Below, piece by piece: positions 1-34,430 of a DNA stretch of 34,430 nt; positions within the stretch are counted from its first letter, which is position 1, and each line of letters begins with the position of its first letter. This stretch comes from Melioribacteraceae bacterium (GTDB taxonomy: Bacteria > Bacteroidota > Ignavibacteria > Ignavibacteriales > Melioribacteraceae). Made by a program: the position numbers and the translations under genes. The notes under the pieces were generated by a model that worked only from the letters and a program-made list of their open reading frames with translations, had not been told where the DNA came from and did not search any database. The stretch spans positions 1-34,430 of the forward strand of contig JAFGMI010000039.1 in assembly GCA_016927595.1 (NCBI GenBank), read 5' to 3'.

Positions 1-14
1 GCCATCATTGCCAT
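1..14 (-). CDS. possible 5' end of a leftward gene, truncated by the window edge
   Basis: On the minus strand an ATG at 14-12 begins the codons ATG GCA ATG ATG and runs off the window. A GGAGG Shine-Dalgarno-like motif (CCTCC at 26-30 on the plus strand) lies 11 bases upstream, slightly farther than usual. Only four codons are visible, so no function can be given. The upstream stretch 31-186 would hold its promoter. This is a weak call based only on start codon plus RBS. Confidence 0.3.
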
Positions 15-186
15 AGCTTAGATTTCCTCCATATTAGCTAATTTAAAAATCAGAACAACAAATTTAGACACGATTATACGCAAATGCAACGGTTATTAAT
101 ACGGATAAATTATTAAAACGTAATGAGTTGGGACAGATTAAGCGAATAGTTAAACAGTGAGAAGGTCAGTTTATTTAATGATTTAG

Positions 187-1038
187 CTAAACGGGGTCGA
201 TATGTACAAAAACTTTCTGTATCTCATCCATTTTTTCGAGAGTAGTCTGAACATCTTTTCCAATATCGTGAGAAACCCGCGTTATAGTATTTTTATCCAC
301 CTCGATGTGAATTTCAATATGAAACTTATCGCCGACATAATGGGACCGTATATCATTTAATCCTTTAACACCATCAATCTGAAGTGCACGTTTGGCAACC
401 TTAACTATAAAATTTTCATCAGCAGCTTTCCCCATAAGATAGCCGAGGTTTTCTTTTGCAACTTCATAGCCTGTTTTGAATATGAACATTGCTACAATAA
501 TACCCGCAATTCCATCCACAAATTTGAAGCTTAGGGATGAAATAATAACACTCACGAGGGCAATTGATGAAGAAAGTACATCATTAAGACTGTCGACAGA
601 AGCCGCCTTTATAGCCGTACTGTTATAAGTTTTCCCGATTGTGCGTTGATATTGACTTAAAATGATCTTTGCAATTATGTTGGTGATCAAAATAATATAA
701 ATTAATAGTGATGCGTTAATTTCTTCCGGTGAAATAATCCGTTCGACAGATTCTTCGACGATTTTTATTCCGAGCACAAACGCAAATACCGCAACTATAA
801 ATGCCGCTATTGGCTGGGCAGCTCCGTGACCGAACTGATGATTCTCATCCGGCTTTTGTCTCGAAAGGTGAACGGAATACTTAATGGCAATCGATGAAAC
901 GATATCTGTAAGAGAGTTAACCGCTTCGGAAACAACCGCAATTGAATTAGAGAGTAATCCGGCTGCCGCCTTGATAAGAAAAAGGAAAATATTAACGGCT
1001 ATCCCTATATTGGTAGCGATATTTAACCGAGAAGGCAT
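187..1038 (-). CDS. cation diffusion facilitator (CDF) family metal exporter, possibly Mn-type
   Basis: Inner-membrane divalent-metal/proton antiporter of the CDF family; 283 residues is a usual length. About six hydrophobic segments are followed by a cytoplasmic ferredoxin-like domain (roughly residues 205-283) containing DIRSHYVGDKFHIEIHIEVD. Family landmarks are clear: HQFGHG (residues 67-72) after TM2, and the site-A quartet N41-x3-D45 in TM2 and D149-x3-D153 in TM5. Zinc exporters of this family usually show H/D-x3-D and H-x3-D here, whereas an ND/DD quartet is described for MntE-type manganese exporters, so manganese is the best guess by inference. Divergently transcribed from the next gene across a 163 bp AT-rich gap. 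Confidence 0.9.
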   Translation of the reverse strand: MPSRLNIATNIGIAVNIFLFLIKAAAGLLSNSIAVVSEAVNSLTDIVSSIAIKYSVHLSRQKPDENHQFGHGAAQPIAAFIVAVFAFVLGIKIVEESVERIISPEEINASLLIYIILITNIIAKIILSQYQRTIGKTYNSTAIKAASVDSLNDVLSSSIALVSVIISSLSFKFVDGIAGIIVAMFIFKTGYEVAKENLGYLMGKAADENFIVKVAKRALQIDGVKGLNDIRSHYVGDKFHIEIHIEVDKNTITRVSHDIGKDVQTTLEKMDEIQKVFVHIDPV

Positions 1039-1201
1039 CTGTTTAAAATTCTGATATTGTTCAAAGTAATTAACCGGAACAAAAATATTCCCTGAAAATT
1101 ATGTTAATTATTAGATTTATTCCTCAATTACAAATATTAATTTAAATATTAGTATCATCGAAGATAATGTCAACCAGTTAAATTAGAAAGATCAGGCAAA
1201 A

Positions 1202-2911
1202 ATGGGCTGGATTTTTGGAGCAGTATTAAAAAATGGAAGCGATATATTAAATGTTCGGAATTCTCTTCCGGTTTGCAAATCCTTTAAAAATACCCGCGTG
1301 CAAATTTACTATCCCGCGAATAAGAATATAATTTCAGAACACGATAATGAAAATAGTACTTTTATTATAGTTAGCGGTATCGGTCTCGACGCTGGTAACT
1401 CAAGAATCTTCACGGCAAACGAGTGGTCAAAAGCATTTTCAAAAATGTCCGGGAATTCAATAAATTTCGAAGGGCATTACATAATTATTAAAGCCGGAGA
1501 AAATTCCGTAGAGATTTTTACCGATCCCCTTGGTTTAAGAGATATTTATCTGGCTCAGACCGATTCGGTAATTTATTTCTCGACAAGAATAGATTTTTTG
1601 TCAAAATTACTAGATCTGGAAATCGATTATAAAGTGTTTGGTTCCCGATGGCTCACATTTAACCAGTTATCGCATCTCTCGCCGTTAAAGCCGCTACAGA
1701 GAATAGTTGCCGGCGGAAGCGCTTTTATTAATATCAAAAATTTTCAAGTTAGTTATTCGCATGCAAAATGGCTCCCTGTTACTGAGGGTTTTAATCAGGA
1801 TGTAAACGGGTTTGATAAAGCACTCAAACAGCTTGTTCTTCTTCCCTTTAACAATAACAGAGCTGCGTCATTAAGTTTATCTGGGGGAATGGATTCGAGA
1901 GTAATTCTTTCCTACCTGCTGGCGCAAAAACGTAATTGGAATACTCACACATTCGGAATACCTCAACATCCCGATGTGGTAATTGCCGCAAAACTCGCAA
2001 ATTCATTCGGATTTGAGAACCGAATAATTTATCCAGAGAAACAATCCTTAATAGAGATTATTTTAAAATTGAAAGAATATACCGCTCAGACCATTGTTAA
2101 CAACTCAGCTTCTGTTATTTCACAACTTGATTTATATAACAAATTAAAAAACGACGGTGAAATAATAATGGACGGAGGTTTTGGTGAAATCTGGAGAAGG
2201 GAATTTTTTAACCGCATTTTATTTTCCGGAAAAGGACTCTTGCACAAGAGAGATTATAATTCCATTGTTTCTCATCTCAAAATAAAAAGAGCAGATATTT
2301 TTAATAATGACGTAGTGAATGAGATGTTTCAGGGTTGCATTGATGACCTGAAATTATTATATGAATCGCTCCCTTCTTTTGAAAAAACAGGACTGGGAAA
2401 TTGGCTTGATTTATTTGCGATTAGAACCAGACTTGCGAATTATTACGGACCCGAACAGTCACGACTGGATGGAATAGTAACTTCTTATATGCCCTTTGTT
2501 CAATTAAGTTTACTGAATAATATTATTCTTACTCCGATTAAACTGAGAAAGAATGCCGCTTTATTCAGGTCTGTTATCAAACGCAATATGCCGGAACTTT
2601 CGAAAACCAGTTTAGCTAAAGGAACACATTTTTATCCTTATCATCTGACGACCCTGCAAAACAGGTTGTATTCTGTTATGAAGAAAAAGTTAAATATAAA
2701 CGTATTTGTTGATACGTTACAAACACAATTTCTGGATTCGCTTGAAGAGTATATAAGAGATAAAGCAGAGTCACAATCTGTAAAAAATAATCCGGTTTAC
2801 GATTACAATAAAATTAAGAGGATTATTGATTCATACTACAGCGGAAATAAGATTTATGCACGTGAACTGGATTGGTGGCTTGCATTCGACGAGTTTATCA
2901 GTGTTTTATAA
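1202..2911 (+). CDS. asparagine synthetase-like protein lacking the glutaminase cysteine
   Basis: Two-domain protein of the asparagine synthetase B/beta-lactam synthetase superfamily, 569 residues. The C-terminal half has the ATP-pyrophosphatase P-loop SGGMDS at residues 227-232, so an ATP-dependent amide-forming (adenylating) reaction is expected. The N-terminal half aligns with a class II glutamine amidotransferase domain, but where true enzymes begin MCGIFG this one begins MGWIFGAV: the essential Cys2 nucleophile is Gly and the following Gly is Trp. It retains FTDPLGLRDIYL (about residues 103-114), typical of the fold. Glutamine hydrolysis is therefore unlikely; it may use free ammonia or an intramolecular amine, as beta-lactam and lasso-peptide synthetases do. 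No lasso precursor or partner gene is adjacent, so the product is unknown. Transcribed alone. Confidence 0.82.
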   Translation: MGWIFGAVLKNGSDILNVRNSLPVCKSFKNTRVQIYYPANKNIISEHDNENSTFIIVSGIGLDAGNSRIFTANEWSKAFSKMSGNSINFEGHYIIIKAGENSVEIFTDPLGLRDIYLAQTDSVIYFSTRIDFLSKLLDLEIDYKVFGSRWLTFNQLSHLSPLKPLQRIVAGGSAFINIKNFQVSYSHAKWLPVTEGFNQDVNGFDKALKQLVLLPFNNNRAASLSLSGGMDSRVILSYLLAQKRNWNTHTFGIPQHPDVVIAAKLANSFGFENRIIYPEKQSLIEIILKLKEYTAQTIVNNSASVISQLDLYNKLKNDGEIIMDGGFGEIWRREFFNRILFSGKGLLHKRDYNSIVSHLKIKRADIFNNDVVNEMFQGCIDDLKLLYESLPSFEKTGLGNWLDLFAIRTRLANYYGPEQSRLDGIVTSYMPFVQLSLLNNIILTPIKLRKNAALFRSVIKRNMPELSKTSLAKGTHFYPYHLTTLQNRLYSVMKKKLNINVFVDTLQTQFLDSLEEYIRDKAESQSVKNNPVYDYNKIKRIIDSYYSGNKIYARELDWWLAFDEFISVL

Positions 2912-2980
2912 AAAAATGATACCGACCCGGCGGCAATATCCCTTTGAGTCATGATCCACCGGATTTTCCGGGACGGTATC
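2908..2980 (-). terminator. long-stem hairpin with T-tract, terminator downstream of pepT
   Basis: GATACCGACCCGG (2918-2930) and CCGGGACGGTATC (2968-2980) form a 13-bp stem with one mismatch around a 37-nt loop. Read leftward, the stem is followed by ATTTTTTTAT, so it suits an intrinsic terminator for the leftward pepT gene that ends at 3000. The convergent upstream gene ends at 2911. The loop is long for a classical terminator. Confidence 0.6.
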
Positions 2981-2999
2981 AGATTTAATTACAACCTTA

Positions 3000-4250
3000 T
3001 TATGCTTTTTCTTCCCACACCTGAGCAAGAGTAACAATCATTTTAACTGCAGCCTGCATATCCTGAACAGCAACGAACTCGGTAATTGCATGGAAATTAT
3101 GTCCGCCTGCAAAAAGATTGGGCGTTGGGAGACCCATATAGCTTAACCTCGAGCCATCAGTTCCGCCACGGATAGCAGATTGAATCGGTTTTATGTCGAG
3201 TCTCTTCAAAGCTTCCAACGCATACTCTTCAACCTGGGGATGCTCATCAAGTATATATTTCATGTTTCTGTACTGTTCAATAACCTGGAATTCGTATGAT
3301 GCCCCGGGGTAATCAGCCGCTGCCTTTTTGCAGAGATCCTCCAGCATAGATTCAAATTCTTTCAGTTTATCCGCAATAAAATCACGGATTATAAATTTGC
3401 AAGTGGTTAATTCCTCGTTACCATTAATCGCCGTACAGTGCACATACCCCTCACGACCCTCTGTTGTTTCGGGTGAAAGCTTATCTTTGGGGAGCATTCC
3501 CATAAAATGCGAAGCAACTTTTAAAGAGTTTACCATTTTATTTTTTGCATATCCCGGATGAACATTGATGCCTTTAAATCTAATAACTACTGCGTCAGCG
3601 CTGAATGTTTCCGTTTCAACTTCACCGAGAGTTGAGCCGTCAATAGTATATGCATATTTAGCACCGAATTTTTTTACATCGAACTTTTCGGTACCACGAC
3701 CAACTTCCTCATCGGGCGTAAAACAGATTTTAATTGTTCCGTGTTTAATTTCAGGATGCGAAACCAGATAATTCATAGCATCCATTATTTCGGCTATTCC
3801 TGCTTTATCATCAGCACCGAGTAAAGTGGTGCCGTCGGTAGTAATAATGTCAAAACCTATCATATCTTTGAGTTCCGGATTCCCATCCGGCGAGATTCTA
3901 TAGCCCTGATCCTTGGGAAGCACAATATCACCACCCTGATAATTTTTATGAATAACGGGATTAACATTCTTTCCGCTTACAGCCGGAGAGGTATCCACGT
4001 GCGCAATAAAACCAATTGCCGGAACATCCTTATCGGTATTCGGCTGCAATGTAGCCATCACATAACCGTGCTCGTCCATAAACGCATCGGTTAAGCCGAT
4101 ATCTTTTAATTCGTCAACCAGGTCTTCCGACAACTTGAGCTGTTTGGGATCGCTGGGAAAAGCAGATGATTCCTCATCCGATTGTGTATCGTATTTAACG
4201 TACTTTAAAAAGCGGTCAACACATGTAAACTTGTAATTGGAATCAAACAT
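3000..4250 (-). CDS. pepT: peptidase T (tripeptide aminopeptidase, M20B)
   Basis: Cytoplasmic two-zinc aminopeptidase that removes the N-terminal residue of tripeptides. The 416 residues match the family length (about 405-410). Metal and catalytic motifs are intact: FIAHVDTSP (H84, D86), LLGADDKAGIAEI (bridging Asp), CFTPDEEVGRGT (catalytic Glu pair), YTIDGSTLGE (Asp ligand), RGGTDGSRLSYMGLPTPN, and the C-terminal GGHNFHAITE (last His ligand). The start is supported by GAGG about 7 bases upstream. With the S9 peptidase, asparaginase and aspartase nearby it fits peptide and amino-acid breakdown. A 130 bp gap separates it from the divergent phosphorylase gene. Confidence 0.96.
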   Translation of the reverse strand: MFDSNYKFTCVDRFLKYVKYDTQSDEESSAFPSDPKQLKLSEDLVDELKDIGLTDAFMDEHGYVMATLQPNTDKDVPAIGFIAHVDTSPAVSGKNVNPVIHKNYQGGDIVLPKDQGYRISPDGNPELKDMIGFDIITTDGTTLLGADDKAGIAEIMDAMNYLVSHPEIKHGTIKICFTPDEEVGRGTEKFDVKKFGAKYAYTIDGSTLGEVETETFSADAVVIRFKGINVHPGYAKNKMVNSLKVASHFMGMLPKDKLSPETTEGREGYVHCTAINGNEELTTCKFIIRDFIADKLKEFESMLEDLCKKAAADYPGASYEFQVIEQYRNMKYILDEHPQVEEYALEALKRLDIKPIQSAIRGGTDGSRLSYMGLPTPNLFAGGHNFHAITEFVAVQDMQAAVKMIVTLAQVWEEKA

Positions 4251-4380
4251 AACATCCTCGTAATAAATGAATTTTTGTTTTGATTAGATGTGAAAGTATA
4301 TCGAAATATGCCAATAAATTCAATTAAATCGCTCTATATTCGTATATTGTAAAGCAATAACAAATTATTATTGAAATCAG

Positions 4381-5685
4381 ATGAATATTGTTGAAATAAT
4401 TAAAAAGAAACGGGACGGATCCGTATTAAGCGATCGGGAAATTAACTGGCTGGTAATCTCATATATAAAAGGAACTGTAACAGATTATCAGTTCTCTGCG
4501 TTTCTGATGGCGGCATTTATAAACGGGATGAATAATGAAGAAACCAGTTCGCTGACAAATGCGATGCTTTACAGCGGTAAAGTTATTGATCTATCCTCTG
4601 TGAAGGGGGCAAAAATAGATAAGCATTCTACCGGCGGAGTGGGAGATAAAACATCTTTGATACTTGCTCCAATTGTTGCAGCAGCGGGTGTAAACGTTCC
4701 AATGATTTCTGGCAGAGGTCTTGGTCATTCCGGCGGCACCCTCGATAAACTTGAATCAATTCCCGGGTTCAGAACAGATTTGACTTTGCGCGAATATAAA
4801 TCGGTTATTAAGAAGTGCGGCGCAGTGCTCATCGGGCAAACGAAAGATATAGCTCCCGCAGATAAACTGATTTACTCCCTCCGTGATGTTACTGCTACGG
4901 TAGAATCAATTCCGTTCATTACGGGAAGCATAATGAGTAAAAAACTTGCTGAAGGAATAGACGGATTAGTGCTTGACGTTAAAACTGGCAGCGGTGCTTT
5001 CATGAAGGATCTAAAGAGTGCAAAGGCTCTTGCAGAATCGTTGATCAATACGGCGAAACTCTTCAACAAGAAAGTGATGGCATTTATAACCGATATGAAT
5101 CAACCTTTGGGTAATAGTATCGGCAACTGGCTTGAAGTTTATGAATCAATAAAAGTGCTGCAGGGTGAAAAGGTTGATGACCTGCTTGAGGTATCTCTCA
5201 ACCTATCAGGTGCAATGATTTATCTCGGGGGGAAATCAGAAAGTCTTGATGAAGGTATAGATATTTCCAAAGCCATGATAGAAAGCGGTAATGCTTTCAA
5301 TAAATTCAGGGAGATCGTAAAATTGCAGGGCGGTAATTTGACTTACATCGATAATCCGGATAAATACCCCAAACCCAAATATAAAGTTGAAATAAAAGCA
5401 AAGAAACCGGGTTATATAACAGAAATTAATAATTATGAAATTGGTATGAGTGCGTTGGAGCTTGGTGCCGGAAGAAAAACAAAGGAAGAGAAAATAGATC
5501 CAAAAGCAGGAATTATTTTCAATTGTAAAATAGGCGACTATGTAAAAAAGAACTTTAAATTCGCAGAATTGTTTACAGATAATAAAAAGGTTATTGAAAT
5601 TGTTGAAGCTAGAGTAAGCAATGCGGTGATTATATCAAATGAAAAATCAAGGAAGCCGAAATTAATTAAAACGATATTAACCTAG
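4381..5685 (+). CDS. pdp: pyrimidine-nucleoside (thymidine) phosphorylase
   Basis: Reversible phosphorolysis of thymidine or uridine to base plus (deoxy)ribose-1-phosphate; nucleoside salvage in the cytoplasm. The 434-residue length is typical. The phosphate-binding KHSTGGVGD loop is at residues 81-89, followed by the family signature SGRGLGHSGGTLDKLESIPG, then SIMSKKLAEGIDGLVLDVK and GSGAFM. The C-terminal domain (about 340-434) has the barrel-sandwich fold with GMSALELGAGR. Sequence alone does not separate broad-specificity Pdp from thymidine-specific DeoA; Gram-positive-like length and motifs favour Pdp. It precedes the SPFH gene by 98 bp; a direct repeat of CAGAATAAGT lies just after its stop (5688-5708). 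Confidence 0.93.
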   Translation: MNIVEIIKKKRDGSVLSDREINWLVISYIKGTVTDYQFSAFLMAAFINGMNNEETSSLTNAMLYSGKVIDLSSVKGAKIDKHSTGGVGDKTSLILAPIVAAAGVNVPMISGRGLGHSGGTLDKLESIPGFRTDLTLREYKSVIKKCGAVLIGQTKDIAPADKLIYSLRDVTATVESIPFITGSIMSKKLAEGIDGLVLDVKTGSGAFMKDLKSAKALAESLINTAKLFNKKVMAFITDMNQPLGNSIGNWLEVYESIKVLQGEKVDDLLEVSLNLSGAMIYLGGKSESLDEGIDISKAMIESGNAFNKFREIVKLQGGNLTYIDNPDKYPKPKYKVEIKAKKPGYITEINNYEIGMSALELGAGRKTKEEKIDPKAGIIFNCKIGDYVKKNFKFAELFTDNKKVIEIVEARVSNAVIISNEKSRKPKLIKTILT

Positions 5686-5783
5686 TCAGAATAAGTGCAG
5701 AATAAGTTAATTTTCATCTGAATATTCGTCAATCCAATGTTTATAATGTTCGATTAAACTTAATTTAATACTAAGGAGGAGTT

Positions 5784-6653
5784 ATGTTATTTATAGTTGC
5801 CATCATAATTTTAATAGTGGGTGTTATAATGAACCGCAGCCTTAAAAAAAGCGGCAGAAGACAGGAAGCAACTTTATCCCTCGGTGCGATCGTAATAGGA
5901 CTTGGAATAGCTGTTTTTAATTTATTCACCGTTGTGCCTGCCGGAACTGTTGGCGTTGTCGATTTTCTCGGAATGGTGAGTGATAACACACTGAAAGCCG
6001 GTGTTAATGTTGTAAATCCAATGGCGAATGTTATAAAGTTCAGCATTAAAACACAGGAATTGAAAGAAACTATGAATGTTCCTTCTGAAGAAGGTTTAAG
6101 TGTGCAGCTCGAAATAAGTCTTTTGTTTAAGCTTGATCCGGACAATGCCAATAAAATCTACAAAACTGTCGGTTCGAATTATGCGGATATAATTTTAATG
6201 CCGCAGTTCAGATCAGTCGTTCGCGGCGTGACCGCACGATATGAAGCCAAGGCGTTATACACTGCCTCGAGAGAAAAACTCGCCGGCGAGATAATGGAAG
6301 AACTGGGCAACCTTGTTGGTCCGCGCGGAATTACCGTTGAAGCTGCTGCGCTGCGGCAGATAATACTGCCCCCAAGACTGACTCAATCGATCGAAGAAAA
6401 ACTTCAGGCTGAACAGGAAAGTCAAAGAATGGCATTCGTGCTGAAGAAAGAGGAGCAGGAAGCTGAAAGAAAGCGAATTGAAGCTAAGGGTATTGCCGAT
6501 TTTCAAGCTATAGTTTCCGAAGGTATTAATCAGAACCTGCTGAGATGGAAAGGAATTGAAGCAACCGAAAAACTTGCCAACTCTACAAACTCGAAAGTTG
6601 TTGTGATAGGTTCGGGAAAAGACGGACTGCCTCTAATATTAGGAAATAACTAG
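5784..6653 (+). CDS. prohibitin/SPFH-domain membrane protein
   Basis: SPFH/band-7 protein similar to prohibitins and HflC, 289 residues. Two hydrophobic stretches at the N-terminus (about 2-16 and 31-50) anchor it. The SPFH domain follows with VVPAGTVGVVDFLGMV and NVVNPMANVIKF, then FRSVVRGVTARYEA and the LPPRLTQSIEEKLQAEQESQ segment leading into a Glu/Lys-rich coiled coil (about 205-245). Such proteins form large membrane rings that scaffold or restrain proteases such as FtsH; that role is inferred here. A strong AAGGAGGA RBS at 5773-5780 fixes the start. No NfeD-type partner is adjacent. Confidence 0.9.
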   Translation: MLFIVAIIILIVGVIMNRSLKKSGRRQEATLSLGAIVIGLGIAVFNLFTVVPAGTVGVVDFLGMVSDNTLKAGVNVVNPMANVIKFSIKTQELKETMNVPSEEGLSVQLEISLLFKLDPDNANKIYKTVGSNYADIILMPQFRSVVRGVTARYEAKALYTASREKLAGEIMEELGNLVGPRGITVEAAALRQIILPPRLTQSIEEKLQAEQESQRMAFVLKKEEQEAERKRIEAKGIADFQAIVSEGINQNLLRWKGIEATEKLANSTNSKVVVIGSGKDGLPLILGNN

Positions 6654-6660
6654 CATTTAA

Positions 6661-6693
6661 AAATCCGGTTTCATAAAGAAACCGGATTTTTAT
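6661..6693. terminator. bidirectional intrinsic terminator
   Basis: AAATCCGGTTTC (6661-6672), 5-nt loop, GAAACCGGATTT (6678-6689): a perfect 12-bp stem flanked by an A-run on the left and T-run on the right. It lies exactly between the convergent SPFH gene (ends 6653) and aspartase gene (ends 6698), so it can stop transcription from both sides. Confidence 0.92.
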
Positions 6694-6697
6694 CATT

Positions 6698-8554
6698 CTA
6701 CTTCTTGATCATATTTTCTGGTTTCAGTACCTCGTCAAGTTCATCCTTCGACATCAGTTTTCGCTCAAGTACAAGTTCATAAACTCCCCTGTTCGTTTCA
6801 AGAGCTTCTTTGGCAAGACTGGTTGAAGTTTCATATCCAAGGTGGGGATTCAAAGCAGTAATGATTCCTATGCTGTTTTCTACCAGCGACTTGCACCTGT
6901 CAATGTTTGCAGTAATTCCGTCAATACATTTATGCTTCAGGGTCATCATTCCGTTTTTCAGCATTTCAATCGATTCAAAAAGACTCTGTACAATTACCGG
7001 TTCAAAAACATTAAGTTCGAGCTGCCCGCCCTCGGCAGCTAGCGTAACCGTTAAATCATTACCTATAACCTTGAATGCTATCTGATTTACAACTTCGGGT
7101 ATTACGGGATTAACCTTCCCCGGCATTATTGATGATCCGGGCTGCATCGGCGGAAGGTTGATCTCATTAAGACCTGTGCGAGGACCCGATGAAAGCAGCC
7201 TGAGATCATTGCTTATCTTCGAAAGCTTAACGGCCAGCCTTTTAACTGCGGATGAATACATCACAAACGCACCGGTATCCTGTGTAGCCTCAACAAGATT
7301 TGAAGCCAGTTTTATATCAAGTCCTGTAATAATACGCAGATGCTCAATACACTTTTCGCTGTAACCTTTCGGTGCATTTATGCCTGTTCCTATAGCAGTT
7401 GCTCCCATATTCACCTCGAGAAACAAGTCGGCATTTTCCTGAAGACGAACTACTTCTTCCCCGAGAGTAACGGCATATGATTCAAACTCCTGACCAAGCG
7501 TCATTGGAACGGCATCCTGTAGTTGTGTCCTTCCCATTTTAACAACATCGGCAAACTCTTCCCCTTTAGCTCTGAAAGAATTGACCAACTGTTCAATTAC
7601 GCCAATAAGTCTCTTATTGGCTTTAATTATAGCCAGTTTAACTGCAGTCGGGTAAGCATCGTTAGTTGATTGAGAAAGATTAACATGATTGTTGGGGTGA
7701 CAGTATTTATAGTCGCCTTTTTCATACCCCAGAATTTCCAGCGCACGGTTTGCAATCACTTCGTTGGCATTCATATTTGTTGATGTTCCAGCGCCGCCCT
7801 GAATCATATCGACCACGAAATGAGTATGATACTTTCCATTAATAATTTCGTTACATGCTTGTACTATTGCATCGGCAACGGGTTTTGAAATCAAACCTAT
7901 TTCACAGTTCGTAGTTGCAGCAGCCATCTTTACAATTGCAAGCGATTCAATGAGAAGAGGATAGGAGCTAAGGGTTACTCCGCTGATGTTAAAATTCTCA
8001 AGTGCACGCAGTGTCTGTACTCCGTAATAAAATTCGTAAGGCACTTCCCTGTCGCCTAGCAGATCGTGTTCACTTCGGGTGCGACCAGACTGATACTGCG
8101 AACCCGCATTAATAACATGAACATTTGCCTGCCGCATCCGGCGCGAAATAACCCGCGCTATTTTCGACAAAATGTGAGCTGCAAGTTCAGGTTTTACTTC
8201 AAACAGTTTTTGAAATTTAGCTTTTGGAATAAGATATACTTTTGTTTTCAACAGCGTGCGTGCCGAGGTTGAGTGAGGCGAATCATCCATTAACGAGCCT
8301 TCGCCCAGAAAATCATACCTGCTGAAATACGACAATCTCTTTTCGGTACCGAACGGAGTTTTTTTATAAAGTTCAATTTCACCGTCGAAAATGAGATAGA
8401 GATTTTTTCTCGGATTAGACTCAGTAAAGATTACTTGGTTTTCGTCCAGTTCTTTAAGTTCAAGATTTCCGGCAAGTAATTCCAGTTCATCATCTGCCAA
8501 TTCCCTGAACAGTTCAATTTTTTTCAGAAATTCTTTAATTAGATTCAGATCCAT
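6698..8554 (-). CDS. aspA: aspartate ammonia-lyase with N-terminal cyclic-nucleotide-binding-like domain
   Basis: 618 residues, about 150 longer than ordinary aspartase (about 470). Residues 158-618 are a complete aspartase: RTRSEHDLLGDREVP start, GGAGTSTNMNANEV, CHPNNHVNLSQSTNDAYPTA, and the superfamily signature GSSIMPGKVNP near residue 475 with the catalytic serine loop. It converts L-aspartate to fumarate and ammonia. Residues about 10-140 form a CRP-like cyclic-nucleotide-binding fold (LYLIFDGEIELYKK, then GEGSLMDDSPHSTSAR at 84-99). In the phosphate-binding cassette the usual Arg is His94, so real cAMP/cGMP binding is uncertain. Both parts are in one frame with RBS AGAGG 5 bases before the ATG, so the fusion is not an assembly of separate genes. 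Fumarase was excluded by the aspartase-type NxSQSTNDAYPT motif. Confidence 0.92.
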   Translation of the reverse strand: MDLNLIKEFLKKIELFRELADDELELLAGNLELKELDENQVIFTESNPRKNLYLIFDGEIELYKKTPFGTEKRLSYFSRYDFLGEGSLMDDSPHSTSARTLLKTKVYLIPKAKFQKLFEVKPELAAHILSKIARVISRRMRQANVHVINAGSQYQSGRTRSEHDLLGDREVPYEFYYGVQTLRALENFNISGVTLSSYPLLIESLAIVKMAAATTNCEIGLISKPVADAIVQACNEIINGKYHTHFVVDMIQGGAGTSTNMNANEVIANRALEILGYEKGDYKYCHPNNHVNLSQSTNDAYPTAVKLAIIKANKRLIGVIEQLVNSFRAKGEEFADVVKMGRTQLQDAVPMTLGQEFESYAVTLGEEVVRLQENADLFLEVNMGATAIGTGINAPKGYSEKCIEHLRIITGLDIKLASNLVEATQDTGAFVMYSSAVKRLAVKLSKISNDLRLLSSGPRTGLNEINLPPMQPGSSIMPGKVNPVIPEVVNQIAFKVIGNDLTVTLAAEGGQLELNVFEPVIVQSLFESIEMLKNGMMTLKHKCIDGITANIDRCKSLVENSIGIITALNPHLGYETSTSLAKEALETNRGVYELVLERKLMSKDELDEVLKPENMIKK

Positions 8555-8586
8555 ATGTGCCTCTGTATAAGCGTTATTTTAAATAC

Positions 8587-9897
8587 TTACTTAATTATAA
8601 GCATTTTTCGTGAGGCTTTAAAGGCACCTGCCGAAAGGGTATATATATACATACCCGAAGGATAATCCGAAGCATCGAACTTAATCTTATAAGACCCGGC
8701 ATTCTGATATTGATTGACAAGCGTAGCAACTTCCCGTCCAAGTATGTCGTAAACAATCAGTTTAATCAGTTGCAGAGACGGGTCCTGAGCTGTCTCTACG
8801 GTTTTAATTGTATATTCAATTGTTGTTGCGGGGTTAAATGGATTGGGATAATTTTGCGCAAGATTATATTTTTCCGGCAAATTTATCTCATCTGCAGTTA
8901 CAATACCATCATTTGAAAAATTATTAAGATTGACCCTGTAAATATTTTCATCACACAGCAGCCACATATAATTATCTGGTGTGATGTGAATATCACGGCC
9001 TTGTAATGTATCCGGCAGTCCGGTAATTTTATTCCATTTTTTTCCATAATCATTGCTTTGGTACAACGATCTATACTGAGTAAACCAAATATTTGAAAGA
9101 CTATTTTGATTATATTCAATATCGTTACCCCAGCCAGCAAGATCAATTGAGGTCGTACTCCACGATTCGCCGCCATCAGAAGTAGTAAAAATATCTTTAT
9201 CAATATATACCATACCATGATCAGCATCGCCGAATTTAATAATCTGAGCGCCTATTGACGGGCAACTAGTTTTACTCCAATTAGCTCCTCCATTTATAGT
9301 TTTATATAGTCCTGCCGGATAAATCCCCGATTCATAAAAATACCCTGTTTCCGGATTAACAAAATCAACCCTGCGCCATAAATCCCCCGACCAGCCGCCT
9401 ATTACCTGGTTGTTCACGGACACCCAATCCGAGCCACCATTAGTTGTTTTCAAAAAAACTGGAACATTGTCATTGCCATCACACATAGCAACACCGTTTT
9501 GGGAATCGAACATTTCGATATAATTGGCAAACATTGTAATGTTATTATCATTAAACTGCAAAATCCAATCAATACCGCCATTAAAAGTAGCATATATTTT
9601 TCCATCTCCGTAAACGAACCAGATATGATCTTTGTCGGTAAATTCAACATCCACGACACCCCAATCAACCGGCACTTGAATGGTATCCCACGAATCACCA
9701 CCATTCGTTGTAATGAATAATGGTCTGTCGTCTTCAGTTCCAATACTAACAACTGCCGTCATACTATCAATAGCATCTATTGCGTAGCCGACACTCCAGT
9801 CGGGCAGGTTTGATGTTTTCAATTGAAACTGTGAATACGTTAATGTGCTGATAAGCAGTAATAATGAAATACAATATTCAATACTTCTTTTCCTCAT
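8587..9897 (-). CDS. secreted Asp-box beta-propeller protein with T9SS sorting domain
   Basis: 436 residues from the ATG at 9897, chosen because GGAGG ends 6 bases upstream; a TTG five codons earlier lacks an RBS. Signal peptide at 1-24 (ISLLLLISTLTYSQ). The body carries at least five Asp-box/YCF48-like repeats (TTNGGDSWD, TFNGGIDWI, TTNGGSDWV, TINGGANWS, TSDGGESWS) plus a weaker SNDYGKKWN, giving a sialidase-like beta-propeller. The end (NYPNPFNPATTIEY ... YDILGREVATLV ... KMLIIK) is the T9SS C-terminal sorting domain, so it is exported and surface-bound or released. Substrate unknown. It starts 16 nt after the pectate lyase stop and is probably co-transcribed with it. A palindromic DNA insert encodes part of its sorting domain. 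Confidence 0.85.
   Translation of the reverse strand: MRKRSIEYCISLLLLISTLTYSQFQLKTSNLPDWSVGYAIDAIDSMTAVVSIGTEDDRPLFITTNGGDSWDTIQVPVDWGVVDVEFTDKDHIWFVYGDGKIYATFNGGIDWILQFNDNNITMFANYIEMFDSQNGVAMCDGNDNVPVFLKTTNGGSDWVSVNNQVIGGWSGDLWRRVDFVNPETGYFYESGIYPAGLYKTINGGANWSKTSCPSIGAQIIKFGDADHGMVYIDKDIFTTSDGGESWSTTSIDLAGWGNDIEYNQNSLSNIWFTQYRSLYQSNDYGKKWNKITGLPDTLQGRDIHITPDNYMWLLCDENIYRVNLNNFSNDGIVTADEINLPEKYNLAQNYPNPFNPATTIEYTIKTVETAQDPSLQLIKLIVYDILGREVATLVNQYQNAGSYKIKFDASDYPSGMYIYTLSAGAFKASRKMLIIK
8770..8801. repeat. GTAGAGAC-type palindrome inside a T9SS sorting domain (copy 1)
   Basis: Imperfect dyad with arms GCAGAGAC (8772-8779) and GTCTCTAC (8792-8799) around GGGTCCTGAGCT. It lies in frame in the CDS and encodes the segment TVETAQDPSLQ between IEYTIK and LIVYDILGRE. 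The 31641-33050 gene lacks this segment. It resembles copies at 10097, 28981 and 31551. Confidence 0.6.
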
Positions 9898-9913
9898 TTT
9901 GCGCCTCCGCAAA

Positions 9914-11821
9914 TTATCTGAGTAATATCATTTTTTTTGCCTGCATAAAATCTGGTGTAACAAGTTTATAGATGTATATCCCCGACGATAGATTATCGCC
10001 GTCAAACACCACTTTATATCTGCCGGGTTTTTGACCTTGGTTTACAAGCACTGCAACTTCGCGTCCGAGTATATCGTACACAATTAATTTAACCGGTTGT
10101 AGAGACGGGTCATAACCATTCTCTACAATTACATTTTTTATTTTGTATTCAATTGTTGTTGCCGGGTTGAACGGGTTCGGATAATTCTGGGCAAGATTGA
10201 ATTCATCCGTCACTATTATATCTTCAACTTCTGTCGGCAGTTCGTTCAGAATTATCTGAGGTATATCTTCAACCGGATCGAGGAAAGACCCGAATTTGTA
10301 CGGAACATTTAATTCACAAACCGGTTCGGAAAAATAATTTGCATCACCAAAATGATTGTCGATTAATTGAACACCGCCATCTATCGGACTGAAATCCATA
10401 AAGACAGCTTTGCCCACGTTTTCAAAATAGTTGCGCTCGACTCTTACACATGCGTTCATCCTTGAATTTATAGCCGTACCGCAGTTGCTGTAATAGTTAT
10501 TAAAAATGTGTGCTTTAGCAAAACGTATACTCGGAAGCCTCGACTCGCAGTTATAAAAATAGTTATGATGATAAGTTATGCGAATTACCGTGTCTTGTCT
10601 ACTGTCGTCACCGGAACTGATAAGACTTGTTTTCCAGTGGTCGTGAAATTTTGTCCACGAAACAGTAATAAATGAGGACTCGTTTTTAATATCGAGAAGT
10701 CCGTCATAATAATCCTGATCATGGTTACGGTCGGAATAGAGATCGCAGTGATCAATCCACACGTTTAATGATTTGCCTGTTATAACGATTGCATCGCCCG
10801 CGTGAACATGAGAGATTTTCAGATTTTTTAGAATAACATTTCTTGCTGAGTTAATTTCAACTTCGATTCCACGCAGACAAGCCGAATCACCGATCCCAAG
10901 AAATGTTTTATCGGAACCGATTTTTAATGTGCCCTCGCCCGATATTTCTTTGGAAAGTGTAACTACCAGCGGCTCGTCACTGCTGAGGTAGTTGGTCAAA
11001 TCCTCATATGATTCTGCGGATACTGTATCGCCTGACGCCCCGCCTATAGTAATAAACGTAGTTCCGGAATCATCCTGCACTGTTGCATAACCTGTAAGAG
11101 CAGGATCAGCTTCGGTTCCATCGGGGAGAAATATTGCTTTCACTAAAATATTATCCCGTATATTAAAAGTAATAACGGAATCATTACTGGTTACATCACC
11201 CGACCAGCTCTGAAAAAAATAGCCGGGATTTGAAAAAGCCCGAAGTGTTACAGTGCTTCCCCCCTCGTAGTAAGACTTTACCGGGTCATAGGATACCGAA
11301 CCCATGTTAATATTATTGACCTCAACCGTCAAGGTATAAAACGGGTTGCAGGTCCCGGGCTGAATGTTATTTCCAACTGCGGCAAAATAATCGTAGTTGC
11401 CCAGCCCATCGGGATCATAGCTTTCCAGCCGGATCTGGTTGTCACCGGCAGTCAACTCCACGTCAAGCGTATCACTACTCGTCCAGTTAATCCAGGTGCC
11501 AGTATGCGGAAAAGAAACAGTATCGATATAAACTTCACCGTTGATTAGCATCCTTGCAGGACGCCCATGCAATGCACCACCGTTGGCATACCGCCACCAG
11601 ATTTGATATATCCCGGAAGTTGGAACGTACAAACTCCAGCTCATACTTACACCAACTCCCCTGTTCGCGTCTGCATATCCGTCACCGGTGTAACCGCTGA
11701 CACTTGTTTCAACCGAGCCGTCTACATTGCAGAAGCCGGCTTCATTTTCCTGAATGATAATTTCCTGTGCGGTTAATAGAGACGCACCTATAATTAAAAA
11801 AATTGTTAATGCAACTCTCAT
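9914..11821 (-). CDS. secreted pectate lyase (PL1) with carbohydrate-binding module and T9SS sorting domain
   Basis: 635 residues. Signal peptide about 1-18 (IFLIIGASLLTAQ). Residues about 20-150 are a CBM35/CBM6-like beta-sandwich (GYADANRGVGVSMSWSLYVP, GDNQIRLESYDPDG). Residues about 160-232 form a small bacterial repeat domain (GYFFQSWSGDVTSNDS). Residues about 240-520 are a parallel beta-helix pectate lyase of family PL1: LKNLKISHVHAGDAI, VWIDHCDLYSD, DYYDGLLDIK with calcium-binding aspartates, and SRLPSIRFAKAHIFNNYY with the catalytic Arg. It should cleave polygalacturonate by calcium-dependent beta-elimination outside the cell. The C-terminus is a T9SS sorting domain. It heads a two-gene leftward unit with the Asp-box protein. 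Confidence 0.92.
   Translation of the reverse strand: MRVALTIFLIIGASLLTAQEIIIQENEAGFCNVDGSVETSVSGYTGDGYADANRGVGVSMSWSLYVPTSGIYQIWWRYANGGALHGRPARMLINGEVYIDTVSFPHTGTWINWTSSDTLDVELTAGDNQIRLESYDPDGLGNYDYFAAVGNNIQPGTCNPFYTLTVEVNNINMGSVSYDPVKSYYEGGSTVTLRAFSNPGYFFQSWSGDVTSNDSVITFNIRDNILVKAIFLPDGTEADPALTGYATVQDDSGTTFITIGGASGDTVSAESYEDLTNYLSSDEPLVVTLSKEISGEGTLKIGSDKTFLGIGDSACLRGIEVEINSARNVILKNLKISHVHAGDAIVITGKSLNVWIDHCDLYSDRNHDQDYYDGLLDIKNESSFITVSWTKFHDHWKTSLISSGDDSRQDTVIRITYHHNYFYNCESRLPSIRFAKAHIFNNYYSNCGTAINSRMNACVRVERNYFENVGKAVFMDFSPIDGGVQLIDNHFGDANYFSEPVCELNVPYKFGSFLDPVEDIPQIILNELPTEVEDIIVTDEFNLAQNYPNPFNPATTIEYKIKNVIVENGYDPSLQPVKLIVYDILGREVAVLVNQGQKPGRYKVVFDGDNLSSGIYIYKLVTPDFMQAKKMILLR
10097..10128. 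repeat. GTAGAGAC-type palindrome inside a T9SS sorting domain (copy 2)
   Basis: Arms TTGTAGAGA (10097-10105) and TCTCTACAA (10120-10128) are perfect inverted repeats around CGGGTCATAACCAT. The element is in frame and encodes IVENGYDPSLQ, at the same place in the sorting domain as copy 1. It is close to the intergenic copy at 31551-31580 (about 26 of 30 bases alike on the opposite strand). Confidence 0.65.
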
Positions 11822-11958
11822 TCTGTCTGTTACCTATTTTAATTAGAAATACCTGATGCGATAATTTTTATGATTAAGAATTAAATAAAATCGAGGGGAA
11901 ATTCAACTCTGAACAATTTTCTAAAGCGGGTTACGATAGCATAATAACAACTCTGTGA

Positions 11959-11991
11959 GGGGATTCAATACTAAAAGCGTACTGAATCCCC
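11959..11991. terminator. hairpin downstream of the DUF1761 gene
   Basis: GGGGATTCA (11959-11967) and TGAATCCCC (11983-11991) form a 9-bp stem with a 15-nt loop that can extend by TAC/GTA. It lies just past the stop at 11999 of the leftward DUF1761 gene, where a terminator is expected. There is no clear T-tract on the leftward strand, so it may be an RNA-stabilising hairpin instead. Confidence 0.5.
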
Positions 11992-11998
11992 AAAATAT

Positions 11999-12406
11999 TT
12001 ACCAGGAAACCAGTATTATTCCAAAGAGCAGCAGGTTAACCAGCTGATAACCTGAATCTATGATAAAGAGGCGAACTGAGGTTTTATTGAACAAGCCGTT
12101 TACATAAAATGATACGGCGACAAATCCAACCCACGAAGCCAAACCTACGCGTATGCCATCAACGACCGAGGCGGCGCTGGTCAGTGAAATAAAGTAAGCC
12201 ATAACAAGCGCCATAATAATATGAGCCACAACAGCGAGCGAGTACGTTTTTGCCGGGGTAAAGCCCTTTTTTAACTCTTCTTCGGTCTTGCCTATTTCTT
12301 CCATCCAGGCTTTACCGAATATCGGACCATACCATATTCCGCCTGTAACAAGTGATAATACGCCGCAAGCAACAACAGCCAGATAATTAATATCTACACT
12401 GTGCAT
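11999..12406 (-). CDS. DUF1761 family membrane protein
   Basis: Small inner-membrane protein of 135 residues with four hydrophobic segments (about 7-27, 54-75, 83-105, 115-134). The N-terminal GGIWYGPIFGKAWMEEIGKTEEELKKG pattern is typical of DUF1761, whose function is not known. RBS GAGGAGG lies 4 bases before the ATG. It follows the asparaginase gene by 45 bp on the same strand and is probably the last gene of the S9 peptidase-asparaginase unit. A possible transport role is a guess only. Confidence 0.8.
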   Translation of the reverse strand: MHSVDINYLAVVACGVLSLVTGGIWYGPIFGKAWMEEIGKTEEELKKGFTPAKTYSLAVVAHIIMALVMAYFISLTSAASVVDGIRVGLASWVGFVAVSFYVNGLFNKTSVRLFIIDSGYQLVNLLLFGIILVSW

Positions 12407-12451
12407 TTATCCTCCTCATAATTGTTTGGTGAATAACAACTTAATATGTGA

Positions 12452-13495
12452 TTATTCTTTATACATTGCAACAAAAGGATTACCCTCATCTGTAATATAT
12501 CCCCTGAACATGCCTTCAGAATTGAATGTCATAGTTATATTGCCGAAACCGTCTATTCCTATAACACCGCCTATACCATTCTGCGGAAGAAGTTTGTTCA
12601 TTATTACTTCATCTGCTGCCTTACTGATCGTCATGTTCTTGTATTCCATTAATGCGGAAATGTCATGTGTTACAACATTTCGTATAAAGAATTCACCGTG
12701 ACCGGTTGCCGAAAGCGCGCAAGTTTTATTATTAGCATAAGTTCCCGCCCCAATAATCGGTACGTCTCCAACGCGACCCCACTTCTTATTCGACATGCCT
12801 CCTGTAGATGTACCCGCGGCAAGATTGCCGGATTTATCCAACGCAACGCATCCCACTGTACCTAATTTTTGATTCTTGTAAATTTCATTTACATACGATA
12901 AGCCTTTATCTTTTCTTTCTTCCGCTTTTATTCTTCTGATCTCTTCCAGTCGTTTTTCCGTTTTGAAATAATCGTTGTCAACTATTTCCAGCCCGATTTC
13001 CTCAGCAAAAGCTTCGGCGCCTTTGCCAATCATCATTACATGTTTAGATTTTTCCATAATTGCGCGTGCAAGTGAAATGGGATTTTTTACGGTTGTTATA
13101 CCTGCGCACGTTCCTGCATTAATGTTTGATCCATCCATAATTGCAGCATCGAGCTCGATTGTTTCGGCGCTAGTCATAACTGCGCCTTTACCCGCATTAA
13201 ACAAAGGCGAGTTCTCCAGGACATGTATTGTTCTTTCAACCGCATCAAGTGCAGCGCCTCCTTTATGTAATATGGCATATCCTACCTGAAGAGCTTCCTC
13301 CAGTTTGTCCTTATAAATTTTTTCTTCTTCCGGATTATATCTGTCTCTGTGTATATAGCCCGCCCCGCCGTGTATTACCAGACCAAATTTTATTTTCTCA
13401 TTGCCAATTGCAGAATCGGAAGATTCGCTTTTAGAATCGCACGATATCAGCATTGCAAATAGTAATAATGTGATTGACGTTATTATCAATTTCAT
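12452..13495 (-). CDS. iaaA: isoaspartyl peptidase/L-asparaginase (Ntn-hydrolase) lipoprotein
   Basis: Type 2 asparaginase/isoaspartyl dipeptidase, 347 residues from the ATG at 13495 (GAGG 7 bases upstream; a GTG two codons earlier sits too close to that RBS). The proenzyme self-cleaves before a Thr nucleophile, here T213 in KLGTVGCVALD. Other motifs: LVIHGGAG, FNAGKGAVMT, ELDAAIMDG, STGGMSNKKWGRVGDVPIIGAG, and TGHGEFF. Products are Asp plus ammonia from Asn, or free residues from isoaspartyl dipeptides. Unlike the cytoplasmic E. coli enzyme it has a lipoprotein signal (ITSITLLLFAMLISC), so it acts in the periplasm or on a membrane. It follows the S9 peptidase by 18 bp, which suggests joint peptide processing. 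Confidence 0.93.
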   Translation of the reverse strand: MKLIITSITLLLFAMLISCDSKSESSDSAIGNEKIKFGLVIHGGAGYIHRDRYNPEEEKIYKDKLEEALQVGYAILHKGGAALDAVERTIHVLENSPLFNAGKGAVMTSAETIELDAAIMDGSNINAGTCAGITTVKNPISLARAIMEKSKHVMMIGKGAEAFAEEIGLEIVDNDYFKTEKRLEEIRRIKAEERKDKGLSYVNEIYKNQKLGTVGCVALDKSGNLAAGTSTGGMSNKKWGRVGDVPIIGAGTYANNKTCALSATGHGEFFIRNVVTHDISALMEYKNMTISKAADEVIMNKLLPQNGIGGVIGIDGFGNITMTFNSEGMFRGYITDEGNPFVAMYKE

Positions 13496-13513
13496 ATTCA
13501 CACCTCAAAAATA

Positions 13514-16213
13514 TTATTCAAAATAAGGATGCCCTTCCTTAATCCAGTCCGCTGCGGGCAAATCTTTACAATAGTGATCGAGATATTCTTTCATCTTAAT
13601 TGAGTAGTCCAGTTTATTCGGATATTTTTTAAGGTGATGCGGCTCGCCGTTATACTGAAGAAAAATACAGTCTTTGCCGAGGCGCCTCATAGCCAGGTAT
13701 AATTCAATCCCCTGATACCACGGTACGGCATCATCTTCATCACCGAACTGAATTAACAAGGGTGTATTTATTTTATCTGCAAAGAATACGGGCGAGTTCT
13801 TAATATACAGATCGGGCTTTTCCCAAAGGGTCGCTCCTATTCTGCTCTGAGATTTTTCGTATTGAAACTGACGCGCCAAACCCGTACCCCACCTTATTCC
13901 ACTGTAAGCGCTGGTCATATTCGAAACCGGCGCACCTGCGATTGCACAGGCAAATTTATCAGTGATAGTCACAACAAATGCAGTCTGATAACCGCTCCAG
14001 GAATGACCGTGCAACCCAATGCCGTTTGGATCAGCAATTCCCATATCAATTAATTTCTGCACACCTGGGACGATACATTTTGCTGCTGAGAATCCTGGCT
14101 CTCCAATTGTAAACCTGATATCGGGCAGAAAAACAATATAACCGTTACCTGCATAATAAGGAAAATTAGGTCTGTGATTAACAGCCATATCATTAAATTC
14201 ATGCACACGTTGTGAAAAGAATCTGTAATAATAAACAAGTACCGGATACTTTTTGCCTTCAACAAAATCTTCCGGTTTAATTACAACACCTTGAAGTGGA
14301 ATACTGTCGACGCTCATCCATTCAACAAGTTCAGCCTTACCCCAGTTAAACGGTTCACGCTGTTTATCCAGATCAGATAATTTTTTCCGGGTTTTAAACC
14401 AGTCTGATGTAATCCAAATATCGGGATATTCATCGTATGTTTCCCGTGTAAAAAGAATATCTTCAGAATGCTTAGCTTTGGCCTTAACAGTGAACTTTTT
14501 AGGCTCTTTGATTAAAAGAGTTACTCCCGATTTATTCGCAAAAGCCTCGTATAACGCAATATATTTTTCCTTATTATGAAAAGCGGTGAGAAGAAGTTTT
14601 TCATCCTGACTGAAATAGTGTTTTTCATCATCAAGTTTTACAACTCTGAAAGTAAGGTCGTTTATTCTCCCTTGACCTCTTGTCACGTTAACAGGACTGC
14701 CATCGGCTGTATTAAATTTCCAGAGATCATATTTATCGTATATAAATACAGCTTCATCTTCATCCGACCATCCGGCGATTCCATATCCAGGAGGATCGGA
14801 AGGATAATCATGATCCTCATTCGAAAATTTTACCGAAAGATCTTCTGTTAAATTTGTGGTAGTACCTTCTGAAACATTAAACAGAAACCAGTCGCCATTG
14901 TTGTAGTAAACAACGTATTTGCCCATGGGTGACAATTGAATATCATCTGAAAGCTTTTCCGCAACTTTTTTGCGTTTGCCATTCTTCAAATCAACAACAT
15001 AATAGTCGTTGTACCAACCGTCCCATGTACGCAATTTGAGATATGGTATATCGTTTCTTCCCAGAGCCAAATTTTTATTATCATTAAATAATATATAAGG
15101 CAAACTTTCATCAGCCAGGGTTATTACTTTATTTTCTTCATCATCATAAACCGATATATAAACCTGTTTCTTTCTCTTCTTCCAATCTTTTTTATCATTG
15201 GATTTAATAAGTCCGTCATCCCAGTGCCAAACATCGAGAGTTGTCTGCTTCAGCAGTTGTTCAAAGTCAAAAATATCTGTGACAGAAGTATCGTTTTCAT
15301 TTGGCTTTATTTTTTCTGGAAGAACCTTTTTATATCCGAAAAACAATCGTGCACCGTCCCTTGACCAGTTTAACTTATTTTCAGCCGGTATATACCAGCC
15401 GGAGGATGCCTCGCCCGATTTAGCAACAACCGAAGATGACTTATCCCAAATAATTAAATCCGAGGAATCTGCTTCGCCGTTACTATCAAATTTTGATTTA
15501 AGGTATGCAAGCTTCTTATCGCGCCAGGAGAGAGAGGTGATATTACAATTTTTCATAGTGTCTATTGCATTGACGGATCTGTCATCAAGATTATAAAAAT
15601 ACAAGCCGTTGTTCACTGCTGATGTATCCGATACAACAAATGACAGCGTCGTTGATAAACTGTCGAATGCAAAGCTTGAAACAAAATCAACAGTATCCTC
15701 GGTTTTTTCGTGCAGGTTCCTGACAACCAAAGGTTTGCCTATATGCTCTTTAATTTTCTTTTTAGTTGAATCATGCGAGAATAAGTTTTCAAAATAAACT
15801 GCAGCGCATGCGGAATTTTCCGAAAAAGTTACCGATATAATTTTATTGTAGTAAAGTGTATCGTTTGTATTGAGATTAAATAAAAGTGCCCCTGATGAAA
15901 GTTTTTCTTTAGTCCGCTCACTCTCTGCGAAATCGGGAACAATAGTCAATTTAATCCATTCTTCGTTTTCTGTAAACTCAGGATCATTACCGCGGTTAAA
16001 TGAATACAAAGTACTGTCACGCGTTGATTGAACAATTACACTGCCGTTGCCTCTGTCAGGTTTTACGGAATATGCGACCCAGTTTCCGTATTCTGAAATT
16101 ATACTCTTTTTAATGTGCCTAAACTTCATTATATCTTTGAAGTCGAGGGCTCGTTTGCTTTGAGGTATGATCAGAGAACTTATAAAAAAAACAAATAATA
16201 TTATTTTTTTCAT
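13514..16213 (-). CDS. secreted S9 family serine peptidase (prolyl oligopeptidase-type)
   Basis: 899 residues. Signal peptide about 1-20 (IILFVFFISSLIIPQS). Residues about 25-620 are a divergent beta-propeller (DPPIV-like) with many WSRDG/WSDEDE blade motifs. Residues about 650-899 are the alpha/beta-hydrolase peptidase domain: Ser738 in GLHGHSWSGYQT (GxSxxG variant), Asp827 in GDEDDAVPW, and His859/860 in GEPHHLKK complete the triad. It should cleave oligopeptides in the periplasm. It opens the leftward unit with the asparaginase and DUF1761 genes. No clear Shine-Dalgarno precedes the ATG. Exact P1 preference cannot be read from sequence. Confidence 0.92.
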   Translation of the reverse strand: MKKIILFVFFISSLIIPQSKRALDFKDIMKFRHIKKSIISEYGNWVAYSVKPDRGNGSVIVQSTRDSTLYSFNRGNDPEFTENEEWIKLTIVPDFAESERTKEKLSSGALLFNLNTNDTLYYNKIISVTFSENSACAAVYFENLFSHDSTKKKIKEHIGKPLVVRNLHEKTEDTVDFVSSFAFDSLSTTLSFVVSDTSAVNNGLYFYNLDDRSVNAIDTMKNCNITSLSWRDKKLAYLKSKFDSNGEADSSDLIIWDKSSSVVAKSGEASSGWYIPAENKLNWSRDGARLFFGYKKVLPEKIKPNENDTSVTDIFDFEQLLKQTTLDVWHWDDGLIKSNDKKDWKKRKKQVYISVYDDEENKVITLADESLPYILFNDNKNLALGRNDIPYLKLRTWDGWYNDYYVVDLKNGKRKKVAEKLSDDIQLSPMGKYVVYYNNGDWFLFNVSEGTTTNLTEDLSVKFSNEDHDYPSDPPGYGIAGWSDEDEAVFIYDKYDLWKFNTADGSPVNVTRGQGRINDLTFRVVKLDDEKHYFSQDEKLLLTAFHNKEKYIALYEAFANKSGVTLLIKEPKKFTVKAKAKHSEDILFTRETYDEYPDIWITSDWFKTRKKLSDLDKQREPFNWGKAELVEWMSVDSIPLQGVVIKPEDFVEGKKYPVLVYYYRFFSQRVHEFNDMAVNHRPNFPYYAGNGYIVFLPDIRFTIGEPGFSAAKCIVPGVQKLIDMGIADPNGIGLHGHSWSGYQTAFVVTITDKFACAIAGAPVSNMTSAYSGIRWGTGLARQFQYEKSQSRIGATLWEKPDLYIKNSPVFFADKINTPLLIQFGDEDDAVPWYQGIELYLAMRRLGKDCIFLQYNGEPHHLKKYPNKLDYSIKMKEYLDHYCKDLPAADWIKEGHPYFE

Positions 16214-16592
16214 ATGATATTCGTAGTTGTATTTGTGAAATAATTTTTGCCGAAGTTGATGTCGATTAACAAATTTAAGATGTCATTAAATAAAATCAAA
16301 AATAAAATTAAAAACTGACTCTTAATAAAATTTAGATACAAATCTTCTTCACACTTAATTATTATCTTAGAGTAATAAAAACATTAAAGCAGATGAAGGG
16401 AATTGTTAAACGATAATTGAAAATCAATTGTTTTATGAACAGGAATTTACATTAAGCACATTGTTTAGAATTTAAAGCGTTCTTGTAAGTTGTTTGTTTA
16501 TATGGGGTTAGCCAAATTTTTCAATTGGAATTATAAAAATATTTTAGTAAGTTGTATGTTTATTTTTTCAATTTTAACCGAATGAATTAATA
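16214..16592. other. 379-bp AT-rich divergent promoter region with a spaced direct repeat
   Basis: No gene is visible between the divergent S9 peptidase and mnmE genes. It contains two copies of a 17-bp direct repeat, GTAAGTTGTTTGTTTAT (16485-16501) and GTAAGTTGTATGTTTAT (16547-16563), 62 bp apart with one mismatch; each is followed by a TTTTTTCAATT stretch (16517-16525 and 16563-16573). They could be operator or promoter duplicates for mnmE. No convincing -10/-35 pair stands out. Confidence 0.45.
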
Positions 16593-17948
16593 ATGTTTTC
16601 CAACGAGGATACAATAACAGCATTAGCTACAGCCCCGGGAATCGGAGCTATTTCCGTTATACGGGTAAGCGGATCAAATAGCTTTAGTGCCGTTGATAAT
16701 ATTTTTCGCAGCAGCAAAAAACTATCGGATTGCGAACCAAATACAATTCATTACGGAAAAATTTATAATGGAAAAAACGATGTACTTGATGATGTGCTGG
16801 TATCTGTATTCCAGTCTCCAAATTCTTATACCGGCGAAGATTCGGTTGAAATCAGCACACATGGCTCTCAGCTCATCGTTGGTAAAATTATCGAAGAATT
16901 GATGAAATATGATGTTCGCATTGCCGAACCGGGCGAGTTTACAAAGAGAGCCTTCATGAACGGCAAAATAGACCTGGCTCAGGCGGAAGCTGTTATTGAT
17001 ATTATTAATTCGCGGACCGATGCATCCTTAAGAGGTGCACGAAATCAACTTGACGGCATTCTCTCAGGCAAAGTAAATTCATTGAGGGAAATGCTCGTAA
17101 ATGCATCTTCACTTGTCGAACTTGAACTTGATTTCGCCGAAGAGGATATTGAATTTATACAGCTGGATGAATTGTCTTCAAAAATTGACACGGTTAAAGA
17201 GGAAATAGACAAATTAATTTTAACATACTCATTTGGAAGAGTTATTAAAGACGGTGTGAACGTTGCGCTGGTAGGAAAGCCTAATGTCGGTAAATCTTCT
17301 TTGCTGAATTACATATTGAAGGAATCAAGAGCTATTGTATCTGAAATTCCCGGAACAACACGCGATGTAATACGTGAGGAAGTTTCCATAGATGGAATAC
17401 TATTTCGTCTTTTTGATACTGCCGGCATCAGAATAACTGAAGATACAATTGAAAAAGAGGGTGTACTGCGTAGCAGAAAAGCCGTTCAGGATGCCGATCT
17501 TATTTTGTTGATAGACGATATAACAGAAGAATTCTCAGCAAATCTTTTCAATGATCTGAAGAATCTTGCGTCGAGTGAAAGAATAATTACAGTGGGAAAT
17601 AAAATCGATTTAACAAAAAAAGTGAATTATAATTACGATGTTTTGGTTTCAGCTTTGACTGGTGAAGGAATAAATATTCTTTTTGAAAAAATGAAATTAA
17701 TGTCGGTTGGAATGAGCAATTATACCGAACAGACGGCAATAGTTTCAAATATCAGGCATTATAATGCGCTTAAAAGAGCAAGTGAAAATTTAATTAAAGG
17801 AAAAGAATCTATCAGGGTTGGAATGTCCGGCGAATTCATTTCTGTCGATCTCCGAAATGCCGAAACCGCACTGGGAGAAATTATTGGAAAAGTTACTACG
17901 GATGACATATTAAATAACATTTTTTCAAAATTTTGTATCGGAAAGTGA
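16593..17948 (+). CDS. mnmE: tRNA modification GTPase MnmE
   Basis: Works with MnmG to build the 5-(carboxy)aminomethyl group on wobble U34 of certain tRNAs. The 451-residue length is standard. N-terminal tetrahydrofolate-binding domain (TIAALATAPG-like start ITALATAPGIGAISVIRVSG, FMNGKIDLAQAEAV); the G domain has G1 GKPNVGKSS (228-236), EIPGTTRD, FDTAGIR and NKID; the protein ends in the conserved catalytic CIGK (448-451). It lies 115 bp upstream of mnmG, and that gap holds two parS sites. Confidence 0.98.
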   Translation: MFSNEDTITALATAPGIGAISVIRVSGSNSFSAVDNIFRSSKKLSDCEPNTIHYGKIYNGKNDVLDDVLVSVFQSPNSYTGEDSVEISTHGSQLIVGKIIEELMKYDVRIAEPGEFTKRAFMNGKIDLAQAEAVIDIINSRTDASLRGARNQLDGILSGKVNSLREMLVNASSLVELELDFAEEDIEFIQLDELSSKIDTVKEEIDKLILTYSFGRVIKDGVNVALVGKPNVGKSSLLNYILKESRAIVSEIPGTTRDVIREEVSIDGILFRLFDTAGIRITEDTIEKEGVLRSRKAVQDADLILLIDDITEEFSANLFNDLKNLASSERIITVGNKIDLTKKVNYNYDVLVSALTGEGINILFEKMKLMSVGMSNYTEQTAIVSNIRHYNALKRASENLIKGKESIRVGMSGEFISVDLRNAETALGEIIGKVTTDDILNNIFSKFCIGK

Positions 17949-17950
17949 GA

Positions 17951-17966
17951 TGTTCCACGTGAAACC
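17951..17966. promoter_or_regulatory. parS: parS site 1 (ParB/Spo0J binding)
   Basis: TGTTCCACGTGAAACC matches 15 of 16 positions of the widely conserved bacterial parS consensus TGTTNCACGTGAAACA; the only mismatch is the last base. It starts 3 bases after the mnmE stop codon. parS sites load ParB for chromosome segregation and usually cluster near oriC, often beside the gid (mnmG/rsmG) genes. Confidence 0.9.
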
Positions 17967-18036
17967 CCGCTCAGCGGGGATCTGAAATTTCGTTTTGCAA
18001 TTTTTTGAACCATGAAAATTTCAGACGCCCTTTGGG

Positions 18037-18052
18037 CGTTTCACGTGAAACA
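18037..18052. promoter_or_regulatory. parS: parS site 2 (ParB/Spo0J binding)
   Basis: CGTTTCACGTGAAACA matches 15 of 16 of the parS consensus, with a perfect 14-bp palindromic core GTTTCACGTGAAAC. It ends 11 bases before the mnmG start codon, next to that gene's AGAAGGGA RBS, so ParB bound here could also influence mnmG expression (inference). Confidence 0.92.
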
Positions 18053-18063
18053 GAAGGGATAAA

Positions 18064-19944
18064 ATGACTAATTATTACGATATAATTGTGGTCGGTGCCG
18101 GACACGCGGGTGTGGAAGCCGGTATTGCCGCCGCAAAGATGGGCTGTTCGGTCGGACTTGTAACAATGGATAAAAATGCCATTGCCAGAATGTCGTGCAA
18201 TCCCGCAATCGGTGGCAGCGCAAAGGGACACCTCGTGCACGAGATTGATGCGCTGGGCGGTGTTATGGGTGAAATTGCTGACAAAACCGGTATTCAGTTC
18301 CGTGTGCTGAATAAATCCAAGGGTCCTGCAGTTTGGGCAGGACGCTGTCAGTCGGATCGGGATTTATATACTTTGGAGGCTGCCCGTGTGGTTAATTTGG
18401 TTCAGAATCTCGAAATTATTGAAGATAGTGTAATTGAAGCTATTGAAGAAAACCGGAAAATTGCAGGCGTAAAAACAGCTGCCGGCACGGAAATAAAATG
18501 CAAGGCTCTGATTGTATGTTCAGGTACCTTTTTAAATGGTCTGATGTACACTGGTTTGGATGCAACAAAAGGCGGGAGATTCGGTGAACAGCCCTCGGTT
18601 GGATTGACTGATTCCCTGATCAAAATGGGGTTTGAAGCTGGCAGGTTAAAAACAGGTACACCGCCCAGACTGGCAAAAGATTCGATTAATTGGGGCGTGT
18701 TAAAAGAGCAACCGGGCGATGATATTCCCGAACCCTTTTCCTCCAGAACTGACAAAAGTAAATTTCCGTTTCTGCCCCAGCTCAGCTGTTATATATCCCA
18801 TACAAACGAGGATGTTCATAAAATTCTTGAGACCGGATTTGATCAGTCGCCGATGTTTACGGGTTTGATAAGCGGAACGGGACCCCGTTACTGCCCTTCG
18901 ATAGAGGATAAAATCGTAAGATTCGCTGATAAAAAAACACATCAGCTTTTTCTGGAGCCCGAGGGTCTTAATAGCGATCAAATATACCTGAACGGCTTTC
19001 CCACTTCTCTCCCGGCAGATGTGCAGCTCATAGCGATGAAACTGATACCGGGACTTGAGAATGTAAATGTAATCAGACCGGGATATGCAGTTGAGTATGA
19101 CTATTTTCCTCCCTATCAAGTTGATCTTACGCTGGAAACAAAACGGATTAAAGGACTATACTTTGCCGGACAAATAAATGGAACTTCGGGTTATGAAGAA
19201 GCTGCCGGTCAGGGAATTGTCGCCGGTATAAATGCTGCATTAAAGATTCAGCATCGGGGCGAGTTTATAATGAAGCGAAGCGAAAGTTACATCGGTGTTC
19301 TGATTGACGACCTTGTTGGAAAATCAACCAATGAGCCCTACAGAATGTTTACGTCCCGCGCAGAATACCGGCTTATACTTCGCCAGGATAATGCAGACAG
19401 AAGATTAATGAAATATGGTTACGAGTTCGGATTAGTTTCAAAGGAACAGTATGACGATTTGAAAAGAAAGGAATTAATTATAACGAATAGTTTTGATCTA
19501 CTCGATAAGGTCAAAGCAACTCCTAAGTCAATTAATAAATACTTTGAGTCGGTTGGATCATCCGCACTCGAAAATACTGAAACATTAACTAAGATTGTAA
19601 GGCGACCTGAGGTAAAATTGAAAGATCTCCTCGAAAAGGTTGATTTAGGTCTTAATGGCGAATTTAATGATCTGAAATCTGATGAAAGTATTATTCAGCA
19701 GGTTGAAATCGAGCTGAAGTATGAAGGTTATATTAAAAGGGAATTCGAGATGATAGAGAAGATGGAAAGAATGGAAAATATCGCAATCCCTTTAAGTTTT
19801 GATTTTCTGAAAGTTAAACAAATTTCTGCGGAAGGACGCGAAAAATTACACAAAATTAAACCAAGATCGATAGGGCAGGCATCCCGCATATCGGGTGTTT
19901 CTCCTTCTGATATTTCCATATTATTAGTATATTTGAAGAATTAA
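18064..19944 (+). CDS. mnmG: tRNA uridine-5-carboxymethylaminomethyl modification enzyme MnmG (GidA)
   Basis: FAD-dependent partner of MnmE in U34 tRNA modification. The 626-residue length is standard. The N-terminal Rossmann motif GAGHAG is at residues 11-16, followed by [20 protein letters not shown] and [17 protein letters not shown]. The family signature GTPPRL and the C-terminal [26 protein letters not shown] region are intact, and the C-terminal helical domain ends with [29 protein letters not shown] precedes the ATG. It sits after mnmE and 14 bp before rsmG, the classical gid arrangement. Confidence 0.98.
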
Positions 19945-19958
19945 ATTCCGAGGGTTAA

Positions 19959-20639
19959 TTGGATATTCAAGAACAATATCTTCGAGAACTAAAAAGCTTT
20001 TTTTGGGAAAATAGTCTTAATCCGGATATTTATCAAATGGAAAGATTAGCCCATTTCGCAGCCTTAGTCGCTGAAAAAAATGACAAGGTTAATTTAATTT
20101 CTCGCAAGGATGTTAAGAATATTATCGAAAACCATGTGTTTATATCGGCTTTCATATCAGAGTATTTCCCGGGCAAAGTTAATCGTTTTATAGATATTGG
20201 TACCGGCGGCGGATTTCCCGGAATTCCTCTGGCAATTACAAACCCTATGATACGTGGTGTTCTTGTTGATTCCACTGCAAAAAAAATAGAGGCTGTTCAG
20301 GAATTTGTAAAAAAATTAAAACTCAGTAATGTTATAGTTGAAAACGGACGCGCAGAAAGTGATGAGTTTAAAGAAAAATATAAAGACACATTTGATTTAG
20401 TGGTTAGCCGTGCTACAGTTCCCCTTATTATTCTTTTCAGATATTCCCTTCCATTAATAAAAGAAAAAGCATATTTAATGGCTATTAAAGGGGGTGATCT
20501 GGATTCGGAATTTAAAACCGCTGAAATGAAATATAAAGCTTACATCAGAAAATCAACAATCTTCGAACTCGCTTATAAACCTACCAATACACGCAATGAA
20601 AAAGGTAAGAAGTTAGTCATACTGGAATTAAGTAAATGA
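19959..20639 (+). CDS. rsmG: 16S rRNA (guanine-N7) methyltransferase RsmG (GidB)
   Basis: Methylates N7 of G527 (E. coli numbering) in 16S rRNA using S-adenosylmethionine. 226 residues, usual length. The SAM-binding motif DIGTGGGFPG is at residues 79-88, after the family's VNLISRKDVKNIIENH segment; the later VSRAT motif is also present. The start is a TTG with GAGGG 4 bases upstream; no ATG gives the full N-terminal helix. It lies 14 bp after mnmG and overlaps murQ by 4 bp (ATGA), so translation of the two is probably coupled. Confidence 0.96.
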   Translation: MDIQEQYLRELKSFFWENSLNPDIYQMERLAHFAALVAEKNDKVNLISRKDVKNIIENHVFISAFISEYFPGKVNRFIDIGTGGGFPGIPLAITNPMIRGVLVDSTAKKIEAVQEFVKKLKLSNVIVENGRAESDEFKEKYKDTFDLVVSRATVPLIILFRYSLPLIKEKAYLMAIKGGDLDSEFKTAEMKYKAYIRKSTIFELAYKPTNTRNEKGKKLVILELSK

Positions 20640-21559
20640 GCTCTGAACAACGGAAGATTTTCGAAGAGATAAGCCAACTATCGACAGAGCAACAAAATCC
20701 CAAGTCGGTTAATATTGATAAAATGTCGACTGAAGAGGTTCTTCGAATAATAAATGCTGAAGATAAAAAAGTCCCTATCGCCGTTGAACACGAAATCCCT
20801 TACATTGCCAAAGCCGTAGACTTGGTTGTGCATGCACTTAAAAACGGAGGCAGGTTACTTTACTTTGGAGCAGGTACCAGCGGCAGGCTCGGTGTTGTTG
20901 ACGCTTCGGAATGCCCGCCTACTTTCGGTGCGCCGTATGGCTTGATTGAAGGCTATATCGCGGGAGGCAGGGAAGCAATGTTTCGCGCACAGGAAGGTGC
21001 CGAGGACTATGAAGAGAATGGTGTTAATGATGTAATTGCAGCTAAAGTAACTGCGAAAGATGTCGTTTGCGGAATTGCTGCCAGCCGCAGAACACCTTAT
21101 GTAATCGGTGCAATTACAAAGGCAAAAGAACTCGGAGCTGCTACATTATACATCACCGCAACGCCCAGAGAATCATTCAACATTGAAAATGTAGATGTTG
21201 CAATCTGCCCGCATGTCGGTCCCGAAGTAGTAATGGGCTCTACCCGAATGAAAAGCGGTACGGCGCAGAAATTAGTGCTTAATATGATTACGACTACAAC
21301 TTTTATAAGGATGGGTAAAACTTACGAAAATATGATGATAGACCTGCAGCAGACTAATAAAAAACTGGTTGAACGTTCTAAACGAATTCTTATGATGATT
21401 ACCGGCGTTAGTTATGAAGATGCAACCAGATATCTTGAACTCTCACAAGGACACGTAAAAACTGCTTTAGTTATGATACTTGCAAATTGTGATTATGAGG
21501 AGGCTCAGTCAAGGTTAAGTAATGCCGACGGTTTTGTAAGAAAAGCTATCGAATTATAA
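20636..21559 (+). CDS. murQ: N-acetylmuramic acid 6-phosphate etherase
   Basis: Cleaves the lactyl ether of MurNAc-6-phosphate to give GlcNAc-6-phosphate and D-lactate in peptidoglycan recycling. 307 residues (E. coli 298). SIS-fold motif YFGAGTSGRLGVVDASECPP; Glu92 and Glu123 correspond to catalytic Glu83 and Glu114 of the E. coli enzyme. Later motifs GIAASRRTPYVIGA and GPEVVMGSTRMKSGTAQKLVLNM are typical. It overlaps rsmG by 4 bp, which places cell-wall recycling in the gid operon. No MurNAc kinase (anmK or amgK) or transporter is visible in the window. Confidence 0.97.
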   Translation: MSSEQRKIFEEISQLSTEQQNPKSVNIDKMSTEEVLRIINAEDKKVPIAVEHEIPYIAKAVDLVVHALKNGGRLLYFGAGTSGRLGVVDASECPPTFGAPYGLIEGYIAGGREAMFRAQEGAEDYEENGVNDVIAAKVTAKDVVCGIAASRRTPYVIGAITKAKELGAATLYITATPRESFNIENVDVAICPHVGPEVVMGSTRMKSGTAQKLVLNMITTTTFIRMGKTYENMMIDLQQTNKKLVERSKRILMMITGVSYEDATRYLELSQGHVKTALVMILANCDYEEAQSRLSNADGFVRKAIEL

Positions 21560-21571
21560 GAATAATTTTTA

Positions 21572-22714
21572 TTATCCCCCGGACTCATAATCATAATTCA
21601 TTATACGAAAAGGATTGAATACAAACGGTATAATATTCGGATGGCTTTTCATATGAGTGGAAATCAATTTCGAAGCTCCAAACCTTATTGATCTGGCATT
21701 ATAACCGATAAGCTGTAAGTACGCTACAAGAAACGCACTCCTCTGCCCCGAATAACTGTAAATAATAATTTCTTTATCCGCCGGAAGTGTCTGCAAATCC
21801 TGGCTGCTTCTAAAAGTGGAAGTAACCTTAGTATAGTCTTCCCTCGATGCGGGCATCGGCGGGAAATACAACACGCAATTCACCGGGTGAAACCTGTATT
21901 CACCAGGAATAAATTCACCGGCGTTATACAGATAACGGTCGGAATAACAAATCATAAAAACGTCGTCTTTTAAGATATAGCTGCTTAAAAATATTTCCGC
22001 ACTTATACTGCATTCCGAAACATCAGAACCAATATCACCCCCTTCAACAAATTCCTTAGCCAGCAGCATCTTAATTCTATGTTTCAACAACTCATCTAAA
22101 CTCTCATTATTTTCGGGCACCTCTATATCGGGCAGCGGACCCAGCGGAGGCATGGGATAATCAATATTATCAAAGAAACCATCTTCCAGCGAGATAGCTA
22201 ATGTATCGAGTCCGTTCATCCAGGCATCTGCAAAATCGGTATGCCAGTAAGACATCCCGAAATTAAGCGAAAACACGTTGTTATACCCGGCAACTCTCAG
22301 CAGTAATGTACAATAACCGCTGTGTTCACCTGTACTGCTTACTATAACCACCACCTGATAGTTTTTTTCGATGCTGTTCATTTCCGCATAATCGAGAAGA
22401 GCTTCACTCTTGACATTTATTGCGCCGGGAATATGACCGGCTTCAAATTCATAATCCGGTCTGATATCAATAACATGATATTTCCCAAGATTTGCCTGCA
22501 CGGTATTTACAGAAACAAGCGATGGAAACAGATATGAATTAATATAATCTCCGTGAGTTTCCAGATAAGTTACAAGCTGTTCGGTTGAACTCCCGGTTCC
22601 AATACCGATATTTATTATTTTATCATCGATGCACGAATAAATTAAACTGAGCGTCGGGATTAATAACGCTATTACAACTCGTGTGCTCATCAGATGATTA
22701 ATTGTCTTTTTCAT
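21572..22714 (-). CDS. lipoprotein with two degenerate rhodanese domains (active-site Cys replaced by Ser)
   Basis: 380 residues from the ATG at 22714. This start is preferred because it follows the upstream stop by 4 bp and gives a lipoprotein signal (VIALLIPTLSLIYSC); a longer reading from 22780 overlaps the upstream gene. First rhodanese domain about residues 75-180 (VIDIRPDYEFEAGHIPGAIN, then VIVSSTGEHSG); second about 255-360 (YNAGEFIPGEYRF, then IIIYSYSGQRSAFLVAYL). In active rhodaneses the loop begins with Cys three residues before the Gly; here it is Ser126 and Ser320, so sulfur transfer is unlikely in either. Last gene of a compact unit with the DUF4249 and TonB-receptor genes, so it may be a periplasmic or outer-membrane accessory to uptake (inference). 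Confidence 0.82.
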   Translation of the reverse strand: MKKTINHLMSTRVVIALLIPTLSLIYSCIDDKIINIGIGTGSSTEQLVTYLETHGDYINSYLFPSLVSVNTVQANLGKYHVIDIRPDYEFEAGHIPGAINVKSEALLDYAEMNSIEKNYQVVVIVSSTGEHSGYCTLLLRVAGYNNVFSLNFGMSYWHTDFADAWMNGLDTLAISLEDGFFDNIDYPMPPLGPLPDIEVPENNESLDELLKHRIKMLLAKEFVEGGDIGSDVSECSISAEIFLSSYILKDDVFMICYSDRYLYNAGEFIPGEYRFHPVNCVLYFPPMPASREDYTKVTSTFRSSQDLQTLPADKEIIIYSYSGQRSAFLVAYLQLIGYNARSIRFGASKLISTHMKSHPNIIPFVFNPFRIMNYDYESGG

Positions 22715-22718
22715 AGCA

Positions 22719-23525
22719 CTAATGCAAATTATAAATAACTGGTTTGTTGATTGCCATTCCGATAAAGAGACCAATTGCATTTTCGTTAGTACTTTTTACA
22801 TTCCATTTAATTCTTCCCCCGCTCGAACCGTAAGGATTATCCACACTTACAGATTTACCGCCCGAGAAATAAAACTCCCTGTACTGGATATCAAAAGCGT
22901 AAATTCTGAGGAACAATTTATTAGCATAAGCAAAGGATTTGTATTGTGCCGGAACTTTATCAGCATAAACGATGACCGGAATATCGGAGGACACAGGTTC
23001 AATCAGATTATAGAAATCGACTAAAGGAAAAATATCATACGAATCGTTGTGAATTTCCCATATCGCTCCGTAAACGCTTGATTTTTCCCCTAATATATTA
23101 ATTTGAAATGTACTGTCCGGCGTAAAGTATTTGCTTACTATTCCGCCGGTATCAGGGACAACCGTTTGAGCATAAATATCCGTATCACCGATTTTCACAA
23201 ATAGTTCATATTTATCACCGGATCTCGCATATGGTTCCAGCGTCGGTTTGTACCAGCCGGCTTTAGAATAACCCAACGAAATCATTTTCAGATTATTTAT
23301 ACGTATAAAGGCAAGCGCATCTTTGATAACAGCCTCTTCCAAATTGTATACATCATTAACGGGCATAGTCCTTGTTATCCTTACACCGCTGAACGGCTGG
23401 TCTTTGATAACGTTGCCCTGCACGATGAATTCATCATCAGTAGGAAGTTCTACTTCGACGACATCTACCTTCACACACGATGTAAGCAGTGCAAATGCTA
23501 ATATTATTAAAGCAACTTTATTCAT
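22719..23525 (-). CDS. DUF4249 family lipoprotein
   Basis: 268 residues from the ATG at 23525; a GTG four codons upstream would overlap the receptor gene. The lipoprotein signal LIILAFALLTSC places it in the cell envelope. The following EFIVQGNVIKDQPFSGVRITRTMPV region, beta-rich, is the DUF4249 pattern often encoded right after a TonB-dependent receptor in Bacteroidetes; it is presumed to be a surface partner of the receptor, function unproven. It starts 2 bp after the receptor stop and ends 4 bp before the rhodanese-protein start, so the three genes form one operon. Confidence 0.8.
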   Translation of the reverse strand: MNKVALIILAFALLTSCVKVDVVEVELPTDDEFIVQGNVIKDQPFSGVRITRTMPVNDVYNLEEAVIKDALAFIRINNLKMISLGYSKAGWYKPTLEPYARSGDKYELFVKIGDTDIYAQTVVPDTGGIVSKYFTPDSTFQINILGEKSSVYGAIWEIHNDSYDIFPLVDFYNLIEPVSSDIPVIVYADKVPAQYKSFAYANKLFLRIYAFDIQYREFYFSGGKSVSVDNPYGSSGGRIKWNVKSTNENAIGLFIGMAINKPVIYNLH

Positions 23526-23527
23526 AA

Positions 23528-25843
23528 TTATAAACACATTTTTATTCCAACGGACGGCAGAAAAGGGAATAATACAATTTGCTTGATCACCGGAACGTCT
23601 TCCCCGTTCTTATCGGTATTTGAAATATAATATGAAAATACATTGTACCTGTTATACACGTTGTAAATGTTAAGATATGCGTTATAGTCGCAGTTATTAA
23701 TTTTAAATGTATAGGTTATATTTAAATCCATTTTATGATAATCGGGAAGTAGAAATTCATTTCGTCCTTTCACATTAAGGTTTACTCTGTCTTCGTTGAA
23801 TGGCGGAAGATCACGGAATATGTATTGCCCGGATGGAAGCGTCATTCTTCTGCCGGTTGAATACACCCATGTTGCTCCGACACTGAGATTCTGAAATAAC
23901 TTGTACGTTAGAGCAATCGAAACATCGTGCCTTCTGTCATAATTCGGATAGAAGGGCACTCCGTTGTTTAGTTCTTCAAACTTTCTTTCTGTCCAGCTTA
24001 TTGTATAACCCGCCCAGCCCGCTAAATTTCCCGCACGTTTATTGATGAAAAACTCAAACCCATATGATTCGCCGGTTCCTTTTGTTATCTGCGATTCAAG
24101 AGATTCATATGGATCGAACTTTGCATCCTCCCTGAACTCGTAAAGATTTTTCATATCGCGGTAATATGTCTCGGCTGAAATGAGGTACTCCCGGTTATAA
24201 AAATAGCTCTCGAGTCCGAACACATATTGCCACGAACTGCTCGGCTTCATTTGTTTTGTTGACGAATACCACAAATCTGTAGGCAACGACTTATCATTTC
24301 TAACCAGTAAATGTAAAAACTGATGCGCGTTAGCAGCCGCCATTTTAATCGACAGCCAGTTAAACGGCGAATATGCCAATGATACTCTCGGTTCAAATTT
24401 TGAATACCGGCTGCCGGAAAAGTAATAGTAACGGGCGCCTATATTCAGAAGAAACAAATTTCCGAAGTTCGATTCATTCTGAAAAAATAATGCAGCTTCG
24501 ATGGAATTATTTTTCTTTTTCAGCGATTCGGATTTTTCTAGTGCATAGCTGTAATAATTGCTGAATTTTACTTCGTACATGTGGTAAGTTAAATCCGTAC
24601 CGAGTTTTAAAGTGTTGTCATTATTCCACCTGATTTCGGAAACACTTCTTATGTTCAAATCGGAAAGTCTGGAGGCTGAATAATAATCGGATTCAAAGGT
24701 ATTGTCGAGAGTGTCTGAAATGTTTGTCTGAAATGAATAGTCTATATAATTAAACGTTGTATTAGTAAAAATGGATGTGGAATGTATTTTCAGCCAGTTA
24801 ATATTAAACGCTCCGTTCTTCCATGCAATGTCGTATCTCAGGTTTTCATCATTATCCGGATTATACAACCTGTCTCTGCTGTAAACTGCGCTGATTGAAA
24901 CTATATTATTATCGGGAAGCGTGTAAGTAAATTTTGAATTCATATCGTAAAAACCGTAACGCGGAATGTTGCTGTCTTTCATAAAGTTTTTCAGAATCAG
25001 GTCGTAATACATTGCACGCCCAGCAATCATGTATGTGGATTTTTCTGTGAGCGGACCTTCCATCGCTACAAACGAATTTATTGTCCCAACACCGAGATCA
25101 ACCGACTCTTTCTCTCTCGTGCCCGATCTCAGTTTTATATCGAGTATGCTTGAGAGACGTCCACCGTATTCTGCAGGGAAAGCTCCCTTAATAAGTTTAA
25201 TGTCCTGAACCGCATTGGAATTAAACGTGCTCGTAAAATTTCCCAAATGAGAAGGATTATAGAGCACCATTCCGTCGACTAATGTTAATGTCTGATCGGG
25301 CGAACCGCCTCTTATATATAATCCATTGGAGAGCTCGGATGCAACCTGCACACCCGGCAGCAGCTGCAATGATTTGAAAATATTAGTTTCACCGCTTAAG
25401 GAAGGAAGAAGTTCAACAAGCTTTGCAGGAATTTTAATCGTACTGATACTTACTTCATCGGTTTTTTCTCCAGTAATTACAACCTCCTCCAGCTCTACAT
25501 CATCAGGAACTAATTCAATATTATAATCAACCTTGCCTCTTTCGACTGTAATAAATATTTCATTTGCAAGAGTTTTAAATCCAAGATTCTTTGCTACCAG
25601 ATAGTATTTTCCTTTTCCAAGACTGGTAATCGCGTAAAAACCGTACCGGTTTGTGGCTGTTCCCTTGAATAATTCCGATTCTGCCGATAAGCTGTCTTTA
25701 AATAGAAGTATGTTGGTACCAATTAATATTTCTCCGGTTGTCTTGTCTGTTACTATACCCGATATGCTTACATTTCCATCCTGTGCATATTGGGACACAG
25801 CTGCAAAGAGCCACAATAATAAAACCTGTAAAGTTTTCTGCAT
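23528..25843 (-). CDS. TonB-dependent outer-membrane receptor with carboxypeptidase-like N-terminal domain
   Basis: 771 residues. Signal peptide about 1-20 (VLLLWLFAAVSQYAQ). Residues about 25-110 form a CarboxypepD_reg-like domain (SISGIVTDKTTGEILIGTNI). The plug follows (about 120-235: VVITGEK, LPGVQVASELSNGLYIRGG, LVDGMVLYNPSHLGNF, IKGAFPAEYGGRLSSILDI), then a 22-strand type beta-barrel rich in aromatic-ended strands. It imports a ligand across the outer membrane with TonB energy. The ligand cannot be told from sequence. It heads the operon with the DUF4249 and rhodanese-like lipoproteins, and has no SusD partner, so it is not a canonical SusC. The chain ends GIKMCL rather than the usual terminal Phe. 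Confidence 0.92.
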   Translation of the reverse strand: MQKTLQVLLLWLFAAVSQYAQDGNVSISGIVTDKTTGEILIGTNILLFKDSLSAESELFKGTATNRYGFYAITSLGKGKYYLVAKNLGFKTLANEIFITVERGKVDYNIELVPDDVELEEVVITGEKTDEVSISTIKIPAKLVELLPSLSGETNIFKSLQLLPGVQVASELSNGLYIRGGSPDQTLTLVDGMVLYNPSHLGNFTSTFNSNAVQDIKLIKGAFPAEYGGRLSSILDIKLRSGTREKESVDLGVGTINSFVAMEGPLTEKSTYMIAGRAMYYDLILKNFMKDSNIPRYGFYDMNSKFTYTLPDNNIVSISAVYSRDRLYNPDNDENLRYDIAWKNGAFNINWLKIHSTSIFTNTTFNYIDYSFQTNISDTLDNTFESDYYSASRLSDLNIRSVSEIRWNNDNTLKLGTDLTYHMYEVKFSNYYSYALEKSESLKKKNNSIEAALFFQNESNFGNLFLLNIGARYYYFSGSRYSKFEPRVSLAYSPFNWLSIKMAAANAHQFLHLLVRNDKSLPTDLWYSSTKQMKPSSSWQYVFGLESYFYNREYLISAETYYRDMKNLYEFREDAKFDPYESLESQITKGTGESYGFEFFINKRAGNLAGWAGYTISWTERKFEELNNGVPFYPNYDRRHDVSIALTYKLFQNLSVGATWVYSTGRRMTLPSGQYIFRDLPPFNEDRVNLNVKGRNEFLLPDYHKMDLNITYTFKINNCDYNAYLNIYNVYNRYNVFSYYISNTDKNGEDVPVIKQIVLFPFLPSVGIKMCL

Positions 25844-26082
25844 TATATATTTATTATGTTAAGAGGACGCCCGTGTTTACATATAAATCATTATGTGCAA
25901 TTTAGAAGATTACCCTGAAAAAGTAAGAGAAAAAATTACCCACAAATATTCTGGCTGTTGATAATACCGTTTGATGGTTTCCTTTGGCTCGGATTTCAGC
26001 AAAGTTGTTATCCGGTTTCCGATAATTCTTGATTTAATTAGTTATTTTAACTTAATAGAATTTGATTTGTCTATAATTTGTT

Positions 26083-27201
26083 ATGAAATCAATTAAAACA
26101 AAATATCTGAAAATACCAGACGAAAGGGACATCGTTTTCGTACTCGGCGCAGGTGCGTCGCATCCCGACGGAGTGCCGCTGCAACGCCATATTCTGCCGA
26201 TGATACTAACAACCCGCGAAATTGCAGAGTCGAAAATCGGTCAGCAGGTGACAGAATTTGTTAAAGATAATTTTGCCTTTGATAATTCGAAAAACCTTTA
26301 CCCGCAGCTCGAGGCTGTGTTCGGCTTTCTCGATTATTTCATCGCACAAAATGAAAGCCTCAGTTCCAAATATACTAACTCGATAATAAGGCAAATCAAG
26401 GAAAACCTGATAAAGCTTATTCACTTTATCGTAAATCTGCGGACGGATAAAAACAGTAAGGTCTATCACCAGTTCTGGGATGCAGTCTCGCAGAGGACTT
26501 CCAATTTTTCAATTATTACTCTTAATTACGATACTCTTCTTGAACAGTCTTTCGATTTTCTTTTCAGAAAATTCGGTTACATCGATTACTGTTTTCACCT
26601 GATGAATTACGATAGAAGAAAAGAGCTTAGTAATTTCAATTTCTGGATAAACCCGCGTGAACCCGTCCCTGTTGCTGATAACGAATCTCCCGTACCAATA
26701 AAAATAATCAAGCTTCACGGCAGCCTGACCTGGAAATACTGCAGCTGCTGTAATCAGACATTGCTGACGCCATGGGACCGCGAACTGGATCTTAACCGGG
26801 GAACTTTTACGGGTTATACATATCCCGATAAAACCAAGTATGATCTGGTTTGTCCGCTCGACGGAACACAGTTCGAAACATTAATTCTTATGCCCTCCTA
26901 TGTCAAACCTTTAACACAACCGGTAATATCTCAGCTAACAAGCGAGGCTGCCCGCGAAATTCGTGCGGCAAAAAAAATAGTTTTTATTGGTTACTCTCTA
27001 TCGAACGCCGATCTGCACATAAGAGCATTGTTTAAAAAACAGTTAAAGTGTGATGATAAAATCTACGTAATCAATACAAGACAAACCGAAGCATTTAAAC
27101 TGAAATATTATTCGATTGCTAAAAACGTAACATTCATCAACAGGTCGTTTGAAGATTTTATAAAAAATGATGAGCTTATTGACCAACTGTTTCAAAATTA
27201 A
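26083..27201 (+). CDS. SIR2-like NAD-binding domain protein
   Basis: 372 residues with a sirtuin-type fold: the NAD-binding FVLGAGASHPDGVPL loop (GAGAS at 22-26), ITLNYDTLLEQ (N148, D150), the catalytic-type His212 in IIKLHGSLTW, and the C-terminal GYSLSNADLHIRALF. The zinc-finger region is degenerate: CSCC after the His block, and a single Cys in LVCPLDG. This is the SIR2-like class, many of whose members are NAD-consuming effectors of anti-phage systems rather than deacetylases. No partner defence gene is next to it, so a defence role is only a possibility. A 239 bp gap upstream without other genes separates it from the divergent receptor operon. No Shine-Dalgarno is evident. Confidence 0.82.
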   Translation: MKSIKTKYLKIPDERDIVFVLGAGASHPDGVPLQRHILPMILTTREIAESKIGQQVTEFVKDNFAFDNSKNLYPQLEAVFGFLDYFIAQNESLSSKYTNSIIRQIKENLIKLIHFIVNLRTDKNSKVYHQFWDAVSQRTSNFSIITLNYDTLLEQSFDFLFRKFGYIDYCFHLMNYDRRKELSNFNFWINPREPVPVADNESPVPIKIIKLHGSLTWKYCSCCNQTLLTPWDRELDLNRGTFTGYTYPDKTKYDLVCPLDGTQFETLILMPSYVKPLTQPVISQLTSEAAREIRAAKKIVFIGYSLSNADLHIRALFKKQLKCDDKIYVINTRQTEAFKLKYYSIAKNVTFINRSFEDFIKNDELIDQLFQN

Positions 27202-27389
27202 CCAACCATCGAGTATTCAGATCAGGTTTCAAAATATTAATCATTGAAAACCCCTAAATCTGCATGATAGCATAATTATCGGTTTTATATTATAATTCGC
27301 GTTTCCGTTAAAAGAATTCCCGGGGAATAAAACATTGTTATTCAGCATCATATGCGGAATTTATATTTTTATTGAGGCGGTAAATTGAT

Positions 27390-27410
27390 ATGCCGGATCA
27401 GGTCCGGCAT
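27390..27410. terminator. hairpin between convergent SIR2-like and MBL-fold genes
   Basis: ATGCCGGA (27390-27397), loop TCAGG, TCCGGCAT (27403-27410): a perfect 8-bp stem. It lies in the 240 bp gap between the convergent genes ending at 27201 and 27442. Flanking sequence is AT-rich (ATAAAATAT to the right), but there is no strong T-run, so it is a weak or bidirectional terminator candidate. The rest of the gap holds nothing else recognisable. Confidence 0.55.
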
Positions 27411-27441
27411 GATAAAATATGTGCGGAATCCAATTAATTTT

Positions 27442-28359
27442 CTATTTTCTTTTCAACTCTTTATACGCTTCACGCAAATTAATTCCCAGAGCATTGTCCC
27501 AGTTCGCTTTTCTGTCTTTAACTTGCGGAATTTCTTTTATTGAGGCAACCTCTTCTTCCGACTTGCCAGCCTTAATCTGCTTTTCAGTAAATGTCAGAAT
27601 TGTTTCCAGATATTCCCTCATAACTGCAATGTCGGCTTTCTTTCCCGTAACGTGTGCTAAGTCCATTCCCTGTCCGTGACCGAAAATAAACAGTGTGTCG
27701 TTATCAAATCCCGATTCCAGTTTTTTCAGATATTCAACCCAGCTTACAAAAGATCCCTCATCATCGAGGCTGAACCATGGGAAAACGCGGTTAAATACGA
27801 GATCGCCCAGGTGAGCTATATTAGCGTTTTCAAAGTGTATAACCGAATCGCCTCCCGTATGCGCAGGCTGAAGATGAAAAGCTTTAATTTTTTCCTTACC
27901 GGCATCAGCTGTAAAAGAATCTTTAAACGTCACATTAGCAACTACAATTTTATCTTCTTCTCCCGGTTTCATATTACGCTTTCGCTGCAGCGCCGGTACG
28001 TTTTCATGCGCAACAATATCTTTCGCAAATTGTTTTAGATAAGGATTTCCCGATGTGTGATCGCCGTGATGATGAGTGTTGAAAAGTATATCAATACTGC
28101 GTGATGTTTGTTTGCGTATGCCCTCCATTAAGTGTTGGGCTGTATCAGGAAACTGGGTGTCGATTACTACCAGTGCGTTATCATCAATATAATAGCCTAT
28201 TGTACCGCCTTTTTCAGTAAAAACACCGAAATTATTTCTTATTGTCTTGAAACGTTCATCGCCCGATGAAACCGCCGAGAGTAATTTGTTTGACTGAAGT
28301 AAAAGTCCGCCCCCGATTAATGCAGATGTTTTTATAAATTGTTTTCTTGAAATTCGCAT
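27442..28359 (-). CDS. exported MBL-fold metallo-hydrolase
   Basis: 305 residues from the ATG at 28359, chosen because GGGAG lies about 6 bases upstream; a longer reading from 28410 lacks an RBS and buries the signal peptide. The N-terminus SRKQFIKTSALIGGGLLL resembles a Tat signal with the twin Arg as Arg-Lys, so periplasmic export is likely. Metallo-beta-lactamase zinc motif HHHGDH at 96-101 (H96, H98, D100, H101), followed by AHTGGDSVIHF (third His), HLGDLVFN (bridging Asp) and FGHGQG. Substrate unknown: beta-lactamase, glyoxalase II-like or other hydrolase are all possible. It is divergent from the DinB gene across 65 bp. Confidence 0.88.
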   Translation of the reverse strand: MRISRKQFIKTSALIGGGLLLQSNKLLSAVSSGDERFKTIRNNFGVFTEKGGTIGYYIDDNALVVIDTQFPDTAQHLMEGIRKQTSRSIDILFNTHHHGDHTSGNPYLKQFAKDIVAHENVPALQRKRNMKPGEEDKIVVANVTFKDSFTADAGKEKIKAFHLQPAHTGGDSVIHFENANIAHLGDLVFNRVFPWFSLDDEGSFVSWVEYLKKLESGFDNDTLFIFGHGQGMDLAHVTGKKADIAVMREYLETILTFTEKQIKAGKSEEEVASIKEIPQVKDRKANWDNALGINLREAYKELKRK

Positions 28360-28424
28360 TTTTCTCCCTAAAATTTGCCGAGTTAATTTAATAACAATAC
28401 AATTAACCAAAAAGTTTGAATTCT

Positions 28425-28949
28425 ATGAATAAAATTTCAAAACCCCTGCCTGACGAATACCCGGACTGGTATGCCGGCTATATAGCCTCGGTGCCGGAGA
28501 ATAATATCGTGGAACTGCTTGAAAAACAGCTGAAAGAAGCGGCGAAAGTGTTCGACAAATTTGACGAACAAAAATCACATTTCCGTTACGCCGAAGGAAA
28601 ATGGAGTGTGAAAGAAGTAATGGGACATATCAACGATGCTGAACGGATTCTCTCCTGCCGGGTATTACGGTTCATGCGTAATGATAAAACCGACGTCCGG
28701 CAGTACGATCATGATGCGTATGTTGACGCCGGGAATTTCGATGCCATTCCCGTTGATGACCTTAAAAAGGAATTCAGGTTTCTGCGTAAAGCTACAATTA
28801 TGCTTTTCAAGAATATGAACGAAGAAAAATGGTGCAGTGAAGGTTATTCGAATGGGAAAAAATTCACAGTAAGGGCAATGGCTTATATAATTGCCGGACA
28901 CCTGGAGCATCACTTGTGGGTTTTGAAAGAAAAATATATCGTTGGTTAG
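28425..28949 (+). CDS. DinB family metal-binding protein
   Basis: 174 residues, four-helix-bundle DinB/DUF664-type protein. The putative metal ligands are His68 in VMGHINDAERI and His159/His163 in IAGHLEHHLWVL, matching the three-His pattern of DinB/YfiT folds, some of which are thiol-dependent transferases. The usual FRYAEGKWSVKEVM stretch precedes the first His. The ATG at 28425 is taken as start; a TTG three codons earlier is also possible. Its reaction is unknown. It is a single gene with a strong hairpin after it. Confidence 0.85.
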   Translation: MNKISKPLPDEYPDWYAGYIASVPENNIVELLEKQLKEAAKVFDKFDEQKSHFRYAEGKWSVKEVMGHINDAERILSCRVLRFMRNDKTDVRQYDHDAYVDAGNFDAIPVDDLKKEFRFLRKATIMLFKNMNEEKWCSEGYSNGKKFTVRAMAYIIAGHLEHHLWVLKEKYIVG

Positions 28950-28980
28950 TTATACAAACCTGCGGCACAACAATTAATAA

Positions 28981-29014
28981 GCAGTCGAGACGCATCGAGA
29001 TGCGTCTCTACTGC
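28981..29014. terminator. strong hairpin terminator, member of the GTAGAGAC palindrome family (copy 3)
   Basis: GCAGT-C-GAGACGCAT (28981-28995), loop CGAG, ATGCGTCTC-T-ACTGC (29000-29014): a 15-bp stem with one mismatch, followed on the plus strand by TATTTTATT. It lies between the convergent DinB and T9SS genes and touches the stop codon of the latter. The GAGACGC...GCGTCTCTAC core resembles the palindromes at 8770, 10097 and 31551. Confidence 0.8.
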
Positions 29015-31407
29015 TATTTTATTAAGATCATTTTTTCTGATGTGTTATACTTGCCCACCGAAAGCCTGTAATAATAAATTCCTGATGATAATCCGCTTCC
29101 GTCGAATTCAATTTTATATTTGCCTGATTTCTGTAATTCATCAACAAGCGTGTCAATTATTCGTCCCAGCACATCATAAACCTTTAATATAACCGGAAAC
29201 CTTTGTAAACCGGATTTTGCAGCAACCGTGTATTCAATTGCTGTTGATAGATTAAACGGATTGGGATAATTCTGTTCAAGATTAATTTTGTCCGGCAACA
29301 AATTATTATTATATGCAACGCCTGTTATATTATCCACATCAAAGGTATGGATTATGATTCTTCCATCCATTTCATATACAAATTCGGCAATGAACAGCAC
29401 ATGATTGTATTCATCGTAACATGCAGAAAATATTTCCGCTCTGTCGCCCCAGAAAATATTTTTATTGAATCTCAATGCAGCATATGGCTGGGGTTCGTAG
29501 CTTTCTTTACTGCGGTTCGCAACATCAGCTAAATCCTGCGGATTAAAAAACACTGCCATCGGTATTAAGTTATGCGAGCGCCAGCCCTTACCGTCAGGAT
29601 CAGTTTCAAAAAATTCGGGGTATGGAAGGTCTGCAATTACCCAGTCGTGACGCATGTTTTCTCCATGATAACCGTACCAGTTATCACCACGGGCTTTGTT
29701 TCCTATAACCACAACAGCAGCCTGATCGTTTTTATAAATCCAATCCGCGTCGCGCCACCAGTCGGCGTGATTATAGCCATCAATACTGTTTGGAAAGTTG
29801 TAATTATCCGATTCCTCAACAGGACCGTACTGGAGAAGAGTTGTTATATTTAACTCGCTTCCTGGCTCGGGTACATCGTTACCCAAAAGATCAAATGCAT
29901 ACATAGCCGGTCCCAGTCCGCTTAAACCGCCTTCCCTGTATCTTCCGGTAACAAGAGAATAATTGTTGAATAACTGCTCCCACTCATTATCGATTCTAAA
30001 CAGATAATCGCCAATAGCTGCATCAACAGGCCATTCATCAGCGGGTCCCACATGCCAGGCACCGTACTTATAGCTGTCTGCAAGATCTGAAGAGTTGCAG
30101 AAACTGATTGTAGGATGTTTCTCGCCGGTGACTGTAAAATAAATATTCCATGCACTGTACAACCGGTTCTGTTCTCCAATATACTTTAAACCCGTTCTCC
30201 ATATGTCAACGAATTCCAGATTATTTACGTTATCCGGACGAATATTAACAGGGGTCTGCAGTATACTTACTTCTTTCAACTGTTCAATATCTTTCGAGGA
30301 AGGTATAACCGGCTGCGTCACTGAAACTTCCGCGACGAGACCATTTTCGGGCTGATTAAGATTCATAACGAACAACGAACCCGGGTAGCCGTCGGATGCG
30401 CCTGCTCCTGAAGGTCCGCCATCGCCGTCAATACAGTAAGTAACGGCTTCCGCTCCCCAGCTGAATTCTTCGGGCAGATAGAATGATCCGGCATAAATAA
30501 TCCCGGCAGGATTAATTAAATCATTTGAATGGTTATACGCGTTTGTCGAAACAACTATTAGTTCTGATGGAGTGCTTTCGTTACCGGACATATCAAGCGC
30601 GGTGACACTAAAGGTGTACTCCATCGACGGTTCGAGAAACACTCCAGTATAATCTGATAACCGGGTATATCCTTCAACACTGCCGCCGTTATAAACTAAG
30701 TATTCAGCAGTGCCGGTATTATCGGAAACGTCGTTCCAGTCGAGATAAATTTTTGAATCCGATAGTACCGCTGCGGTAATTCCCGTCGGCTGATCGGGTG
30801 GGACTATATCTGCATCATCATAAAGTTCAATCTTGTCGCATATTAAGAACTGTTTCATGTAGGCGTCGTACCATTCGATAGTAAGATTAATATTAACAAG
30901 GGAATACTCCCCGTCGGTTTTGTGTACGCCCTGTGAGGTAATATTAAAAGCTGTTTTAGCTGATAAATGCGGTTCAATTTCCGCATATGTTTCGCGGTAA
31001 TCCGCAAAACTTCTCATTGTATACCAGCTTCCTTCCGATGCCCCACCTTCAGGCTGGTCTTCATCCGTAAAGCTGATTCGTGAAGTGAAGCGAATCGTCT
31101 CATCCGAGTTATTGTACCATGTAACAACTATACGCTCACCCGGGATGAAATGCCGCGATACACCTTTAACACCCATATAATCAGTAAGCTCGTCTATATT
31201 CTGGGAAAGGTAAACACCGCCGGGACCTTCCGATGAGTAGCTCATATCCGCATTAAGCAACAGGTTATTCCAGTTTTCAAGCTGAAAAGTGTTTTGACCC
31301 GCATCCGATCCGAAATCAACAAGCATCGTGCTCTGCGGTTTAATGTTAGCCGCGGTGAAAAATAAAAAAATCAGAATTGAGAAGGAGGATAGTTTTCTTG
31401 CTTTCAT
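29014..31407 (-). CDS. large secreted protein with fibronectin III domain and T9SS sorting domain
   Basis: 797 residues. RBS AAAGGAGG 5 bases before the ATG. Signal peptide about 1-24 (FSILIFLFFTAANIKPQS). Residues about 25-195 are a beta-sandwich region of unknown type. Residues about 200-290 are a fibronectin type III domain (QPTGITAAVLSDSKIYLDWNDVS ending in ALDMSGNES). Residues about 300-690 have no family I recognise; the segment is rich in Trp, Asp and Gly and looks extracellular. The C-terminus NYPNPFNLSTAIEY ... SGIYYYRLSVG ... KMILIK is a T9SS sorting domain, so the protein is exported to the surface. Function unknown. Confidence 0.82.
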   Translation of the reverse strand: MKARKLSSFSILIFLFFTAANIKPQSTMLVDFGSDAGQNTFQLENWNNLLLNADMSYSSEGPGGVYLSQNIDELTDYMGVKGVSRHFIPGERIVVTWYNNSDETIRFTSRISFTDEDQPEGGASEGSWYTMRSFADYRETYAEIEPHLSAKTAFNITSQGVHKTDGEYSLVNINLTIEWYDAYMKQFLICDKIELYDDADIVPPDQPTGITAAVLSDSKIYLDWNDVSDNTGTAEYLVYNGGSVEGYTRLSDYTGVFLEPSMEYTFSVTALDMSGNESTPSELIVVSTNAYNHSNDLINPAGIIYAGSFYLPEEFSWGAEAVTYCIDGDGGPSGAGASDGYPGSLFVMNLNQPENGLVAEVSVTQPVIPSSKDIEQLKEVSILQTPVNIRPDNVNNLEFVDIWRTGLKYIGEQNRLYSAWNIYFTVTGEKHPTISFCNSSDLADSYKYGAWHVGPADEWPVDAAIGDYLFRIDNEWEQLFNNYSLVTGRYREGGLSGLGPAMYAFDLLGNDVPEPGSELNITTLLQYGPVEESDNYNFPNSIDGYNHADWWRDADWIYKNDQAAVVVIGNKARGDNWYGYHGENMRHDWVIADLPYPEFFETDPDGKGWRSHNLIPMAVFFNPQDLADVANRSKESYEPQPYAALRFNKNIFWGDRAEIFSACYDEYNHVLFIAEFVYEMDGRIIIHTFDVDNITGVAYNNNLLPDKINLEQNYPNPFNLSTAIEYTVAAKSGLQRFPVILKVYDVLGRIIDTLVDELQKSGKYKIEFDGSGLSSGIYYYRLSVGKYNTSEKMILIK

Positions 31408-31550
31408 ATTGGCCTCCTTTAAAGATATTACTGGAAAGGAAAATTTATAGTTCAGAATAAAAACGGCTATCCCGGAAAAGAAGATATCGGCTGAGAAGTT
31501 TGTGAATAGTAAATAACGATAAATTATTAAATGTTCAAATTAATAATCAA

Positions 31551-31580
31551 TGTGGAGAAGGGTCATGACCCGTCTCCACA
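31551..31580. repeat. 30-bp intergenic palindrome of the GTAGAGAC family (copy 4)
   Basis: TGTGGAGAAGGGTCA followed by TGACCCGTCTCCACA: a 30-bp inverted repeat with no loop and a single mismatched pair (31559 with 31572). It lies 60 bp past the stop of the leftward 31641 gene and may serve as its terminator, although no T-tract follows. Its opposite strand is closely similar to the coding copy at 10097-10128. Confidence 0.8.
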
Positions 31581-31640
31581 TAACGTATTATAATTTTAAA
31601 TTCCAATTATGCGCTTCAGGATTACATACAAAACCGTGAA

Positions 31641-33050
31641 TTATTTCATCAGCAGCATTTTTTTACTTGCTGTAAATCCCCTGTTTTCCTTACTTAAGGC
31701 ATCTACTTTTATTGTATAGACATAAACGCCGCTTGCAAGATTATCCCCGCTGAATGACACATTATATACACCCATATCTTTAGTTTCATTCACAAGTTCG
31801 GCCACTTCCTTGCCCAGCATATCATATACCTTAATTGTTACATGTCCCTGTTCCGGAAGCTGATAGTGTCTCTGGGTTGCCGGATTGAACGGATTCGGGA
31901 AGTTGGAAATCGAGTACTCGGAAACAATAAGGCTGGTGTTATCCGTATTTTCGACTTTTTCTTTCATAAACGGATCGGCTTCGTATCCGATGGCGAAGTT
32001 ATAGTCGATATCGGAATAAGTTCCCGCAGGTGAGTAATATGCCTGAACGCTGTATTCAAGACTGGTTTTTAAGCCACCTCCGGTTAAAGAATACTCATAA
32101 TCGATAAACTGTGTCGTTCCCCTTGAAACGGTGCCGATAGTCACCGGCGATAAATATCCTCTCTTTCTGGTAATGAGATAACTTGTTACTGAAGTATTGG
32201 GGTGATCATTCCAGTTGAGCTGAATAAACTCTTCGGGGTCACTACTCGCAGTTATGGTAAGTCCCCGGTAGTCGTTATCGCTGAACATAGGTTTGGCGGA
32301 ATAGTCAGCCGATACATTGGAATGCTGGCTTATATTAAAGGAGGTTGATAAACTTGTTGAACTATTGCTCCATTGCGAGAAAGTGTGCAGTATGCCGTTT
32401 ATCTGGTAGGTCTGCTGCGCCTCAGCGGTAATATTGTTTTGCTCAACAACCTGTATTGAGGAAGTAGGGGCGCTTTGCCATACACCGTTCACCTTTACCT
32501 GACCTCCGTATGAACTGCCGATGAACTGGTTGGAGAAACTTACGTTACATATTTTGCGAAGATTTGCTTGAATTATTGTATTTCTATCATTAGATGACAC
32601 ATTATATGATGTATTTTGACTTGATGAAAACAAATTAAATCCTTGGGATTCAAGCTTATATGTCCAATTACTATTATTTGTACCATTGGTGTTCCAAATA
32701 TAATTATAAGATCCATCCGTCTGTTCTATTGCCCCGAGTCCAATATTATCTCCTGTGGTCGATGTTCTGTCATAAGGCGAAGACTTTGTTAATCCGTCAA
32801 CACTAATGTTTCCTCCTCCAAAATTATTTTGAATTCTTATTTTAAATTTCACCTCAACTGTATATGTTTGACTATCCCAAACAATAAAGTCATAACAATT
32901 CAGCGTCTGGGGATCTATACTCATTAATTTGAAATTTACTTCGTGTGTGCCATTAGTTAAATTGACTGTAACATATCCTGGTAGATATTCTTCGATGTTA
33001 TCACAGAGATCATAAGGGGATACAACATCATTGTCTACGGAAATAACCAA
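31641..33050 (-). CDS. T9SS cargo protein, main part of a gene interrupted by an in-frame stop
   Basis: The open part gives 469 residues if begun at a TTG at 33050, which has no RBS and no signal peptide. Body: extracellular beta-rich segments, a VNGVWQSAPTSSIQVVEQN repeat-like domain (about 190-255), a fibronectin III-like domain (about 265-350, IQLNWNDHPNTSVTSYLITRK), and a T9SS sorting domain NFPNPFNPATQRHY ... YDMLGKEVAEL ... KKMLLMK. The same reading frame continues upstream past a TAA (33087-33089) into a signal peptide with a good RBS at 33248, so this looks like one secreted protein of about 535 codons broken by a nonsense mutation. Without the signal peptide the sorting domain would be useless. 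Confidence 0.75.
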   Translation of the reverse strand: MVISVDNDVVSPYDLCDNIEEYLPGYVTVNLTNGTHEVNFKLMSIDPQTLNCYDFIVWDSQTYTVEVKFKIRIQNNFGGGNISVDGLTKSSPYDRTSTTGDNIGLGAIEQTDGSYNYIWNTNGTNNSNWTYKLESQGFNLFSSSQNTSYNVSSNDRNTIIQANLRKICNVSFSNQFIGSSYGGQVKVNGVWQSAPTSSIQVVEQNNITAEAQQTYQINGILHTFSQWSNSSTSLSTSFNISQHSNVSADYSAKPMFSDNDYRGLTITASSDPEEFIQLNWNDHPNTSVTSYLITRKRGYLSPVTIGTVSRGTTQFIDYEYSLTGGGLKTSLEYSVQAYYSPAGTYSDIDYNFAIGYEADPFMKEKVENTDNTSLIVSEYSISNFPNPFNPATQRHYQLPEQGHVTIKVYDMLGKEVAELVNETKDMGVYNVSFSGDNLASGVYVYTIKVDALSKENRGFTASKKMLLMK

Positions 33051-33086
33051 TATAGGTCTATAAATACCCGGAGTACCTATTAAATT

Positions 33087-33248
33087 TTAATAACCAACTG
33101 CTGTAGAAAAACTCCCTTCAGATTGTCCCAAAGGAATAGTTATAGTACTGGGAACACCCGGTTCAAATAGTACAATTGATGGGCTCTGTCCGTATAAAAA
33201 TTGGAATTGAAAAACCAAAATAATTATCACCAAACTGAAGTTTTTCAT
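33087..33248 (-). pseudogene. 5' fragment (signal peptide) of the interrupted T9SS cargo gene
   Basis: ATG at 33248 with AAGGAG 6 bases upstream encodes 53 residues: a signal peptide (LVIIILVFQFQFLYGQ) and a short mature stretch SPSIVLFEPGVPSTITIPL, then TAA. It is in the same frame as the 31641-33050 open frame and the codons between read through sensibly (NLIGTPGIYRPILVISVD). I take the two as one broken gene. A sequencing error or stop-codon readthrough would be alternatives. Confidence 0.7.
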
Positions 33249-33294
33249 AATAAACTCCTTTTGATAAGTTTTAAATTTTAGATAATTTTAAAAA

Positions 33295-33347
33295 GCAAAA
33301 GGTATGGGATTAAATCCCGGTCAGGTGAGCAGCCTGTCTTCTTTTGC
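33295..33347 (-). ncRNA. candidate structured RNA leader or terminator upstream of the interrupted T9SS gene
   Basis: On the minus strand 53 nt can fold as a three-way junction: closing stem GCAAAAG/CTTTTGC (33341-33347 with 33295-33301), a small hairpin CAGG...CCTG (33322-33336), and GGGAT-TTA-ATCCC (33306-33318). TTTTT follows the closing stem, as in an intrinsic terminator. It could be the 5' leader of the gene starting at 33248 or the end of the upstream transcript. I do not recognise it as a known riboswitch. Confidence 0.35.
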
Positions 33348-33352
33348 ATTCA

Positions 33353-33376
33353 GGGGCGGTGTGACCACACCGCCCC
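33353..33376. terminator. GC-rich hairpin downstream of the broken lipoprotein gene
   Basis: GGGGCGGTGT (33353-33362), loop GACC, ACACCGCCCC (33367-33376): a perfect 10-bp, very GC-rich stem. It lies 33 bp past the stop of the leftward gene ending at 33410. There is no T-run right after it on the leftward strand; the folded segment at 33295-33347 with its T-tract follows. Confidence 0.65.
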
Positions 33377-33409
33377 ATTAATAAATTTTACTCAAAGAGC
33401 TCTAACCTC

Positions 33410-34048
33410 CTATTTGTTTTTTAATTTTCCTCTAAGTATAAAATCTCTGGGCATATTTATATCTGTGCCAAACGCGAAAACCTCACTTTCAAACACTACC
33501 GCCTGACCAATTGTGGCATTTAATTTATAAGAGTTAATCAAATCTTTACCGTTATAATGTCCAAAGTTCCAACCATCATTAACGGTAAAGAAATCCGTTT
33601 CGCTTCTGCCCCAAATTCTGCCTCCGTATTCAGTCCCGGTAAAATCTTTAAATAGTTCTAATCCATTTTGCTTATAATAAAATATCTTCTGATCCAGCAC
33701 TACATAAGTTCTACCATTCATGCTTCCTAAACTTGCTCTGGCCGGTCCGGAATAAATTTCTTTTAACGTGTCATTCTGAAGAGAATAAACATGTCTCGGA
33801 TCGCCGGGGATAGTCAACCAATATCCAACAATCAGAACGTCCCTTGTTTTCTCATCTGCGACAACCATCGCAAAATATTCTTCCAGTTCCGGTATATCAA
33901 TAAAGCGCCAATCCACCCCGTTATATTTCATTATTACTCTTGTAAATCCGCTACCGTCATACTTATCCGCAAATCCTACTCCGTAAATTTCGTTTTCATT
34001 TAAGCCGTGCATACTTTGAATGATCGTCGCATCGTAACCGTCAAGCAA
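33410..34048 (-). CDS. probable beta-propeller lipoprotein, main part of a frameshifted gene
   Basis: 212 residues if begun at a TTG at 34048 without RBS. The sequence is beta-rich with blade-like motifs (NEIYGVGFADKYDG, MKYNGVDWRFIDIP, RSETDFFTVNDGWNFGHYNG), as in Kelch- or WD-like envelope lipoproteins of this phylum; no family is assigned. The frame stays open upstream as KKFGTY before the TTG, while a lipoprotein signal peptide begins at 34172 in another frame. Joining the two at a run of five A (minus strand; T at 34062-34066) gives PNGPEKFGTYLLDGYD, so a one-base insertion in that run is the likely cause. Confidence 0.65.
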   Translation of the reverse strand: MLDGYDATIIQSMHGLNENEIYGVGFADKYDGSGFTRVIMKYNGVDWRFIDIPELEEYFAMVVADEKTRDVLIVGYWLTIPGDPRHVYSLQNDTLKEIYSGPARASLGSMNGRTYVVLDQKIFYYKQNGLELFKDFTGTEYGGRIWGRSETDFFTVNDGWNFGHYNGKDLINSYKLNATIGQAVVFESEVFAFGTDINMPRDFILRGKLKNK

Positions 34049-34172
34049 ATACGTACCGAACTTTTTCCGGTCCGTTAGGTGTATCGCTGCAGGTTAGAAT
34101 CATAAATATTGTAGCAAGAAATGTTACGAGAAGTACTGCAAAATAAGCCTTGTTATTTGTGTGTGGTTTCAT
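34041..34172 (-). pseudogene. 5' fragment (lipoprotein signal peptide) of the frameshifted gene
   Basis: ATG at 34172 encodes 43 residues ending at TGA 34041-34043: a basic start, hydrophobic stretch and lipobox (FLATIFMILTC), then SDTPNGPEKVRYVFA. The first 37 residues look like a real lipoprotein N-terminus; the last six are out of frame with the downstream open frame. No strong RBS is seen. Confidence 0.65.
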
Positions 34173-34299
34173 ATGTCATCTGGTAATCTTGTTTATTTAT
34201 TGAATTATTATATTAACCTCCAGCAGGTGTTATTCCGACCCCGACAAAGTGGGGGAGAAATCTTAAGCCAACAATGAACCATTTAATAATAGATCTCTC

Positions 34300-34323
34300 C
34301 CCATCCCGAAAAACCGGAATGGG
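34300..34323. other. hairpin in the gene-free right end
   Basis: CCCATCCCG (34300-34308), loop AAAAAC, CGGAATGGG (34315-34323): a 9-bp stem with one mismatch. It lies between the lipoprotein gene start and the tandem repeats. The interval 34173-34430 otherwise holds no gene that I can see. Confidence 0.45.
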
Positions 34324-34350
34324 TCGAGTTGACAATACTTGTCATCTTAC

Positions 34351-34430
34351 TTCGACAAGCCTGCCTGCGGCAGACAAGCTCACACTTCGACAAGCCTGCC
34401 TGCGGCAGACAAGCTCACACTTCGACAAGC
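34351..34430. repeat. 35-bp tandem repeat running off the right edge
   Basis: Two identical 35-bp units (34351-34385 and 34386-34420) and the first 10 bases of a third (34421-34430). Each unit begins TTCGACAAGC and contains the palindrome CTGCC-TGC-GGCAG flanked by direct ACAAGC repeats. No spacer lies between units, so it is not a CRISPR array. The full length is unknown because the window ends inside it. Confidence 0.9.

Follow-up and report, generated by a model that had tools for sequence, protein, structure and literature searches.

Results

The window analysed here (the whole stretch of 34,430 nucleotides, from a Melioribacteraceae genome) holds four sorting-domain genes, whose sorting domains all lie on the minus strand. 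Two of the genes are neighbours on that strand, one coding for a BNR/Ycf48-like repeat protein (8587..9912) and the other for a pectate lyase (9914..11821) with Pectate_lyase_4, a divergent InlB B-repeat domain and a sorting domain. Their T9SS type A sorting domains, at 8596..8850 and 9926..10183, match both TIGR04183 (39.5 and 30.8 bits; cut-off 23) and PF18962 (38.3 and 28.8; cut-off 27), and each contains a degenerate double-foot GTAG REP, read in frame on the minus strand, in its first hairpin loop (s1-s2). The REP at 8772..8799 encodes VETAQDPSLQ, with its foot at nucleotide 51 after the YPNPF codon, and has lost one foot base; that at 10099..10126 encodes VENGYDPSLQ, with its foot at nucleotide 57. 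The third sorting domain (29026..29268; gene ending 29014) has a longer s1-s2 loop with no REP match or palindrome, and the fourth (31698..31901; the 31641 gene) has the short loop YQLPEQGHVTIKVYD and serves as the empty comparison. Just 3' of these next two sorting-domain genes stand two intergenic REPs: one of the CGCAT..ATGCG subtype at 28984..29011, 2 nt past the end of the gene ending 29014, and one of the same GGGTCATGACCC type as both in-frame copies at 31552..31579, 61 nt past the gene ending 31641.

The first-pass annotation had described DPSLQ-ending peptides in the first two proteins (the Asp-box protein and the pectate lyase), encoded in a shared reading frame by palindromic DNA, had noted the short junction of the 31641 gene, and had proposed that a repeat was incorporated into an export signal, probably within a tolerant loop. 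The peptides, the frame and the short junction are as it claimed, and comparison with a 28-nt palindrome consensus, GTAGAGACGGGTCATGACCCGTCTCTAC, confirmed that both inserts are degenerate copies of one palindrome: they match it at 24/28 (8772-8799) and 25/28 (10099-10126) positions, whereas 20 triplet-shuffled windows, compared on the plus strand only, gave best matches of 15-19 of 28. Aligned to the REP set they score 22 and 20, and their own shuffles reach 11.5. As lone palindromes the window copies are modest (the pectate-lyase copy has a self-complementarity of 9.0, which equals the 99th percentile for codon-shuffled sorting domains, and the 8772-8799 copy <8.5), and the family match is what secures them; this match and the placement in the s1-s2 loop support the idea of a repeat within the export signal. 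Across the whole genome the consensus, with <=3 mismatches allowed, was found at 6 places and the reversed control pattern at none; a looser pattern recovered 4 of the six and no further ones, and is not specific, since its reversed control matched 5 times.

Judged by its sequence, the element belongs to the double-foot GTAG REPs, a type linked with REP-associated tyrosine transposases (RAYT): at family level the palindromic stem bears GTAG at its 5' and CTAC at its 3' foot, and the inner 12 nt of 44 different copies, unconstrained by a search pattern confined to the outer arms, are paired in 230 of 264 cells. Copy number is low, with 6 places in this genome and 0 to 18 per genome in the 58 studied (perfect copies only), against the more than 100 per genome given as usual for REPs (PMC2817692). 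RAYT-like genes occur in 26 of the 58 genomes at E 1e-15 or better; four that were compared with NCBIfam REP_Tyr_transpos matched it with E 2e-13 to 3e-16 but stayed under the cut-off of that model. The RAYT of this genome (contig C30, a 180-aa frame; REP_Tyr_transpos E 1.8e-13, below the equivalog cut-off) has GTAGAGAC 78 nt before its open frame and itself carries an in-frame REP (VETHRDASLR after MPNHFHGII). Among 18 parsed RAYT frames, 9 have a GTAGAGAC arm after the HuH motif, two of them (L339, L347) with internal stop codons. Per genome, the presence of REPs and of RAYT genes shows no clear link (14/25 against 12/33, p 0.18), and an association is seen only in genomes with six or more copies (7/8 against 19/50, p 0.017).

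The 58 genomes, comprising this one and its relatives, yielded 119 perfect palindromes, of which 118 were classified. The s1-s2 loop holds 33 of these, with 14 different centres and in 8 genomes; all 33 are in frame 0, even though a second reading frame is also open in the insert, and 30 begin at nucleotide 51 after YPNPF. One further copy lies in another sorting-domain loop (34/118 in sorting domains), 16 are found no more than 250 nt 3' of sorting-domain genes, 56 elsewhere, and 12 in RAYT frames, a class assigned with a loose criterion; the second G042 copy and L391 may be near the loop and not within it. For the 3' flank of sorting-domain genes, 14 of 70 corresponds to p 1e-4 when a non-coding share of 10% is assumed, a rough binomial that, like the others made for the excess, carries little weight because it uses round genome figures and 87 copies (G042 and G030 incomplete) taken as independent. 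The distribution among genomes is uneven: in G042, sorting domains hold 16 of 18 perfect copies, 12 of the 16 with one common centre, whereas 17 of the 25 REP-bearing genomes have no copy there, including the REP-rich G012 (0/9), G030 (0/10), G046 (0/6) and G049 (0/14). As to the peptide, the expectation of DPSLQ- or TSLQ-like endings was largely borne out by the perfect copies, which usually read VETxxxxSL(Q/R/H), but variants such as VETTRRVVST depart from it. At the same nucleotide, L265 and L305 have a different stem and L260 has a two-hairpin element. In 13 of the 16 REP-bearing G042 domains, and in 1 of 2 in G032, residues from the REP take the place of the first part of strand s2, canonically V-T/S-L-K.

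Sorting domains were parsed by short motifs, which gave 86 domains in this genome, where there are 99 profile matches, and 88 in its relative G033, where there are 101. One canonical loop length predominates (69/86 and 64/88, respectively), which speaks against an ancestral, palindrome-free insert common to all sorting domains, the finding that the first-pass annotation had named as fatal to its claim. Long loops are palindromic in 29 of 69 cases, in a set fetched partly because of its palindromes, against 0/69 same-length stretches of the same domains and 0/236 canonical loops at the same threshold; in the set from this genome, fetched without regard to palindromes, the count is 1/13, and alignment to the REP set with shuffles found no convincing REP match in 11 of these 13. 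In G033 an insert or derivative is present in 16 of the 88 parsed domains. Two candidates were set aside: VADVHRDKPLQ (contig C40), considered as a relic of VETHRDASLQ, has a DNA alignment score of 8, within its shuffles (maximum 12), and the L024 loop (length 26), at 12.5, barely exceeds its 60 shuffles (12.0) and canonical loops (12.0) and was not counted.

AlphaFold2 predicts a beta sandwich for the sorting domain, with the insert between strands 12-19 and 31-39 and a mean pLDDT of 66 in residues 21-30. A fold search of this model against the PDB gave no match at E <=0.001, the sorting domain of mirolase (8qb1) ranking fourth at E 0.013; a profile search reached the Por sorting domain 8glj (E 1e-4). 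In RgpB the s1-s2 hairpin is described as exposed (PMC4804311), and the translocon pocket has been called plastic (PMC10994853). The predicted fold and the intact frames suggest that the loop tolerates the insert, and the domains bearing it presumably still export.

The G033 domains bear on how the inserts spread. In 12 of them, chosen solely for their loop length of 32, identity at third codon positions reaches 0.83 within the insert (0.89 over all its positions); ahead of the insert the value is 0.59, over the 15 nt that follow 0.64, and further on 0.56, against 0.45-0.46 throughout 24 canonical domains. Uniformity is greater in the REP than in the rest of the domain. A value of 0.94 obtained from copies picked by REP pattern was discarded as inflated by the way they were picked, the length-only measurement giving 0.83. 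On the G033 tree, the REP and the long-loop labels each need 8 changes (16.6 in shuffles of the long-loop label), 4 of them forced, and the cross-genome tree needs 18 against 27.8 shuffled, as few as 1 being forced; with sorting-domain trees so weakly resolved, part of the insert-bearing set may be of common descent. Near-identical sorting domains in neighbouring genes (L183) indicate that sorting domains get copied.

No flanking target motif was found by eye before the foot, where the bases are AAC, AGC, GGC, ACC, GTT, GCG, ACT, TCC and AAT. By the same inspection, these have only strand codons in common. Among the loops compared, with lengths of 27 to 39 against 24, and 44 in one domain with extra codons further up, there was no clean empty insertion site; full-length pectate lyase relatives with short loops (55% and 54%; G008 and G010) were rejected as such because their sorting domains are too different and the whole domain may have been exchanged.

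Discussion

The explanation that we consider probable is that RAYT-mobilised REPs are kept at an exposed hairpin present in many copies, and that their spread is due to repeated insertion or short gene conversion. REPs of the GTAG double-foot type would be spread by REP-associated tyrosine transposases; insertions into most genes would be lost, survivors remaining where both reading frame and fold hold, and the main refuge would be the exposed s1-s2 hairpin of the T9SS sorting domain, a domain that numbers about 100 per genome in the two genomes counted. There, the 28 nt in frame 0, usually encoding V-E-T-x4-S-L-(Q/R), could make up the turn of the hairpin and run on into strand s2. New copies would then arise, through renewed insertion or through short-patch gene conversion from one sorting domain to another, and would decay in turn. 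From the sequences we infer that the RAYT moves the REPs, and any choice between insertion and conversion is likewise inferential.

Three other explanations have to be weighed: (i) There may have been one old insertion into an ancestral sorting domain, the insert family being copied or exchanged between genes and species and its centres changed later by conversion with each genome's REPs, so that the left edge is inherited. This would account for the start nucleotide common to 30 of the 33 copies, the single frame, the clustering of long-loop or insert-bearing domains on the trees above shuffled labels and the domain copying seen in neighbouring genes; however, 14 centres, a different stem and a two-hairpin element at the same nucleotide, several insert domains whose closest relatives are insert-free, and a G033 insert more uniform than its domain all argue against it, and we regard it as unlikely. 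(ii) Selection could have acted on the peptide, a VETxxxxSLQ hairpin being of use in itself, perhaps as a ligand of PorV, SprA or a sortase, with the palindrome as a by-product of its origin. The exclusive use of frame 0 despite a second open frame, and the replacement of the start of s2 by REP residues in G042 and G032, would fit; but the middle four residues change with the DNA centre, most domains of the same genomes lack the insert, and the third positions of the G033 inserts are nearly as uniform as all positions, which indicates copying at the DNA level, so that we give this reading very little credence. (iii) That long s1-s2 loops are common and their palindromes coincidental draws on the 11 of 13 long loops of this genome without a convincing REP match and on the weakness of the window copies as palindromes judged alone, but is hardly credible in the face of their scores against the REP set, the contrast of palindromic long loops with matched stretches and canonical loops, and the perfect copies in sorting domains of 8 relatives.

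Several observations count against the preferred explanation of RAYT-mobilised REPs kept at the hairpin: the 17 of 25 REP-bearing genomes without a copy in a sorting domain, the unclear link between REP and RAYT presence, the search by eye that found no flanking motif, the lack of a clean empty site among the loops compared, the weakly resolved trees, and the many near-identical copies behind the count. The near-constant left edge of the REPs is also more precise than plain tolerance predicts. We raise, tentatively and as something rather improbable, the idea that the s1-s2 hairpin is a standing REP niche, in which REPs, whatever their centre, are put at a single nucleotide by the transposase or by conversion from the GTAG foot, the frame-0 peptide suits the domain in such a way that the 3' arm can act as s2, and the shared palindromes drive sorting-domain exchange between secreted proteins. 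If this were true, there would have been mutual adaptation between an export signal and a selfish palindrome.

Peptides derived from mobile-type DNA are now part of many secretion signals. They amount to naturally occurring domain insertions, mapped to one site, with which the tolerance of the T9SS translocon could be probed, and a case where RAYT activity could be measured through gain and loss in multi-copy loops; they are also a warning that VETxxxxSLQ-like loops are probably mobile DNA and not a conserved signal.

REPs are usually regarded as extragenic. Their presence inside genes, including RAYT genes, is already published; for sorting domains as a recurrent REP site we found no report in the open-access literature, outside which most subscription papers lie. 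Nor do we know of any link between the Rickettsia palindromic elements (RPE) and a sorting domain.

Compared with known systems, the elements and their host domains show both likenesses and differences: (i) The domains resemble T9SS type A sorting domains (TIGR04183; RgpB, PMC4804311; translocon, PMC10994853) in passing the profile cut-off and in their predicted beta sandwich, and differ from ordinary ones in the ~8-10 extra REP-encoded residues of the window s1-s2 turns. (ii) Like the RPE, in which palindromic DNA adds peptides to unrelated proteins, they are translated, but the host is another and RPE-1 is described as longer (PMC3733652). (iii) The double-foot REPs of TnpAREP subclass 2.4 share GTAG and CTAC at opposite ends, a RAYT with the NHxH motif, and REPs in frame within the RAYT gene, where they are described after the HuH motif (PMC6006769); here, in contrast, a large share lies in the sorting domains of some genomes, at about one nucleotide, and copy numbers are low. 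(iv) Intragenic GTAG and CGTC REPs are likewise translated in frame in protein genes, loops and linkers having been proposed as tolerant, and are described at scattered sites, many in DNA repair genes, with one common site (recB, in two Xanthomonas species) (PMC3733652), whereas in the present case REPs that differ between genera are found in a single loop of a single export domain.

Palindromic repeats in neighbouring sorting domains

Two adjacent minus-strand genes, one for a BNR/Ycf48-like repeat protein (8587-9912) and the other for a pectate lyase (9914-11821), both end in a T9SS type A sorting domain that scores above the family cut-offs, and each carries an extra peptide (VETAQDPSLQ and VENGYDPSLQ, respectively) between the first strand and LIVYDILGRE. 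The first-pass annotation had proposed that these same-site inserts are encoded by palindromic DNA, and this was confirmed: both in-frame copies (8772-8799 and 10099-10126) match a 28-nt palindrome of the REP type, GTAGAGACGGGTCATGACCCGTCTCTAC, with a GTAG foot at one end and CTAC at the other, at 24/28 and 25/28 bases, versus 15–19 of 28 for the best matches in shuffled windows (plus strand). Two more copies follow the ends of the next two sorting-domain genes, one of this same type (31552-31579; 25/28) at a distance of 61 nt and one of a sister type (28984-29011; 21/28) at 2 nt. Near the contig end (34349-34418) there are also two identical 35-nt units (ACTTCGACAAGCCTGCCTGCGGCAGACAAGCTCAC), arranged head-to-tail.

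Across the 3.85 Mb host genome, the REP pattern with up to 3 mismatches occurs in six places, and a reversed control pattern in none. Sorting domains contain two of the six, another three closely follow the 3' end of a sorting-domain gene (both intergenic window copies and one on contig C5, within 100 nt of the gene), and the last is inside a frame on contig C30. With a looser pattern, 4 of the same six places and no additional one were recovered, its reversed control giving 5 matches. The C30 frame (180 residues) matches NCBIfam REP_Tyr_transpos (E 1.8e-13, under the equivalog cut-off) and Pfam Y1_Tnp (E 0.005, under the cut-off), and on these matches we take it to be a REP-associated tyrosine transposase (RAYT); its own REP follows the MPNHFHGII motif and is translated VETHRDASLR.

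One loop, one position, one frame

The perfect palindrome is present in 25 of the 58 genomes compared (the host counted), in 119 copies, of which 118 were classified, one G033 copy being omitted and both degenerate window copies lying outside this set. The first hairpin loop of the sorting domain (s1-s2) holds 33 of them, distributed over eight relatives (G003, G015, G025, G029, G032, G033, G042 and G047); the earlier reading, a repeat that has become part of an export-signal loop, is supported and widened. One copy is in a different sorting-domain loop, 16 follow a sorting-domain stop within 250 nt, 12 are assigned to RAYT frames on a loose criterion and 56 are elsewhere. In G042, 16 of 18 perfect copies are in sorting domains and the remaining two in or beside a RAYT gene. 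Not every genome shows this preference: of the 25 that bear REPs, 17 have no perfect copy in any sorting domain, including G012 (9 copies), G030 (10), G046 (6) and G049 (14). One G003 domain (L159) carries two different REPs, in s1-s2 (VETRHGESLQ) and before SGVYFY (VETRHASSLP). Sorting domains of this type also occur in records titled Candidatus Nomurabacteria and Candidatus Brocadia (L325, L327), possibly mis-binned contigs.

When numbering starts at the first base of YPNPF, 30 of the 33 perfect s1-s2 copies have their GTAG foot at nt 51 and the others at 48, 54 and 72, the nt-72 domain having about seven extra codons further up; the window copies have it at 51 and 57. All 33 are read in frame 0. 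Fourteen centres (inner stretches of the palindrome) occupy the site, some differing by one or two bases, and three loci from named metagenome genomes (L260, L265, L305) have other-stem elements and one two-hairpin element there. The right edge is variable, with loop lengths of 27–39 (44 in the extra-codon domain) versus the canonical 24; in 13/16 G042 and 1/2 G032 domains the loop is about three residues longer, REP-encoded SLR/SLQ replacing the usual TLK of strand s2.

Five named metagenome loci (L263, L307, L332, L280, L264) have s1-s2 palindromes or repeat-like peptides that lack a GTAG foot (CCCCTCCTTGGAGGGG, ATTCCGGCGAAGGCCGGAAT, TCCCCCCTTTACCAAAGGGGGGA; peptides such as VIASGAKQS and FDFAQDD), and thus further repeat families may use this loop. 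Another palindromic repeat occupies the second loop, before SGIYFY, at two G033 loci (L244, L249; in L244 GCGCAGATTTCCAATCTGCGC, read AQISNLR), with related peptides (QISNLRY, ANRRFAL, TQLARQGGNAEL) at the same place in several G033 domains.

RAYT genes and copies downstream of sorting domains

RAYT-like genes are present in 26 of the 58 genomes and show no association with REP presence per genome (p 0.18); they are found in 7/8 genomes with at least six REP copies versus 19/50 others (p 0.017). One RAYT frame (L128, G049) contains tandem REP-encoded units, VETGHV VETGHA VETGHA VETGHA VETGHALSLQ. The first set had 70 perfect copies that were not in sorting domains; 14 of these fell 0–250 nt past a sorting-domain stop, and only 4 more had a sorting domain elsewhere in the fetched stretch (about 3 kb). 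Two loci (L140, L141) have near-identical sorting domains with downstream REPs at 40 and 41 nt; downstream copies could reflect such exchange of whole 3' ends, or serve as transcript ends.

Origin of the inserts

That the s1-s2 loop is simply variable holds in part: it has the canonical length in 69/86 parsed domains of the host and 64/88 of G033. A strong palindrome is nevertheless present in 29 of 69 pooled loops of length at least 27, versus 0/69 stretches of equal length from those domains and 0/236 canonical loops. The pool is biased in that 11 of its loops, 9 of them palindromic, come from loci mostly fetched for their palindrome, and another 27, again with 9 palindromic, from named loci picked for their resemblance to an insert-bearing domain. 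In the sets intended to be complete, palindromic long loops number 1/13 in the host and 10/18 in G033, two further G033 domains being tallied under a named locus. Clear REP matches in the host are confined to the two window loops, which score 22 and 20 while none of their shuffles exceeds 11.5; a loop of length 26 scores 12.5 versus 12.0 in its shuffles, and the remaining long loops fall within the range of theirs.

Descent may explain part of the pattern. With the loop excluded, the REP label needs 8 changes on the G033 tree and the long-loop label 8 versus 16.6 in its shuffles (4 forced); the cross-genome tree (31 insert-bearing and 95 of the 236 canonical domains) needs 18 versus 27.8, as few as 1 being forced, and on the host tree long loops need 5 versus 11.4 (1 forced). 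Third-codon-position identity, averaged over pairs of twelve G033 domains selected only on a loop length of 32, is 0.83 in the insert (one no longer recognisable insert included), 0.59 in the preceding 51 nt, 0.64 in the following 15 nt and 0.56 beyond; in the eleven with VE(T/M)(G/R)YIPS it is 0.92, 0.61, 0.73 and 0.54, and in 24 canonical domains 0.45–0.46 either side. The REP thus looks younger, or faster homogenised, than the surrounding domain; its left edge is sharp, whereas on the right the uniformity fades gradually. Repeated gain and transfer of inserts would fit these sequences best. At one G010 locus (L183) two adjacent genes have near-identical sorting domains, a sign of copying between neighbours.

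Comparison with known systems

The AlphaFold2 model of the first window domain, built on an alignment of 63 sequences (mean pLDDT 86), places the insert between strands 12–19 and 31–39, with a mean pLDDT of 66 over residues 21–30. In RgpB the s1-s2 hairpin is exposed at one end of the sorting domain (PMC4804311), and a cryo-EM study reports that the pocket is plastic and that the sorting-domain surface in contact with it is poorly conserved (PMC10994853); taken together, these make tolerance of the insert plausible. Our search of the openly available literature found no published account of REPs in a T9SS sorting-domain loop. Double-foot REPs, lying in frame within the transposase gene after its HuH motif, are published for TnpAREP subclass 2.4 (PMC6006769), and GTAG REPs within other genes are also known (PMC3733652); therefore neither the element type nor its in-frame insertion is new. 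The apparent novelty is that REPs with many different centres, in several genera, occupy a single T9SS sorting-domain loop, in one frame and at nearly the same nucleotide.
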